From Methylomonas sp. 11b (GTDB lineage: Bacteria; Pseudomonadota; Gammaproteobacteria; Methylococcales; Methylomonadaceae), in the NCBI RefSeq assembly GCF_000515215.1, contig NZ_KI911557.1, forward strand, positions 1,054,001 to 1,118,000: a stretch of DNA of 64,000 bases, given 5' to 3'. The stretch's first letter is position 1. Each line of letters opens with the position of its first letter. The position numbers and the translations under genes are program-made. Below the pieces are notes generated by a model. It was not told the origin of the DNA. It did not search any database and saw only the letters and a list, made by a program, of their open reading frames with translations. Below are positions 1-64,000 of the stretch, in pieces.

Positions 1-51
1 GCTTTAGTCCCAAGACGCTTGCCGTTTTCGTATCAGCAGGCTGTTTAAAAC

Positions 52-238
52 TTGAATATAAAGATGCTTCCGCCAAGTTGTAAAAACCGTCGATCAAGCT
101 GTCCTTAGCCGAGCCCAAATCGCATGGATAAGTCGAAGCGTGCCCTCCATGGCTCTGGGCTACCCGCTCTTGTGCTCTGTGGGTATCCTGGCGGAAACGA
201 CGGTTTTTTGGGTCTGACAGAAGCATCTTTATATTCAA
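52..238. repeat. 187-bp inverted-repeat (MITE-like) element
   Basis: The outer arms are a perfect 19-bp inverted repeat (52-70 against 220-238). An inner 11-bp perfect inverted repeat (82-92 against 198-208) lies at exactly the same offset in each arm, so the ends form 41-nt imperfect terminal repeats around about 105 bp of unique sequence. No coding capacity is seen. It may be a miniature transposable element remnant or a large extragenic hairpin. No second copy was noticed in the window. Confidence 0.5.
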
Positions 239-459
239 ATCGCCATAGCACAAAATGGCGCGCATTGTATGTTGGCGATTTCCCAGTTGTCGTTAGGAGT
301 AAATCCCGAATTGTTTGCCAATAATTCCGGGCGTTAAGGATTTTGGCGGAATAATGTGCCGAAGCGCTTAAGAACATTAAGCACCTGGTTTGTTGGTTTA
401 AGGATTTAGTGGGAATAAACTCCGGCGATTCTGATTGCACCGAATAGCGAAGTTATGCT

Positions 460-480
460 CCCCTCTTTGAAAAAGAGGGG
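460..480. repeat. GC-rich hairpin, REP-like, downstream of ilvA
   Basis: A 9-bp perfect stem (CCCCTCTTT / AAAGAGGGG) with a 3-nt loop lies about 60 bp past the ilvA stop codon and is followed by GCTGGGGG and a T run on the plus strand. It could act as a transcript end for the leftward ilvA message or be a dispersed extragenic palindrome; a similar but weaker motif occurs between the GH3 and TPMT genes. Confidence 0.45.
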
Positions 481-538
481 CTGGGGGCATTTTTTAAATA
501 TATCCTAAGATTGGGAGGCTAAACCGGAGCGGAAAAGC

Positions 539-2077
539 TTAGCAACCGATGTCGGCAGATTCGCTGCCGCCAACGAACAGGCGGTAGGCTGGATTACCGG
601 TCTCATCCCGATAGGCAAGTCCTAAAACCGACAAGCATTGTTCAAAACGCCGGCGTTGCTCGCCGTCGATCTGTAAACCTATCAAGACCTTGCCAAAGGC
701 TGCGCCATGATTGCGGTAATGAAACAGACTGATATTCCACTGACTGCCCAGCGATAGCAAAAACTTCAGCAATGCGCCGGGACGCTCAGGAAACTGGATG
801 CTGTAGACGCTTTCTTTTAATTCGAACGGCGCATGACCGCCGACCATATAGCGGATGTGATCCTTGGCCAGTTCGTTGCCGGTCATATCGGTAACCGGAA
901 AACCGTCTTCGGCCAGTAGCTCGATCAGATGCTGCCGGTCGTTTTCCGCACCGCTGCTGCTGATACCGACAAACACTTGCGCCATGCGCGCATCGAAATA
1001 ACGGTAATTGAATTCGGTGATACTGCGCTTGCCGATGACTTTGCAAAATCTTAAAAAACTACCCGGCACCTCCGGTATTTCCACCGCCAGCAGAATTTCT
1101 CTATGTTCGCCTACCAAGGTGCGCTCGGCAACATAACGCAAGCGGTCGAAATTGATATTGGCACCGCTGTCGATGGCAATCAGGGTGTGTTGTTGTAGAT
1201 GCTGTTGTTCGGCGTATTTTTTCAAACCCGCCACCGCCAACGCGCCAGCCGGCTCGGCGACCGAGCGGGTGTCGTCGAAGATGTCCTTGATGGCCGCGCA
1301 AATCTCGTCGGTACTGACGGTGATTACCTGATCGACGTACTGCCGGGCGATGCGGAACGGTTCCTCGCCTATCTGCTTCACCGCCACGCCGTCGGCAAAC
1401 AAACCGACTTGTTCCAATATCACACGCTGGCCGGCTTGTAGGGCTTGATTCAAGCAATCAGCATCGTCCGGCTCCACCGCGATGACTTTAATCTCGGGGC
1501 GGACAAATTTGACGTAGGCGGCGATACCGGCCACCAGACCGCCGCCGCCGACCGGGACGAATATCGCGTGAATATCGCCGTTGTGCTGGCGCAGGATTTC
1601 CATCCCGACTGTGCCCTGCCCAGCTATCACTTCCGGGTCGTCGTAAGGATGAATAAAAGTCATGCCTTTTTCGGCGACCAATTCCATCGCGTGGGCGTAA
1701 GCATCGTCGTAAGAATCGCCATGCAGCACAATTTTCGCACCGCGCGCCTTGACCGATTTGATCTTGATTTCCGGTGTGGTTTTCGGCATCACAATCAAGG
1801 CTTTGATCCCCAATTTTTTGGCTGCCAAGGCCACACCTTGGGCGTGATTGCCGGCCGACGCGGCGATGACACCGTGAGCAGTTTGTTCGAGCGGCAGGGA
1901 GGCGATTTTGTTATAAGCGCCGCGCAATTTAAAGGAGAACACCGGCTGTAAATCTTCGCGTTTTAGATAGACCTTGTTGTTGGTTTTCTCCGACAGCGTA
2001 GCGGCAAAATCCAGCGGGGTTTCCTCGGCAACGTCGTAGACTTTTGCCCGCAATATTTTTTCTATGTATGTCTGCAT
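539..2077 (-). CDS. ilvA: biosynthetic threonine ammonia-lyase (threonine deaminase)
   Basis: PLP enzyme that deaminates threonine to 2-oxobutanoate, the first step of isoleucine synthesis. The 512-aa product has the fold-type II PLP domain with the Schiff-base lysine in SFKLRGAY (K50), the SAGNHAQG substrate loop (about 74-81) and the glycine-rich phosphate-binding loop PVGGGGLVAG (about 180). Two C-terminal ACT-like regulatory repeats follow (about 320-400 and 415-495), as in the long isoleucine-feedback-inhibited form. The ATG at 2077 is preferred over one 27 bases upstream because GAGGA sits 6 nt before it and the family N-terminus begins there. It is divergent from rpiA across about 190 bp. 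Confidence 0.95.
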   Translation of the reverse strand: MQTYIEKILRAKVYDVAEETPLDFAATLSEKTNNKVYLKREDLQPVFSFKLRGAYNKIASLPLEQTAHGVIAASAGNHAQGVALAAKKLGIKALIVMPKTTPEIKIKSVKARGAKIVLHGDSYDDAYAHAMELVAEKGMTFIHPYDDPEVIAGQGTVGMEILRQHNGDIHAIFVPVGGGGLVAGIAAYVKFVRPEIKVIAVEPDDADCLNQALQAGQRVILEQVGLFADGVAVKQIGEEPFRIARQYVDQVITVSTDEICAAIKDIFDDTRSVAEPAGALAVAGLKKYAEQQHLQQHTLIAIDSGANINFDRLRYVAERTLVGEHREILLAVEIPEVPGSFLRFCKVIGKRSITEFNYRYFDARMAQVFVGISSSGAENDRQHLIELLAEDGFPVTDMTGNELAKDHIRYMVGGHAPFELKESVYSIQFPERPGALLKFLLSLGSQWNISLFHYRNHGAAFGKVLIGLQIDGEQRRRFEQCLSVLGLAYRDETGNPAYRLFVGGSESADIGC

Positions 2078-2267
2078 TATTGTCCTCGGCAACTGCTGGC
2101 GCAATTGCCGTCCATGCTTAAGTCCTGGGGCTGTTTAGGCGAAGCTGCCTGGAGCCGTGTCGGCGTAAAAACTGCTGAGAGATCAGCGTCAATCGGTTAT
2201 TATCCCATACAATGACGGGTTAAACGCCGTGTCAGATTTATAAGAGCAATCCATCAGGACCATCACC

Positions 2268-2945
2268 ATGACTCAAGACGAATTAAAAAAACAAGTCGCT
2301 CAGGCTGCCCTGCAATATTTGAAAAACGTGCCCATCATCGGCATGGGAACCGGCTCCACCGTCACACATTTAATCAATCTGTTGGCCGACTGCGATTTCA
2401 AAAGAGACATCGAAGGCGCGGTATCCAGCTCGGCGAAAACCACCGAACATTTGCAATCTATCGGCATTCGCGTCATCGACCTGAATCAATCCGGCGATCT
2501 GGATATTTATGTGGACGGCGCGGATGAAGTTACCCCACATAAAAAAATGTTGAAAGGCGGCGGCGGCGCATTGACCCGCGAGAAAATCATCGCCGGCGCC
2601 AGCAAAAAATTTGTCTGCATCGTCGACGAAAGCAAATGCGTGGATGTGATGGGCAAGTTTCCGTTACCGGTTGAAGTATTGCCCTTGTCGCGCAGCTTTG
2701 TAGCCCGCCAATTGGCAAAACTGGGCGGCCAACCCGAATTGCGCATGAACAAAGACACCGGCGTCAGCTATATCACCGACAACGCTTGCGAGATTCTGGA
2801 TGTGCATAATTTGAGCATCCTGGATCCTGTCGAGCTGGAAAAAACCATCAACAATATCCCCGGCGTGATCACCAACGGTCTGTTTGCGATCCGTGCTGCG
2901 GATGTGGTGTTGGTGGGTAAAGGTAGCGAAGTGATTACTTACTAA
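2268..2945 (+). CDS. rpiA: ribose-5-phosphate isomerase A
   Basis: Interconverts ribose 5-phosphate and ribulose 5-phosphate in the pentose phosphate pathway, and in a methanotroph also supports regeneration of the ribulose monophosphate acceptor. The 225-aa product is of normal length and shows the RpiA signatures [12 protein letters not shown] (about 24-35), VDGADEV (about 82) and [12 protein letters not shown] (about 95). The gene stands alone and is followed by a strong hairpin at 2991-3034. Confidence 0.96.
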
Positions 2946-2990
2946 ACCGCTTATTGCGACAGGTTGTCCAGCGCGACGACCTTAATCGCC

Positions 2991-3034
2991 GAAAAGCCGG
3001 CAGAGCCCTACCCGTCTAGCCTTGCCGGCTTTTC
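2991..3034 (+). terminator. hairpin terminator after rpiA
   Basis: A perfect 12-bp inverted repeat, GAAAAGCCGGCA (2991-3002) and TGCCGGCTTTTC (3023-3034), encloses a 20-nt loop and ends in a short T run. It lies 46 bp past the rpiA stop and well before fhs, so a rho-independent end of the rpiA transcript is the natural reading. Confidence 0.7.
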
Positions 3035-3142
3035 TCCATTAAATTTCTGGCTGCCCAAGCCGTTGAACTCTACAATATCCGCCCATCGCAGCCGCCGGCT
3101 GCTCTGCTTTTGCAACATTTCTCAGAGTATTTAGGAACTACC

Positions 3143-4816
3143 ATGTCTGACATTGAAATTGCCCAACAGGCAAGCATGCGCCCGATTATCGATCTGGCCG
3201 GCGAAAAATTCGGCATTCCCGCGGAACATTTGGACCCTTACGGTCATTACAAAGCCAAAATTTCCCTGGAATATGTCAACAGCCTGACCGATAAAACCGA
3301 CGGCAAACTGATTTTAGTCACTGCGATTAGCCCCACCCCGGCCGGCGAGGGCAAAACCACCACCACGGTAGGTTTAGGTGACGCGCTGAACCGCATCGGC
3401 AAGAAAACCATTATCTGCCTGCGCGAACCGTCGCTTGGCCCCTGCTTTGGTGTAAAAGGCGGCGCGGCCGGCGGCGGTTATGCGCAAGTGGTGCCGATGG
3501 AAGACATCAATCTGCATTTTACCGGCGACTTTCACGCCATCGGCGTGGCGCACAATTTATTGTCGGCATTGATCGACAACCATATCAATCACGGCAACAA
3601 ACTGGACATCGACCCGCGCCGCATTCAATGGAAGCGCGTGATCGACATGAACGACCGGGCGTTGCGCAAAATCACCATCGGCCAGGGCGGACCCGCTAAT
3701 GGCTATTTGCGCGAAGACGGCTTCGACATTGTGGTCGCTTCGGAAGTTATGGCGATTCTGTGCTTGGCCACCAGCCGTGCCGACTTAAAAGAACGTTTGG
3801 GTCGCATCGTCATAGGCTACAAATCCGATAAAGTCACGCCGGTTTACGCCAGCGATCTGAAAGCTCATGGCGCGATGGCGGCCATATTAAAAGATGCGAT
3901 CAAACCTAACCTGGTGCAAACGCTGGAAAACAATCTGGCGATTATTCATGGTGGCCCGTTTGCCAACATCGCTCACGGCTGTAATACCGTCACCGCTACC
4001 AAAACGGCGTTGAAGCTGGCCGACTATGCGGTGACCGAAGCCGGTTTTGGTGCCGATTTGGGCGCGGAAAAATTTCTGGACATCAAATGCCGCATGTCCG
4101 GCTTAAAGCCCTCGGCAGTGGTATTGGTCGCGACGGTGCGGGCATTGAAATTCCACGGCGGCGTAGCCAAAGACGACTTGAACCAGGAAAATCTGGCAGC
4201 ATTGGAGCAAGGTTTTGCCAATCTGGAGCGCCATCTGCATAACATCACAACGCATTACGGGCTGCCCTGTGTCGTCAGCATCAATCATTTTACCTTCGAC
4301 ACCGATGCCGAAATCGCTTTGTTGCAGCAAAAATGCGAAGCCTTGGGCGTGAAATGCGTAGTCGCCAAACACTGGGCGTACGGTGGCGCCGGCGCGGAAC
4401 AGCTGGCTCAAGAGATACTGAACATCGTCGATCACCGCGAGCCCGGCTTTAATTTCGTTTACGACAGCGAAATGCCGCTATGGAATAAAATCGAAGCCAT
4501 CGCCACCAAGCTGTACGGCGCGGCAAGAATCAGCGCCAGCCCGAAAATCATTGCCGAGCTGAAGGCGCTGCAAGCCAACTACGGCCATTTCCCGGTCTGC
4601 ATGGCCAAAACCCAAATGTCATTTTCCACCAACCCCAACGCCAAGGGCGCACCGACCGACCACGTTGTGGAAATCAATGAAGTGCGCCTGGCCAACGGCG
4701 CCGGCTTCATCGTAGCAATTGCCGGCGACATGATGACCATGCCGGGCTTACCGAAAGTACCGGCGGCAGAGCGTATCGATATTAGCGACGAAGGCGTCAT
4801 CAGCGGTTTGTTCTAA
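3143..4816 (+). CDS. fhs: formate-tetrahydrofolate ligase
   Basis: ATP-dependent ligase that makes 10-formyl-THF from formate and THF, linking C1 oxidation to folate-bound C1 units. The 557-aa product has the typical length and the FTHFS P-loop [11 protein letters not shown] near residue 75, the [10 protein letters not shown] stretch, and a conserved C-terminus with [18 protein letters not shown] sequence (here [15 protein letters not shown]). The ATG at 3143 is chosen because AGGA lies 7 nt upstream; an upstream in-frame ATG lacks a site. In methanotrophs this enzyme can feed serine-cycle reactions. Confidence 0.96.
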
Positions 4817-4956
4817 ATCTAAATATAGAAAGGCGAACGGAGTCGATTCGGCGAGTTTTTTTGAACGCAATCGGCCCGTTTCCCTCGACCTTGCACGTAG
4901 CAGGTATAAGCACCCTGGACTATGCTTGAGCATATAAATAGTCGCCGGGAGTGGAC

Positions 4957-6834
4957 ATGCTTGACCTGAAAACCGTTAAATTCAGCCACAAAATAGCGGC
5001 CCTATCGCTGATACCGTTGGCGGGCTTACTGCTAATGTCCTCCTTCGTGGTCTACACCCATATTGTGGAGATGCAGTCAGCGGGAAAGATTATCTCTTTA
5101 GCCGACTTTTCCGTGTACGCCAGCGATCTGGTACATGAATTACAAAAAGAACGCGGTTTGTCGGTGGGGCATTTGGGTAGCGGCGGCCAGAAATTCAAAG
5201 CAGAACTCGAGCAACAACGCTTAGCCACCGACGAAAAGCTGAAACAACTGAATGCGTTTCTCAAAACATTCGACACCCAAGCCGCCGCAACCAATCTGAA
5301 GGCGGGTTTGGCGGCGGCAGGCAGGCAAATCAACCAACTCGACGAGACTCGCCAGTCAGTCACTGCTTTACGCGCCAGCGGCGAAGCCACCATCAATTAC
5401 TATTCCAATCTGAATGCCGCTTATCTGGCCATCATCGCCCAATTGCCGCAGTTGAGCACCAATGTGCACATCAATCACAAACTGGATGCCTACGCCAATT
5501 TCCTGAAAGGCAAGGAACAAGCAGGCGTGGAGCGGGCCGTGTTGGCCAACACTTTTGCCAAGGATGCTTTTGGGCCTGGCATGTATGAAAAACTGGTGAC
5601 TCTGATCGCTTTTCAGAATACTTATCTGGATATTTTTGCCTCGGTAGCCCCCCAACCGTACCTGGATTTTTTACAACACACGCTGCGCGGACAGTTCATT
5701 GACGAAACTGCGGCCATGCGCAGCAAGGCGCTCAGCCATGCCGACAAGGGCGGTTTTGGGGTGGACCCGGCCCACTGGTTTGCGATGCAAACCGGCAAGA
5801 TCAATCTATTGAAAGAAGTGGAAAACTATATCGCCAAGGACACCATAGACTCGTCTAAGGCGATTGAAAGCAGCGCCATTCGCCGTTTGTTGTTCAACGG
5901 CGTGTTTATTGTTGTGGTAGCAGGTTTGTCTTTTTCGCTATTTTGGATACTGCGCAAGGACATAGCCGCTCAGTTGGGCGGGGAACCGTGGCAGGTCAAT
6001 AATCTGGCAGTCAATATCGCTGCCGGCAAACTGGAGCGACGGGGCATGCCACAAGCGGCGCAACATGTCGGCATTTTTGCCGCAATGCTGACCATGCAAA
6101 AACGTCTGGCCGATGTAATCGGCACCATCGGCAGCTGTTCGGCGCAAATCGCTCAAGCCTCTACTGAAGTCAATAATGCCGCGCAAACACTCAGTCAAAC
6201 CAGCTGCGAACAAGCGGCCAGTATCGAACAAACCAGCGCCGCACTGGAACAATTGACCGGGTCGGTGGAACACAACCACGAGAATGCGCAAACCACGGAA
6301 AAAATAGCGCTTACGGCTGCCGAATCGGCGCAAAGCGGTGAACAAGCAATCAGAGACACCGTGGTGGCGATGAACAAAATCGCCGAAAAAATCGGCTTAA
6401 TCGAAGCGATTGCCTACCAAACCAACTTGCTGTCATTAAACGCTTCGATCGTCGCCGCCAAAGCGGGCGAACACGGCGCCGGTTTCTCGGTGGTAGCGAC
6501 CGAGGTGCGAAAGTTGGCGACCCGCAGCCAGGATACCGCCAACGAAATCGGCGAACTAGCCAATACCGGCCTGGACATCGCTCAAAACGCCGGCCGTATC
6601 TTCAGCCAAATGCTGCCCAGCATTCAAAAAACCGCTACGCTTGTACAGGAAATAGCTACCGCATCCGACGAACAGGCTGCCGGCGTCCGGCAAATCAGTC
6701 AAGCGGTAGGACAGTTGGACACGGCGATTCAGCATAACGCGGCAGCTTCAGAGCAATTGGCCGCCACCGCGGAAGAGTTAAACGATCAAAGCCAAACGCT
6801 AATGCGGGAAGTCGGCTTTTTTAAGACGCAATAA
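4957..6834 (+). CDS. methyl-accepting chemotaxis protein with NIT-like sensor domain
   Basis: Inner-membrane chemoreceptor of about 625 aa. TM1 is near residues 15-38. The periplasmic part (about 40-310) carries the [13 protein letters not shown] motif typical of NIT (nitrate/nitrite sensing) domains, TM2 is near 315-335, and a HAMP-like linker and signalling coiled coil follow. The hairpin tip is unusual: [19 protein letters not shown] has V where almost all receptors have the first conserved E, K for R, and GAGF instead of GRGF (about 485-512). The start at 4957 is favoured over GTG 4951 because GGGAG lies 5-6 nt before it. Two hemerythrin genes follow closely. Confidence 0.88.
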
Positions 6835-6859
6835 CACGAAAAGATATTACGGTAACTAC

Positions 6860-7273
6860 ATGAACCAATTCGTTTGGGAAAATCATTATCTGCTCGGAAA
6901 CGAAAAGGTTGATCAACAACACAAAGAATTATTCCGTCTGGCAAACCGACTGCTAGCTTCGAAGGATATTCACGCGCTAACCGAGAACATCATGTTGCTG
7001 TACCACCATGTCAGGGAACATTTTCAAGCTGAAGAAGTCTTCATGAAGCAAAACGGTTATCCGGAATATCAACATCATGTGCAAACGCATAATCTGATGC
7101 TGGAAAAATTGGTGGAGTTTAGTAATGACATCAACCAGCAACAACAACTGGAGGCACTTGATGTGCCGGGCTTCATGCACGACTGGATTGCTCATATAGT
7201 GGCGGAAGACGCAGCGATTAATGCCTACTTCGCCAGCCAACAGGAGCAGAAATCCGGCAAGTCACTATATTGA
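6860..7273 (+). CDS. bacteriohemerythrin
   Basis: Small four-helix di-iron oxygen-binding protein (137 aa), soluble. All seven expected iron ligands can be placed with the spacing of the Methylococcus protein: H21, H54, E58, H73, H77, H112 and D117. In methanotrophs such proteins are thought to deliver oxygen to methane monooxygenase; the neighbouring receptor and che genes also allow an aerotaxis role. It lies 25 bp after the NIT-domain receptor and 37 bp before a second copy, so co-transcription is likely. Confidence 0.93.
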   Translation: MNQFVWENHYLLGNEKVDQQHKELFRLANRLLASKDIHALTENIMLLYHHVREHFQAEEVFMKQNGYPEYQHHVQTHNLMLEKLVEFSNDINQQQQLEALDVPGFMHDWIAHIVAEDAAINAYFASQQEQKSGKSLY

Positions 7274-7310
7274 ACCAAAGAGTTCATTTAAATAACGAAG
7301 GGAGCCAATT

Positions 7311-7730
7311 ATGAGCGAGTTTATCTGGCTAGATGACTACAAGATCGGCCACGCAACCGTGGACGCCCAACACCAGCACCTGTTCGAACTGGCCAACAAA
7401 ATTGTTGAAGCCGGTAGCAGCGAGGCATTGACGCATTTGTTCATGCTGTTTTATCAGCATGTTCGTGAGCATTTCGAAGCGGAAGAACAGCTAATGAAAC
7501 AATGCCGATACCCGGGTTATGTTCAACATATATCCGCTCATAATCAGATGCTGGAAAAGCTGAACGAAATTTCCGAAACAATTTTCGATAGACATTGGCA
7601 ACCGGCTGCTATCAAAGCATTCGTCACCCGGTGGGTGTTGGTACACATACGAGAAGAGGATAGGCTAATGGGAGAATATATGCATACTCTCCCCGAGTAT
7701 CGTTCGGACACGTGTCTTACAACCGAATGA
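7311..7730 (+). CDS. bacteriohemerythrin, second copy
   Basis: A 139-aa paralogue of the preceding gene with the full ligand set at identical positions (H21, H54, E58, H73, H77, H112, D117), so it should also bind a di-iron centre. Only the C-terminal tail and the helix 3-4 linker differ strongly. A good site (GGGAG, 5-6 nt upstream) precedes the ATG. It closes the rightward unit receptor-hemerythrin-hemerythrin and converges on cheW. Confidence 0.93.
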   Translation: MSEFIWLDDYKIGHATVDAQHQHLFELANKIVEAGSSEALTHLFMLFYQHVREHFEAEEQLMKQCRYPGYVQHISAHNQMLEKLNEISETIFDRHWQPAAIKAFVTRWVLVHIREEDRLMGEYMHTLPEYRSDTCLTTE

Positions 7731-7771
7731 TGATACTAATACCTTTTGTTCGGTTAATCGACTTACTTTAC

Positions 7772-8317
7772 TTAGTCAGCCACAGTGGCCAGCCGCTCCT
7801 GGGAGTGAGCCAAATCTCCAAGTAGCGACAATTCGTCAAGTGATAGAACGCGATTCATCGCCAACAGAATAACAAACACGTCGTCGACACGTGCCATAGC
7901 CTGAATAAAGTCGGTACGAATATCAGTACCAAAATCAGGAGCCGGCTGAATGTTGGCGGGCGGGATCTCTAAAATCTCCCTGACTTCGTCCACCAACATC
8001 CCGATCAATTGCGAACCATCATTCGTTTCAACCGCCACCAAGACGATGCAACTGCGCTTACTGACTTCAGTGCAACGCCGGCTTAAACGTGCCGATAAAT
8101 CGATAACCGGTACCACACTGCCGCGCAAATTGATCACTCCGTGAATATAGTCCGGCGTCAACGGTACCCGCGTCACGTTGGCAATCTCAATAATTTCCTT
8201 CACATCCAGAATACTGACTGCAAAACTTTCTGTCCCCACTAAAAAAGTCAGGTATTGGCCTACCTGCTCCTGAACCGCCACTGCCTGGCCGGTTTCTCTC
8301 CGAATCAGATTACTCAT
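7772..8317 (-). CDS. cheW: chemotaxis coupling protein CheW
   Basis: Cytoplasmic adaptor (181 aa) that links receptors to the CheA kinase. The CheW/SH3-like fold is recognised from QYLTFLVGTESFAVSILDVKEII, then TPDYIHGVINLRGSVVPVIDL and the MLVDEVREILEI stretch. GGAG lies 9 nt before the ATG. It is the last gene of the leftward operon that starts with the receptor at 14243, 17 bp behind another receptor gene. Confidence 0.95.
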   Translation of the reverse strand: MSNLIRRETGQAVAVQEQVGQYLTFLVGTESFAVSILDVKEIIEIANVTRVPLTPDYIHGVINLRGSVVPVIDLSARLSRRCTEVSKRSCIVLVAVETNDGSQLIGMLVDEVREILEIPPANIQPAPDFGTDIRTDFIQAMARVDDVFVILLAMNRVLSLDELSLLGDLAHSQERLATVAD

Positions 8318-8334
8318 GGTCTGTTCTCCAGAGA

Positions 8335-9975
8335 TTAAAAACGCTCAAAGTCTTTGTCGTTAAAATTAATCGACCCATCCGCTAAAGCCGGAGCCGCAGG
8401 CTTAGCAGCATAGCTGGGACTTACCGGACCTCTATTTGGGCGAGGTGCAGGCGGAGTCGATCTGTAATTTTGCGCTCTGTTGTCCTCCTCCAATTTAAAG
8501 AAGGCCACGGCGTGCTGCAGTTGGGTCGCTTGGCCATTTAATTCTTCTGAGGTCGCTGCTAATTCTTCTGAACTGGCGGCGTTTTGCTGGGTAGCCTTAT
8601 CCAATTGGCGCATGGCTTCGTTGATCTGATTGATGCCACTGGATTGTTCGATCGACGCGGCATTAATTTCTTGAACCAAATCGGCGGTTTTAGCGATATT
8701 AGGCACCACTGCGCTGATCAAACCACCGGCTTTCTCAGCTATCGCCACGCTATTAGTGGCCAATTCATTGATCTCTTCGGCGGTGACCCGACTACTTTCC
8801 GCCAACTTACGCACTTCTGCCGCTACCACCGCAAAACCTTTTCCGTGCTCACCGGCGGACGCGGCCTCGATGGCGGCGTTTAACGATAGCAGGTTTGTTT
8901 TGTAAGCAATGTCTTCGATTAAACCAATTTTTTTGGCGATGTGTTTCATGGCCGTTACCGTTTCGTTTACGGCATTACCGCCATCGCGGGCTTCGCTGGC
9001 AGATTTGGTGGCCATTTGTTCCGTGATATGCGCGTTTTCGGTATTTTGTTGTACCGACGAATTAAGTTGTTCAATCGACGAAGTCGTTTCTTCCACGCTT
9101 GCCGCTTGCTCGGTGGCCATTTGACTCATCGATTGCGCCGTGGCACTAACTTGCTGCGATGCGCTCAACAAGGCCTCTGAATTGGAACGCACTTCCTGCA
9201 CCACTCTGACCAAATGTCCGCGCATGTCTTTCAGGGCATTGGCAACCACACCGATCTCGTCTTCACGGTTAATGTTAATCGCAGTACTAAACTCGCCTTG
9301 CGCCAATGCGTCCACTACCCTTTGCAGTTCATTCAAAGGCAAAATAATGCCGCGCGTAATCACCCAGCCCAGTATGCCGGTGAATATCAAGATCGTTGCA
9401 CTGATTACATTCACCATAAAGGTTGCGCTTTCTTTTTCAGCCGCGGCTTCATCAGCTGACTTTTTGCCGACTTCAATCACGTATTCTTGGAACTTATCTA
9501 TATTGGTGTTGAACGCCTCAGCAATGGGCGCGCCGGCTACCAGTGCTGCGCGACTATCGGTATCGTTATTTTTTCGAGAGACTTCGATGATTTTATCGAT
9601 AGACAACGCATATTCCTTATAGGTTTTTGTCATCTCCTCCAACAGTTTGCGATCTTTTTCGTCATCAACCGTTTTCTCTATGGCAGCAAACGCCTTTTCA
9701 ATGCCATCCTGCGCATCTTTAACCGTTGCCTCGACTTTTGCCTTTTCGGCGATATCCTCGGTCAATACATGCCGATAGACCCGCACCCGTAAGCGTCCAA
9801 GTCGCTGGCCGGCATCACCCAGTGCCGCTAGAGCCGGCACAGTATTTAAGTTCGCAAAATTCGTCTTCTCATAGACACTCGTCATGCTGCGTTGACCTAT
9901 CCACGCCACAGCCGCCAAACCAATAATGGCCACCACGACCAGTAAAATCATTTTTCTTACCACGGTCATTTTCAT
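8335..9975 (-). CDS. methyl-accepting chemotaxis protein, four-helix-bundle sensor type
   Basis: Transmembrane receptor of 546 aa. TM1 (about 7-26), a periplasmic helical ligand domain of the Tar/4HB type (about 30-185), TM2 (about 187-208), HAMP ([19 protein letters not shown] onward) and a full signalling domain with the normal tip [19 protein letters not shown]. After a Pro/Ala-rich linker (about 495-530) the protein ends in DFERF, which fits the x-[HFYW]-x-x-[HFYW] tether used by some receptors to hold CheR and CheB. AAGGA lies 9-10 nt before the first ATG. It sits between cheA and cheW. Confidence 0.92.
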
Positions 9976-10095
9976 TTTCTTATTCCTTATAAATTAAAGC
10001 CGGAACAGAGTGCCTTCAAGTAACGGGGAATTCTCCCGACAAAAGTGCAGCCTTTCACTGGCAAAAATAGAATCTACGGTCTTAAAGGGGACAGT

Positions 10096-12285
10096 TCACT
10101 GTTCATACATCGGCACTTTTCGGTGCTTAAAACTGGTTGCCGAGTCAATCAGACCCTGCACATCTAAAATTAAAGCTACATTACCGTCGCCCAACACAGT
10201 AGCGCCGGTAATACCTTTAAGTTTTTCGAAAACCCTGCCCAAAGGCTTGATGACAGTTTGATGCTCGCCATGCAATTCATCGACAACAAACCCGGCTTTG
10301 CTTTGCCCGAACTTGACCACCACCACGCTCTCGCGCTTCCTAGTGGTATCTTGGGAACCGTTCCGAAAGTAATCCGCTAAACGCAAATACGGTAAAACCT
10401 GGCCGCGTAAATTAATGTAATGCTGTAATTCATCAATTTCGCATTCGTTGGCATTCATCTCGATGCATTCGTCCACCATACTTAGAGGGATGATGTAGCG
10501 GTCCTGACCGGTACCTACCATAAAACCATCGATAATTGCCAGGGTCAGCGGTAAGCGTATGGAAATGGTGGTGCCCTCGCCTTCTACGCTGTCTATCTCG
10601 ACGGAGCCGCGTAAGGCTTCGATATTTTTTTTCACCACATCCATGCCGACACCGCGCCCGGATAAATTGGTGGCTTGATCCTTGGTGCTGAGTCCGGCGG
10701 CGAATATCAGATTGTGAATGTCTTGTTGGGACAAATCGTGATCGGGTTTAATCAAACCGTTAGCTAATGCTTTGGCGAGTATTCGCTCGCTGTTCAAACC
10801 AGCGCCGTCATCGGCGATTTGAATCACGATATGCCCGGATTCGTGGTAGGCATTGAGTTGCACCGTTCCTTGTGCCGGCTTACCAACGGCGAGCCGCTGC
10901 TCGGGACTTTCAATGCCGTGATCGAGGGCGTTGCGGATCAAATGCGTTAACGGATCGTTGATTTTTTCGACGACCGTTTTATCCAACTCGGTTTCGCCGC
11001 CGCTGATAAAAAGTTCGATGTCTTTATTCAATTCTTTACTAACGTCGCGCACCACCCGTTTAAACCGGGAAAAGGTTTCGCCGATTTGCACCATGCGCAA
11101 TTCCAATGCGGTATCGCGAATACTGCCGACTAAGGCATTCATGCTGGCGGCCACATCGCCGGCATCGCTGAGGCCATGCCGCTCAACGATCAAATTCATC
11201 GCCGCACTGGAAATCACCAGCTCACCGACCAAATTGATCAAATGGCCTAGTTTGGTGGCATCGACCCTAATGTAATTGGCTTCGCTTGCCAGTTTTTGTT
11301 TGGTCTGCTCCTGTTTTTTCAGCGCTTGATCGACCAATGGCTGCTGTACGACGTGTTGCTCGACCAGTATTTCGCCCAACGGTTTGCTGGGGGCTTCCTG
11401 TTCCGCATCAACACTCGCCTGCTGGCGTTGCAAGGCATGATTGACATCGTTTTGAGTCAGGGCGCCGACCTGCACCAGCATATCGCCCAAGCGCTTAACA
11501 TGATTGTCATCCTGAGCATTCAACAGATTTAGATATTCCTCTAGTTTGGAATTAGGCGGCAAAATTTTGATATCGCAATCGTCCGCGGCAAAATCAAACA
11601 CCGCCTCTATCGTCTGTTTATTCGCATCGCTCTGAAAAGCAATTTTGAAATGCAAATAGCAGCTTTCCGGATCCATGTCGTCACCGACCGGCATTTCCGA
11701 GGCTACGGTAAGAATTTGTTTAATCTCTCCCAAGGTGCGCAGATAGCGAATAAACGACAAGGGATCCATGCCGTTTCTGAAAGCATCTTTCTGAAACTCT
11801 AAAGAAATGAGCCAGTTGTCGTCCACCGATATTTCGCCGCCGCCTTCAATTTCCAGCTGGACAATATCGTCGCTCTGCTGCATGTCGGTCGTTTGCCGTC
11901 CGGTCAACTGCCGAATCAAACGTTCTCCGTCCGCCGCCAAACTCGCCGGTAATGCCGCGTCTTTCTGCGTCAAACAATGTTCGATCAATTTAGCCGTGTG
12001 ATCTTTGCTGTCCAATAATACAGAGATTAATTCCGCGTCGATATTGCGTTCACCGTTACGCACTTTATCCAGAACGGACTCGGCTTCGTGGGTAAAGCCC
12101 ACAATGACATTGAAGCCAAACAATCCGGAAGAGCCTTTGATGGTGTGCATGGCCCTGAACAAACTATTGATGGTTTCGCTATCGTCCGGTTTGCTCTCCA
12201 GAGACAACAAAGCGTCTTCCATATCCGTCAACAACTCTTCAGCCTCTTGGGCGAAAACCGTTAAGGCAGCATCAAATTCGCTCAT
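10096..12285 (-). CDS. cheA: chemotaxis histidine kinase CheA, with tandem MshEN-like motifs
   Basis: Receptor-controlled kinase of 729 aa. An Hpt domain with phospho-accepting H47 (HTIKGSSGLFGF) is followed by a spacer with no obvious CheY-binding P2 domain. Two motifs, RLGDMLVQVGALTQNDVNHA (about 263) and PLGEILVEQHVVQQPLVDQA (about 308), match the LGxxLVxxGxLxxxxLxxALxxQ pattern of MshEN/GspE-N domains. Dimerisation, HATPase (N, G1 DDGAGL and G2 GRGVGMDVV boxes) and a CheW-like regulatory domain complete it. The ATG at 12285 overlaps the stop of the STAS gene by 4 nt, which decides the start over a TTG 12 bases upstream. Confidence 0.94.
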   Translation of the reverse strand: MSEFDAALTVFAQEAEELLTDMEDALLSLESKPDDSETINSLFRAMHTIKGSSGLFGFNVIVGFTHEAESVLDKVRNGERNIDAELISVLLDSKDHTAKLIEHCLTQKDAALPASLAADGERLIRQLTGRQTTDMQQSDDIVQLEIEGGGEISVDDNWLISLEFQKDAFRNGMDPLSFIRYLRTLGEIKQILTVASEMPVGDDMDPESCYLHFKIAFQSDANKQTIEAVFDFAADDCDIKILPPNSKLEEYLNLLNAQDDNHVKRLGDMLVQVGALTQNDVNHALQRQQASVDAEQEAPSKPLGEILVEQHVVQQPLVDQALKKQEQTKQKLASEANYIRVDATKLGHLINLVGELVISSAAMNLIVERHGLSDAGDVAASMNALVGSIRDTALELRMVQIGETFSRFKRVVRDVSKELNKDIELFISGGETELDKTVVEKINDPLTHLIRNALDHGIESPEQRLAVGKPAQGTVQLNAYHESGHIVIQIADDGAGLNSERILAKALANGLIKPDHDLSQQDIHNLIFAAGLSTKDQATNLSGRGVGMDVVKKNIEALRGSVEIDSVEGEGTTISIRLPLTLAIIDGFMVGTGQDRYIIPLSMVDECIEMNANECEIDELQHYINLRGQVLPYLRLADYFRNGSQDTTRKRESVVVVKFGQSKAGFVVDELHGEHQTVIKPLGRVFEKLKGITGATVLGDGNVALILDVQGLIDSATSFKHRKVPMYEQ

Positions 12286-12614
12286 GATGATTTCCAATCT
12301 GCGGAGATTACGATAGGGTCCCCGAAATGCTTACTCAGGTTAAGCAGTTCCAACACTTCAACGACCGCCTCGCTATGTTGACTGAGGCTAAAGCTGATAT
12401 CGCGGCTAATGGCTTCCTGCTTCAGAAACATCAGTAATTGCAAACCGGCACTATCTATTTCAGTGACATCGGCAAGATCGATTTGCATGTCCTTAGCCGA
12501 GCTTAGATACTGGGATAGTGCTTGTTTGTGTTCAAGCACCGAATAAATAGTTAATTCACCCTGTATAGCTAGATGGGTGAAGCCGTTTTTTTGTTGTTTT
12601 AGTTGGATAGCCAA
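12282..12614 (-). CDS. STAS-domain protein (anti-sigma-factor-antagonist-like)
   Basis: A 110-aa single STAS domain with the central motif VTEIDSAGLQLLMFLKQEA, in which the serine at the phosphorylation position of SpoIIAA-type proteins is present. Proteins like this are common in chemotaxis operons between cheY and cheA; their role is poorly defined. The start is a TTG with GGGGAG 7 nt upstream. The stop overlaps the cheA start by 4 nt, so translation is probably coupled. Confidence 0.9.
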   Translation of the reverse strand: MAIQLKQQKNGFTHLAIQGELTIYSVLEHKQALSQYLSSAKDMQIDLADVTEIDSAGLQLLMFLKQEAISRDISFSLSQHSEAVVEVLELLNLSKHFGDPIVISADWKSS

Positions 12615-12645
12615 GGTTTTCTCCCCTTGTGCGGCGGAGTTGTTT

Positions 12646-13014
12646 TTAAGGCAACACCAATTTGGACACCGCGTCGAGTAAAGTGGGGGCCTGAAACGGT
12701 TTGGTCAGCCAGGCTTTCGCCCCTGCCGCCTTGCCAGCCTGCTTTTTATCGTCGGCGGCTTCGGTAGTCAGCATCATCATCGGAGTGAATTTGTAAGCCG
12801 CTAATTTTTTGGCTTCCGTAACAAAGGTTATGCCGTCCATATTCGGCATATTCACATCGGTGATGATCAGATTGATTTTTTGCCCGGTTAATTTACTCAG
12901 CGCATCCCGGCCGTCGCAGGCCTCGATCACATCGTAACCCGCGCCTTTAAGGGCAATACCGACAACCTGCCGGATGGATGCCGAATCATCAACAATCATG
13001 ATGGTTTTAGCCAT
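12646..13014 (-). CDS. cheY: CheY-type single-domain response regulator
   Basis: A 122-aa receiver domain with the acidic pair D9/D10, phospho-acceptor D53 (IITDVNMPNMDG), a threonine switch residue in MMMLTTEA and the conserved lysine in AWLTKPF. No output domain. It would take phosphate from CheA and act on the flagellar motor or on a pilus system. AAGGA precedes the ATG. It is the second gene of the operon. Confidence 0.94.
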   Translation of the reverse strand: MAKTIMIVDDSASIRQVVGIALKGAGYDVIEACDGRDALSKLTGQKINLIITDVNMPNMDGITFVTEAKKLAAYKFTPMMMLTTEAADDKKQAGKAAGAKAWLTKPFQAPTLLDAVSKLVLP

Positions 13015-13034
13015 TACTCAATCCTTCATTAAAT

Positions 13035-14243
13035 TTAGAAAAATGTAATCTCGTCGTTGGCGGAAGTACTTTGGTGACTCACTGCCGTCCCGGAAGAGTG
13101 ATTCAATAATTCTTCCGGCATCGTGTAACTGAGCTCCATTCGAGCCAAAGTTGCCCCGACATCCAGACTATTCGCTTGGCGCTCGCCGCTATTACGCGTA
13201 GCGTCCACCGCGCTTTGCAGGCTGTTTAGATTGTGTTCGACATGCGACAGCATTTGGCTGACCCGATCCTGAAACTGGAACGCCGTCAACACCGAGAAAA
13301 TTTCATCACGAATTTGCGCGCTGTTGCCACGCAATTGGTCCGCATCGTTTCTGAACATATCCAAGGCCACCCTTAAATCGTCCAGTGCGGTGCGGATGGC
13401 GTGTTCGGCATCGCGGATCGATTTGTCGTCCGAAGACCCGGATGCCTCGGACATTTTCAAGGTGGAGGCCATGGCTTTGTTGATATCGGCAATAGCGTGG
13501 CTGATCTTTTCCCCGGTAGACGACGAAAAACCGGCCAGTTTACGGACTTCATCGGCGACAACCGCAAAGCCGCGGCCATTTTCGCCTGCCCGTGCCGCTT
13601 CGATAGCGGCATTAAGCGCTAATAAATTGATTTGTTCGGCGACCTTGCGCACCTCCTGCGCCATGGTGTCCAGTTGACCGGTATGCGCGGACAGTTTACG
13701 AACCTCGTCGACCACCGCGTGCTCAACGTCTTGAATTTGACTTAAAACTTTTAGAACCGCAGTCAAGGCATCCCGGGTTTCGCTGAATAACACGTCGACA
13801 CTGCGGCCTTGACGGCTCTGCGCCCCACCGGAAATCAGTCTCTCCAATTGATTGACCATGGCGGCAAAGCGGCTGGTCAGCACGGTGATTTCCTGTTCGG
13901 TATGCGTTCTGGAGGTTTGTACTTGTCTGAGCAGAATGGGCACTACTTGCAGAAACAAACGCTCCAGCTCGATCGCGTATGCTTCAAGATCTTGCAGCTT
14001 TAAGTCTTCGTCGCCACGCCAAGCCTTATTAGCTTCATTCAGCACGGCTTGCTGCTTGTTGTACAAAGTAGACCCGACCAGAACGCCGGCAAAGCCAAGC
14101 GCAGCGGTGGCTCCCATGCTGATCAAACTGAAACCGGTTTGCACGCACGCTAACAATCCGCCTATCACTCCCAGCCCGACCGTCAACAGATAAAAACCAA
14201 GTGGACCGGGGCTTTTGGCTATAGGATAAGGTTTTCGAAGCAT
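13035..14243 (-). CDS. methyl-accepting chemotaxis-like protein, short membrane-anchored
   Basis: A 402-aa receptor-like protein. Two closely spaced hydrophobic segments at the N-terminus (about 16-35 and 38-58) leave almost no periplasmic domain, so any signal is likely sensed in or at the membrane or in the cytoplasm. A coiled coil with the standard hairpin tip [20 protein letters not shown] and [20 protein letters not shown] follows. It lacks HAMP. It heads the leftward che operon and is divergent from cheR across about 170 bp. Confidence 0.85.
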
Positions 14244-14410
14244 GGGAATTCCGTTTGGGTTTTGGGTATGTTAAGGATAGTAGAGAGTTTTAGACTTGCA
14301 TTCAACCCAGTACCATCTTAGGTTTTTCGTTAATGTTAAGTTCTCAGCAATTCATGTAATTAATTACTGACATAATTGCTTCGTAAATCCTTACTAACGG
14401 AGAAGATTTT

Positions 14411-15217
14411 ATTAGCATAGCCCCTATCACGACCGAAGAATTCGAACGCTTCAGACGTCTGATTTACGACCATGCCGGCATCGCTCTGACACCGGAAAAG
14501 AAAATCATGGTAGCCAGCCGGCTAGCCAAGAGGCTCGACTATTACCAGCTGCATAATTACGGCGAATACTATCAGCTGGCTATCAGCCCCGATTATCCTC
14601 ATGAATTTCAAACGCTGGTCAACATTCTGACCACCAATGAAACCTATTTTTTTCGAGAACCCAAACATTTCGAATTCTTCCAGCAGCAGATTCTTAAACC
14701 TTGGCGCGGCGAGCAATTTCGGGTTTGGAGTGCGGCCAGCTCGACAGGAGAAGAAGCCTATACTTTAGCGATGGTACTGGCGGAGAACCTAGGCATGCGC
14801 AATTGGGAGATTTTCGGCTCCGATTTGAGTACCCGAGTGCTGGAAATTGCCCGTCAAGGCGTATACCCGCTGGACAGACTGGATCATATGGACAAACGTC
14901 TGCTAGAAAAATATTGTCTGAAGGGCGTGCGCAGCCAGGAAGGTTTTTTTCGCGTGGATAACAAACTGCGCAGCCGAGTCAAATTTGATCAGGTCAATCT
15001 GATGAGTTCACTGCCGCCAGCATTGGGTAGGTTCGAAGTGATTTTTCTGCGTAACGTTCTAATATATTTCGACCAAGACACCAAAAAACAGGTAGTCGAA
15101 CGGCTGATTACCGCCCTAAAGCCTGGCGGACATTTCATCATCAGTCATTCGGAAAGTCTGCATCGGGTCACCGAACAGTTACAAATGATCAAACCCTCGA
15201 TATACAGGAAACCATGA
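14411..15217 (+). CDS. cheR: chemotaxis methyltransferase CheR (apparent ATT start)
   Basis: Uses SAM to methylate receptor glutamates. The SAM-binding motif (VWSAASSTGEEAYTLAM), FFREPKHF and VIFLRNVLIYFD are clear. The first ATG in frame is at 14507, but the frame upstream encodes the conserved CheR N-terminal helix (ITTEEFERFRRLIYDHAGIA), and the open frame from the stop at 14384 contains no ATG, GTG or TTG before 14507. The best start is ATT 14411, with GGAG 8 nt upstream, giving 268 aa, the normal family length. A start at 14507 would remove 32 conserved residues. The gene overlaps cheD by 4 nt. Confidence 0.85.
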   Translation: MSIAPITTEEFERFRRLIYDHAGIALTPEKKIMVASRLAKRLDYYQLHNYGEYYQLAISPDYPHEFQTLVNILTTNETYFFREPKHFEFFQQQILKPWRGEQFRVWSAASSTGEEAYTLAMVLAENLGMRNWEIFGSDLSTRVLEIARQGVYPLDRLDHMDKRLLEKYCLKGVRSQEGFFRVDNKLRSRVKFDQVNLMSSLPPALGRFEVIFLRNVLIYFDQDTKKQVVERLITALKPGGHFIISHSESLHRVTEQLQMIKPSIYRKP

Positions 15218-15810
15218 AAGTCCTGCCCTTCAGAGATACCCAACGTATCGTCATCGACCCGGGCGAGTTCTATGCCTCCCGCAAACCGGAAGTCATTTCG
15301 ACGCTGTTGGGCTCTTGTGTGGCAGCCTGCCTATACGATCCGATCAATCGGGTATTTGGCATGAATCATTTTTTGCTGGCTTATCGCTCTCACTCCCACA
15401 ATGTACCTATCATTGAGTCCGAAGAAGGCCGCTACGGCATTTATGCGATGGAATTACTGATCAACGACATGATGAAACTCGGCGCCAACCGGCTGAATCT
15501 GCAAGCCAAATGTTTTGGTGGCGGCAACGTTTTAAAGCTGCGAGAAGACAAAAACCGCAAGGAAACCGTGGGCGATGTGAATGTTTTATTCATCAAAGAG
15601 TTTTTAAAAAAAGAAAACATTCCTATGCTTAGTGCCTGTCTCGGCGGCAATATCGGCAGAAACGTCCATTTCGTCGGTAGCGATTATTCGGTCTTTATCA
15701 AAAAAATCGACCACAATCAGCAACTGTCTCTCGAAAACGAAGAACGTCGCTATTGGAAGAAAAACATCGACGAACACGAAAAATCCAGAAGCAATGCCGA
15801 ATTCTGGTAA
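15214..15810 (+). CDS. cheD: chemoreceptor glutamine deamidase CheD
   Basis: Deamidates receptor glutamines and can interact with CheC/CheY in other bacteria. The 198-aa product has the catalytic cysteine in [14 protein letters not shown] (C35) and the histidine in GMNHFLLAY (H52), followed by [12 protein letters not shown]. It starts on an ATG overlapping the cheR stop, so cheR and cheD are translationally coupled. No cheC was seen in the window. Confidence 0.93.
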
Positions 15811-15848
15811 CCGGTTCAAGACCACTAACAGGCAAACCCAAGGACACT

Positions 15849-16943
15849 ATGACAGACACAAAAGTATTTATTGTCGACGACTCTGCGGTGGTACGGCAGG
15901 TTTTGACCGGCTTGCTCGACAGCCTGCCGGGCATCAAAGTGATTGGCGCCGCGCCGGATCCGATCTTTGCCTTGACCCGCATGGAAAAAGACTGGCCGGA
16001 TGTCATTATCCTGGACATCGAAATGCCGCGCATGGACGGTATCACGTTCCTGAAGAAGCTGATGCATGAACATCCTACCCCGGTGGTGATCTGCTCGACG
16101 CTGACCGCCAAAGGCGCGGAAGTCACAATGCAAGCTATGAGTGCCGGTGCCGTTGACATCATCACCAAACCCACCGTTAACCTGAAAGGCTTTCTGCAAG
16201 ACTCGAAAACGCTGCTGGCCGATGCGATTAAAGGTGCTTCGCATGCCAGACTAAAAAAATCGGCGGCCCCAATCGGCAAGCCCGTGGATGGCAGCCCGAA
16301 ATTAACTGCCGACGCAGTGATTTCCCCAACAAGCTTGATCTCGATGACGGAAACCACCGACCGCGTCGTCGCCATCGGCACTTCAACCGGCGGCACCCAG
16401 GCTTTGGAATACGTGTTGACGCGGCTACCCCGCACCACGCCGGGTATCGTCATCGTCCAGCACATGCCGGAGGCATTTACCGCCGCATTCGCCAAACGGC
16501 TGGACAGCCTATGCCAGATCACTGTGAAGGAAGCCGAGCAAAATGACCGGGTGATTCCCGGACTGGCCTTGATCGCGCCAGGAGGTAAACACATGTTGTT
16601 ACGGCGCAGCGGTGCGCAATACCGGGTAGAAATCAAGGATGGCCCGCTAGTGAGCCGCCACCGTCCCTCGGTGGACGTGCTATTCCGTTCCGCTGCGCAA
16701 GCGGCCGGCAAAAATGTGCTGGGCGTAATTATGACCGGCATGGGCGACGACGGCGCACACGGCATGAAGGAATTGCACGATACAGGGGCGCTGTGCATAG
16801 CCCAAGATGAGGTTAGTTGCGTGGTCTACGGCATGCCCAAGGAAGCAGTGAAGCTGGGTGGCACGGATGGTGAGCTTCCGTTATCAGCTATCCCCAACTT
16901 GATTATACAGTCGCCGAACCGGGCGAAATTCTTGAAAGGTTAA
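15849..16943 (+). CDS. cheB: chemotaxis methylesterase/deamidase CheB
   Basis: Two-domain response regulator (364 aa) that removes methyl groups from receptors when phosphorylated. The receiver domain has D10/D11, D56 ([11 protein letters not shown]) and STLTAKG. The C-terminal methylesterase domain shows the catalytic serine in [10 protein letters not shown], histidine in VQHMPEAFT and aspartate in [12 protein letters not shown]. The ATG at 15849 follows AAGGA. It is 38 bp after cheD and converges on the sugar transporter with only a 13-bp gap. Confidence 0.96.
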
Positions 16944-16956
16944 AGAGCAGGTTTAA

Positions 16957-18213
16957 TTACAACTGGCGGCAACGATAACCGTAAAAGGCGATGTACAGAT
17001 AGCACGTTAAAGGGATAAAAAAAGCGTGCTGAATGCCAATATGATCGGCAAACGCGCCTTGCAGCAGGGGTAAAATAGCCCCCCCAACGATGGCGGCACA
17101 GAGAATGCCGGAACCTTGGCCGGTATGGCTGCCCAAGCCGGTTAAAGCCAGCGAAAAGATGGTGGGAAACATGATGGAATTGCACAAACCCACCGCTAGT
17201 ATCGTAAGCATCGCCTGCGTACCGCTGCCCAGCATCGTCGCCAATACTAAAGCTGCCGCGGCCAAGGCGTTAAACGCCAGCACCTTGCCGGGATGGATTT
17301 TCTGCATCACCGCCGAACCGATAAACCGGCCGACCATCGCCCCACCCCAGTAAAACGACACGTATTTGCCGGCATCCTGCTCAGCCAAACCGGCGATATC
17401 CGGCTCGCCGAGAAAGTTAACCAGAAAACTGCCAATCGACACTTCACCACCCACATAGACAAAAATCGCCACGGCGCCCAATACCAAATGCGAATATTGC
17501 CAGGCACTGCCGCCCTCTGCGTGCGCGCCACCAGCCTCGGCTTGCTGATTAATCTTCGGCAACTTCAGCATAGCAAACACTGCGGCCATTAAGAACAAGA
17601 CTGCCGCCAGAAATAAATACGGATTCTGCACCGCCGCAGCTTCCGCCGCTTGATAAGCCGACAATTGCTCAGCGTCCAGCAGTTTTATCTCCTCCGCGCT
17701 TTTTACCGCATTAGACAAAATAAACAACGCCCCAAAATACGGCGCTAGTGTGGTACCCAAGGAATTGAAGGCCTGGGTCAAGGTCAAGCGGCTGGACGCG
17801 GTGTGCGGATCGCCCAACACTGTCACATACGGATTAGCGGAAACCTGCAACAAAGTAATCCCGGAAGCCAGCACAAAAAACGCTCCCAAAAACAAAGGGT
17901 ACGAATGCAGCCCCGCCGCCGGATAAAACAGTAAACAACCGCAACCGGCAATCGCCAAACCCACGATGATACCGCCCTTGTAATCGATTTTTTCCACCAG
18001 ATAACCGCTGGGCACCGACATCAAAAAATAAGCGGTGAAGAAACAAAACTGGATCAACATCGCCTGGGTATAGCTCAGCGTAAACACCGCCTTTAAATGC
18101 GGAATCAGGATGTCGTTAAGACACGTAATAAAGCCCCAAATAAAAAACAGCGAGGTCAGAATAGCTAACGAGCCCGTATATGACTGTCTACCTTGGTTTT
18201 GTTGATCCGGCAT
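16957..18213 (-). CDS. FucP/GluP-type sugar MFS transporter
   Basis: Twelve-helix proton-coupled sugar permease of 418 aa in the inner membrane. The N-terminal [19 protein letters not shown] and the [11 protein letters not shown] motif place it in the fucose/glucose-galactose (FucP/GluP) family; glucose or galactose is the likely substrate. It lies 21 bp downstream of the GH3 beta-glucosidase on the same strand, which suggests that sugar released by the hydrolase is taken up by this porter. Confidence 0.88.
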
Positions 18214-18234
18214 GAGTTAATCCCGCAAATTGAT

Positions 18235-20517
18235 TTAGGGTTTGGCAACGTGGAAACGTGCGACTTCATTACCGACCATCACCTCAAACTCCCCCGGCTC
18301 GACGATGCGCCGCATATCTACACCAATAAAGGACATATCCTGCGGCGTTAAGCTAAATTGTAAGGTCTGCTCCGCGCCGGGTTTTAACTCGACCTTTTTA
18401 AACGCCTTTAACTGTTTCACCGGCCGCGACACCGAAGCCGCGACATCATGCAGATACACCATCACGGTTTCCTTACCGGTCAGCCCGCCGGTATTTTTCA
18501 CCTTAACGGTCACATCGATATTCTCGCCCATCGCAATGCTATCTTTGCTCAGACGCAGACCGCTGGTCTGGAACGTGGTGTAACTCAAACCGTGGCCGAA
18601 CGGATACAGCGGTCGATACTGATTGGTCTCGAATGCCTCTATAGGCTTGTGGTCGTACATCACGATATCGTTGCTATCGCGCGGATAGGAAATCGGCAAT
18701 TTGCCGCTGGGATTGGTATCTCCGAACAAAATATCGGCCATCGCCGCCCCGCCTTCCATGCCCGGCAAAAAGCCCAACACCACGGCCTGCGCCTTGTTAG
18801 CTATTTCGGTGATGATACGCGGCCTACCGCCGAACGTGACTAGAATGACCGGCTTGCCGATTTCGAATATCGCTCTAGCCAGTTGCAATTGCACCGGATC
18901 GAGATGCAAGGATTCGATATTGCCCTCGGTTTCGGTGTAGGTTTTTTCGCCTAGCGCCAAAATCACCACATCGTGCTGACGCGCCTGAGTCACTGCCTGC
19001 TCGATATTAATTTCGTCGCTGAAATTTTTCCCGCCCACGTAAGTGACTTTACCGCTGGTTTTTTGCTGCAGGGCCTGTAACAAAGTCGGCTTGTCTTTTG
19101 GATACAAATGTTCGGCGGCACCCTGCCAGGTGATGGTCCAACCGCCGTTCATCACGCTTAACAAATTCGCGGTCGGCCCGGTCACCAGAATACTGGCGTG
19201 CTTGCTCAAGGGTAAAATATGCTGCTCGTTTTTCGCCAAGATGATTGCTTCCCGCGCCGCTTGCCGATTGGCAGCGACCGCGTCTTCAGCGACAAAATTG
19301 CCTTTTACAGCCAGCGCCGGCTCGCGTCTTTCAAACAAACCGCTTTGATACTTCACCCGCAAGATCCGCGATACCGCTTCGTCGATGCGAGTCATCGGCA
19401 CTTCGCCGGATTTAGCTAAATCCAACAGCAAATCGTAAAACGAGTAATCGAACGGCACCATACTCATATCAATGCCGGCCATTACCGCCATCTTCACCGC
19501 TTCGCGCGGGGAGGCAGCCAGTTTGTCGCGGGTATATAAGCGGCTGATGTCGGCCCAATCGGACACAGTAAAGCCTTTAAAACCCATCTCGCCGCGCAAA
19601 ATGGTATTTAGGTAATGATGGTTGACGTGCCCGGGAATACCGTCCACTTCAGCAGAGTTGATCATCACGGTCGGCGCTCCGGCTTTTACACCGGCCTCGA
19701 AGCCGGGCAGAAAATATTCGCGTAACGCCCGTTCGCCTATCCAGGCCGGAGTGCGGTCCTTGCCGTTTAAGGGATAGCTATAGCCGACATAATGCTTCAA
19801 ACAGGTTGGTGCTTTGTCCGCTGCCGCAAAATCGTCGCCGTGGTGGCCTTTGATATAGGCACTACCCATCGTCACCGCCAAATGCACGTCCTCGCCATAG
19901 GTTTCCCACAAGCGCGGCCACAGCGGTTGCCGGCCGATGTCCATCACTGGCATGAAATTCCAATCCAAACCCGACGCCTTGACTTCGCGGGCAGTAACTT
20001 CGCCTTCCTTGAAAGCCAAATCCGGATTAAACGTTGCCGCCATGCTGATAGCTTGCGGGAACAGTACCGCGTTTTCGGTATAGGTAGCGCCATGAATTGC
20101 ATCGATACCGTAGAGCACTGGAATTTTCAACCGGGTTTTCGCGGCCACCTCGCGAATCGCTTGGGTCATCCGCCGCCATTTTTCGATGGGCTGGGTCTGA
20201 TTATTCGGCGTGGTTGGGGTGTTCAAAATCGAACCTATATGCCGGTTTAGTATGGCATCTTCCAGTTTGGCCTGATCAATCGGATTATCGGCAATCTCGC
20301 CGTTCACTACCGAAACGACGCTGAAGTCGATCTGGGTCATCTGCCCGACTTTTTCTTCCAGGCTCATTTGACCCAATAAGGCCTGGACCTGCGTTTCAAC
20401 ATAGTCGTTTGTTTCTTGTGCACTCACGCCGGACTCCAACGCCACGAATAGGAAAAGAATTAAAAAAGCTAATTTTGTTTTCAAGAGATTTGCTTGGTTT
20501 GAATGATGCCCGCTCAA
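18235..20517 (-). CDS. bglX: periplasmic GH3 beta-glucosidase (BglX-like)
   Basis: Secreted glycoside hydrolase of about 760 aa. A signal peptide (KLAFLILFLFVALESGVSAQ) is followed by the (beta/alpha)8 domain with the nucleophile loop GFTVSDWADI, the alpha/beta sandwich (GEKTYTETEGN) and a C-terminal fibronectin-III-like domain. Order and length match BglX. The start is uncertain: TTG at 20517 has no good site, and TTG at 20484 would give a more typical signal peptide. It pairs with the sugar porter downstream. Confidence 0.9.
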   Translation of the reverse strand: MSGHHSNQANLLKTKLAFLILFLFVALESGVSAQETNDYVETQVQALLGQMSLEEKVGQMTQIDFSVVSVVNGEIADNPIDQAKLEDAILNRHIGSILNTPTTPNNQTQPIEKWRRMTQAIREVAAKTRLKIPVLYGIDAIHGATYTENAVLFPQAISMAATFNPDLAFKEGEVTAREVKASGLDWNFMPVMDIGRQPLWPRLWETYGEDVHLAVTMGSAYIKGHHGDDFAAADKAPTCLKHYVGYSYPLNGKDRTPAWIGERALREYFLPGFEAGVKAGAPTVMINSAEVDGIPGHVNHHYLNTILRGEMGFKGFTVSDWADISRLYTRDKLAASPREAVKMAVMAGIDMSMVPFDYSFYDLLLDLAKSGEVPMTRIDEAVSRILRVKYQSGLFERREPALAVKGNFVAEDAVAANRQAAREAIILAKNEQHILPLSKHASILVTGPTANLLSVMNGGWTITWQGAAEHLYPKDKPTLLQALQQKTSGKVTYVGGKNFSDEINIEQAVTQARQHDVVILALGEKTYTETEGNIESLHLDPVQLQLARAIFEIGKPVILVTFGGRPRIITEIANKAQAVVLGFLPGMEGGAAMADILFGDTNPSGKLPISYPRDSNDIVMYDHKPIEAFETNQYRPLYPFGHGLSYTTFQTSGLRLSKDSIAMGENIDVTVKVKNTGGLTGKETVMVYLHDVAASVSRPVKQLKAFKKVELKPGAEQTLQFSLTPQDMSFIGVDMRRIVEPGEFEVMVGNEVARFHVAKP

Positions 20518-20795
20518 TCGATTTTTATACCTGACTTACGCATGGCAAAAGTCTGGTCAAACATAGCAAGGCGCTCGCAATTATTGATAAAAAGAAATAG
20601 TTACAACTCCGCGAACCACTAAAAATCTGCCCCCTCCTGATAAGAGGGACGCTGGTGTAGCATGCTGAATAGTTACAAAAAAACTCAAGCTGAGATTTTC
20701 GCCACGCTATAACCGAGCTGCCGGGATAGTGTATCCAGACCAGACGGCGATGTCCTTCATTTTATGACAGCCGCGCCACAAAGAATGTGTCGGCG

Positions 20796-21473
20796 TTACG
20801 TTTGGCTTGGCGTTTTACCGGAAAGCTGATACACCTTGTACAGCCCGGCTTCACCAGCCGCAAATGCTTGCGAATCCGCCTCGTCTATGCGTTGCACATG
20901 ACTGAGTTCGATCATAAAGTCCTTGCCGTATAACGCGATGATTTCGTCGGAAACATCGTCAGTCTCATCGCTAACACATTCCAGTTCAAGGTCCTCCGCG
21001 GTCAACAGCAAGATAGTCGCGGTCTCCGGCACGATGCGTCGCAGCTGCGACACATATTGCCCGCGAATATCTTCGGGCAAGGCGGTTAAGGCCGCCCGGT
21101 CGTAAACGGTATCGATTTTCCCTAATTCGGCGGCGCTTAACGCAAAATAATCACCGCACAAAATACTTAATCTGCCGCTACGCCACAGCGTAAATTTACC
21201 CAAACGCCGCCGCACCGGCCGCAGGCGGTTTTCTTTAAAAAAGGCCTTTACGGCTACTTCGCTTAATTCGACACCGATGACCTGATGCCCTTGCTCGACC
21301 AGCCAAAGCATATCCAGACTCTTGCCGCACAGCGGTACGAAGACCCGGCTGCCTGGGGCCGCGTGCAGGCTCGGCCAGAATTGCGCCAGCAAACTATTGA
21401 CGGCAATCTGATGAAAATCGGTACGCCGGTCGCGCCAAAACTGCAACCACAAGGCGTTATCGCGCCCGGTCAT
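20796..21473 (-). CDS. tpm: thiopurine S-methyltransferase
   Basis: A 225-aa class I SAM methyltransferase of the TPMT family, recognised by the N-terminal LWLQFWRDRRTDFHQ, the SAM loop FVPLCGKSLDMLWL, GVELSEVAVKAFF and YDRAALTALP. Bacterial members methylate thiols and also tellurite or selenite. The ATG overlaps the stop of the upstream methyltransferase gene by 4 nt (ATGA), so the two form an operon. Confidence 0.92.
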   Translation of the reverse strand: MTGRDNALWLQFWRDRRTDFHQIAVNSLLAQFWPSLHAAPGSRVFVPLCGKSLDMLWLVEQGHQVIGVELSEVAVKAFFKENRLRPVRRRLGKFTLWRSGRLSILCGDYFALSAAELGKIDTVYDRAALTALPEDIRGQYVSQLRRIVPETATILLLTAEDLELECVSDETDDVSDEIIALYGKDFMIELSHVQRIDEADSQAFAAGEAGLYKVYQLSGKTPSQT

Positions 21474-22141
21474 GCCACATCCCCAACGACCACTTGGCTG
21501 AAGGTCAGAAATCGGCCTTTGTAATGCTCGCCGTTTTCAGTCAGACGTTCGGCAATCCGGCTGGTGCAGCCATAGCCCAAAGCCATCATTTCCCGACAAA
21601 ATCCCACACGATTGCCGCGATCAGGATCGACAATAATGATTTGTGCATTCGGCGCGGCGTGCCGGTCGATGAATTTAGCCAACTGTTCGGGCTGCTGGCG
21701 TTCGTAAAGCACATCGCTGCCGATTATCAGATCAAACTGACCCAAGCCCGGATTGCCGATTTCCCAATTGCCGGTTTTATATTGCAACGGCCCCAGTTTA
21801 TTTAGCAGCAGATTTTCGTTAAGAAACGTCTCGCTCAAAGGATGCCAATCGCTAACGGTAATATCGCCAGCCCGCCGGTGAATCACCAGACTGGCCAACC
21901 CCAAACCCGCGCCGATTTCCAGGACGCGCTTCCCCACCAAATCGACACTATGCATAGCCAAAGCCAGCACCCGCGCGGACGGCCAAACCTTGCCGAACAG
22001 CGACCAACTGGCGGACGAAATCCCGGCCAGCTCAGCCTCGCCGAACGGATCGGCATATTGCTGCAAATCGGCTAAAGAACGAATCACATAATCGAAACCG
22101 GCAACGGTGACGGTCTCGAATTTGACACGATAATCTGACAT
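21470..22141 (-). CDS. class I SAM-dependent methyltransferase, METTL20/ETFB-KMT-like
   Basis: A 223-aa methyltransferase with motif I VLEIGAGLGLASLV, VSDWHPL as acidic loop and DLIIGSDVLYERQQPEQLA as post-motif. This arrangement resembles the lysine protein methyltransferase group that includes the ETF-beta enzymes, so a protein substrate is plausible but unproven. First gene of a two-gene leftward operon with tpm. About 270 bp without a recognised gene separate it from nhaR. Confidence 0.75.
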   Translation of the reverse strand: MSDYRVKFETVTVAGFDYVIRSLADLQQYADPFGEAELAGISSASWSLFGKVWPSARVLALAMHSVDLVGKRVLEIGAGLGLASLVIHRRAGDITVSDWHPLSETFLNENLLLNKLGPLQYKTGNWEIGNPGLGQFDLIIGSDVLYERQQPEQLAKFIDRHAAPNAQIIIVDPDRGNRVGFCREMMALGYGCTSRIAERLTENGEHYKGRFLTFSQVVVGDVA

Positions 22142-22415
22142 TGAGGGTTACAGCGACAAGGTTGTGCATCAGGAAAAGGTTCTGATCGAAGGGCACAACG
22201 CTTCCTGAAAAGAGGCATGCAGGCCGAAAAGGCACTCGCGGAGTTACCCGGAAACGGGAGACTGTTTATGCAGGGTAACACATTGTTAGCGCTAACACGG
22301 CAGTAGCTAGCTCAGTGATAAGGAATTGGAGGGAATGGATTCAAAGCTTTGATAGCGTGACGCTGACCGATAGCAGCTATACCGCTCTCCTCTCAAACCA
22401 AAATCGCTCGACATG

Positions 22416-23327
22416 TTATGCGGGAAACAATTTATCCCGCGCATTTTCCAGAATCGCTGTCACGGCCGGATGCTTGAGTTTACGGCGCATGGTGATGGCA
22501 TAGAAGCGCTCATGTACCGAGTCGATGCGGCCGATGGCCTGCACACCGTACTGGCTTTGGATTTCCGCTTCGACATTACTCGGCGCGACAAACAATCCCA
22601 CCCCGCCGCTACCAAAGGTTTTAATTAACGCGCTGTCTTCAATTTCGGCTTGGATAGCTGGGCTAATGCTTTCGGTGTCAAACCATTGATCCAGCGAACG
22701 CCGCAACGACGTATTGGCGGTCGGCAGCAAGAACGGCGCGCCGCTCAAGCAGCGCGGGAAATTTTGACTATAGGTCGCGGCCAAAGCCGGCGCGCCGAAC
22801 ACGGTCACCCCGCATTCGCCGAGCAGGTGGTTAAACGCTTTGGCGCCACTGGTCGGTGTCAGTGGCGCATCGGACAAAACTATATCCATCCCTTGCATGG
22901 CCATCTCGCTCAAAAGCCGCTCGGTTTTGTCCTCGTAACAAAGAACCTGCACCGGTTCCGGTAAGCGAAAAGCCGGCGCCAGTAAGCGGTAAACCACCAT
23001 CTTCGGTAGTGCGTCCGCCACCCCCACCACCAGACGCAGAGCCCTTCCGGTCGGCCGGCCCTTCAAGGTATTGCTGAGTTCTCTGCCCAACGAAAAAATT
23101 TCTTCCGCATAGTTAAATACCACTCGACCGGTGTCGGTGAGTACTAGTTTACGGCCTTGTTTATAAAATAATTTTTCGCCGATTTGCTGTTCCAGAACCG
23201 CTAATTGGCCGCTGATGGTCGGTTGCGCCAAATGCAGTTTCTCGCAAGCGCGAGTGATGCTTTCTTCACGTGCGACATTCCAGAAATAAAACAAATGTTG
23301 GTAGTTGATACGTTCCACAGCACTCAA
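22416..23327 (-). CDS. nhaR: NhaR-type LysR regulator
   Basis: LysR-family regulator of about 303 aa. The N-terminus INYQHLFYFWNVAREESITRA and the winged helix with LHLAQPTISGQLAVLEQQIG match NhaR, the sodium/pH-responsive activator of nhaA, more closely than generic LysR proteins. No nhaA antiporter gene is next to it; it is divergent from ppc with a 100-bp AT-rich gap, so ppc is a candidate target. TTG 23327 is used; GTG 23318 is an alternative start. Confidence 0.8.
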   Translation of the reverse strand: MSAVERINYQHLFYFWNVAREESITRACEKLHLAQPTISGQLAVLEQQIGEKLFYKQGRKLVLTDTGRVVFNYAEEIFSLGRELSNTLKGRPTGRALRLVVGVADALPKMVVYRLLAPAFRLPEPVQVLCYEDKTERLLSEMAMQGMDIVLSDAPLTPTSGAKAFNHLLGECGVTVFGAPALAATYSQNFPRCLSGAPFLLPTANTSLRRSLDQWFDTESISPAIQAEIEDSALIKTFGSGGVGLFVAPSNVEAEIQSQYGVQAIGRIDSVHERFYAITMRRKLKHPAVTAILENARDKLFPA

Positions 23328-23430
23328 TGTATAGATATTTACGATGAATTTATTCTAAACATTCTATTTAACAATATCAAAATGCTGCGCTAGGCTATGA
23401 CGCAACCGTAACCTAACCTGAGAACTGAAC

Positions 23431-26352
23431 ATGCAAAAGCTAAAAGCCCTGCACGGCGAAGACACTGCTCCAAGTACCGGATCCGCGTTAGCGGAGTACG
23501 ACAAGTCAGCGTTCGAACTGGATAACCTCAGCGCCAGCCAAATCCTCAGTGATCGCCTGGCCGATGTCCACTGCGACGACAAAGAATTACGCAGTTCGAT
23601 ACGCCTGCTCGGTTCGATATTGACTAAAGTGCTCACCGCACAAGCCAAGCCGGAAGTCGCTACCGCCGTCGCGCAGTTGCAACGCAAGTTTGCCAGCTTG
23701 CTCCGAGAAGGCAGCGCCAACCGCCGCCGCCAGTTCATGGAGATTCTGGAAGACTTGGATGCGGAAGAAATAGGCGAAGTGGTGCGGGTGTTTAACGGCT
23801 ATTTCAGCCTGATCAACATCGCCGAAGAATCGCACAATCTGAATTTGCGCCGGCAAAACCAGACCGGCCGCTACTGGCCCGGCTCGTTTCACGACACACT
23901 GATCAAATTGCGCGATAGCGGTGTCAGTGCCGATAAATTACAGGTTTTATTGGACGAGATGCTGTATTTGCCGGTGATGACCGCTCACCCCACCGAAGCC
24001 AAACGCCGCACGGTCAAAAGCGCTTTGCGCAATGTCTTTCTCAGCCAGGAGGCCTTGGACGATCCACGCTTACGTAGCCAACAGCGCAGCGAGGCCCTGG
24101 ACAAGCTGCAAGCACAGATTCAATTGCTGTTAAAAACCGACGAAGTGCGCGCCCGTAAACTGGGCGTGGCCGACGAAATCGACGCCGGTTTGTTTTATTT
24201 TTCGCTGTCGCTATTTCAGGCCACCACCTTGGTTTACCGGAACTTGCAACGTGCGCTTAGCGATGTGTTTGGTGCCGACGTTGCCGGCCAAATCCGCATC
24301 CCCAGTTTCCTACGGTTTGGTTCCTGGATAGGCGGCGACCGCGACGGCAATCCGAATGTCAAACCGGAAACCACCGAGCTGGCCTTACGCATGCAGGCGC
24401 AAACCATCATGCAGGAATATCTTGCCCGCCTGGATCAATTGCGCGGCCAGTTGTCGCATTCTTACGGCCTTTGTGACTTGGCGCCGGAATTTATCGACAG
24501 CCTGCACGCCGACCGCGCCATGTTGGGCGCGGCGGTCGCGGACTTGGAAAAACCGTATTTGCAGGAACCTTACCGGCACAAACTGATATTGATGAAATAT
24601 CGGATGCAATCCACCTTGCAACGCGTGCAACAACAGTTACAGGGCCAACCGGAACAAGCCAATCGCCATGCCTATGCCAGCGTCGCCGAGTTTTTACAAG
24701 ATCTGCGCTTGATCGATGCATCCTTGCGCAGCCACGGCGACGCCAATATCGCCGATCTTGAATTAGCCGATCTGATTCGCTTGGCCGACGTGTTCGACTT
24801 TCACTTGATGCAACTCGATGTCCGACAAGAATCGACTCGCCACAGTGAAGCGGTCGCGGAAATCCTGGCGGCAGCATTGAATATTGACTATCTGGCGCTG
24901 GACGAAGCACAACGCATCGCATTGTTAGCCGAGGCTATCGCCGCACCGGGTGGCTTGATGTTCGACGCCGCTGCGCTAACACCGGCCAACCGCGAAACGC
25001 TGGAGTTGTTTACGGTGATGGCGAAAATGCGCCGGGAAATAGGCCCGAATTGCTTTGGTAAATATGTGATTTCCATGACTCATTCGGCCAGCCATGTCTT
25101 GGAAGTCTTGCTGCTGGCTGCACAAGCCGGCTTGGTCGGCAAAATTGGCGGGCATTGGCATTGCCATATCGGCGTCAGCCCCTTGTTCGAAACCATAGAC
25201 GATTTAAACCGCATTTCCGACGTGCTGACACAATTGTTCGATACCGCCTGCTACCGGGAGCTGTTGCGCGTCAGCGACGACCGCCAGGAAATCATGCTCG
25301 GCTATTCGGATTCCTGCAAGGACGGCGGTATCCTGGCATCGGCTTGGGGCTTGTCGCGCGCGCAGCGGCAAATTATTGCGATCAGCGAGCGTTACGGTTT
25401 GAAATGCCGCTTATTTCATGGCCGCGGCGGCACCGTCGGTCGCGGTGGCGGCCCAACTCACGAAGCGATCCTGGCCCAGCCGCCCGATACCGTGCGCGGC
25501 CAGATCAAATTTACCGAGCAAGGCGAAGTGCTGTTTTATCGGTATAACAACATGGAGACGGCGGTCTACGAATTGACCATGGGCGTTACCGGCTTGCTGA
25601 AAGCCAGCGTCAGCCTGGTGCAAGCCGTACCGGAGGATCATGCGGAGGATTTGGCGGTGATGGACGAATTGGCGCGGATCGGCGAGCAAAGCTATCGCGA
25701 CTTAACCGAACGCACACCCGGCTTTTTGGATTATTTCTACGAAGCGACACCGGTGGGCGAAATCGGCGGCTTGAACATCGGTTCGCGGCCTTCGCACCGC
25801 AAAAAACTGGATCGCTCGAAAAACTCGGTGCGGGCGATAGCCTGGGTATTCGCCTGGGCGCAATCGCGGCAGACGTTTCCGGCTTGGTACGGCATCGGTT
25901 TCAGCTTGGCCAGCTGGTGCGCCGGCAAACCCGAGCGCTTGGAAACGCTGCGCCGGATGTATCGGGACTGGCCGTTTTTCCGCAACCTGCTCAGCAACGC
26001 GCAAATGGCATTAAGTAAATCCGACATGAACATCGCCCGCGAATACGCGCAATTGTGCAACGATCCGGAAACCGGCAAACGTGTTTACAACCTAATAGCC
26101 GGCGAACATCAGCGCTGCGTGGAGTGGATATTGGAGATAGCCAACGCCGACCGCTTGCTCGCGGAAAACCCGGCCTTGGCGGCATCATTGCAACGCCGCG
26201 ATGCCTATCTGGGCCCGCTAAACTATCTCCAGGTATTTTTGATCCGGCGACTGCGGGAAATGAATACCGAGAATGCCGCCAACAGTCCGTGGATGAAACC
26301 CTTGTTGCGCAGTATCAATGCGATTGCCGCAGGTATGCGCAATACCGGCTGA
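23431..26352 (+). CDS. ppc: phosphoenolpyruvate carboxylase
   Basis: Carboxylates PEP to oxaloacetate, the anaplerotic CO2-fixing step that is important in methanotrophs. The 973-aa product is some 90 residues longer than the E. coli enzyme, mainly at the N-terminus. Active-site sequences are intact: catalytic His in MTAHPTEAKRRTV, FGSWIGGDRDGNPNV, ISMTHSASHVLEVL, FHGRGGTVGRGGGPTH and the conserved C-terminal NTG. A GC-rich repeat (26362-26454) follows the stop. Confidence 0.97.
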   Translation: MQKLKALHGEDTAPSTGSALAEYDKSAFELDNLSASQILSDRLADVHCDDKELRSSIRLLGSILTKVLTAQAKPEVATAVAQLQRKFASLLREGSANRRRQFMEILEDLDAEEIGEVVRVFNGYFSLINIAEESHNLNLRRQNQTGRYWPGSFHDTLIKLRDSGVSADKLQVLLDEMLYLPVMTAHPTEAKRRTVKSALRNVFLSQEALDDPRLRSQQRSEALDKLQAQIQLLLKTDEVRARKLGVADEIDAGLFYFSLSLFQATTLVYRNLQRALSDVFGADVAGQIRIPSFLRFGSWIGGDRDGNPNVKPETTELALRMQAQTIMQEYLARLDQLRGQLSHSYGLCDLAPEFIDSLHADRAMLGAAVADLEKPYLQEPYRHKLILMKYRMQSTLQRVQQQLQGQPEQANRHAYASVAEFLQDLRLIDASLRSHGDANIADLELADLIRLADVFDFHLMQLDVRQESTRHSEAVAEILAAALNIDYLALDEAQRIALLAEAIAAPGGLMFDAAALTPANRETLELFTVMAKMRREIGPNCFGKYVISMTHSASHVLEVLLLAAQAGLVGKIGGHWHCHIGVSPLFETIDDLNRISDVLTQLFDTACYRELLRVSDDRQEIMLGYSDSCKDGGILASAWGLSRAQRQIIAISERYGLKCRLFHGRGGTVGRGGGPTHEAILAQPPDTVRGQIKFTEQGEVLFYRYNNMETAVYELTMGVTGLLKASVSLVQAVPEDHAEDLAVMDELARIGEQSYRDLTERTPGFLDYFYEATPVGEIGGLNIGSRPSHRKKLDRSKNSVRAIAWVFAWAQSRQTFPAWYGIGFSLASWCAGKPERLETLRRMYRDWPFFRNLLSNAQMALSKSDMNIAREYAQLCNDPETGKRVYNLIAGEHQRCVEWILEIANADRLLAENPALAASLQRRDAYLGPLNYLQVFLIRRLREMNTENAANSPWMKPLLRSINAIAAGMRNTG

Positions 26353-26361
26353 TGTGATTAG

Positions 26362-26454
26362 CCCGGCCCTGAAATACCGTTCGTCCTAAGCTGGTCGAAG
26401 GACTCGCCAAATCAGGCTTAGACAGGCTTAGCCCAAACGGTGAACAGGGCCGGG
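26362..26454. repeat. extragenic palindromic repeat (copy 1)
   Basis: A 93-bp element with 10-bp perfect ends, CCCGGCCCTG (26362-26371) and CAGGGCCGGG (26445-26454), containing CCGTTCGTCCTAAGC...GTCGAAGGAC and GGCTTAGCCCAAACGG. This matches the widely dispersed bacterial repeat built around TTCGTCCTGAGCTTGTCGAAG. A related copy is at 47189-47316. It could also serve as the end of the ppc message. Confidence 0.65.
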
Positions 26455-26542
26455 TTAATAACAAAGGGAAGCCGGTCCGGAGTGAAGTGAATTTAGGTTA
26501 TTTGTACAATATTTGTCATCAGGACATCGTATAACGAATGCG

Positions 26543-26576
26543 CCCTTCTCCCCTGAATAGTGAGAAGGGGCTTTTT
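26543..26576 (+). terminator. hairpin plus T run before the secretion operon
   Basis: CCCTTCTC (26543-26550) pairs with GAGAAGGG (26562-26569) around an 11-nt loop and is followed by GC and five Ts. It lies only 27 bp before the first gene of the secretion operon and 190 bp after ppc, so it is either the ppc terminator or an attenuator in the operon leader. Confidence 0.55.
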
Positions 26577-26603
26577 CGGCAGACTCTAAAAGGGAGGAGA
26601 ACC

Positions 26604-27044
26604 ATGCAAAAAGCCTACGCATTGGCACACTGGTTGAGAGTAATCATCATTAATACCGGGCGCTGGCTGTTTGAAAACAAGCCTGCCATGGCAATCTTGA
26701 CCCTGATATTCTTATATAAGTTTGGCGACACCTTGCTACCCTTTCTATGGCACATTCTGCATCTGGCGATCGAAGTAGTCGAAATGCTGGCCGAGCATTT
26801 TTTGGAACATGTGTTTGGGGTAACGCCGCGTCAGGCCGAGTTTATTGTGTTTTGGACCGGTCTGACTTTGCTCGGTACCGTGGTTTGGCACTTGTCGTAT
26901 AAAGCTTATCTCGTGGCCGTGCAAGCATGCGAAGCCGCTTGGCAGAACTGGTGTGAAAAAGCCGGCCCGGCCAAATTACTCGCGACTCTTAAGCTGACAC
27001 TTTTGTTGGGCATACTCGGCAAGACCATGCTGTTATTCGTTTAA
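26604..27044 (+). CDS. small membrane protein heading a type I secretion-like operon
   Basis: A 146-aa protein of unknown family with about three hydrophobic segments (near 28-52, 80-100 and 125-145) and an amphipathic N-terminus. The ATG at 26604 follows a strong GGAGGAG site. It precedes the ABC transporter gene by 21 bp and probably works with it, for instance as an accessory or substrate-related membrane component; no function can be assigned from sequence alone. Confidence 0.7.
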   Translation: MQKAYALAHWLRVIIINTGRWLFENKPAMAILTLIFLYKFGDTLLPFLWHILHLAIEVVEMLAEHFLEHVFGVTPRQAEFIVFWTGLTLLGTVVWHLSYKAYLVAVQACEAAWQNWCEKAGPAKLLATLKLTLLLGILGKTMLLFV

Positions 27045-27065
27045 ACCGATAGGATTTCGTTACGT

Positions 27066-29159
27066 ATGAGCACCGCCTCAGGATTTAAGGAACACCCGCA
27101 CCGAAAACAATCGACGCTGACCCTACTGGAGTTTTTATTCGGCTTGCTGGAGATGCACAGCCAAGCCCAAGGACTTACGGAGCGTTTGCTAGAATCAGCC
27201 GGCGACGATACTCAGGCAGCGCTGGTCGCTATCGGCGACCATTTGGGCTTGAACATGGAGAGTGTGCTGCTCACACCAACCGCCGCCGCAAATGCCTCCG
27301 CCCCGCAAACCCCACTACTAACCAGCCTGTCCGACGGTTACGGCTGGATAGTCCTGTACGGATTTCGCGGCGGCAAAGTCAGAGTGGCTTTGGCCCAAGG
27401 TGAGGTCATCGAAGAGCGCCTCGTCAAGCCCGCCGACATCGGTAAATTACTGGGCCGATCCGATGCCGGCATTAGCGAATGGCTGTTAGCGCAAGCTCAG
27501 GCGCCGTTTGAGAATGCCGTCAGCCAAGACCATCACGCGCACATGCAGCCATTCCGCCGCTTGCTGGAACTGTTACGCGCCGACCGCCACGATCTCTGGC
27601 TATTGTTGGGCTTGGCTTTGGGCTCCGGCTTACTGGCCCTGGCTTCGCCGGTGGCGGTGCAAGCGCTGGTCAATACCGTGGCGATGGGCGGCATGGGTCA
27701 GCCTTTAATCGTGTTAGCGACCATCCTGTTTTTCTTTCTAAGCTTCGCCGGCGCGGTCTATGTGCTGGAATCCTATCTGGTGGAAATCGTGCAGCGGCGG
27801 ATTTTCGTGCGCCTGGCCGCCGACTTGGCCCATCGCTTGCCCAGGGTGCGTAGCGATACCTATGACAGTCAACACGGCGCGGAACTGGTCAATCGCTTTT
27901 TTGATGTATTGACCTTGCAAAAAGCAGGTTCGTCGCTGCTATTGGACGGTTTGAGCACAGTGGTGCAAACCTGCGTCGGCCTGATCATGCTGGCCTTCTA
28001 TCACCCCTTCCTCTTGGCTTTCGATGTGGTTTTGCTATTGGCTATCACAGCGATAGTATTTTTGTTGGGCCGCGGCGCGGTCACGACGGCGATTCAGGAA
28101 TCCATCAGCAAATATGCCTTGGTAGCCTGGCTGGAAAACGTGGCCGGCAACATCCAGACCTTTAAATTCGGTAACGGTGCAGCGATGGCCGCCAACCGTA
28201 CCGACCAACTGGCACTGGATTATTTAACAGCCAAACGCCGGCATTATCGGGTGCTGTTGGGCCAAGTGATCGCCTCTGTGGCCTTATATGCCATCGCCAG
28301 TACGGCCTTGTTGGCTATCGGCGGCTATCTGGTAATAGATGGCCACTTAACCTTGGGTCAATTAGTCGCAGCGGAACTGATCGTCTCGTCGGCCTTACTG
28401 GCCTTGATCAAATTCGGCAAGCATCTGGAAGGCTTTTACGACCTGATGGCCGGCACGGACAAGATCGGTCATTTACTGGATTTGCCTTTAGAAACTTCCG
28501 CTGAGCTGGATGCAGAATTCAATGGTCCGGCGTCTTTAACGATCAGCAATTTGAAATTTGGCTTCAATTCGCAGCGGCCATTGTTCGCCGATTTTTCCAT
28601 GCACGTACAGCCGGGCGAAAAAGTCGCGATTTTAGGTGGCCCCGGCAGCGGCAAAACCGCCCTGGCCTCACTATTAAGTGGGATGCGGCAAGCACAAGCC
28701 GGGCAGATACAAATCAACGGTCAGGCTCTGGACGATCTGCGCCTGAGCAGCTTGCGTCAGAACATCGCGGTGGTCAGCCGACTGGAGATTTTTCACGACA
28801 GCATGCTGGAAAATGTCCGGCTCGGCGATGCGAACTTGAGCGTCACCGATGTCGAGCGGGCCCTAGCCAAGGTCGGCCTAACCGGCATGGATTTGGATAC
28901 CGTGATGAGTCCCGGCGGCTCACCGCTTGCCCATAGCCAAGCCATACAAGTCATGTTGGCTAGAGCCATCATCGCCAGCCCAGCCTTATTGATCGTGGAT
29001 GGCATAGTCGATGGGTTGGATGCCGGGTTGCAGCAGCAGTTGGCACCGGCACTATTTGCCGCCGATGCACCCTGGACGCTATTGCTAATGACTGGATCAA
29101 CAGAGACGGCCGCACTTTGCCAACGCGTTATTCATTTGCCCGGAGCCGCCCATGACTGA
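27066..29159 (+). CDS. type I secretion ABC transporter with degenerate ATPase motifs
   Basis: HlyB/LapB-like exporter of 697 aa: an N-terminal region of about 150 aa in the position of the C39-like domain but with no peptidase motif, a six-helix transmembrane domain (about 175-440) and an ATP-binding domain (about 485-697). Walker A is intact (GGPGSGKTAL, about 523). The LSGGQ signature is replaced by GGSPLAHSQAIQ and Walker B reads ALLIVDGIVDGLD, so the catalytic glutamate is glycine. It overlaps the next gene by 8 nt. Confidence 0.85.
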   Translation: MSTASGFKEHPHRKQSTLTLLEFLFGLLEMHSQAQGLTERLLESAGDDTQAALVAIGDHLGLNMESVLLTPTAAANASAPQTPLLTSLSDGYGWIVLYGFRGGKVRVALAQGEVIEERLVKPADIGKLLGRSDAGISEWLLAQAQAPFENAVSQDHHAHMQPFRRLLELLRADRHDLWLLLGLALGSGLLALASPVAVQALVNTVAMGGMGQPLIVLATILFFFLSFAGAVYVLESYLVEIVQRRIFVRLAADLAHRLPRVRSDTYDSQHGAELVNRFFDVLTLQKAGSSLLLDGLSTVVQTCVGLIMLAFYHPFLLAFDVVLLLAITAIVFLLGRGAVTTAIQESISKYALVAWLENVAGNIQTFKFGNGAAMAANRTDQLALDYLTAKRRHYRVLLGQVIASVALYAIASTALLAIGGYLVIDGHLTLGQLVAAELIVSSALLALIKFGKHLEGFYDLMAGTDKIGHLLDLPLETSAELDAEFNGPASLTISNLKFGFNSQRPLFADFSMHVQPGEKVAILGGPGSGKTALASLLSGMRQAQAGQIQINGQALDDLRLSSLRQNIAVVSRLEIFHDSMLENVRLGDANLSVTDVERALAKVGLTGMDLDTVMSPGGSPLAHSQAIQVMLARAIIASPALLIVDGIVDGLDAGLQQQLAPALFAADAPWTLLLMTGSTETAALCQRVIHLPGAAHD

Positions 29160-30462
29160 TTTACAGATTAGGCTGTCCGCGCTATCGGCGGCCCACACCC
29201 CGCGCCTGGTCAGCAGTTTAGCGCGCGCTTGCGTCTGGCTATTTCTGTTGACTCCTCCAGCCCTGCTACTGACACCGTGGCAACAAAACATCAACGGCAA
29301 CGGCCGGGTCTCGGCCTTTGCACCGCTCGAACGCCAACAGAATTTAGATGCGCCGGTTTCCGGGCGTATCGTCAGTTGGCATGCTAAAGAAGGCACCAAA
29401 GTTAAGGCCGGCGATTTGCTGATGGAAATCACCGATGTCGATCCGGAATTGCTGGAACGCCTGCAACAACAACGCGCGGCAGCTGCTGCTAAATTGGCGG
29501 CCAAGGAAGCAGAGCTAAAGGCATACCGTCTGCAAATCGACAACTTGATTGCCACCCGCGATTTACAAGTGGCTACCGCGCAATACCGGCTGGATGTGGC
29601 CCGGCAACGCGCGCGCTCAGCCAGCGAAGCCATTGCCTCGGCGCGCGCTACGTTGGAAACGGCTAGTGTGCAAACCCAGCGCCTGCAACGCTTGATCGGC
29701 GACGGCTTGGTGTCGCAGCGCGATTACGAAGTCGCGCAACGCGACGGCATCGTAGCGCAACGCAGCTTAAACAGCGCCCAAGCCAGTCTGGAAGGTGCAT
29801 TGGCCGAACAACGCGCCGCCGAAGCGGAAATCGGCCGGATTCGTGCTGATGCCCAAGCCCGAATCGACTCGGCGACAGCCTCGGCCAACAAAACCCAAAG
29901 CGAACTGGAAGACAGCCGCAGCAGCCTGTTAAAAAGCGAAGTGGATGTGTCCCGGCAGCAGTCGCAACAAATCAGAGCGCCGCGCGACGGCAGCATCCTC
30001 AGACTGCTGGCCAATCCCCAGAGCGACATCGTCAGACAAGGCGATCCGCTGCTGGTATTGGTGCCGGACATGGATGTGAAAGCCGTGGAACTCTGGGTGG
30101 ACGGCAATGACGCCGTCTTGATCACCCCAGGCCGGCATGCGCGTCTGCAATTCGAGGGCTGGCCGGCCTTGCAATTCGCCGGCTGGCCGGAAGTGGCCGT
30201 AGGCACCTTCGGCGGTTTGGTGGCTTTTGTGGATTCTACCGACGACGGCAAAGGCAAATTTCGGGTGCTGATCGTACCCGATCCCAATGACCGGCCCTGG
30301 CCGACTGAACGCTTCGCCCGCCAAGGCGTGCGGGTAAAAGGCTGGGTGTTGTTGAACCGGGTAACGATGGCCTACGAACTGTGGCGTCAACTGAATGCCT
30401 TTCCGCCGCAAATGACTACGGAAGCGCCAGCAACCGATCTGGTCAGACAAAAATTGAAATAA
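29152..30462 (+). CDS. HlyD-family membrane fusion protein
   Basis: Periplasmic adaptor (436 aa) bridging the ABC exporter and an outer-membrane channel. One N-terminal membrane anchor (about 25-45), a lipoyl-like half-motif (NLDAPVSGRIVSWHAKEGTKV), a long coiled coil rich in Gln/Ala/Arg (about 100-265), the second half-motif IRAPRDGSILRLL and a beta-barrel domain. GGAG lies 7 nt before the ATG. It is 6 bp before the TolC-like gene. Confidence 0.92.
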   Translation: MTDLQIRLSALSAAHTPRLVSSLARACVWLFLLTPPALLLTPWQQNINGNGRVSAFAPLERQQNLDAPVSGRIVSWHAKEGTKVKAGDLLMEITDVDPELLERLQQQRAAAAAKLAAKEAELKAYRLQIDNLIATRDLQVATAQYRLDVARQRARSASEAIASARATLETASVQTQRLQRLIGDGLVSQRDYEVAQRDGIVAQRSLNSAQASLEGALAEQRAAEAEIGRIRADAQARIDSATASANKTQSELEDSRSSLLKSEVDVSRQQSQQIRAPRDGSILRLLANPQSDIVRQGDPLLVLVPDMDVKAVELWVDGNDAVLITPGRHARLQFEGWPALQFAGWPEVAVGTFGGLVAFVDSTDDGKGKFRVLIVPDPNDRPWPTERFARQGVRVKGWVLLNRVTMAYELWRQLNAFPPQMTTEAPATDLVRQKLK

Positions 30463-30468
30463 GCGCTT

Positions 30469-32280
30469 ATGAATCGTTTTGCATCCCGTCACCACCACAC
30501 AGGGGCTACGGCCAAGCAGTTGCAGGCCTGCGGGCGGCGCATCGGCACAATATTGCTGATACCTTTACTGGTCAGTTGCGGACAGTATCTCGATACCAGC
30601 CCCGACCGTAAACTCGTGAAGCGGGTGGAAGAACGTCTGAATCCCGATGAGGGTTTGCCGCTACCGGCCATTTCGCAGTTGCCGCCGCAAACCGTGGAGC
30701 AGGCCTTGCCCAAGTTTAAGGAAGGCCGGCCAAAATCGGCGACCATCCTGCCCCCGCCCAGCGCGGCTAAACCCGAGTTACCCAAAGTAGCGCCGGAAAC
30801 TAGCAAGCAGCTATCCATCTCGGACGTGCGCAGCATGGCTTTAGAAAACAATTTGGACCTGAAGATCGCCCAGGCCGACCCGAAAATCGCTGCCACCGCG
30901 GTTAGCGAAGAAGAAGCCAAATTCGACGATTTGATCTTTGCCAAGGCCAAATACGGTAAGAAAAACACACCCGCGCAAAATCTGGATGTGGTCAGTTTCA
31001 CCCCGGTCGATCCCACTTCGCCGCTGAAGAATGAAATCGACAAACTCACCGCCGTGCCGCAGGAGACCGAAGTATTGGACATGGAAGCCGGCATCGTCAT
31101 CCCATTGCGTACCGGCGCAAAAGTGACCGTCAGCTCGCCGTTCGACGGCAAACGCCAGTTTCGCGGCGTCGCTTCCGACCAATATCAAAATGCGCTGCGC
31201 TTCTCCATCAGCCAGCCCTTGCTGCGTGACGCCGGTATTTCCAATAACGTAGCAGGGATCCGCATCGCCCGTTACGAACAACAAGCGGTAGACGTAAAAA
31301 CCCGCTTGCAGGCGATTCGAGTGTTGGCGATGGTCGAACGCGCATATTGGAGCCTGTATGTCGCCTGGGGCGAGTTGGACGTGCGCCGCCAACAGTACGA
31401 AAACGCCTCGAACAACCTGAACATGGTGAGAAAACGGGTGGCGGAAGGTTTGACCGCCAGCGTGGAAATCAACCGTGCGGAAATCGGCGTGGCCGAACGC
31501 CTGGAGTCGCTGATCATCGCCGAAACCAGCTTAAAAACCCGCCAGCGCCAGCTGAAATTATTATTGAACGCACCCGGTCTGGACCTGGACTCGCAAACCC
31601 TGCTGATCCCCGATACCTCGCCGACCCTGCTGGAATTTAATCTGGACCGCGAGCAGCTGGCACAACGCGCCTTGGACGGCCGTTTGGAATTGCTGGAACT
31701 GGAATTAAAGCTGGCCGCCGATTTGACCAAAATCGATTATCTCAGCAATCAAACCTTGCCGATGTTCATGCTGGATTACAACTACGCCGCGCTGGGCCGC
31801 GACACGTCGTCCTACGGCGGCGCTTTCGATCAGACCTTGAGCGGCAATTATTCGGATTGGTCGGTGGGCTTACGCGTGGAAATCCCACTTAGTAACGAAC
31901 TGCGCCGGGCGCGTCTGGACCGGGCCGTGCAGGAGCGCATGCAGCGTCTGACCACCCAACAACTACGCGAATTGAGCGTACGCCGGGAAATCTACGACTC
32001 ACTGGATCAAATGAGCCAGAACTGGCAACGCATTTTAGCCACCCGCCAAAACGTGGTGCTGGCCGGCTTGAATTACGATGCCGAGCTCAAGCAATTTAAG
32101 GAAGGCTTGCGCACCATGACGGAGGTGCTGGAAACCCTAACTAGGCTTGGCGAGGCTCAGCTGCGCGAAGTGCGGGCCATCGGCGACTATCAAGTGTCGA
32201 TGATAGATTTGGCGTTTGCTACCGGCACCTTGCTGGGGCATAGCCGGGTGGATTTGGGCCTGAACACCACCCCTCATTAG
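30469..32280 (+). CDS. TolC-family outer-membrane lipoprotein
   Basis: Outer-membrane efflux protein of 603 aa. The N-terminus has a basic stretch, a hydrophobic segment and a lipobox (LLVSCG, Cys near 38), so it is probably lipidated like OprM. A linker of about 80 residues rich in Pro and Lys precedes the two repeats of the TolC helical barrel, with the conserved LRFSISQPLLRDAG strand. It completes a possible envelope-spanning exporter with the two preceding genes. No exported substrate gene was recognised nearby. Confidence 0.88.
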   Translation: MNRFASRHHHTGATAKQLQACGRRIGTILLIPLLVSCGQYLDTSPDRKLVKRVEERLNPDEGLPLPAISQLPPQTVEQALPKFKEGRPKSATILPPPSAAKPELPKVAPETSKQLSISDVRSMALENNLDLKIAQADPKIAATAVSEEEAKFDDLIFAKAKYGKKNTPAQNLDVVSFTPVDPTSPLKNEIDKLTAVPQETEVLDMEAGIVIPLRTGAKVTVSSPFDGKRQFRGVASDQYQNALRFSISQPLLRDAGISNNVAGIRIARYEQQAVDVKTRLQAIRVLAMVERAYWSLYVAWGELDVRRQQYENASNNLNMVRKRVAEGLTASVEINRAEIGVAERLESLIIAETSLKTRQRQLKLLLNAPGLDLDSQTLLIPDTSPTLLEFNLDREQLAQRALDGRLELLELELKLAADLTKIDYLSNQTLPMFMLDYNYAALGRDTSSYGGAFDQTLSGNYSDWSVGLRVEIPLSNELRRARLDRAVQERMQRLTTQQLRELSVRREIYDSLDQMSQNWQRILATRQNVVLAGLNYDAELKQFKEGLRTMTEVLETLTRLGEAQLREVRAIGDYQVSMIDLAFATGTLLGHSRVDLGLNTTPH

Positions 32281-32344
32281 GTGCTAGGTAAGCGATAAAA
32301 GCAGCGCGTTTACCGCTTACTGATTTGCAGCTAAGGGGCAGCTG

Positions 32345-32821
32345 CTAGTGATGACAACCTGAGCCATGGATATGGCCGTGGGCCACTTCATCGGCTGTCG
32401 CCGGCCTGACATCGATAACTTCCACATCAAAGGTCAAGTCTTCGCCGGCTAAAGGATGGTTACCGTCGATGGTAACATCGTCGCCGTCGATTTCGACGAT
32501 GGTGATGATGCCGGGGCCGTGGCTAACGTCGGCATGAAACTGCATGCCAATATCGATATCCATACCGTCGAACATTTTTTTGGATACCACTTGGATCATT
32601 TCTTCGGACACTTCACCGTAAGCCTGATCGGCCGCTATAGTGACGTTGAATTTATCGCCTGCTTGCTTGCCGTGTAAAGCAGCTTCCAAACCCGCAATAA
32701 TGTTGCCCGCGCCATGCAAATACAACAACGGCTCTTCGCCTCTGGAACTATCCAGCTGCTCACCGTCTTGGTTGGTTAAGGTATAATGGATGGAAACAGC
32801 CGTTTTGTCTGTGATTTGCAT
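32345..32821 (-). CDS. slyD: SlyD-like FKBP-type peptidyl-prolyl isomerase
   Basis: Cytoplasmic prolyl isomerase/chaperone of 158 aa. FKBP signature stretches flank an insert-in-flap domain as in SlyD: YTLTNQDGEQLDSS, LYLHGAGNIIAGLEAALHGK and GNHPLAGEDLTFDVEVIDVR. The C-terminal metal-binding tail is short (HGHIHGSGCHH). The ATG at 32821 fits the family N-terminus (MQITDKTAVSIHYTL); the open frame continues further upstream without support. It is divergent from greB with a 58-bp gap. Confidence 0.92.
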   Translation of the reverse strand: MQITDKTAVSIHYTLTNQDGEQLDSSRGEEPLLYLHGAGNIIAGLEAALHGKQAGDKFNVTIAADQAYGEVSEEMIQVVSKKMFDGMDIDIGMQFHADVSHGPGIITIVEIDGDDVTIDGNHPLAGEDLTFDVEVIDVRPATADEVAHGHIHGSGCHH

Positions 32822-32879
32822 AAGCGTCTTCGCTGGATGAAAAAAAGCCGACATCATATAACCTTTTCCCCGAAAAAAC

Positions 32880-33371
32880 ATGTCACGCTGGCGACCGCCC
32901 CGCCCTAAATCTTCGCCGTACATCACCGCCGAAGGCTATCGCACCCTAGAAACCGAGCTAAAACAGCTCTGGGAACGGCGTAAAGATGTCACCATTGCGC
33001 TGTCAGCCGCTGCCGCAGAAGGTGATCGCTCGGAGAACGCCGAGTATATCTACCGGAAAAAGGAACTGCGGGAAATTGACCGGCGCATTCATTATCTCCA
33101 AAAACGTTTGCCATCTTTGACCGTGGTATCCGAGAAGCCGGCCAATCGTAATCAAGTGTTTTTCGGCGCCTGGGTGACTTTGGAATCGATGGACGGGCAG
33201 GAAATCACTTATCGCATCGTCGGTGCTGACGAAATTGACACCACCGGCGGCTTGATCAGCCTAGACTCGCCTTTGGCGACGGCCTTATTGAAGAAGATGC
33301 TGGACGACGAAATAACCGTCCGACACGCCGAGCAAGAAACGCGTTATTACATCACCGCCATTCGTTACTGA
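32880..33371 (+). CDS. greB: transcription elongation factor GreB
   Basis: Binds the RNA polymerase secondary channel and stimulates cleavage of backtracked transcripts. The 163-aa product has the N-terminal coiled coil with the acidic tip (AAAEGDRSENAEYIYRKKEL) and the C-terminal FKBP-like domain (FGAWVTLES ... YRIVGADEID). Basic residues near the N-terminus fit GreB rather than GreA. It heads a tight rightward run of four genes ending in dtd. Confidence 0.94.
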   Translation: MSRWRPPRPKSSPYITAEGYRTLETELKQLWERRKDVTIALSAAAAEGDRSENAEYIYRKKELREIDRRIHYLQKRLPSLTVVSEKPANRNQVFFGAWVTLESMDGQEITYRIVGADEIDTTGGLISLDSPLATALLKKMLDDEITVRHAEQETRYYITAIRY

Positions 33372-33377
33372 AATAGC

Positions 33378-33542
33378 ATGAGTAAACAAGCCTCGTTTGC
33401 CCGTTTAAAGTGGTTTGTCTTCATTCTGTTATTGACTATTGTCGAAATTGGTCCGGTTCCGCTGATGGGTTTGACCCTGCTTTATATCGTGGCCTTTCGC
33501 CCACGCTGGTTCAAGGACTTGGTCGACCGAATTTATTCATGA
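33378..33542 (+). CDS. 54-aa membrane protein overlapping the next gene
   Basis: A short open frame of 54 codons beginning ATG AGT AAA 6 bp after the greB stop. The translation has a basic N-terminus, one long hydrophobic stretch (about 12-40) and a basic tail ending in DRIYS. Its stop overlaps the ATG of the following gene (TCATGA), a typical coupling signal. It is unrecognised as a family; coding is supported by position, length and overlap. Confidence 0.65.
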   Translation: MSKQASFARLKWFVFILLLTIVEIGPVPLMGLTLLYIVAFRPRWFKDLVDRIYS

Positions 33543-33949
33543 CAGAACCGCAATACCTGTTTGTCTACGGCACACTGCGCCGAAGCCGTCAAAATCAAAT
33601 CCAACACCCGTTTCTCGCAGATTGCGATTACATCGGCGATGCATTTATCCACGGCGAACTATACGAAATTGATGCTTATCCGGGCGCTATTGCTGGCGGA
33701 ACAAAGCTGGTCAAAGGCGAACTGTATCTGATGCAAAACTCCGAGCACACGCTGTCGGCTCTGGATATTTACGAAGAATGCGCTTCAGATTTTCCGCAGC
33801 CGCACGAATATATCCGCCGTGAACTACAGGTAAGTTTGCCGGATGGACAATCCGTTTTGGCTTGGACCTATCTTTACAATCGTCCCGTGAACGAACTAAT
33901 GCGCATCCACAGCGGCGACTACCTAAACTATTTGCAGGAACACACATGA
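33539..33949 (+). CDS. gamma-glutamylcyclotransferase-family protein
   Basis: A 136-aa protein of the GGCT/AIG2 (YtfP-like) fold, recognised by the N-terminal FVYGTLRRSRQNQ, the GELYEIDAYPGAI segment and a conserved acidic ALDIYEEC. Members cleave gamma-glutamyl compounds or act in repair of such adducts; the substrate is not defined here. It is overlapped at the start by the 54-aa gene and at the end by dtd (4 nt). Confidence 0.87.
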   Translation: MTEPQYLFVYGTLRRSRQNQIQHPFLADCDYIGDAFIHGELYEIDAYPGAIAGGTKLVKGELYLMQNSEHTLSALDIYEECASDFPQPHEYIRRELQVSLPDGQSVLAWTYLYNRPVNELMRIHSGDYLNYLQEHT

Positions 33950-34392
33950 TCAGCATTATCCAGCGCGTGACCCAAGCCAAAGTCACGGTAAACGGTATCG
34001 ACATCGGCGTGATCGGCACCGGCATCATGGCGCTGGTAGCGGTCGAAAAAACTGATACGCCCAAGCAAGCCGACCGCTTGCTGGAGCGGATTTTGAATTA
34101 CCGAATCTTTGCGGATGCAGACGACAAAATGAATCTGAGTTTGCGCGATATTCAGGGCGGCCTGCTCCTGGTACCGCAATTTACCCTGGCAGCCAATACC
34201 GATACCGGCAACCGGCCCAGCTTTGCTTCGGCGGCCCCGCCGGAATTGGGCCGGGAATTATTCGGATATTTGCAACAGCGTGCGCAGGAGACCTACCCGG
34301 CTAGCCAGTTCGGCGAATTCGGCGCAGATATGAAAGTAGCATTGATCAACGACGGCCCGGTAACTTTTACATTACGTTGCCAGGGAATATAG
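33946..34392 (+). CDS. dtd: D-aminoacyl-tRNA deacylase
   Basis: Hydrolyses D-amino acids (and glycine from tRNA-Ala) from mischarged tRNA. The 148-aa product shows the DTD signatures VPQFTLAANTDTGNRPSF and NDGPVTFTL. Its ATG overlaps the preceding stop by 4 nt. No T-rich hairpin was seen after the gene. Confidence 0.95.
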   Translation: MISIIQRVTQAKVTVNGIDIGVIGTGIMALVAVEKTDTPKQADRLLERILNYRIFADADDKMNLSLRDIQGGLLLVPQFTLAANTDTGNRPSFASAAPPELGRELFGYLQQRAQETYPASQFGEFGADMKVALINDGPVTFTLRCQGI

Positions 34393-34480
34393 CTCAGCAA
34401 CCAATTTTTGGCATCGATTTTCCTACCTTCTCACTGATCCATCGCCAGCAAACACCCCAAACCGAACTTTCAGGAACCAA

Positions 34481-34512
34481 AAATAAACTGTGTTAAATAA
34501 CACAATTTATTT
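34481..34512. promoter_or_regulatory. 32-bp dyad upstream of the Cys/His-rich lipoprotein gene
   Basis: AAATAAA c TGTGTTA AA TAACACA a TTTATTT is a nearly perfect palindrome (14 of 15 arm positions pair) about 60 bp before the ATG of the lipoprotein gene. The core TGTGT-N6-ACACA has the layout of CRP/FNR-type sites, while the AT-rich flanks also resemble metal-regulator boxes (Zur/Fur). The regulator cannot be named from sequence. Confidence 0.5.
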
Positions 34513-34572
34513 GCCTAACGTGCACCTTACCCCTACAATTGCGCCTCCTTTATCACCAACCGAGAAATACAT

Positions 34573-35139
34573 ATGAAAATTCAACATTTGCTCATCGCCT
34601 TAACCTTGCCGGCTTTGCTGACCCTGACGGGCTGCGAATCCGCAAAACCGGTCGAAGCAACTGCTGAGCCTGCGGTAGTGGCGCCAGTAACCGCGGCACC
34701 GGCTGAAACCGCCGCCCCCGCGCCAGCGGCACCCGCCATGTCCCCGGAACATTGCGCTAAACATAAAGCCGATGCCGCAGCGCACAATTGCGTGGAGCAT
34801 TGCGCCAAACACAAAGGTAAAAAAGGCAAAGCCTGCCTGAAACATTGCGCCGATAAAGCCGCGGCAGAACACGATTGCGCAAAACATTGCGCCGATCACC
34901 CAGGCGCTAAAGACAAAGTCTGCGCCCAACATTGCGCGCAAGATGCCAATGCCAGCGCCCACCAATGCGGCACCGAGCATTGCGCCCATCACGAAGCCGC
35001 CGCTGCCGCCAATTGCAGTAGCAGCCATTGCGCCCATCATCAAGGCGGCGCAGCCCATGATTGCAGTGCGGATCATTGCAAAAAGCACGGCGGCGATATG
35101 GCCGATTGCTGCGGCTCCGCGCATAAATGCGATAAGTAA
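34573..35139 (+). CDS. Cys/His-repeat lipoprotein, probable metal binder
   Basis: A 188-aa lipoprotein: signal peptide with lipobox LTGC (C21), a Pro/Ala-rich linker (about 27-55), then about 130 residues made of some eight repeats of a C-x2-3-H-C-x2-H unit (for example NCVEHCAKH, DCAKHCADH, VCAQHCAQ, NCSSSHCAHH). I count 18 Cys besides the lipobox and about 20 His. The density suggests binding of several soft or transition metal ions at the cell envelope (copper, zinc, nickel or other). No known family is recognised. It is monocistronic with a dyad upstream. Confidence 0.85.
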   Translation: MKIQHLLIALTLPALLTLTGCESAKPVEATAEPAVVAPVTAAPAETAAPAPAAPAMSPEHCAKHKADAAAHNCVEHCAKHKGKKGKACLKHCADKAAAEHDCAKHCADHPGAKDKVCAQHCAQDANASAHQCGTEHCAHHEAAAAANCSSSHCAHHQGGAAHDCSADHCKKHGGDMADCCGSAHKCDK

Positions 35140-35402
35140 TCTGTAATCTCAGATCCGATTCGGGTTTAACTGCGGCGACGACACCATCCGCAGTTAGGCC
35201 CGATCAAACCAGTCCAGACCTGTCAAATAGTCCAATACCGCCTTCCTTCACGCGGCTGGATCCAGCCTCTTCACTCCCACCACTTTATTCAACAGCCAAC
35301 AGGCGCATCTTTTAGATTGCCGAATCGCTTAAATCTGCGCTAAATTCTCAACCTGTGCCACGTCAGTCGGCCGGACATTTTTATTCAGCAATAGAGGAGC
35401 TT

Positions 35403-35915
35403 ATGGCCGAATCCAATCAAAATCCCGCTATCGCCGCCGCGATCATTGGTGTAATCGGCTCTATCAGCGTAGCCATCATCACTAACTGGGATAAATTGAC
35501 TGGACAGCAGAAGGACGCCGCATCGCCCCCGGCTCAGCAAATTGTGACGGCAACTTATCCGCCGATTGCCAAGACAACACCTGCGGTTGTCGAGTCTTCT
35601 CCGGTCATCGACATCAGCGGCGACTGGTATAACCCCGCCGCGCCGACTGCGGGCGGCACCCACATAGACCAACAAAGCGATAGTTTTGAATTCCAGGCAT
35701 GGGGGATGTTGGCGCAAGGCATAGGCTACACATCAAAGGGCAACGGTAATTTGATCGCCCAAACCCTGATTTACGATTACACCGCTCAGTTTCAAAACGG
35801 CTGGGTATCGAAAGGGAATTGTACCGGCACGGTAACGCCAAACGGCGCTAAGATTACCGCGACGTGCACTGATACCATCATGGGTACCTATGTGTCCGCC
35901 GGCGTGCGGCAATAA
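35403..35915 (+). CDS. membrane-anchored protein with small beta-rich domain
   Basis: A 170-aa hypothetical protein. A single hydrophobic anchor near the N-terminus (AIAAAIIGVIGSISVAIIT) is followed by a Pro/Ala/Thr linker and a C-terminal beta-rich region beginning DISGDWYN, with repeated GTx turns. The layout matches the protein at 46468-46992 (anchor, then xxGxWxx and beta strands), so the two may be distant paralogues. AGAGGAG precedes the ATG at 35403. No function assigned. Confidence 0.72.
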   Translation: MAESNQNPAIAAAIIGVIGSISVAIITNWDKLTGQQKDAASPPAQQIVTATYPPIAKTTPAVVESSPVIDISGDWYNPAAPTAGGTHIDQQSDSFEFQAWGMLAQGIGYTSKGNGNLIAQTLIYDYTAQFQNGWVSKGNCTGTVTPNGAKITATCTDTIMGTYVSAGVRQ

Positions 35916-35975
35916 AGCTGGATAAGGCGCAGACAACGATCCGTAGGGAGGCTGTCTGCCCTTGAACTAAAACAT

Positions 35976-36371
35976 CTAGCGAATGGCTAACAGCGCTCTT
36001 AGCACATCGACCCGGCTAATCATGCCGACAAACTGATCGTTTTGAAAAACCGGAAAACTCCTGGTCGGCGATTCCTGAAATTTACTGGCCACATCCACGA
36101 GGCTAGCATCGGCATCAACAAATTGCGGGTCTTTGCTCATGAACTCTCCCACCTTTCCGGCCATACTTTGGTTGTAAGCGGATTCGACAAACACCTTCAT
36201 GCCGTCTTTTTCGGAAAATATCCCCACCAACTTACCTTGCTGGTCCACAACCGGCACGCTAGTCACTTTGTGGTCCAGTAAGATTTTAACCGCCTGAGAA
36301 ATTTCGGTATCGGGGGTAACGGTAACGATTTTGGTCGACATGTAATCGACTACAGCTATTTTGGCTAGCAT
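35976..36371 (-). CDS. CBS-domain pair protein
   Basis: A 131-aa protein made of two CBS domains (about 8-60 and 74-128), each with the typical end motif (KLVGIFSEKD, QFVGMISRVDVL). Such stand-alone pairs bind adenine nucleotides or related ligands and regulate partner proteins. A perfect AGGAGGT site precedes the ATG. It is transcribed alone; a weak hairpin (35929-35959) sits between it and the convergent gene. Confidence 0.9.
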   Translation of the reverse strand: MLAKIAVVDYMSTKIVTVTPDTEISQAVKILLDHKVTSVPVVDQQGKLVGIFSEKDGMKVFVESAYNQSMAGKVGEFMSKDPQFVDADASLVDVASKFQESPTRSFPVFQNDQFVGMISRVDVLRALLAIR

Positions 36372-36763
36372 GGTGTACCTCCTGTTATTATTTTTTATTC
36401 TAAGCTTGGACAGCCACGCAAGCGACCGGTTCAGCGATCAGCTAACTTCTGCCCTATGCGATTATTATAAAAATTCCCCGCACTAGCTAGCTTTATTATT
36501 CCCGGCAACATGGCAGCAACGGCTACCGAAATGCGTTGTGATCTCGGTGTTGAAAACCATGTCCGGGTTAACGGGTTAATTCCGTATTTACCTCACCCAC
36601 TAATTCGCTGTAACCGCCCTTTCCAAAAAGCCGCCGCTCTCTACCGGGAACGACAACATGCATACGTCGGATTAATAAGCTACAAAATGACTATACAAGT
36701 CGCGTATCAGTCTAAACTTGTCAAACCGCACATTGACGTTTCTGCTATATATGGATACCGCTT
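36372..36763. other. 392-bp intergenic region
   Basis: Divergent gap between the CBS gene and the receptor-PilZ gene. One open frame (36510-36824) overlaps the receptor start and encodes nothing recognisable, so I reject it. I see no RNA gene, repeat or clear promoter; the last 100 bp are AT-rich and presumably hold the receptor promoter. Confidence 0.5.
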
Positions 36764-38794
36764 ATGCTTGATTCCCTTAGTAATCACTCCGGACCCCAGG
36801 ATTTTTCATTACGCAAACTGTTGACGGTATTGACTGCCACAGTGGCTTTACTGCTGGTAGTCGGCAATATATTTGTCTGGATTAGTCACGGCAAACTACA
36901 AACAGCGGAAACCGAAAAGCAGCGCTTGGTAAACGCTACTCTGGCGTTTAAAAATGTTCGCTATCACGTGGTGCAAATCCAGCAATTTCTGACCGATGCG
37001 TCAGCGGTCGGTGAAGACGATTACAGCGAAGCCTTAGCGGAAAAAAACGCCGCTCATGCGGAACTGACGAGTTTACTGGCGATGATGCCGGACAAGAAAC
37101 CGGCGATTAAAGACGCCGATAACGCCGTGAGCGAGCTTTATGCCACCGGTGAACTCATGGCAAACGCCTATTTTCAGCAAGGCCGTGAAGCCGGCAACCT
37201 GATCATGAAAGCCCCGGAGAATGGCTTCGACGCGGCCTCGGAAATTCTGGCCGACAAACTCAATCAGCTTGCCGGCACCTTGGAACAACAAGCCAACGCC
37301 GCGTCGCAGCAACAAAATCAGATGCAAAACCAAATGTTTACGGTCAGCGCCACGGTTGCCGGCCTGGCTTTATTATTGATCGTGTCCGCCAATGTCTGGC
37401 TGACGCGAAAATTATTTACCGTATTAGGCGGCGAACCCAGCTACGCATCAAAAATTGCCGGCAGTATCGCCAAGGGTCAGTTGGACATCAACGTCGCCAC
37501 TGAGAAAAACGATACCAGCAGTCTATTGGCTATTATGAAGCTGATGGGCCAGGAACTGACCAGCCATATGCGCGAGATCAATGCAGTTAGTAAGCAAATC
37601 GGTCAGTCTTCCTACCAAATATCCAATATCTCCGGCGGCATTTCCAATGCCAACCGCTCGGAACAGGCTCGATCTTCCGAGGTAAAAACCGCTACCGAAC
37701 AACTACGTACTACGACCGAAGAAGTCGAACGCTTTTCCGTAGAAATCCGCCACCGCACCCAGGAAACGCAAAACACCGCGCAAAAAGGCATCGTCGCCGT
37801 TAACGAAAATCTTGATGAAATGCGCCGGGTTGTGAAAGAAGTAGAAAGCGCGGAAGCTAAAACCCTGGCACTGCGCCAGGCCAATCGGCAAATTCAGGAT
37901 ATTACCACCACGATCCGTAACATCACCGAGCAAACCAATTTATTGGCCTTAAACGCCGCCATCGAAGCCGCCAGAGCCGGCGAGTACGGCAGAGGCTTTG
38001 CTGTGGTAGCCGATGAAGTGCGTAAACTGGCGCAAAACGCCTCCAGCGCTACCGCCGAAATCGCCAGCATTATTGGCGAATTAACCAAAATAATCGAAGA
38101 AAACACGCACGCGATGGGCTCCATCATCCAGACCACCAAACAAGGTATGGAAAAAGCCGAAACCACCAGCGTAGTGATTAACGAAATTGTCGGCCAGATA
38201 GCGGAAAACGCCGGCACCGCGCAACAAATCTCCCAGGTTTCCAAATATCAACTAGAGAATGTCAACCAATTGCAGACCCGAGTAACCGCTTTATTCGACG
38301 CGCTTGGCCAGAACGAATCCAAAGTGCACATCACCCGGACCATCAGCGACGACCTTTATGTAGTTACCGAAAAAATGCGCACCATGCTGGAGCACTTTAG
38401 CTTCGATGCGCAGTGGACGGCAACACCAGCCGCCAACGAGCACCGCAAATTTCCACGCAGCAGCCACTATTTGCTGGCACATGTGGAAATCGCCGACTTG
38501 GTTCTCGACGGGGTCACCGCTGATTTCAGCATGTCCGGCGCCTGTTTGCGTCTGCCCGTGGCACTGCCCTGCCCGCTAAACAGCTCCATTACTATTCAGC
38601 TGCGCATTCCGTACGACAATATTCAGCAATACGAATCCCAACTGCCACTGGAGCTTACCTGCACCCTGGTCTGGCACAAACCCGTGGATGGCGAACACCA
38701 CTACGGCGTCAAATTCAACGAATTCATGTCACCGGAGTCCGCACAGAGTTTAAAAGCCTGTTTTGCCTTTTTCAATCACTCCGCAACCTATTAG
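36764..38794 (+). CDS. methyl-accepting chemotaxis protein with C-terminal PilZ domain
   Basis: A 676-aa receptor. TM1 (about 21-43), a helical periplasmic domain (about 45-190), TM2 (about 195-215), a signalling coiled coil with a normal tip ([20 protein letters not shown]), then a PilZ domain (about 555-670). The PilZ domain has the RKFPR motif and DFSMSGACL, which fit the RxxxR and (D/N)xSxxG c-di-GMP-binding signatures. The fusion should allow c-di-GMP level to modulate chemotaxis signalling directly. No strong ribosome site is seen before the ATG. Confidence 0.9.
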
Positions 38795-38824
38795 CCGCGG
38801 TTTGAAAATACTCGGCTCAAAAAC

Positions 38825-39181
38825 TCAATCGAACGCGTTGCAGCAAGGGCATTTCCAATCGACGTCCGCTGGCCGCGTCGGGTGCACATGATTCAGCAGT
38901 TTTTTCGAGCCGCCGAAATCATGATAATTTTGGCAGACTTTTTCGAACGCGGCCTTGGGCGATGCGGCATAGCTAAACTTAAATTTGGGATATCTGCCCA
39001 CGTGTTGTTTCAAGCGGGCGTTTAGGTCGGTTTCCGAACGGCCCACGTATTTGACGACAAACTTATTGGTTTTTTGATTGATAATGCCCAAGGCATAATT
39101 GCCCTCGGCGCTTTCGGTGATTAGTTCGTTGATTTTGGCATTGCTCAAATCGTAAGCCCCTTGCATATCAAGTGAAGCCAT
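38825..39181 (-). CDS. GIY-YIG-like small protein
   Basis: A 118-aa protein with GNYALGI ... KYVGRSETDLNARLKQHVG, which resembles the GIY-YIG nuclease core with its conserved arginine, followed by a C-terminal CPCC pair that could bind zinc. The usual catalytic glutamate is not obvious, so nuclease activity is uncertain. AGGAGG lies ahead of the ATG. Transcribed alone, facing the receptor-PilZ gene. Confidence 0.65.
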   Translation of the reverse strand: MASLDMQGAYDLSNAKINELITESAEGNYALGIINQKTNKFVVKYVGRSETDLNARLKQHVGRYPKFKFSYAASPKAAFEKVCQNYHDFGGSKKLLNHVHPTRPADVDWKCPCCNAFD

Positions 39182-39389
39182 GTGTCCTCCTGTAGCGTCT
39201 AGCTATTCTTATAATCAAGTCGTAGGTCTGGCAAATATGCCTGATAGCAGGATAATACTCTCATCTGGGTCAAGTATTACTTTAAATATTGCAAGTTCAG
39301 TCCGACGCATTTGTAAGGGGCTGCTCGACCGGACAGAATATACCGCTCAGGATTAACGAATTTTACAGGTGTCCACACCAGGAGCCGGG

Positions 39390-40559
39390 ATGCATCGCTT
39401 GATATTTTCGGGGTGTTTGACAAGTGTTGTTTGTTTGCTGCTGGCTTTCCCGGCGCACAGCACCGAATGGCAAGTCGGCCCGCAGCGCGCGCTTAAACTG
39501 CCTAGTGCCGCTGCGAGACTGGCCAAAGACGGCGATGTAGTCAGTATCGATGCCGGGCTTTATCGGGGCGATATCGCCAGCTGGCCGCAGCAGCGGCTGA
39601 CCATACGCGGACTGGCAGGCGGCGCCCATCTGGAAGCGCTCGGCAATTCTGCGGAAGACAAAGCGATTTGGGTGCTAAAAGGCAACGACGTTGTCGTTGA
39701 GAATATCGAACTTTCGGGTGCAACCGCGCCGGCTCTGAACGGCGCCGGCATCCGCTTCGAAGGTACCAATCTGACCCTGAGGAACTGCCATTTCCATCAC
39801 AACCAGATGGGCATCTTGACCGGCGTTAACCCTGACAGCGACATCGTGATCGAAAACTCGGAGTTTAACGACAATACCGTCGATTATCCGCGCTACGGCA
39901 AACTGGGCCATAACATCTACATCGGCAATATCCGCCGTTTTACCCTGCAAAATTCTTATGTCCACGATGCCAGCACCGGCCATAACGTCAAATCGCGGGC
40001 CAGGGAAAACTATATTCTTTACAATCGCATCACCGACGAACGTAACGGCTCCAGTTATCTGGTGGACTTACCCGATGGCGGCGCCGGCTATCTGATTGGG
40101 AATCTGTTTCATCAGGGTGCAAACACCGAAAATGCCGCAATGCTGGCGTTTGCCGCCGAACACAACCAAACCCAGCCGAAACAACAGCTTTATCTGGTGA
40201 ACAACACCTTCGTCAACGATCACCCCGGCGGCTCGTTTCTAAATAATCACAGCATTGCGACAGCGATGTTAATCAACAATCTGTTGATAGGCGAAGCCAC
40301 CGAAGTTGTTGGCCCAAACCTGGAAAACCACGACCTAAGGGCTGCGGCCAATGTGTTAAGCGATCCGGCTAATTACGATTACCGCCTGAAGTCAGACGCC
40401 CCGGCAATCGATCAGGGCATCACGCTCGGATTTGCCGCCAACGGGTTTCCGCTTAATCCGCAATTTGTCTACCGTCACCCGCACACCAGCGAAAAACGCT
40501 GGCAACGAGGGCCGCTTGATGTGGGTGCCTACGAATTTATCGCCAAACAACCGGATTAA
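39390..40559 (+). CDS. exported right-handed beta-helix protein
   Basis: A 389-aa secreted protein: signal peptide (LIFSGCLTSVVCLLLAFPAHS) and a parallel beta-helix with repeated ladder motifs such as VVVENIELSG, LTLRNCHFHHN, IVIENSEFNDN and FTLQNSYVHD. Beta-helix proteins of this length include pectate-lyase-like carbohydrate enzymes, but no catalytic set was identified. ATG 39390 has AGGAG upstream; a GTG 21 bases earlier is less likely. Confidence 0.8.
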   Translation: MHRLIFSGCLTSVVCLLLAFPAHSTEWQVGPQRALKLPSAAARLAKDGDVVSIDAGLYRGDIASWPQQRLTIRGLAGGAHLEALGNSAEDKAIWVLKGNDVVVENIELSGATAPALNGAGIRFEGTNLTLRNCHFHHNQMGILTGVNPDSDIVIENSEFNDNTVDYPRYGKLGHNIYIGNIRRFTLQNSYVHDASTGHNVKSRARENYILYNRITDERNGSSYLVDLPDGGAGYLIGNLFHQGANTENAAMLAFAAEHNQTQPKQQLYLVNNTFVNDHPGGSFLNNHSIATAMLINNLLIGEATEVVGPNLENHDLRAAANVLSDPANYDYRLKSDAPAIDQGITLGFAANGFPLNPQFVYRHPHTSEKRWQRGPLDVGAYEFIAKQPD

Positions 40560-40562
40560 ACC

Positions 40563-40691
40563 TCAGCCGAACAAAGCCAAGGCCTTTTTCAACGTAGACC
40601 ACACCCCCCAACTAAGTGGAATCAGCACATAAAGCCAAAATACCGCCAACAGCCAGGGGCTGGAAGATTTACTGGTTTCTGAGTTATTCAT
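40563..40691 (-). CDS. MFS transporter small subunit
   Basis: A 42-residue single-span protein (hydrophobic from about 13 to 32, sequence starting MNNSETSKSS and ending KKALALFG) encoded 18 bp downstream of the OFA-type transporter on the same strand. Tiny proteins of this kind with an LIPLSWGVWxTL core are known companions of oxalate/formate-type MFS permeases. The assignment rests on length, position and that core. Confidence 0.75.
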   Translation of the reverse strand: MNNSETSKSSSPWLLAVFWLYVLIPLSWGVWSTLKKALALFG

Positions 40692-40709
40692 GGATAGCCC
40701 TGTCAGTGT

Positions 40710-42116
40710 TTAATGTTCCGCTTCGTCAGCCGGATAAATACCATCCAGCTCGTCGAAATCGCCGTGTTTCATGTGATGTTTCTCGTGTACCGGCCGTATC
40801 GACAGATTGGCAATAAAACCCACCACCAATAATCCGGCCATGATGTACATGGTGACGTTGTAGGCATCGGCCTTTGCTACGCCCTGGTTTATTTGATATT
40901 CGCGGATGTAATTGACCAACACCGGTCCCAACACCCCGGCAGTGGACCAGGCCGTCAGCAAGCGGCCGTGTATGCCGCCAACGAAACGGGTGCCGAAAAT
41001 ATCCGCCAGATAAGCCGGAATTGTGGAAAAACCGCCGCCGTACATGCTCATGATCAAAGCGTACAAGAGCACGAACAGCGCCATATTGCCGGTCATACCC
41101 ATGGTAGGTATCGTAGCGTATAGACCTGCGCCCACTGCGAAGAAAATAAAGTAAGTATTTTTACGGCCGAGAAAATCCGAAGCCGACGACCAGAAAAACC
41201 GCCCACCCATATTAAACAGGCTCAGCAAACCGACGAAACCGGCCGCCGAAGCAGGCGTTACCGAGCCTTTAAACATCTCTTGTATCATCACCGAGGCTTG
41301 ACCCAACACACCGATGCCGGCTGTCACGTTCAGACACAACACCAGCCACAACAAATAAAACTGCGGGGTTTTCAGGGCTTGGTCGATATGCACATGCTTG
41401 TCGGTGATCATTTTGTTTTGCACCAACGGCGGTGTCCAGCCTTCCGGTTGCCAATTGGGCGGCGGGATGCGGATGGTCAATGCGCCTATCAGCATCGAAC
41501 AAAAATACAGGCCGCCCATCACCAAAAATGTTTGCACTACCCCGACCGATTCGGCCGATTTGAACTGGTCCATCAGCAGCACCGACAAGGGCGCGCCTAT
41601 CATCGCGCCGCCGCCGAAACCCATGATGGCCATGCCGGTTGCCATACCGCGCCGATCCGGAAACCATTTGATCAAAGTCGATACCGGCGACACATAACCC
41701 AGGCCTAGGCCAATCCCGCCGATTACCCCGTAACCGAGATAAATCAGCCAGATTTCGTGCAGGTGCACGCCCAGCGCAGAGATCAAAAAACCGCCGCCAA
41801 AACAACAGGCCGCGACGACCATCGTTAAGCGTGGCCCGACTTTTTCCAGCCATTTGCCGCCGAACGCCGCCGATAAACCTAAAAACACAATCGCCAGACT
41901 GAAGATCCAGCCCAGCGTCGTCAGCTTCCAATCCTCCGGCGCGGAACTAGCGACACCTATCACTCGCGTCAACGGATCATTAAACACACTGAATGCGTAG
42001 GCTTGGCCGATGCAAAGATGCACGGACAATGCCGCCGGCGGCACCAGCCACCGGCTATAGCCGGGCTGCGCGACGCTATGTTGTTTGGAAAAAAATCCCG
42101 ACATACTTGAATCCAT
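40710..42116 (-). CDS. OFA-family MFS transporter (oxalate/formate antiporter type)
   Basis: A 468-aa twelve-helix permease with the long loop between helices 6 and 7 and motifs typical of the OFA family (LGWIFSLAIVFLGLSAAFGG, WFPDRRGMATGMAIMGFGGGA, NMGGRFFWSSASDFLGRKN). Members move small organic acids such as oxalate, formate or lactate, so a role in formate or other C1/C2 acid traffic is plausible; the substrate is not settled. ATG 42104 is an alternative start. The small-subunit gene follows. Confidence 0.85.
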   Translation of the reverse strand: MDSSMSGFFSKQHSVAQPGYSRWLVPPAALSVHLCIGQAYAFSVFNDPLTRVIGVASSAPEDWKLTTLGWIFSLAIVFLGLSAAFGGKWLEKVGPRLTMVVAACCFGGGFLISALGVHLHEIWLIYLGYGVIGGIGLGLGYVSPVSTLIKWFPDRRGMATGMAIMGFGGGAMIGAPLSVLLMDQFKSAESVGVVQTFLVMGGLYFCSMLIGALTIRIPPPNWQPEGWTPPLVQNKMITDKHVHIDQALKTPQFYLLWLVLCLNVTAGIGVLGQASVMIQEMFKGSVTPASAAGFVGLLSLFNMGGRFFWSSASDFLGRKNTYFIFFAVGAGLYATIPTMGMTGNMALFVLLYALIMSMYGGGFSTIPAYLADIFGTRFVGGIHGRLLTAWSTAGVLGPVLVNYIREYQINQGVAKADAYNVTMYIMAGLLVVGFIANLSIRPVHEKHHMKHGDFDELDGIYPADEAEH

Positions 42117-42425
42117 TGTTTAGCTAAATTATCGATATTGGCGTTTTCCCGCAGCGCCGGCCTATGCGACATTTTAGCATTGCCGGCCGGCAGGCTTTAA
42201 ATCCAATATCGGCCAAGCCGCGTCCTGATACTTGCCGTCTGCATCAACGCCAAGCCTGCAAACAAAGCCATATACCGCAAACCGACCTATTTAATTAACA
42301 CAGATTAATTAAAAAATTAACACTTGATCTACCGTATTCCCCGCCACTCTGGGTCTTCAGATCTCGGCACACTACTTGCTGTCTCCGAAAAGCCTTATAA
42401 CTTCTAAATACCTGACTAAAAAACA
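42117..42425. other. 309-bp divergent intergenic region
   Basis: Lies between the OFA transporter and the TonB receptor. No gene is seen. The block 42291-42325 is AT-rich and repeats TTAATTAA and ATTAACAC units, a plausible binding site for an iron-responsive regulator ahead of the receptor gene, but no clean Fur box could be read. Confidence 0.4.
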
Positions 42426-44777
42426 ATGAAAAAAACCAAGTTACAGGATTTTCCAGTTGCCCAAACCGGCCAACTAGCAGGCGTCGCTGCCTTGCTTTTT
42501 TCGCTGCAAGGCATCGCTAACGCCGCCGAGCCATCGCCGACCGAGGATCTAAAAAACAGCGAGACAACCAGCAAAACCAAAATCGCCAGAACCGCCAACC
42601 AAAGCCAAACCAGCGACACTGCCACTACGCTGGATACGGTCACCGTCGCTGGAACGGCCCCATTTAATCCACCCAACCAAAAACCGCAACTGGATACCGA
42701 AGCCGCCACCGGCAGCCGCTTGGGCCTGACGCCTCGCGAGACGCCGGCTTCAATCACCATCATCGATCGGGCGACATTCGAAAAACGCGGCGCGCAGACT
42801 ACGCAGGAAGCCTTGGAAAAAGCTCCCGGCATACTCGTATCGTCGCAACCCGGCTCGGCCGGTTCTGTATCGATGCGCGGCTTTACCGGCGCACAAATCA
42901 CCCAGTTGTTCAACGGTATCACCGTGCAATATGATGTCGTGGCCGCCCGTCCCATCGACAGCTGGATCACTGATAGGGTTGAGGTGTTGGGCGGACCGTC
43001 TACATTCTTATACGGTCAAGGCGCAGTAGGCGGCTCGGTCAACTATGTCAGTAAAATCGCGCATCGCGGCCCGGATGAACACCACGGCTTGGTCTCGCTG
43101 GGCGAATATTTAAACCGCAGAGCGTCCTATGGTTTCAACGGCCAGCTAGGCAACACGGATAACTGGCTGCAAGCCGACATCAGCTATTTGGGGTCCGAGG
43201 GCTATATTGACAACACGGAAGCCGATTCCGGGGTGATGTCGTTTTCCTTATTGAGCGACATCACTTCCAAGCTGTCGCATACCATCGCCTTTGAGCACCA
43301 GATGGAAGATCGTGACTCTTACTGGGGTACGCCGGTACTTAATCCGGTGGTCAACGGTAGAATCGTCCCTTGGGGCACCGAGGGTTTAGGCCCTAACGAA
43401 GGGCAAATAGACCCCGGCACCCGCTATAAAAACTATAACGCCACGGGTTCGGTATTCGATCAGCAAGTGTTTTGGTTACGCGACGTAGTTGATTATCAAC
43501 TGTCCGATAACACCCAATTGAAAAACACCTTTTATTACTACAAAGCAGATCGCCAGTACTTAAACGTAGAAGGTTACGACTGGAACAGCACGAATACCCT
43601 GATTACCCGTAATAAATCGTTTGCGGTAAATCACGATCAGGCTCTGGTCGGCAACCGATTCGAAATCGTGCATAGCAGCAATTGGTTCAGCCTGCCTTCG
43701 AAAATCTCGGCCGGGGTCGACATTGCCTACAATAAGCAAACCCGCGCACCCAGCATGGAAAGCTCGGCAGGCACCGTCAGTATCGTTAACCCGTACAATT
43801 TCAGCACCGGCACTTATTACGACAACCCTCTGGCCACTGGACCAATCTCCAACGCCCGCAACGAACTTTATACCGTCGCCGGCTATGCCGAAAACCGCCT
43901 GACCCTGGTGCCCGATCTGAATTTGATCACCGGCGTGCGGGTGGACGACATACGCTTGGATTCAAAGAATCTGCGCACGTCCTTTGTTGCACCAACTGCC
44001 ACCAACCCCGCAGCTTTCGGCCGCCGCTGGACCGCTGTGACCTGGCGCGCAGCACTGATGTACGACATCACCTCCACCTTTAACGTCTACGCGCAATACA
44101 GCACCGCGGCCGATCCGCCATCCGGCATATTGACCACCGGCACTTTCGCCGCGCTGCAAGACTTCGACCTCACCACGGGCCGGCAAGCGGAGGTGGGTAC
44201 TAAATTCGACTTTTGGGACGGCAAAGGCTCGGCGACGCTGGCGGGCTACTACATCGAACGCAAAAACCTATCAATAACCGATCCGACGGACCGAAATCGG
44301 CAGTTACCAATAGGTGCACAGTCCTCTGGCGGTGTGGAGGCCAATGTCGGCGTACAACTCAACGATCAATGGAGCGTACAAGGCAACATGGCCTATGTCG
44401 ATGCCCAGTACGACAAGTTCCTGGAAACCGTCGGTACCAGCACGGTGTCAAGAAAAGGCAATCGGCCGGCCAATGTCGCCAAATGGGTGGCCAACGCGTG
44501 GCTAACCTGGGATTTCGATGCCGATTGGCAATGGAATTTTGGATCGCGTTACGTCGGCGACCGCTTCGTCGATACCGCCAACCTGATCAAAGCCCCGGCC
44601 TATGCGGTATTCGATACCCAACTGTCGTGGAAATTTAACCCAAAAGCCACCGTCACCGCGCGGGTTAAAAACCTGTCCGACGAGCAATACGTCGAATGGG
44701 GTAGCGGCGGTAATGCGCCGTTATTCTTTGTCGCTGCACCGCGTACCTTCATGATGGAATTGAAAGTAGACTTTTAA
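42426..44777 (+). CDS. TonB-dependent siderophore receptor
   Basis: Outer-membrane receptor of 783 aa: signal peptide (cleavage after AANAA-like IANAAEP), a linker, a plug domain starting RETPASITIIDRATFEKRGAQ, and a 22-strand barrel ending in a terminal phenylalanine (MMELKVDF). Sequence features such as the plug's SMRGFTG and FLYGQGAVGGSVNYVSK are those of ferric-siderophore (FhuA/FpvA-type) receptors. The PepSY gene overlaps its stop by 1 nt, so uptake and reduction are encoded together. Confidence 0.92.
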   Translation: MKKTKLQDFPVAQTGQLAGVAALLFSLQGIANAAEPSPTEDLKNSETTSKTKIARTANQSQTSDTATTLDTVTVAGTAPFNPPNQKPQLDTEAATGSRLGLTPRETPASITIIDRATFEKRGAQTTQEALEKAPGILVSSQPGSAGSVSMRGFTGAQITQLFNGITVQYDVVAARPIDSWITDRVEVLGGPSTFLYGQGAVGGSVNYVSKIAHRGPDEHHGLVSLGEYLNRRASYGFNGQLGNTDNWLQADISYLGSEGYIDNTEADSGVMSFSLLSDITSKLSHTIAFEHQMEDRDSYWGTPVLNPVVNGRIVPWGTEGLGPNEGQIDPGTRYKNYNATGSVFDQQVFWLRDVVDYQLSDNTQLKNTFYYYKADRQYLNVEGYDWNSTNTLITRNKSFAVNHDQALVGNRFEIVHSSNWFSLPSKISAGVDIAYNKQTRAPSMESSAGTVSIVNPYNFSTGTYYDNPLATGPISNARNELYTVAGYAENRLTLVPDLNLITGVRVDDIRLDSKNLRTSFVAPTATNPAAFGRRWTAVTWRAALMYDITSTFNVYAQYSTAADPPSGILTTGTFAALQDFDLTTGRQAEVGTKFDFWDGKGSATLAGYYIERKNLSITDPTDRNRQLPIGAQSSGGVEANVGVQLNDQWSVQGNMAYVDAQYDKFLETVGTSTVSRKGNRPANVAKWVANAWLTWDFDADWQWNFGSRYVGDRFVDTANLIKAPAYAVFDTQLSWKFNPKATVTARVKNLSDEQYVEWGSGGNAPLFFVAAPRTFMMELKVDF

Positions 44778-46273
44778 TGCTCACCAGGTTCAAGCGCTAT
44801 CTATACCTGAGCCATCGCTGGCTCGGTATAGTGCTATGCCTGTTTATGGCGATGTGGTTCGTGTCCGGGGTAGTGATGATGTATATCGGCTACCCCAAAC
44901 TAACGCCGCAAGAAAGGCTGAGCGGCTTGCCGGGCTTGGCCGCGGAGCGCTGCCATATCAGCCTGGCGCAAGCACTGGCCGCTACCGGCCACGCCAAAAG
45001 CCCGGATAGCGTGCGCTTGACCAGCGTGGCCGGCGTACCGCGTTATGTGTTTGCTTACGGCAAAAAGCAAATTGCCGTCGATGCCGAAACCGGGAACCGT
45101 ATCGATCACGTCACGCCGGCCCAGGCGCTGGCATCAGCCGGCAGTTTTCTGCCGACCGTCAACGGCCATTATCTGGACAGTATCAATGAAGACGCCTGGA
45201 CGCATTCGAAAGCACTGGACGAACATCGCCCGCTGCACTGCGTGCAAATGGACGACGAGCCAGCCACACTGCTTTATATTTCCAACACTACCGGCGAAGT
45301 GGTGCGCGACGCCAATCGCAGCGAACGCATCTGGAACTGGCTGGGCGCCTGGATCCATTGGCTGTACCCGTTTCGCGGCGGCGCACTGGATAATTACGCT
45401 GCCGACATCATCATTTACACCGCGCTGGCCGGTTCGATATTGAGCCTGTTCGGCATCGCGGTTGGCCTACTGCGCTGGCGGTTTAAAGGCCGGTACAAGC
45501 ACGGCACGAAAACCCCATACCGCAACGTCTGGATGCGGTGGCATCATTTGTTGGGTCTTGGATTCGGTGTAATCGCTTTCACCTGGATATTGAGCGGCTT
45601 ATTTTCCATGAATCCGTGGAAGATATTCGACTCCACCGCCGCCAAACCCAATCTCCACGCCTACATGGGCGGAGAAATTGCCCCGCACTACTTCCCATTA
45701 TCCGTGCCGGAGGCCTTGGCGCGCTTCCATGAGGCTGGCTTTCAAGCACGGGAAATCGAGTGGCGCTTACTGAACGGTCAGGGCTATTACATCGCCTTTG
45801 ACGGCCTGGGCCGCAGCCGCATTCAGGCGGCGCAGGCTAATGGTCGGGTATTCGAGAAATTCGGCTGGCCGGAACTGCAAACTGCGGCGGAACGGCTAAT
45901 GGATCGAAGTAAAGTCGCTAGGCAAAGCGTGTAAAGCGAATACGACTTTTATTACTACAGCCGCGCCGCGCATACCATGACCGGGCACATCGAAAAACGC
46001 TTGCCGATCCTACGTCTGGAATTCACCGACCCCGACAGTACGTGGCTGCATCTCGATCCGTACACCGGCAACTTCAGCAAACTCGATGATGGTAGACGTG
46101 TCAGCCGCTGGCTATTTGCCTTCTTGCACAGCTGGGACTGGCTACCGTTACTGAATCATCGGCCAATCTGGGATATTTTATTGATAGTGTTTAGTGTCGG
46201 CGGCCTGTTGATTAGCGTAAGCGGCATCGTGATCGGCTGGCAGCGCGTGAAGCGAAAGCTGTCTACTCCTTAA
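44777..46273 (+). pseudogene. PepSY iron-uptake membrane protein interrupted by one in-frame stop
   Basis: Reads as a 498-residue PepSY-associated membrane protein (siderophore-reductase type) in one frame, except for TAA at 45932-45934. Codons 1-385 contain the first membrane segments, PepSY regions and HHLLGLGFGVIAFTWI; after the stop the same frame continues directly with SEYDFYYYSRAAHTMTGH, LHLDPYTGNFSKLDDGRRV and a final membrane segment to 46273. No frameshift is needed: a single base change (AAA or similar to TAA) would explain it. It may be a pseudogene, a sequencing error or a split gene. Confidence 0.85.
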
Positions 46274-46467
46274 GCCAACCCAAGACTACCGACGCTTCCG
46301 AGCAAGCGGGAGCCCAACCATTTGGGATGAGTACTATCGCAGCATGATCGGCTTAATCATTAACGGTTAGAAAACTTCAGCCAAAACGCTTATTCTGTGA
46401 CGACTAGCGTAGCCTCGCTGAGTATTCCCCTTCTACCGAAACGCCAAATGCTGCGGATACTAAAACC

Positions 46468-46992
46468 ATGAACGACTCAAGAACCCGCCTGGATAAAATC
46501 AATACCCGAATCAAAAACAACCCGGTGTTGTCCTTATTGATAGCCGTCAGCACCCTGGTTATAGGCCTTTCGACGTTTACCAATGCCACCCGGAATCTGA
46601 TGGATTTGTTGAGCGGCGCGGAGCAGAGGCCGGCGATCAACGGCGTATGGCAAGCCCAGGTCATTTATGACTGGCCCAACGCCAATTATCAAGAGAATTT
46701 TAATTTCGCCGGTAGCGATACGCAGCTATATGGCAGCGCTACATTTACCGGCAGCCAAAACGGCATATTGGAAGGCGAAATCACGGGTGATACCTTGCGC
46801 TTTATCACCAAAACTCCGGAATCGCTGGGATCAGGCCCCATACAAGAGGCTATCCATCGTTATCAAGGCAAAATGGCCGGCGATGAAATTAAATTTGTGA
46901 TGCAAACTGAAGGCGGTTATTCGGCGCATGTGCCTGTTGAGTTTACTGCGACGAGAACCGGCAATCCGGAGCTTCAGCCGGCACCCAACTGA
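46468..46992 (+). CDS. membrane-anchored protein with small beta-rich domain
   Basis: A 174-aa hypothetical protein with a charged N-terminus, one membrane segment (VLSLLIAVSTLVIGLSTF, about 20-38) and a beta-rich C-terminal region starting INGVWQAQV. The architecture resembles the protein at 35403-35915. No family recognised and no strong ribosome site before the ATG; the open frame and membrane topology support it as a gene. Confidence 0.68.
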   Translation: MNDSRTRLDKINTRIKNNPVLSLLIAVSTLVIGLSTFTNATRNLMDLLSGAEQRPAINGVWQAQVIYDWPNANYQENFNFAGSDTQLYGSATFTGSQNGILEGEITGDTLRFITKTPESLGSGPIQEAIHRYQGKMAGDEIKFVMQTEGGYSAHVPVEFTATRTGNPELQPAPN

Positions 46993-47188
46993 TACTTGCG
47001 CGGAACACCAAATTGACATGCTTCGCGCCACCGACCCTGGTGAAATTCCCAAGTAGACACGACGACCCTGTGTTTGTGATCTAAAAACCAGTCCTGCATT
47101 CCAGTCAACTATCCCTTGCAGATCCCGTTCGTCGAACCGTCATCAACTCAAGCAGGATTACGCTGGTCGCGAATGGCGGTTATTATCA

Positions 47189-47316
47189 ACCCGGCCATTA
47201 AATGCTGTTCGCCTTTTGCCAGGGTACTGAGTTTACCGAAGGGCCACCAGCCTGGGCTTCGGCGAGCTCAGCCCGAACGGAATACCCTTGATAAATAGGG
47301 TCGGGTTAATAGCGAT
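47189..47316. repeat. extragenic palindromic repeat (copy 2)
   Basis: Begins ACCCGGCC and ends GGTCGGGTTAATAGC, with an inner CTGTTCGCC ... GGCGAGCTCAGCCCGAACGG arm. The layout and the terminal GGGTTAATA match copy 1 at 26362-26460, with many substitutions. It lies in the 685-bp gap ahead of the Nit1C cluster. An open frame across it (47116-47298) is not credible as a gene. Confidence 0.55.
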
Positions 47317-47497
47317 GGATAGCGCTGAAGGAATTTCTATGAAACGTCCAACCAGATCTGCCCTAAGTTTCGAGGGCAAATTTACTCAAGTAATTACACA
47401 TGCCAAAACCTCATATGATCTGAGTTGATTTGCTCGCTCGGCAAATTTAATGATTTGGTGAAATGTAACCATAACAGTTATGCGCTTTTTCAAGCCA

Positions 47498-47524
47498 TAC
47501 AGATTGCTTTTAGCTCAATCTGTA
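47498..47524. promoter_or_regulatory. dyad upstream of the Nit1C cluster
   Basis: TACAGATTG (47498-47506) and CAATCTGTA (47516-47524) form a perfect 9-bp inverted repeat with a 9-bp spacer, 153 bp before the first start codon. A second small palindrome, ATAAC-A-GTTAT, lies at 47471-47481. These are candidate binding sites for a regulator of the cluster; I cannot name it. Confidence 0.45.
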
Positions 47525-47563
47525 CTTAAAAATTAGGCCACAAACTGAATCTGTTTGGCTTTT

Positions 47564-47671
47564 TCCTGGGTTAGTAAAGTATTCACCGTCGACCACGCAA
47601 CGCTGGCGGCCAGAAATACTTCCCTGTATCCATCCCGTCGATGCAGGGCATTTTTTACTAACATCCAGGAG
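47564..47671 (+). promoter_or_regulatory. structured mRNA leader of the Nit1C cluster (possible riboswitch-like element)
   Basis: Three helices can be drawn. P1: 47564-47576 with 47656-47670, 13 Watson-Crick pairs and a 2-nt bulge. P2: AAGTATT (47577-47583) with AATACTT (47615-47621). P3: CCCTGTATC (47622-47630) with GATGCAGGG (47640-47648), one G-U pair, followed by CA and six Ts. They abut with no unpaired base between P1 and P2 or between P2 and P3. The 3' strand of P1 contains the AGGA of the ribosome site (AGGAG 47667-47671) for the ATG at 47678, so P1 would block translation, and P3 plus its T run could also act as a terminator. No known riboswitch class was recognised. Confidence 0.5.
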
Positions 47672-47677
47672 AACTCC

Positions 47678-48160
47678 ATGCCCGCAGTCACCTTACCGGC
47701 CCATCAAAAAGGCGATTGTTTTGTCGATTTCGAAGAAAAAGTATTTGAAGATGTCAAAGCAGAGCCAGGCCAGAAAGCCTTGGTCAAATTTCACACCGTC
47801 GCCTTCGAAGGGTCGATCGGTTTCGTCAATCTGCTGCAAGCTACCCGTTTACAACGCAAAGGCTTCGAAACCTCCATTCTGCTGTATGGTCCGGGTGTCA
47901 CTTTAGGTCTGCAACGCGGCTTTCCGCGTTTGGGCGACGAATCTTTCCCCGGTCATCAAAACTACGCCAATCAAATTGCCAAATTCATCGAAGAAGGCGG
48001 CAAAGTCTATGCCTGCCGCTTTGCCTTGCAAGCCTTGTACGGCCATGGCGAACCCAGCTTGTTGCCGGGTATTAGGCCGATCAGCCCATTAGACGTGTTA
48101 GATATTGTGCTGATCCATCAGCGCGACAACGCTTTCATTATGGATACTTGGACGCTGTAA
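47678..48160 (+). CDS. nitB: MSMEG_0572/Sll0783-family nitrogen-starvation protein (Nit1C, NitB)
   Basis: A 160-aa protein of the family that opens Nit1C clusters, recognised from [33 protein letters not shown], of which [13 protein letters not shown] and [10 protein letters not shown] segments are characteristic, and [14 protein letters not shown]. Its biochemical role is unknown; in cyanobacteria the relative responds to nitrogen starvation. The ATG at 47678 has AGGAG 6 nt upstream, and this site is buried in the leader helix P1. A strong palindromic terminator separates it from the nitrilase gene. Confidence 0.88.
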
Positions 48161-48181
48161 ATCCTCCAGCCATCTGTGCTC

Positions 48182-48208
48182 GCCCGAACCTAGGTTCGGG
48201 CTTTTTTT
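48182..48208 (+). terminator. palindromic hairpin and T run between nitB and the nitrilase gene
   Basis: GCCCGAACCTAGGTTCGGGC (48182-48201) is a perfect 20-nt palindrome followed by seven Ts, the form of a rho-independent terminator. It lies inside the cluster, 22 bp after the first gene and 24 bp before the nitrilase start. It probably lowers expression of the downstream genes relative to the first or protects the 3' end of a short nitB message. Confidence 0.75.
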
Positions 48209-48231
48209 GACTCGCAGCAGGAGATTTTGTT

Positions 48232-49227
48232 TTGACTATATCCACTATCGTCAGAGCCGCCGCCGTCCAGATCGCGCCAGTGTTCGAATCCGCCACCGCT
48301 ACTTGCGACAAGGTGTGCCAGGCCATCAGCGACGCCGCCGCGAAAGGTGCACAAATCGTGGTATTCCCGGAAACCTTTGTGCCGTATTACCCCTATTTTT
48401 CTTTCGTACTGCCGCCGGTCGCCCAGGGCCGTGAGCATTTGAAGCTTTACGATTTCGCGCCGACGGTGCCGGGACCTATAACTGATGCCGTTGCCGCACA
48501 AGCCAAGGCGCACGGCGTTGTGGTGGTGTTGGGCATTAACGAGCGCGACCACGGCAGCTTGTACAACACGCAATTGATATTCGACGAAACCGGCCGTCTG
48601 GCGCTGAAACGCCGCAAGATCACCCCGACTTATCACGAACGCATGATTTGGGGTCAAGGTGATGCCTCGGGCTTAAAGGTCGTAGAAACCGGCATAGGGC
48701 GCATCGGTGCTTTGGCCTGCTGGGAACATTACAACCCACTGGCCCGCTACGCCTTGATGGCCCAGCACGAACAAATCCATTGCAGCCAATTTCCCGGTTC
48801 ATTGGTTGGGCCGATTTTTGCCGAACAAATTGAAGTCACGATCCGCCACCATGCCTTGGAATCCGGTTGCTTTGTAGTTAACGCCACCGGTTGGCTCAGT
48901 GACGAACAAATTGACACGGTGACCACTGATCCTGGCCTGCAAAAAGCCCTGCGCGGCGGTTGCTGCACCGCCATCATCTCGCCGGAAGGTCAGCATGTTG
49001 TCGAACCCTTGCGCGAAGGTGAAGGCATATTGATCGCCGATCTGGATATGAATTTAATCACCAAACGCAAACGCATGATGGATGCGGTCGGCCATTACGC
49101 TAGGCCGGAACTACTTAGCCTGCGCATTGACGACAGGCCGGCGGCACCTATGTTCAGCGAACGACCAGCCGTTTCAACTCAACCCGTCCAAGAGAGCGAA
49201 CGCGATGATGCTATCAACACAAACTAA
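48232..49227 (+). CDS. nitC: Nit1C nitrilase (NitC)
   Basis: Carbon-nitrogen hydrolase of 331 aa. The catalytic set is complete: E47 ([13 protein letters not shown]), K129 ([12 protein letters not shown]) and C163 ([13 protein letters not shown]), with a second glutamate at 136. Enzymes of this subgroup are tied to cyanide assimilation in Pseudomonas, so hydrolysis of a cyanide-derived nitrile, or of a related organic nitrile, is likely. The start is TTG with CAGGAG about 10 nt upstream. The end overlaps the radical SAM gene by 23 nt. Confidence 0.93.
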
Positions 49228-50317
49228 TGTTGGTCTGGCAGAGCTGATCGCCGATCTGCAGTCCTTAGGCTTACGCCTGGAAGACAGTGAAGTCGGCGTA
49301 ACCGGCCGCCGTGGTGGCGCCGGTCCTTCCGATCACAAAGCCGTTAAGTTGGCTGGCCGAACCGTGATGATACCGATTGCTACCGTTTCGGCTTGCGAGT
49401 CGCCGTTCGTCGCCAGTCGGCCTGACATACACGGCATCAGCGAGATTCGTCGCGATGGCGTAGTAGTCAGCCATATTGAATTTCCCCACCAGCCACGTTT
49501 TTACGATTTGCAGACTGCCGATGGCATCCCGTATTCGCAGATCGCCACGCTGCATTCGTCCGATGTATTGGCGACCACGCTACTGCAATCCTGCATCCGT
49601 TATGGCAACCGTAAAACCTCCTGCCAGTTTTGCGCCATCGGCGAATCACTTGCAGCGGGCAAAACCATTTTACGTAAAACGCCGGAACAACTGGCCGAGG
49701 TAGCGAAAGCAGCGGTCGAACTGGATCAGGTCAAACACATGGTCATGACCACCGGTACACCGAATCTAACCGATAGAGGCGCGGCGCTGCTTTGCGAAAG
49801 CGCTGCAGCCGTTAAGGCGTTAGTCGATCTACCCATTCAAGGCCAATGCGAGCCGCCGGAGGACGACATCTGGTTCGAACGGATGAAGGCTGCTGGCATA
49901 GACAGCTTAGGCATGCATCTGGAAGCGGTCACGTCAGAAGTGCGCGCCCGCATCATGCCCGGCAAGGCCAGCGTGCCGATGGCGCGTTACATGGATGCCT
50001 TCGATGCCGCGGTGGCAGTATTTGGTCGCGGTCAGGTCAGCACTTATATCCTGGCTGGCTTGGGAGATACGCCGGAAGCGATTTTGTCGGTCTCCGAACG
50101 GTTGATAGCCAAAGGCGTTTACCCCTTTGTCGTGCCCTTCGTACCCATCACCGGCACGCCCTTGGCAAACCATCCGGCGCCGACGCCAGGCTTTATGGCG
50201 AAAATCCTGCCGCCATTGGGCGCGATGCTGAAGCAGGCAAATCTGCTATCCCAAGACATGAACGCCGGCTGCGCCAAATGCGGCGCCTGCTCGGCGCTGG
50301 CCAGTTATGAGGTGTGA
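49205..50317 (+). CDS. nitD: Nit1C radical SAM protein, MSMEG_0568 family (NitD)
   Basis: A 370-aa radical SAM-type protein of the Nit1C cluster. Cysteines C130, C140 and C143 ([18 protein letters not shown]) form CX9CX2C rather than the usual CX3CX2C, and the C-terminus has a second triplet, C356, C359 and C362 (GCAKCGACS), that could hold another iron-sulphur cluster. The reaction is unknown. ATG 49205 is followed directly by a second ATG; the overlap with the nitrilase suggests coupled translation. Confidence 0.88.
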
Positions 50318-50318
50318 G

Positions 50319-50861
50319 ATGTGGGTAGATAACTTTAAACCGTTTTTTGCCAACGCCTACTTGATCAAATTCGTCACCGAGGATTGGGAGCGTAAACAAA
50401 TGTTGGTGCTACGTCAGGCAGTGTTCTGTGAGGAACAAGGTATCTTTGCCGGCGACGATCTGGACGACATTGACAACATCGCCACACCCATCGTCGCCAT
50501 CGCCTGCGTGGCCGGTATGCCGGATCGGGTAGTAGGCACCGTGCGCATTCATCAGGAAAAACCCGGTGTTTGGTGGGGCTCGAGGTTGGCGGTGGATCAA
50601 GACTATCGTAAACAAGGCAGTCTCGGTGCGGCGCTGATCAAATTGGCCGTCACTTCAGCGCACGCTCAGGGCTGCACCCGCTTTCTGGCACAGGTGCAAA
50701 GTCGAAACCAACTATTATTCCGCCGCCTGCACTGGAAATCCTTAGAGGAAATCTCCGTGCATGGCAGGCCGCATTATCTGATGCAAGCCGAATTGGCTTG
50801 GTATCCGCCTTATGCGGACGGCGCTATCGGTTTTGTTACGACTAATCGAGTTGCGGCATGA
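50319..50861 (+). CDS. nitE: Nit1C GNAT-family protein, MSMEG_0567 type (NitE)
   Basis: A 180-aa GNAT acetyltransferase-like protein: LVLRQAVFCEEQGIF, VVGTVRIHQEKPGVWWGSRLAV and the acetyl-CoA loop DYRKQGSLGAALIKLA. Substrate unknown; the cluster context points to modification of a nitrogen-containing intermediate. ATG 50319 follows GAGGTG by 5 nt; ATG 50307 is also in frame but lies in the preceding gene. It overlaps the next gene by 4 nt. Confidence 0.87.
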   Translation: MWVDNFKPFFANAYLIKFVTEDWERKQMLVLRQAVFCEEQGIFAGDDLDDIDNIATPIVAIACVAGMPDRVVGTVRIHQEKPGVWWGSRLAVDQDYRKQGSLGAALIKLAVTSAHAQGCTRFLAQVQSRNQLLFRRLHWKSLEEISVHGRPHYLMQAELAWYPPYADGAIGFVTTNRVAA

Positions 50862-51826
50862 CTTGGCTCGCTGATTTAACGCTCAAAATCCGCCAAGGCT
50901 TAGCGCTGGCGCATAAGCGCGATATTGCCTTGGTGATGAAGCAATTGCCTCAGTATGCCGGTGCGGAGATTGCATTAGGCGACGACTGCGCTGCCATTCC
51001 CGATGCTGACGGCTATCTATTGCTGGCCTGCGAAGGCTATCTGAATGACTTTGTCGCCAGCCAGCCCTGGTTTGCCGGCTATTGTGGGGTAATGGTCAAT
51101 GTCAGCGATATTTATGCAATGGGCGGTCGGCCTATCGCCGTCGTCGATGCCATCTGGAGCAACGGCGAAAACCAAGCCAAACCGATTCTGGAGGGGCTGA
51201 CAACCGCTGCGCACGTCTACGGCGTGCCAGTGGTCGGCGGCCATACCAATTTAAGAAACGATGCTCCGCAATTCTCGGTAGCCATCCTGGGCCGTGCCAA
51301 ACGGCTATTGAGCAGCTTTGCCGCCAAACCCGAGCAAATTCTGTTAGCGGCTATTGATTTGCGCGGCCATTTTCGGGAACCGTATCTCTGGTGGGACGCC
51401 AGCACCGGCGCGCCGCCCGAACGTCTGCGCCAGGATTTAGAGCTTTTGCCAACACTGGCTGAAACTGAATTATGCGCGTCGGCTAAGGACATCAGTAATG
51501 CCGGCGTGATCGGCACGCTGTTGATGCTGCTGGAGTGCTCCGATTTGGGCGGCGTGATCGACATCAACGCGATTCCCCGCCCCAGCAATATCGATCTGGA
51601 AAGATGGTTGTGCTGCTTTCCCAGCTACGGCTTCGTGCTGAGCGTCGATACCCATGATACCGAAGCCGTGATTGAACTGTTTAAGCAACGCGGTATTGCG
51701 TGCGCGGCAATCGGCAGAACTGATGATAGCGGTCAGTTACGGCTTAAAGCCGGCGACGAAGAACAACTACTCTGGGATTTACACAGCGAAGCTTTGATTG
51801 GCTGCGGCCCAAAACGGCAGGACTAG
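50858..51826 (+). CDS. nitF: AIR synthase-like protein, Sll0787 family (NitF)
   Basis: A 322-aa member of the PurM/AIR-synthase superfamily, of the type found in Nit1C clusters. ATP-binding features include ALGDDCAAIPDADGYLLL, MVNVSDIYAMGGRPIAVVDA and VVGGHTN. Relatives phosphorylate or activate small substrates such as the purine intermediate FGAM or hydrogen selenide; the substrate here is unknown. Its ATG overlaps the GNAT stop by 4 nt. Confidence 0.88.
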   Translation: MTWLADLTLKIRQGLALAHKRDIALVMKQLPQYAGAEIALGDDCAAIPDADGYLLLACEGYLNDFVASQPWFAGYCGVMVNVSDIYAMGGRPIAVVDAIWSNGENQAKPILEGLTTAAHVYGVPVVGGHTNLRNDAPQFSVAILGRAKRLLSSFAAKPEQILLAAIDLRGHFREPYLWWDASTGAPPERLRQDLELLPTLAETELCASAKDISNAGVIGTLLMLLECSDLGGVIDINAIPRPSNIDLERWLCCFPSYGFVLSVDTHDTEAVIELFKQRGIACAAIGRTDDSGQLRLKAGDEEQLLWDLHSEALIGCGPKRQD

Positions 51827-51828
51827 TC

Positions 51829-53004
51829 ATGCCAAGACTACGCATTGCCATGCTGACTCATTCTGTTAACCCACGCGGTGGTGTGGTACACGCCATGCAA
51901 CTGGCGGAAGCCTTGCAGGACTTGGGGCACGATGTGACCTTGATCGCCGGCGCGGAACTCGGCAAGAATTTCTTTCGCGCCACACGCTGCCACATAACCC
52001 TGATACCACTACCCGCCTTGAGTGGCGACTTGGTTGCTGCTGTTGCTCAACGCATTCAGGCTTATCTCGATTACTTCAGCCAGCCCAATGCTGAGACATT
52101 CGATATTTACCATGCTCAAGATGCTATCAGCGGTTGCGCGATGGCCGAACTGCGCGAGCGCGGCATCATTAATGGCTTTGTTCGCACCGTGCATCATCTG
52201 GATCGGTTCGACGACATTTCGTTGCTGACCTGGCAAAGCCGTTCGTTCCTGGCCGCGCAACAAGTCTTGTGCGTCAGCCGTGATTGGCAGGACAAATTGC
52301 ATATCCAGCATCGGGTTACCGCCGTGCAAGTCAATAACGGCGTTGATACTCAACGCTATTCGCCCACACCACAAGCTAATGACGAAGCACTGCGCCAATT
52401 GTTAGGTTTGACACGGGGCGGGCCGATCTTTCTCGCAGTCGGCGGCATTGAGGCGCGCAAAAACACCTTGCGCATCTTCACCGCATTCCGCCAAGTTTTG
52501 CAGCAGCGCCCCAATGCGCAGTTGATCATCGTCGGCGGTGCCAGCCTACTAGACCACAGCAACTACCGCCAACAGTTCAACGCCTCCGTCGCCGAGAGCG
52601 GTATTCAGGATGGCCCCGGCCAAGCTTTGCTCATCACCGGCCCATTGCCCGATGCGGACATGCCGAGTTTGTTTCGTCTGGCTGACGCACTGGTGTTTCC
52701 ATCATTGACCGAAGGTTTTGGCCTGGTGGTGCTGGAGGCCATTATCTCCGGCACGCCGGCCATCGTTTCGCTGCGGCCGCCGTTTACCGATTATTTGCAA
52801 TATCAGGACTGCATCTGGATTGACCCGGAAGACAGCGCTGTGATCGCAAACGCGATGCTGACGGCCGTCGATGATTTCCCCACGGATAGCCTGCCAACTA
52901 TCGCTAGGCGTTTAAGCGAGCAATTTTCCTGGGCGCAATCAGCACATACCCATCTTGAAATTTACCGTTCACTCATCAAAGCCAAAGGAACTAAACATGC
53001 CTGA
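51829..53004 (+). CDS. GT4-like glycosyltransferase, MSMEG_0565 family
   Basis: A 391-aa GT-B-fold glycosyltransferase. The N-terminal THSVNPRGGVVHAMQLAEAL loop binds acceptor, and the C-terminal LFRLADALVFPSLTEGFGLVVLEAI is the nucleotide-sugar site with its E-x7-E pattern. It belongs to the Nit1C gene set in actinobacteria and some others but is not part of every cluster. It starts 2 bp after the AIR synthase-like gene. What sugar or acceptor it uses is unknown. Confidence 0.88.
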   Translation: MPRLRIAMLTHSVNPRGGVVHAMQLAEALQDLGHDVTLIAGAELGKNFFRATRCHITLIPLPALSGDLVAAVAQRIQAYLDYFSQPNAETFDIYHAQDAISGCAMAELRERGIINGFVRTVHHLDRFDDISLLTWQSRSFLAAQQVLCVSRDWQDKLHIQHRVTAVQVNNGVDTQRYSPTPQANDEALRQLLGLTRGGPIFLAVGGIEARKNTLRIFTAFRQVLQQRPNAQLIIVGGASLLDHSNYRQQFNASVAESGIQDGPGQALLITGPLPDADMPSLFRLADALVFPSLTEGFGLVVLEAIISGTPAIVSLRPPFTDYLQYQDCIWIDPEDSAVIANAMLTAVDDFPTDSLPTIARRLSEQFSWAQSAHTHLEIYRSLIKAKGTKHA

Positions 53005-53284
53005 AATGCGCTTCCGCGTCCGCTGGCCGGACCAGACTGAAAGCCTGTGTTATTCGCCGTCATTGGTGATCAAGGATTATTTCCAGCCCGGACAGACTTA
53101 TCCCTTGCCGGAATTCGTCAAGCACAGCCGCGAAGCGTTGGAAATTGCCAGCGAGCGGGTGCGGCAGAAATACGGCTACACCTGCTCCAGCGCGATGAGC
53201 CAATTGGCGGAAATCGAAGCCAAGGCCAGCCAATTTTTGGGAAGTGAAAATCCCCAGGTCAGCGTGACCGAGTTCATCGAATAG
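52997..53284 (+). CDS. nitG: MSMEG_0570-family nitrogen-starvation protein (NitG)
   Basis: A 95-aa protein, MPEMRFRVRWPDQTE followed by YSPSLVIKDYFQPGQTYPL and CSSAMSQLAEIEAKA, of the small family seen between the glycosyltransferase and oxidoreductase in Nit1C clusters. Function unknown. It overlaps the preceding stop by 8 nt, and AAGGA lies just ahead of the ATG at 52997. Confidence 0.85.
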   Translation: MPEMRFRVRWPDQTESLCYSPSLVIKDYFQPGQTYPLPEFVKHSREALEIASERVRQKYGYTCSSAMSQLAEIEAKASQFLGSENPQVSVTEFIE

Positions 53285-53339
53285 ACAAATACAACACACC
53301 CACTCAACGCGAATAGCAAAAAACCAAAACGAGGACGCC

Positions 53340-54611
53340 ATGAAACAAAAATCAGAAAACACCCGCCTGCACTATGACACGATTATCGTCGGCGGCGGCC
53401 AGGCCGGTTTGTCCGTCAGTTACAATCTGCAAAAACACGGCATTAACCATATCATCTTCGAAAAAAACCGTATCGGCCATGCCTGGCGTAACGACCGCTG
53501 GGACAGCTTTTGTTTGGTCACCCCAAACTGGCAATGCCAATTGCCGGACTTTCCTTATCAGGGTGATGATCCGCAAGGCTTTATGCTGAAAGATGAAATC
53601 GTCGCTTATGTTGAAGCTTTTGCCAAAAAAGTGAATCCGCCCATCATGGAAGGTGTAGCGGTAAATCGAGTATGGCGGGGTGAGCAAGGCCAATTACATG
53701 TCAGCACCTCGGCAGGTGAGTTTTCCGCAGACCACGTGGTGGTGGCAACCGGTGGCTACGATATTCCTATCGTGCCCGACTATGCGCACAGTCTGCCCAA
53801 GCACATCACCCAGATTCATTCGATCAATTACCGCAACCCCGAGCAACTGCCTGCAGGTGAAGTGTTAGTGGTCGGCACCGGCCAATCCGGCGTGCAGTTG
53901 ATGGAAGACCTGCATCTGGCCGGTCGCAAGGTGCATCTTGCCGTTGGTAGCGCCCCGCGTTCGCCGCGCGTGTATCGCGGCCGCGAAACCACGGAATGGT
54001 TGTTTGACCTAGGCTTTTATCAATTGACCATCGACCGCCATCCCTTGGGCGACGAAGCCAAGCATAAAACCAATCATTACTTGACCGGGCGTAGCGGCGG
54101 TCACGAAATCGACTTGCGGAAATTTGCCTTGGAAGGCGTGAAACTTTACGGCAGCATGGCCAATATCGACGGCAGCAACTTGGAATTTTTACCCGATTTA
54201 ACCAAAAACCTGGACGATGCCGACGAAATCTACGTCAATATCCGCAACGACATTGACCGCTACATTGCCGAACACAATATCGATGCGCCGGTCGAACCGC
54301 CGTTCCGCAAAGTCTGGGAACCAGAGTTCGATCCTACCAGCATCGACGCCGATGCCGAAAACATCACCAGTATAATCTGGGCCATTGGCTTTAGACCAAA
54401 CTATCGCTGGATAGAACTGTCTGCCTTCGACGGCCGCGGCTTTCCGCAATACGATCGCGGCGTCAGCAACGTGGAGGGTTTGTATTTTATCGGTTTGCCT
54501 TGGTTGCATACCTGGGGTTCCGGACGGTTCCTGGGGATTGCCGATGATGCCGAGTATTTGGCGGATGTGATTCAGCGTAAATTGGCGGTTAAGGAAGCGG
54601 CTGAGGTTTAG
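53340..54611 (+). CDS. nitH: Nit1C flavin-dependent oxidoreductase, MSMEG_0569 family (NitH)
   Basis: A 423-aa FAD/NADPH monooxygenase-like enzyme. The FAD loop is TIIVGGGQAGLSV (about 15-27), the second nucleotide loop is VLVVGTGQSGVQLMED and ATGGYDIP lies between them. The enzyme may oxidise an organic nitrogen intermediate in cyanide or nitrile use. It is the last gene of the cluster, 55 bp after the 95-aa gene, and the regulator gene follows. Confidence 0.9.
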   Translation: MKQKSENTRLHYDTIIVGGGQAGLSVSYNLQKHGINHIIFEKNRIGHAWRNDRWDSFCLVTPNWQCQLPDFPYQGDDPQGFMLKDEIVAYVEAFAKKVNPPIMEGVAVNRVWRGEQGQLHVSTSAGEFSADHVVVATGGYDIPIVPDYAHSLPKHITQIHSINYRNPEQLPAGEVLVVGTGQSGVQLMEDLHLAGRKVHLAVGSAPRSPRVYRGRETTEWLFDLGFYQLTIDRHPLGDEAKHKTNHYLTGRSGGHEIDLRKFALEGVKLYGSMANIDGSNLEFLPDLTKNLDDADEIYVNIRNDIDRYIAEHNIDAPVEPPFRKVWEPEFDPTSIDADAENITSIIWAIGFRPNYRWIELSAFDGRGFPQYDRGVSNVEGLYFIGLPWLHTWGSGRFLGIADDAEYLADVIQRKLAVKEAAEV

Positions 54612-54634
54612 GCGCTAGTGAGCGGTTTGGTCAG

Positions 54635-54668
54635 GCAAGCGCACAGTTGCCTTTATAATGGCGCTTGC
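54635..54668. promoter_or_regulatory. -10 box flanked by an 8-bp inverted repeat before the MocR-type gene
   Basis: GCAAGCGC (54635-54642) and GCGCTTGC (54661-54668) are perfect inverted repeats around a consensus TATAAT (54654-54659). No good -35 box lies at the right distance. An operator that covers the promoter in this way would fit autoregulation by the MocR-type protein, and it makes a translation start at 54665 unlikely. Confidence 0.55.
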
Positions 54669-54715
54669 TGATCGAAGCAAAACAAGCAATGCCCAGCGCA
54701 AATGCAAGGATTAAC

Positions 54716-56161
54716 TTGGATAAAAACATGAAACACTTGTACGAAACCGTCGCCGATACGGTGATTGCGCATATCGAGCAGGGTGTTTACAAACCAGGCG
54801 AAAAACTGCCAGGGGTCAGGAAGCTGAGTCAGCAATTGAATGTCAGTGTTTCGACAGCGCTGGAAGCCTATCGCCTGTTGGAAGACAGCGGTAGGATTCA
54901 AGCGCGCTTGCGTTCCGGTTACTATGTCAGCAGCTTCCGTCGGCAGGCGATTGTGGAGCCGGACATTTCCGATGCGCCGGTCACACCCGCCAAAGTCACC
55001 GGCCAATCGCTAACCCGGCAAATTCTCCGTGCGGCCAAAGACCCGTATCAGATCAACTTGGGCTCTTCTGTACCGCATGCCGATTTTTTACCCACCCATG
55101 CCCTGCAACAGGCTACCGGCAAGGTGGCGCGCTCTTTTGGTAAGCGCTGTTTCGACGCCGACGAATTGCTGGGTAATCAGGAACTGCGCCGACAAATCGC
55201 CAAGCGCATGGTGGAATTGCAATGCGCCGACAGCCCGGACGACATTGTGGTGACCCACGGTGCGCGCGAGGCGGTCAGGCTGGCATTAATGGCTATTTGC
55301 GAACCTGGCGACTTGATCGCTATCGAATCGCCGACTTTTTACGGCTTATTGCAAGTCATTGAATCCTGCGGCATGGAGGCATTGGAGATCCCCACGCATC
55401 CGCGCGAAGGTCTGTCGTTGGATGCGCTGCAAATGGCTATTGAGCAATGGCCGATCAAAGCCTGTTTGATTGTCTCCAATTACAACAATCCGCTCGGCTC
55501 GTGCATGAGCGACGAACGCAAGCAAGCCTTGGTGGCTCTGCTCGAAGAACATCAGATTCCATTGGTCGAGGATGATGTCTACGGCGACCTGGGCTTTGGC
55601 TTGCGGCGACCATCGGTCTGCAAGGCCTGGAGCCGGAACGGTCAGGTGTTGTATTGCAATTCCTTCGCCAAGACCCTGTCGCCAGGCTTACGTGTGGGCT
55701 GGCTGGTGCCGGGCCGCCACATGGCGCGGGTGGAAAATCTGAAATACATGAAACACCAAGCCGTGCCGACTCTGAACCAACTGATAGTTGCGCACATGTT
55801 GGAACAAGGCGGTTACGACCGCTATCTACGGCAGGTGCGTCAGGAATATGCCCGCAACGTGGCATTGACCGTTAAAGCCGTCAGCCTGTTATTCCCCGAA
55901 GGCACCCGCGTTACTCAACCGGAGGGCGGCTTTGCCTTGTGGGTGGAATTACCAACCGGCGTCGATGCGATGGAACTGCACCGCCGGGCCAGTCAGGAAA
56001 ACATCATCATCGCCCCCGGCCCCTTGTTCTCGGCCACACAAAAGAAATTCGGCAATTTCATTCGCTTGAGTTGCGCCGTACCTTGGAACGACAGGGTAGA
56101 AAAAGCGTTGAAGAAGTTGGGGGATATTGCTTCGGATTTGCTGACACAAAATCGCCAATGA
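54716..56161 (+). CDS. MocR/PdxR-type regulator (GntR DNA-binding plus aminotransferase domain)
   Basis: A protein of about 481 aa with a GntR winged helix (YETVADTVIAHIEQGVYKPG onward), a linker and a fold-type I aminotransferase-like domain with PLP lysine in NSFAKTLSPGLRVGW. Such regulators sense PLP or an amino compound. Directly downstream of the Nit1C cluster, it is the best candidate for its local regulator, although this is inference. TTG 54716 with AAGGA 5 nt upstream is preferred; ATG 54728 lacks a site. Confidence 0.88.
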   Translation: MDKNMKHLYETVADTVIAHIEQGVYKPGEKLPGVRKLSQQLNVSVSTALEAYRLLEDSGRIQARLRSGYYVSSFRRQAIVEPDISDAPVTPAKVTGQSLTRQILRAAKDPYQINLGSSVPHADFLPTHALQQATGKVARSFGKRCFDADELLGNQELRRQIAKRMVELQCADSPDDIVVTHGAREAVRLALMAICEPGDLIAIESPTFYGLLQVIESCGMEALEIPTHPREGLSLDALQMAIEQWPIKACLIVSNYNNPLGSCMSDERKQALVALLEEHQIPLVEDDVYGDLGFGLRRPSVCKAWSRNGQVLYCNSFAKTLSPGLRVGWLVPGRHMARVENLKYMKHQAVPTLNQLIVAHMLEQGGYDRYLRQVRQEYARNVALTVKAVSLLFPEGTRVTQPEGGFALWVELPTGVDAMELHRRASQENIIIAPGPLFSATQKKFGNFIRLSCAVPWNDRVEKALKKLGDIASDLLTQNRQ

Positions 56162-56367
56162 CTGCTATTACTTTGAGAATGTCGGCACAGTTGTCTCACC
56201 TGCCTGACCACCATTCGCCGGGATGAGGCAGCGATAATGTCATTTTTTTGCCAAATACCGGACAGTCGGAGGTCCAAAGGATGCCACCTATTGAAATTGG
56301 ACAGTGCCCCCAACCGGCGCGTTTTCGACGCTCGTAACTAATCCATTAACTCTTCCGCACAAATAGA

Positions 56368-57030
56368 CTAGCGCCCAGCCATATCGGCTTTGCGTCCAAT
56401 CATTTTGTCGGCTAACGCATGGGTACCGCCGCTGCCAAGAATGACTTGGCGAATTTTCTCGTCCGGAATCCGTACCACCACGTTTATAGCCCGCTTGATG
56501 TCGTCGGCGCTCATGTCGGAAAAGAGTTTGACGGCGTGCGGGTTGCCGGCATCGCGGCGCAGCACATCGAGTTCGTCGACGCGAGTACCGAATGCTTTGC
56601 CTTTCGGATCGCCCTGAGCCCGGAATGCCAGTGCGCCGCCCACATCCAATGTCAGCACTTTGCCGTTGACAACACCTTGGTTATCGCCATTGAAGCCGGC
56701 AGCGTCCCAGTTGGCGGTCCAGGCATGCACACCAAACCACTGCTGAGCTTGTTTGCGTTCGCTTTCGTTGAGATGAGCGATGCATTTCTTGTCGAGCTCC
56801 ACCCACTCTGTCGCCACCTGGTCCGCCGCTATTGTTCTCACATGGGTCAAAGTGGGCGCTCCAGCCAGTTGATAGAGCTTGGCTGCGATCAGTTCATTGC
56901 GCGCATGCGCCGCAGATTCCAGGATTTTCACGTAGTAGCGTCGACCTTTACCGTCCTGAAAAACGCCTGCGGGATTGGTACCCAATTGCCCGCCAATCCG
57001 TTGCATGGTCGTGGTATCAATAGTTGGCAT
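56368..57030 (-). CDS. putative kinase-fold protein (HipA/PI-kinase-like motifs)
   Basis: A 220-aa protein with a set of kinase-like features: a small glycine-rich loop GGQLGTNPAGVF, K35 in RYYVKIL, E46 in ARNELIAAKL, NWDAAGFNGDN (D109 and N114/N117 in the position of the catalytic loop) and LTLDVGGAL (D129, equivalent to the metal-binding aspartate). Together these resemble HipA or phosphatidylinositol-kinase-type folds, though the family is not certain. ATG 57030 has no clear ribosome site. The phosphatase gene lies 28 bp upstream on the same strand. Confidence 0.6.
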   Translation of the reverse strand: MPTIDTTTMQRIGGQLGTNPAGVFQDGKGRRYYVKILESAAHARNELIAAKLYQLAGAPTLTHVRTIAADQVATEWVELDKKCIAHLNESERKQAQQWFGVHAWTANWDAAGFNGDNQGVVNGKVLTLDVGGALAFRAQGDPKGKAFGTRVDELDVLRRDAGNPHAVKLFSDMSADDIKRAINVVVRIPDEKIRQVILGSGGTHALADKMIGRKADMAGR

Positions 57031-57058
57031 AGCTGCACGTATCGCTATATTCCCCGGC

Positions 57059-57613
57059 TTAAGGGATGGGTTTAGTGCGACGCACCAGCGCCAATTGCGC
57101 AGGCGTTTCGATGGCACCCTTACGCACGTGCCGAACGTTCTGGATCGCCTCTTCGGTATCCATGCCCAATTCCACTAACAGCCGCGCCGCGATCATACCC
57201 GCCCGGCCCAAACCTCCTTTGCAATGCACGAGCAAGTCATCGCCGTTCCGCAACATCTCGCGGATCTCGCGGCCTTGCGTGACCCAGTGCTGTTCAAAAG
57301 CTTGAGTAGGCACGGAAAAGTCGGCAATCGGCAGATGTAACCAGGCTATGCCGCGTCTGCGAATTTCATGTCCGAGTTGCGGCACCTTGAGGGCTTTAAG
57401 CTCTGCGGGTTCGACGAGCGTCAACACCAGTTTTGCCCCCCAAGCGGCGATGGCATCCAAATCGATACCGAGGTCGCGTTCCCAGGCACCCGTGTGCGCA
57501 AAATGGTCATGTTTACCGGGGCAGAAAGTAATGCCGATCCGTCCATGCGCAGGACTCGCACGCACTTCTGCAATCTGAAGCGGGTGTGTATGGCTGGTCC
57601 GCACAGCTGTCAT
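57059..57613 (-). CDS. protein-tyrosine/dual-specificity phosphatase, CDKN3-like
   Basis: A 184-aa phosphatase with the signature loop HCKGGLGRAGM (C131 nucleophile, R137, spacing CX5R) and a general acid in LPIADFSVP (D98). Its target is unknown; the adjacent kinase-fold gene suggests that the two act on the same molecule. AGGA lies 8-10 nt before the ATG. An ATG further upstream overlaps the rlmN-like gene and is not used. Confidence 0.85.
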   Translation of the reverse strand: MTAVRTSHTHPLQIAEVRASPAHGRIGITFCPGKHDHFAHTGAWERDLGIDLDAIAAWGAKLVLTLVEPAELKALKVPQLGHEIRRRGIAWLHLPIADFSVPTQAFEQHWVTQGREIREMLRNGDDLLVHCKGGLGRAGMIAARLLVELGMDTEEAIQNVRHVRKGAIETPAQLALVRRTKPIP

Positions 57614-57650
57614 ATTGCCATCCTGCCGAAATATTGAAGGGAGGAATTTT

Positions 57651-58688
57651 TTAATTTTTAGAATTAAGTTGTCCGCACGCTGCCAATACGTCATCGCCTT
57701 TAGTGCCTCTTATTAAAGTCGGGATTCTAAATTCATCTAATACTGCTTTAAAGCTTTCGACCTCATGCAAATCAGGACTTTCGTAACGTGAGCCAGGGAA
57801 TGCGTTAAAAGGAATTAAGTTTATATAAGCACGTTTACCTGCCAGTAACCCTCCCAATTTTTTAGCATCATCCGCAGAGTCATTGAAACCTTTTATCAGA
57901 ATATATTCATAGGTAATAAATTGCTTTTTTTGCAAAGGTATCGCGTCAATATAGCTTAATACCTCAGCCAACGGATATTTTCTATTAATGGGAATAAGCT
58001 CATTCCTCTTTTCAGTGAACGGTGAATGTAGCGACAATGCCAAGTTCACCCCGGGAACTTCCTGGATCCATCTTTTAAGCCCAGGAATATAACCCGCCGT
58101 TGAAATTGTAATTTTTTGCACACCTATTGATGTGCCGTGTTGCGCTAAAAAAATTTCACAGGCTTTTTTAACAGCATCAAAATTATGTAAAGGCTCGCCC
58201 TGCCCCATAAAAACAATATTTAAAATCCGCTCTTCTCCAGGCCTATTGCTTGCCAACCAACGCCAAGCCTGGAGAAACTGGCCAACAATTTCACTGGTAG
58301 TCAAATTCCGTTTAAGTCCTTGTTCTCCGGTAAAACAAAAAGAGCAATTCATTGCGCAGCCAACCTGCGATGACAGGCAAATAGAATATTTATTGTTAAA
58401 CGGAATAAGGACAGTTTCGACTTTATGATTGTCTTTGAGCTTAAACAGAAACTTTACTGTTCGATCTTTTGACGACTCATGAACTAAATCGATTTCCGGC
58501 AGAGAAAAGTCGAATTGTTGTTCAAAAAAAGCCAATGAGGATTTTGAAATATTATCACGACATTGAATGCTTTCTTTTTTCTTATAATGCCAATTAAATA
58601 GAACTCCCGCTACCGATTGGTTTAAATTATTCTGATTTATAACCGTTTCTAAATCAGAATAACTTAAGTCGTAAAATGATTGTGTCAA
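57651..58688 (-). CDS. RlmN/Cfr-family radical SAM rRNA methyltransferase-like protein, AT-rich
   Basis: A 345-aa protein with CX3CX2C cysteines (C111, C115, C118 in GCAMNCSFCFTG), the RlmN-type GQGEPLHNF loop and the C-terminal catalytic cysteine C338 (AACGQL). This set fits adenine-2503 methylation of 23S rRNA and tRNA. The gene is clearly AT-richer than its neighbours and short for RlmN, close to the length of Cfr, although the loop is RlmN-like. The start is TTG with AGGAG 8 nt upstream. A second main RlmN elsewhere in the genome is likely. Confidence 0.85.
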   Translation of the reverse strand: MTQSFYDLSYSDLETVINQNNLNQSVAGVLFNWHYKKKESIQCRDNISKSSLAFFEQQFDFSLPEIDLVHESSKDRTVKFLFKLKDNHKVETVLIPFNNKYSICLSSQVGCAMNCSFCFTGEQGLKRNLTTSEIVGQFLQAWRWLASNRPGEERILNIVFMGQGEPLHNFDAVKKACEIFLAQHGTSIGVQKITISTAGYIPGLKRWIQEVPGVNLALSLHSPFTEKRNELIPINRKYPLAEVLSYIDAIPLQKKQFITYEYILIKGFNDSADDAKKLGGLLAGKRAYINLIPFNAFPGSRYESPDLHEVESFKAVLDEFRIPTLIRGTKGDDVLAACGQLNSKN

Positions 58689-58782
58689 AAACTTTCTCCT
58701 GGCAATTCCAATAGTCTGCCAATCCCCATTGGCTTAAAAAATTGGAGTTTATTTTTTCAAAAATATATAGGTCCGCAACGGC

Positions 58783-59484
58783 TTAGTACCAAAGCCGCAC
58801 ACCCACGACACCGCGCAAACTGTGCTGGTGCTCGCGGAGCGATGCTTCCTCGACATAGTCCATGCCCACGTAAGGCGCAAACTCGCGTTCGATCTCATAA
58901 CGCAAGCGAAAGCCGGCTTCAAATTCGGTCACGCCGGCTTTCACGCCGCGATTTTGTATGTCTTCCGCGGCGACATTCACTTCCACGCGTGGCTGGAGAA
59001 TCAGGCGCTGGGTCAACAGCAGTTCGTAACCCAGCGTCAAGCGTCCCAACACATTGCCTTTCTCGTTGATGAACATCGCGCTGTCCACTTCGATGAAATA
59101 CGGCGCCAGCCCTTGAAAGCCGATGACCGCATCGAAAGTACGTTCTGGTTCTATCGCCCGCCGGGCGCCGATTTGAAAATCCCAAAACGTGTCGATATTG
59201 CGACTGTACAGGATCTGTAAATCGGCGCGGCCGAAGATATTTTGATCGGCGGAATAATCGCCTTCCGATTTCAACCAAAGCTTGTTTTCGTCAGTGCCGG
59301 TCCAGTTCTGCACATCCCATTTGAACAGATGTAGCCCTTGATTGCCTTCGTATTCGAGCCTATCGGCCTTGAAATGATTAAAGACCATTGAGCTGTCGTG
59401 CGCCGTTGCGGCAGAACAATACAACACCAGCAGCAGACAGAACCAAACATTTATATGTCTATTAAACGAGACCTTGGAAGTCAT
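58783..59484 (-). CDS. copB: copper resistance protein CopB
   Basis: Outer-membrane copper-binding protein of 233 aa. A signal peptide is followed by a beta-barrel (VFNHFKADRLEYEGNQG, WLKSEGDYSADQNIFG, LGYELLLTQRLILQPRVEV, FRLRYEIEREFAPYVG) with a final aromatic residue (VRLWY). It lacks the long His/Met-rich N-terminal part of some CopB. ATG 59484 is used: the earlier in-frame start at 59598 would translate a palindromic repeat into PAKAGIQ. It is downstream of copA. Confidence 0.88.
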   Translation of the reverse strand: MTSKVSFNRHINVWFCLLLVLYCSAATAHDSSMVFNHFKADRLEYEGNQGLHLFKWDVQNWTGTDENKLWLKSEGDYSADQNIFGRADLQILYSRNIDTFWDFQIGARRAIEPERTFDAVIGFQGLAPYFIEVDSAMFINEKGNVLGRLTLGYELLLTQRLILQPRVEVNVAAEDIQNRGVKAGVTEFEAGFRLRYEIEREFAPYVGMDYVEEASLREHQHSLRGVVGVRLWY

Positions 59485-59512
59485 CGTTCCCGTGCAGAAG
59501 GAAGCCCAGTCG

Positions 59513-59552
59513 TCACGCTGGATTCCCGCTTTCGCGGGAATGACGGTCATGG
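59513..59552. repeat. extragenic palindromic repeat (PAKAGIQ-type)
   Basis: ATTCCCGC-TTTC-GCGGGAAT (59522-59541) is flanked by CGTCACGCTGG and GACGGTCATG. It is the common proteobacterial repeat whose translation gives VIPAKAGIQ. It lies in the copA-copB junction and explains the spurious upstream start of copB. Confidence 0.7.
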
Positions 59553-59584
59553 AGTACTTGCGGGTCATCTTGGAGAACCAGGCA

Positions 59585-61285
59585 TTACTGATGCTCATGT
59601 TTCGCCTTTTCTACGATTAATTTACGAAACATGCCGGTATCCATGTGATAGAGCAAATGACAATGAAAGGCCCACTCCCCTTCCGCATCGGCTGGTACAT
59701 CGACACTGACGGTCTGGCCGGGTTTGACGTTAATCACATGTTTTTTCGGGTTGTACATGCCGTTACCGTTGTCCAAATACTGCCAGAGGCCGTGGATATG
59801 GATAGGGTGGTTCATCATGGTTTCGTTGGCATAGGTAAAGCGAATCCGCTCGCCGAACTTGACCCGAATCGGCTCCGCATCGGCGTATTTGGTGTCGTCG
59901 AACGACCAAATGTAGCGTTGCATATTGCCGGTTAACCGCAACGTGATTTCCCGATCCGGCGACCCCATCAGCACGTGATTGGGTTGCGCGGCGATTAACT
60001 GGCTATAACTCAATGGTTTTGCTGTATTTCGGGTGTCCTCAGCTGGCATGACATGTCCGGTATGCGGGTTTGGCGCTGTCTCGACAGTTACATGCTCATG
60101 GCCGGCGTGTTGCGTCATGGTGGGTTCGGGTTTAGCCGAGAGTTCCGTATGCGCGTGGCTGACTTCCTCGCCGGCAGCCGGCTGAACCGATGTTTGATGA
60201 GCGGCGTGGCCGGCATGCTCACCGCCCATATCCGCCAGGGTCAGCAAAGTCATGGGGCGCATTGTCGGTAACGCGGCAGGCAAGTCTGCGCGCGGCGTCA
60301 ACGTCGCGTTGGCATAACCGCTGCGATCCATCCCTTCGGCAAAAATACTGTAAGCCTGTTCGGTTTGCGGCTGCACCAACACATCGTAGGTTTCCGCCAC
60401 CGCAATCCGAAATTCCGCCACATCGACCGGCTCGACCGGTTGCCCGTCGGCGGCGATCACCGTCATTTTCAGCCCCGGCAACCGCACATCAAAATGGGTC
60501 ATCGCTGAAGCGTTGATAAAGCGCAAACGCAGTTTTTCGCCGGGTTTGAATAGGTAAAGCGGTTTCGCTTCCGAAGTTTGACCGTTGATTAAAAATCGGT
60601 AATTGGCGCCAGTCACATCGGCTAGATCGGTGGGTTCCATGCGCATCTCGCCCCAGGCTAGCCGATCACTAACGGTTTCCCAAAACCCCAAGCGTTGAAT
60701 ATCGGCGAAGAAATCGCCTACTGTGCGCTGCTGAAAATTGTAATAGTCACTTTGTTTTTTTAAGCGCGCCATGGTCCGCACCGGGTCAGCACGCGGCCAA
60801 TCGGACAGCATGACCACATAATCGCGATCCACCTTTTGCAGCTCTTGCTGCGGGGCGATGATCAGCGCGCCAAACAAGCCCTGTTGCTCCTGCATCCCGG
60901 AATGGCCGTGATACCAGTAGGTGCCGCTTTGCTTGACTTTAAACTGATAGGTAAAGGTCTGGCCGGGCGCTATACCGTCGAAACTGATGCCCGGCACGCC
61001 GTCCATTTGATAAGGCAGAATGATACCGTGCCAGTGTATCGAAGTAGCTTCTTTGAGTAGATTAGTGACTTGCAAAGTCACCTCCTCACCCTCTCGCCAA
61101 TGCAAGGTAGGCGCCGGCAAAGCCTGGTCAACTAGCACGGCCTGCTGGGTTTCGCCAATCAGATTGATCGATTTTTCCGAGATCGACAAACGATAAACAT
61201 CGGCCTGGGTCCCGCTGGACACCAAGCTAGCCAGCAATAGCCAAGCCGCCGAATACCTAGCGCCGGAGAAATCCCAATAGTGCAT
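59585..61285 (-). CDS. copA: copper resistance multicopper oxidase CopA
   Basis: Periplasmic multicopper oxidase of 566 aa. All copper-site motifs are present: HWHG, YWYHGHSGMQ, MNHPIHIHGLW and HCHLLYHMDTGM. A Met/His-rich insert (roughly residues 345-420, with repeated HAGH and MxxH motifs) may collect copper. The N-terminus is a Sec-type signal (AAWLLLASLVSSGTQA) without the twin-arginine motif of many CopA proteins. It precedes copB. Confidence 0.94.
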   Translation of the reverse strand: MHYWDFSGARYSAAWLLLASLVSSGTQADVYRLSISEKSINLIGETQQAVLVDQALPAPTLHWREGEEVTLQVTNLLKEATSIHWHGIILPYQMDGVPGISFDGIAPGQTFTYQFKVKQSGTYWYHGHSGMQEQQGLFGALIIAPQQELQKVDRDYVVMLSDWPRADPVRTMARLKKQSDYYNFQQRTVGDFFADIQRLGFWETVSDRLAWGEMRMEPTDLADVTGANYRFLINGQTSEAKPLYLFKPGEKLRLRFINASAMTHFDVRLPGLKMTVIAADGQPVEPVDVAEFRIAVAETYDVLVQPQTEQAYSIFAEGMDRSGYANATLTPRADLPAALPTMRPMTLLTLADMGGEHAGHAAHQTSVQPAAGEEVSHAHTELSAKPEPTMTQHAGHEHVTVETAPNPHTGHVMPAEDTRNTAKPLSYSQLIAAQPNHVLMGSPDREITLRLTGNMQRYIWSFDDTKYADAEPIRVKFGERIRFTYANETMMNHPIHIHGLWQYLDNGNGMYNPKKHVINVKPGQTVSVDVPADAEGEWAFHCHLLYHMDTGMFRKLIVEKAKHEHQ

Positions 61286-61446
61286 AACACCTCTAAAGAC
61301 CGATTAGCAGGTGTTTACTCTAACATTTTTAAAGGGATCGATACTTTACTGAACGCCAACGCGGGTTTTGCTGGTGACTAATTAGCGCGGCCGCAGTATC
61401 GGTGTTCCTGCGTGCCGCAAGCTAGGTCAGGCTCTGGATTACGGCG

Positions 61447-61854
61447 TTAATCGTCCAGCACAAAGTCGCGCGAATCGCGCATACCTTCCAGAAAATTAAA
61501 CAGCCGTTGCGGGCTAATCAGACAGCCGGCCGCCGCTTTTCGGGGCATGATTTCCACCAGGACCCCCTGTGCGGTCAGCTTGTTCAAGACTTGATACATG
61601 AAAAAATCCAGCGTCTCCGCCACGCCTATCATGTTTTCCCATTCGCCGACCGCCGCCTCGTCAGCGTAGCGCCGGTAGGGCCAGACCGGCAAGGTTTCAT
61701 GGCCGTCCACCACCCGCAAAATCCATTGCCGGCTTTCTTTCAAGCCCCAGACTTCGTCCATTTCGACGATACGATACATAAAATATTCCAACAGATCTTC
61801 GTCGCTCATGGACTGAGCCGCATCATATTCTTCTTGGTAAGGTTCGTAGCGCAT
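61447..61854 (-). CDS. DUF2750-like protein
   Basis: A 135-aa acidic protein with LEYFMYRIVEMDEVWGLKE, LPVWPYRRYADEA and LFNFLEGMRDSRDFVLDD; the WPYRRYA element resembles DUF2750 proteins. Function unknown. ATG 61854 is used because the frame continues far upstream without a family match and its ribosome site is weak. It is divergent from the RRM gene. Confidence 0.6.
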   Translation of the reverse strand: MRYEPYQEEYDAAQSMSDEDLLEYFMYRIVEMDEVWGLKESRQWILRVVDGHETLPVWPYRRYADEAAVGEWENMIGVAETLDFFMYQVLNKLTAQGVLVEIMPRKAAAGCLISPQRLFNFLEGMRDSRDFVLDD

Positions 61855-62110
61855 AGTACCGATCCGGTGATGGAAAACCACATTGCAGCAATAATCGCAC
61901 CACGGTAATCCCGCCATCAGCGAGCCCGCCAAACTCGGCGAATTGTCGGTTTTACGCGCAAATAGAGCGTATTGCTGCGCGTTGACTAACCGATTGATTG
62001 TCGCATAACCGACAAAACCTAAATCGATTGCCGCACAGCGCGTATTTAGCAAAAAAGCCCAATCGGATAAGTTGTATAGTTGCGGCCCTTTAGCATAAAT
62101 AAGCAAACCC

Positions 62111-62374
62111 ATGAAATTACTGATACGCAATCTTCCCCGCACCACCACCGAAACCGAACTGCGGGCCATGTTCGCGGAACACGGCAGCGTGCAATCCTGT
62201 TCGCTGGTGATGGACAAAGACACCAATAGCTCCAAAGGCTTCGGCTTTGTAGAGATGCCCAAACCCGGTGAAGCCAAGGCCGCCATCAAAACCCTGAATG
62301 GTCTGGAAATGGACGGCAACCGGATTCGCGTGAAAAAGGCCGAAACCAATCCTGGTGAAGCCGCCGATGACTAA
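62111..62374 (+). CDS. RRM-type RNA-binding protein
   Basis: An 87-aa single RNA recognition motif with RNP2 LLIRNL and RNP1 KGFGFVEM and an acidic tail. Bacterial single-RRM proteins of this type resemble glycine-rich RNA-binding proteins and are often cold- or stress-induced. It overlaps or abuts the VF530-like gene. Confidence 0.9.
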
Positions 62375-62600
62375 ACCCGGCAAGCAAGATCCATTGCATG
62401 GCATCACGCTGGAAACACTGCTGACTCGTTTGGTGGAAAAATACGGCTGGGCGGAATTAGCCAGCCGCATCGACATCAACTGCTTTGCCAAAGACCCCAG
62501 CATCACCTCCAGTCTGAAGTTTTTGCGCAAGACGCCCTGGGCAAGACAAAAGGTTGAGGCGCTTTATTTGCAGAGTGCGTGGGCAGAAATCCAGGATTAG
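62367..62600 (+). CDS. VF530-like (DUF2132) small DNA-binding protein
   Basis: A 77-aa protein, [20 protein letters not shown] ... [24 protein letters not shown], which matches the VF530 family of small helical proteins thought to bind DNA. It starts at ATG 62367, overlapping the RRM stop by 8 nt; GTG 62355 is an alternative. Probably co-transcribed with the RRM gene. Confidence 0.85.
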
Positions 62601-62797
62601 CTTGCTATTGCCGATGCGGCCTTTTGTGGCCCACGCCCGCAGTCAATGGCTAATCCTAGCGAGTAACAATTTGCGCGAATTCGAAGATGTAAAGGGCTTG
62701 ATATCGGAAAATTGGCTGGCTTGATTTATTCAACTGAATATCGACGCCTCCATTTGGAAATATTCGTTTACCCTCCGACCAAGCTATTCAATCCGAT

Positions 62798-63331
62798 CTA
62801 GCCGGCCTCTTCCACGATCGATTTGATAGCCGACAAGCCCTGCTCAAACTGACCACCCACCATTTTGTCGCAATTCATGATCAGGCTCATGAGTTTGCCG
62901 ATAAAGTTATTTTTGCCGGACATACTCCAGACCACAACAGTATTTTCCCCAGCGGATTTGAAGGTAAACTCGGCGGTATTGCAGGCTTTAAACGGTTTAA
63001 GAAAAACCAGTTTGAAACGAATCAAGTCGTGCGGGCGACTCTCGACAATGGTCATACTGCCCTCGCCCACCTTGTTGTTGCCGGCCCAACTCATGTTGGC
63101 ACCGGCACCGGCTTGCGGCCCGGAAAAGCTGTTTTTGGCATTGGGGTCAAGTTTGGCCCAGGGCGACCAAGCCTGCCAGTTCTGCAAATCGTTAATTTGG
63201 GTAAAAACCGTTGCCGGCGGCGCCTCCATACTGATGGACCGGGAAACCTGGAACGTATCCGGCTGTCTGCTGGCCAAAGCCAGAATAATCAGAACAACAA
63301 TTGCAATGAGGATCAGGATAATGTCCAACAT
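62798..63331 (-). CDS. SRPBCC-family protein with N-terminal membrane anchor
   Basis: A 177-aa protein: one N-terminal hydrophobic segment (LDIILILIAIVVLIILALA) followed by a START/polyketide-cyclase-like (SRPBCC) domain with FQVSRSISMEAPPATVFTQI and LQNWQAWSPWAKLD. Members bind lipids or hydrophobic ligands; no specific role can be given. GGAGAG precedes the ATG. Confidence 0.85.
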   Translation of the reverse strand: MLDIILILIAIVVLIILALASRQPDTFQVSRSISMEAPPATVFTQINDLQNWQAWSPWAKLDPNAKNSFSGPQAGAGANMSWAGNNKVGEGSMTIVESRPHDLIRFKLVFLKPFKACNTAEFTFKSAGENTVVVWSMSGKNNFIGKLMSLIMNCDKMVGGQFEQGLSAIKSIVEEAG

Positions 63332-63359
63332 GGCGAAACTCTCCGGTTGTTAAAAAATA

Positions 63360-64000
63360 CTAATGCGAGCTATCGGTACGCCCGTCATCGCGAATAGCGC
63401 TCTGCAAGTCGATCATACTCTGCTGACTCACACGGATTACGCCCCGATACGGCCGGTCCAAATCCAGAATAATGAACACCATGACCACAATCAGCCAGAC
63501 CATGATGTACGTAACAAACGATGTGCGATGCCCGGCCAGACCGTTTGTATAGCCCACCAGAGCGCCACTCATTACAAAAGTGATGTACAACAAGCCCAGC
63601 ACCAACTCGGGTACATGCCGATTTACTTCGGCATCGCGTTTCCCAAAATTGTCGATCAAATCGTTCAAGGCGGGGATAAACAATCCGGTGGTCACCGGGC
63701 TGGGTGCCAGTTCATTCGCTTGCCGGGCGTAATCCCAAAGTTTCGCTTGCATACGTCCGGCCTCCGCAATCAGCGCCTCCCTCTGCCCACGCTGGGTTAG
63801 ATCGACATAGCCGGTTCTGACCCGCAAATCCAGATAATTGCGTATTACGCCGCTGACTTCTGCACTGACTGACTTCGGCAATAATTGCGCACGCAAATAA
63901 GCGGTACCAATGGCATTGGCTTCGTCGACCACCGCCTCACTCCGACTATCGTAGCGTTGTAAGGACAACGAGAAGGTAAAACCCAGCAACAATGCCAGAA
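63360..64000 (-). CDS. DUF4239/bestrophin-like membrane protein, truncated by the window edge
   Basis: The C-terminal 210 or so residues of a membrane protein. The frame is open to the right edge, and the codons before the first possible start (LA then LLLGFTFSL) continue the family sequence, so the true start lies outside. RYDSRSEAVVDEANAIGTAYLRAQLLP and two C-terminal membrane segments match the DUF4239 family. It ends 29 bp before the SRPBCC gene in the same direction. Confidence 0.75.
   Translation of the reverse strand, partial: LALLLGFTFSLSLQRYDSRSEAVVDEANAIGTAYLRAQLLPKSVSAEVSGVIRNYLDLRVRTGYVDLTQRGQREALIAEAGRMQAKLWDYARQANELAPSPVTTGLFIPALNDLIDNFGKRDAEVNRHVPELVLGLLYITFVMSGALVGYTNGLAGHRTSFVTYIMVWLIVVMVFIILDLDRPYRGVIRVSQQSMIDLQSAIRDDGRTDSSH

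Follow-up and report, generated by a model that had tools for sequence, protein, structure and literature searches.

What controls the Nit1C gene cluster of Methylomonas sp. 11b, and does the very stable fold in front of its first gene act as an RNA switch? We analyzed a 64,000-nucleotide stretch of genomic DNA (the window), which carries the cluster and the elements in front of it on its plus strand. In the NCBIfam and Pfam assignments, the cluster opens with gene 1, a NitB-type member of the MSMEG_0572/Sll0783 family (47678..48160; TIGR04044, 274 bits against a cut-off of 109.85), and a nitrilase of the Nit6803 family (48232..49227; TIGR04048, 565.8 bits against a cut-off of 502.6). It continues with radical SAM, N-acetyltransferase, AIR-synthase-like, glycosyltransferase, MSMEG_0570 and flavin oxidoreductase genes and ends with a MocR-type regulator that combines a GntR domain with an aminotransferase-like domain (54665..56161; PF00392, PF00155). 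None of the named MocR equivalogs in NCBIfam reached its cut-off with this regulator, the best being PdxR (266.1 against 320). On the same strand upstream of the cluster lies a 174-amino-acid reading frame (46468-46992) that has no Pfam match, and frames of similar size stand upstream in several Methylomonas loci.

A preliminary description of the DNA between 47564 and 47671 had proposed a compact three-helix RNA leader. This stretch folds with a minimum energy of -40.1 kcal/mol, compared with -23.6 ± 3.5 kcal/mol for 200 shuffled sequences (z -4.74; none of the 200 as stable), so that a very stable fold is indeed present in the sequence. The outer helix, P1, pairs a 5' arm at 47564..47577 with a 3' arm at 47655..47670 and has the 2-nucleotide bulge ascribed to it, with 14 pairs (6 + 8) in place of 13. 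The AGGA (47667-47670) of the Shine-Dalgarno sequence AGGAG (47667..47671) sits inside P1, as described. The third helix has the nine pairs assigned to it (47622-47630 with 47640-47648) and is followed by CA and six T (47649-47656); the second, given as seven pairs, has six (47578-47583 with 47615-47620) and is capped by a separate small hairpin. The excess stability of the fold comes from P1; from the predicted transcription start onward (47587-47700) the energy equals that of shuffled sequences (z 0.01, 99 of 200 as stable). The description had recognized no known class of RNA, and no Rfam family matched the window at its gathering score; a search of 47300-47760 returned four weak matches, all below their gathering scores (E 0.67-6.2). 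The leader occurs once in its own genome, which speaks against a mobile repeat.

Candidate promoter, operator boxes and regulator

We sought gene 1 of Nit1C in 311 genomes of the order Methylococcales and found it at 24 loci in 22 genomes. Two genomes carry two clusters each (G105, loci L020 and L039; G126, loci L040 and L019), every cluster with its own leader and MocR orthologue. Alignment A1 comprised 24 rows, namely the 230 nucleotides upstream of 23 of the 24 loci and one Methylophaga leader (L094); G062 was left out because its leader is identical to that of G053. Two further genomes, G294 and G208, were left out of alignment A2, of the covariance model R1 and of those counts for H1, H2 and the terminator that refer to the remaining 22 leaders. 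From a separate scan of named genomes we retained the 80 highest-ranking loci.

The invariant columns of A1 lie mostly outside the fold and comprise CATAACAGTT, ACAGAT, ATCTGTAC, CTGAATCTGT and, in TAAAGT, the two terminal T. They fall in four boxes and a -10-like element. Box A (CATAACAGTT, 47470..47479) has a mean majority identity of 0.98 over the 24 leaders. Box B (CATACAGAT, 47496..47504) is a direct repeat of A, with a majority identity of 0.95 for its ACAGAT, and box C (ATCTGTAC, 47518..47525; 0.97) is inverted relative to both. Box D (CTGAATCTGTT, 47545..47555; 0.99 for 47546-47554) occupies the -35 position. The -10-like TAAAGT (47575..47580; 0.92) varies among the leaders to TAAACT, TTAAGT, TAGAGT, TAGAAT and TAAGAT, and its first and last T are invariant in 24/24. 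Majority identity is thus 0.95-0.99 in the boxes, compared with 0.59-0.69 in the stretches between them and 0.61 in the 19-nucleotide promoter spacer (47556..47574), which is fixed in length, drifts in sequence and contains most of the 5' arm of P1.

Spacings are as constrained as the boxes are. From ACAG to ACAG, boxes A and B are 25 nucleotides apart in all 24 leaders, B and C are 21 or 22 apart, and C and D 30 or 31; the CTGT of box D precedes the -10 by 24 nucleotides in every leader, with no length change in the spacer. Direct and inverted boxes at fixed spacing near a promoter, as expected of a MocR-controlled promoter, are therefore present, and the boxes and -10 at 47470-47580 have the look of a MocR-type operator combined with a sigma70-type promoter. 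Such a promoter would have -35 and -10 hexamers 16-18 nucleotides apart; a sigma70 consensus scan did not flag the site, and a weak -35 could fit a promoter that is activated. From the usual distance between a -10 element and the start of transcription, we predict a start at about 47587 (47585..47588).

The pattern ACAG-N21-ACAG-N16..18-CTGT occurs once in the genome of the window, at the Nit1C promoter, and has many chance matches (149 of the 311 genomes). Among the best 80 named loci, it stands upstream of gene 1 in 13 of 13 of the MocR type compared with none of 67 others. At least two genomes have a second copy a few kilobases from the Nit1C cluster and MocR gene (G276:C1:1371457-1371506 and G117:C1:2306029-2306078).

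The regulator travels with the cluster. In 21 of the order's 22 nit1C genomes, a MocR orthologue of at least 75% identity lies on the same contig, at a distance of about 0.5-10 kb; the exception, G294, has no MocR match at E 1e-60, on a short contig. None of the 289 genomes without nit1C has such an orthologue, and only paralogues of 51-57% identity were found in them at E 1e-60. In four genomes (G027, G040, G048 and G049) the MocR gene is divergent and directly upstream of the cluster. Of 31 paralogous MocR genes, at least 11 likewise have the three-box pattern beside them (in G023, G024, G025, G026, G100, G104, G106, G107, G108, G119 and G255); these paralogues are 51-57% identical to the Nit1C MocR. 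The paralogue in the genome of the window has no adjoining pattern.

With a probability of roughly two in three, we read this locus as a MocR-controlled Nit1C operon with an attenuator-like leader, P1 lying outside the main transcript. The basis of this reading is the conservation of the boxes, of their spacings and of a leader hairpin, H2, together with the co-occurrence of MocR. Positions 47470-47587 would be the sigma70-type promoter of the operon, and the MocR-type regulator (54665-56161) would bind the four ACAG/CTGT boxes, two direct and two inverted, of which the last occupies the -35 position. By analogy with its family, its signal may be a PLP adduct of an amino compound. Transcription would begin near 47587, which would place P1 outside the main transcript, and the RNA would carry a hairpin, H1, and then the terminator-like H2 with its U-run ahead of the ribosome site. 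The likeliest use of H2 would be attenuation, with some transcripts ending at about 47656. We infer MocR binding and activation, the start site, and termination and its control from the DNA sequence. The preliminary description had held that P1 could not form if transcription started downstream of 47577; the start at about 47587 lies there, as a prediction. On this reading, the likely controller of this methanotroph cyanide/nitrile cluster is a PLP-type MocR regulator, with a proposed operator and a predicted start site, in place of the riboswitch supposed at first.

Hairpins of the leader RNA

What is conserved in the RNA, judging from the aligned leaders, is H1 and, above all, H2. The terminator-like H2 (47622..47648, nine pairs) is paired in 93.2% of cells, compared with at most 52.0% when the arms are slid, and five of its nine pairs have changed on both sides. 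It has 12 double-change cells, a count that none of 500 shuffles reached. Set against a tree-based null, H2 stands out in its pairing (1 of 600 runs) and fails in its double changes (49 of 600). RNAalifold on A2 recovered only five pairs of H2, for which reason the hairpin arms were additionally compared by script. The comparison of single pairs with the tree-based null was underpowered, for H2 as well, and no single pair was significant.

H1 (47586..47610), which opens the predicted transcript, is paired in about 75% (74.7%) of cells on the MAFFT alignment, with no double change. With the arms set by hand, pairing rises to 81%, compared with at most 44% when slid, with one pair changed on both sides in the six loci of the window's type. 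The arms of one locus pair hardly better with each other than with arms from different loci (7.32 compared with 7.22 of 9), and H1 fails the tree-based null (459 of 600).

A T-run (47651..47656), two bases (CA) from the H2 stem, is at least five T long in 21 of 24 leaders and missing in G208 and G294. By the terminator-score formula, 9 of 22 leaders score positive strictly and 17 of 22 when up to two nucleotides may be skipped before the T-run. The window's own H2 scores -43.5 strictly, because CA separates its stem from the T-run, and passes only with the 2-nucleotide skip.

We built the covariance model R1 from the 22 leaders. At E < 1e-11 it matched 22 places in 20 genomes, every one directly upstream of nit1C gene 1; 21 of these are members of the model, and the remaining one (G062) shares a member's leader. 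Over 369 genomes of the class, the window's own genome was the sole match at E 0.001, and over 20 loci R1 matched none of the 13 outside the MocR type. The claim that Nit1C is preceded in these bacteria by a conserved leader with a terminator-like hairpin is supported by H2 pairing and by the model matches, and the retention of such a hairpin between promoter and gene 1 raises a question of its own. The next R1 match (G060:C29:11333-11432, 34.4 bits, E 1.1e-4) is in a genome without a match to nit1C gene 1, and the rest are weak. A DNA search with the leader gave matches of 29-39 nucleotides in G036, G170 and G103, genomes likewise without a nit1C match.

It is possible that H1 and H2 are passive, as a 5' stabilizer, as a weak fixed terminator keeping basal expression low or as the body of a short-RNA by-product, and that MocR does all the control. 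Such a role would suit the wide variation of terminator scores among leaders, the variable loops and the failure of H1 against the tree-based null, and we recognized no antitermination protein among the cluster products scanned; the one ANTAR protein in the genome is encoded about 400 kb from the cluster. However, H2 has been kept, with changes on both sides, across Methylomonas, Methylobacter-type, family f4 and Methylophaga leaders, which speaks against a hairpin of no consequence.

We consider it doubtful that the leader is a bistable attenuator, in which the 5' arm of H1 (47587..47593) would pair either with the 3' arm of H1, so that H2 terminates, or with 47637-47643 (the end of the H2 loop and the first bases of its 3' arm), so that the terminator is weakened, with some factor tipping the balance. 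The alternative pairing, itself tentative, came from a helix scan of A2, where, H2 apart, no other pairing among the 40 of 50 scan matches listed had many double changes. It holds in 81.5% of cells (best slide 63.5%) with 10 double-change cells, G027 and G049 change both sides relative to their genus mates, and the double changes of its loop part stand out from the tree-based null (3 of 600). Nevertheless, its pairing fails against the null (80 runs of 600, and 102 of 600 for the loop part); 15 of 500 partner shuffles pair as well, and the shuffles show more pair types. One of its sides overlaps H2, and the conservation of H2 is enough to account for the first four pairs. In five leaders H1 plus H2 is the more stable fold, by 9-17 kcal/mol; the row for a sixth (G040) was void, as the helix was lost there despite being forced.

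The outer helix

P1 is the most striking helix of the fold, and it probably lies largely in promoter DNA. It is strong in 10 of 24 loci, nine of them close Methylomonas loci and the other in G010 (one sister genome), and even there its outer six pairs are often broken. Among the other 14 loci, the 5'-arm region pairs with the stretch ahead of the start codon no better than shuffled sequences in 11 (p 0.07-0.76) and weakly better in G117, G276 and G029 (p 0.03-0.04); over all 15 loci that lie outside the close clade, G010 among them, the median p is 0.23. Its 5' arm overlaps the spacer and the start of the nearly invariant -10. The claim that a closing helix buries the ribosome site is not upheld across the homologues. 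These results also call for caution, as a very stable "RNA" fold can be partly promoter DNA.

Over A1, 66.2% of P1 cells are paired, compared with at most 53.5% when the arms are slid. Partner shuffles reached this pairing in 1 of 500 and the covariation score of P1 (0.157) in none of 500; slides by +1 and +3 scored as high (0.176 and 0.158). Pairing was above the tree-based null, none of 600 runs reaching it, in a test that is biased because the helix was chosen from the window's genome and its near-identical kin.

Whether P1 can hide the ribosome site depends on where a transcript begins. The probability that AGGAG is unpaired is 0.001-0.004 with starts at 47520 or 47556, compared with 0.38-0.39 with starts at 47570 or later. 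In Methylomonas, P1 might thus serve as a guard against read-through: transcripts from the operon's own promoter would lack its 5' arm and keep the ribosome site open, whereas transcripts running in from upstream would fold P1 and have their site silenced. The spacer and -10 would then double as an anti-Shine-Dalgarno sequence, and H1 and H2 could add a bistable attenuator layer. P1 is weak in the four loci with a divergent MocR gene directly upstream (G027, G040, G048 and G049), a point in favour of such a guard. However, it is weak also in loci without a divergent MocR, its strength shows a mixed relation to upstream gene orientation that is confounded by ancestry, and strong P1 is confined to one clade and G010, so that we regard this function as rather improbable.

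In IS10, the ribosome site of the transposase is hidden only in transcripts that started upstream, and P1 could act in the same way. In contrast to IS10, the Nit1C leader is not a mobile element, P1 is restricted to a clade and read-through is a supposition here. In locus L034 (G208), which keeps the boxes and the -10 and has no T-run, bases near the predicted start could pair over nine bases with the Shine-Dalgarno sequence.

It is unlikely that the leader is a ligand riboswitch that buries the ribosome site, and the broader proposal of a riboswitch or of a leader bound by a protein, with P1 closing and burying the ribosome site under the control of a ligand linked to cyanide, nitriles or nitrogen, is very improbable: the stable fold of the window, the near-complete burial of AGGAG with upstream starts and the support for P1 from partner shuffles and the tree-based null are outweighed by the small number of loci with strong P1, the equal scores of its slides, the biased choice of helix, the overlap with the promoter, the want of a conserved unpaired aptamer core or of an Rfam match at gathering score, and the poorly conserved loops (majority identity 0.53 for the H1 loop and 0.60 for the H2 loop), which argue against an aptamer. 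As a whole, the interpretation in the preliminary description is partly supported.

Known systems and other Nit1C clusters

The proposed MocR-controlled operon resembles MocR promoters of the GabR, PdxR and TauR types in several respects. A GntR plus aminotransferase-like regulator is linked to its target and is divergent from it in some genomes, and direct and inverted boxes lie near the promoter; here the target is Nit1C, and leader hairpins lie downstream of the promoter. The likeness concerns the arrangement of the boxes; the accessible part of the source gives two direct boxes and one inverted box as the commonest MocR motif (PMC5320631).

Like attenuators whose 5' leader holds an intrinsic terminator, the Nit1C leader has a terminator-like hairpin and a T-run between promoter and first gene. 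It differs in that we saw no leader peptide, no conserved aptamer and no clear antiterminator in it, and in that the window's T-run is two nucleotides off the stem. ANTAR-type leaders (NasR, AmiR) have two hairpins with six-base loops carrying A1 and G4. The Nit1C leaders also have two hairpins, the second terminator-like, but their loops, of 6-9 nucleotides in H1 and 3-11 in H2, are not conserved. ANTAR antitermination was rejected, as the six-base A1/G4 loops were not seen in the leaders and the sole ANTAR protein is distant. The only ANTAR-domain match in the window's genome is at G000:C1:698818-698976.

Each kind of component described here is known; in the open-access papers searched, we did not find them combined ahead of Nit1C. 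That literature yielded no paper that brought together MocR, nitrilase and methanotroph. Among the open-access matches listed for nitrilase-linked structured RNA none concerned a nitrilase with a riboswitch, and among those listed for MocR with attenuation none concerned MocR. A MocR gene near the cio cluster of P. pseudoalcaligenes is described as a putative repressor in the accessible part of PMC8567248, and small RNAs that target nit1C genes have been predicted in a source whose accessible part mentions no leader (PMC6368324).

In Pseudomonas, nit1C is controlled at transcription by NitA, a sigma54-dependent regulator of the Fis family, according to the accessible part of PMC11049912. The cluster type and regulation at the level of transcription are common to both systems; here, by contrast, the regulator is of the MocR type, and a sigma54-like site is absent from all 13 MocR-type loci among the best 80 named ones. 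The other 67 of those 80 loci (L054-L120) differ: 46 have a sigma54-like site within 200 nucleotides, compared with 0.56 expected from shuffles. Nit1C thus seems to exist in two or more regulatory versions, of which this leader represents one. At 47 of the same 67 loci, a MocR-like gene of 20-26% identity lies within 1.5 kb upstream, divergent in 41 and on the same strand in 6, with domains checked in three. To our knowledge, the AAA+ domain on which sigma54 promoters depend is missing from MocR proteins, which makes a pairing of the two odd; a sigma54-like site and a MocR-like gene nevertheless occur together at 39 of the 67 loci.
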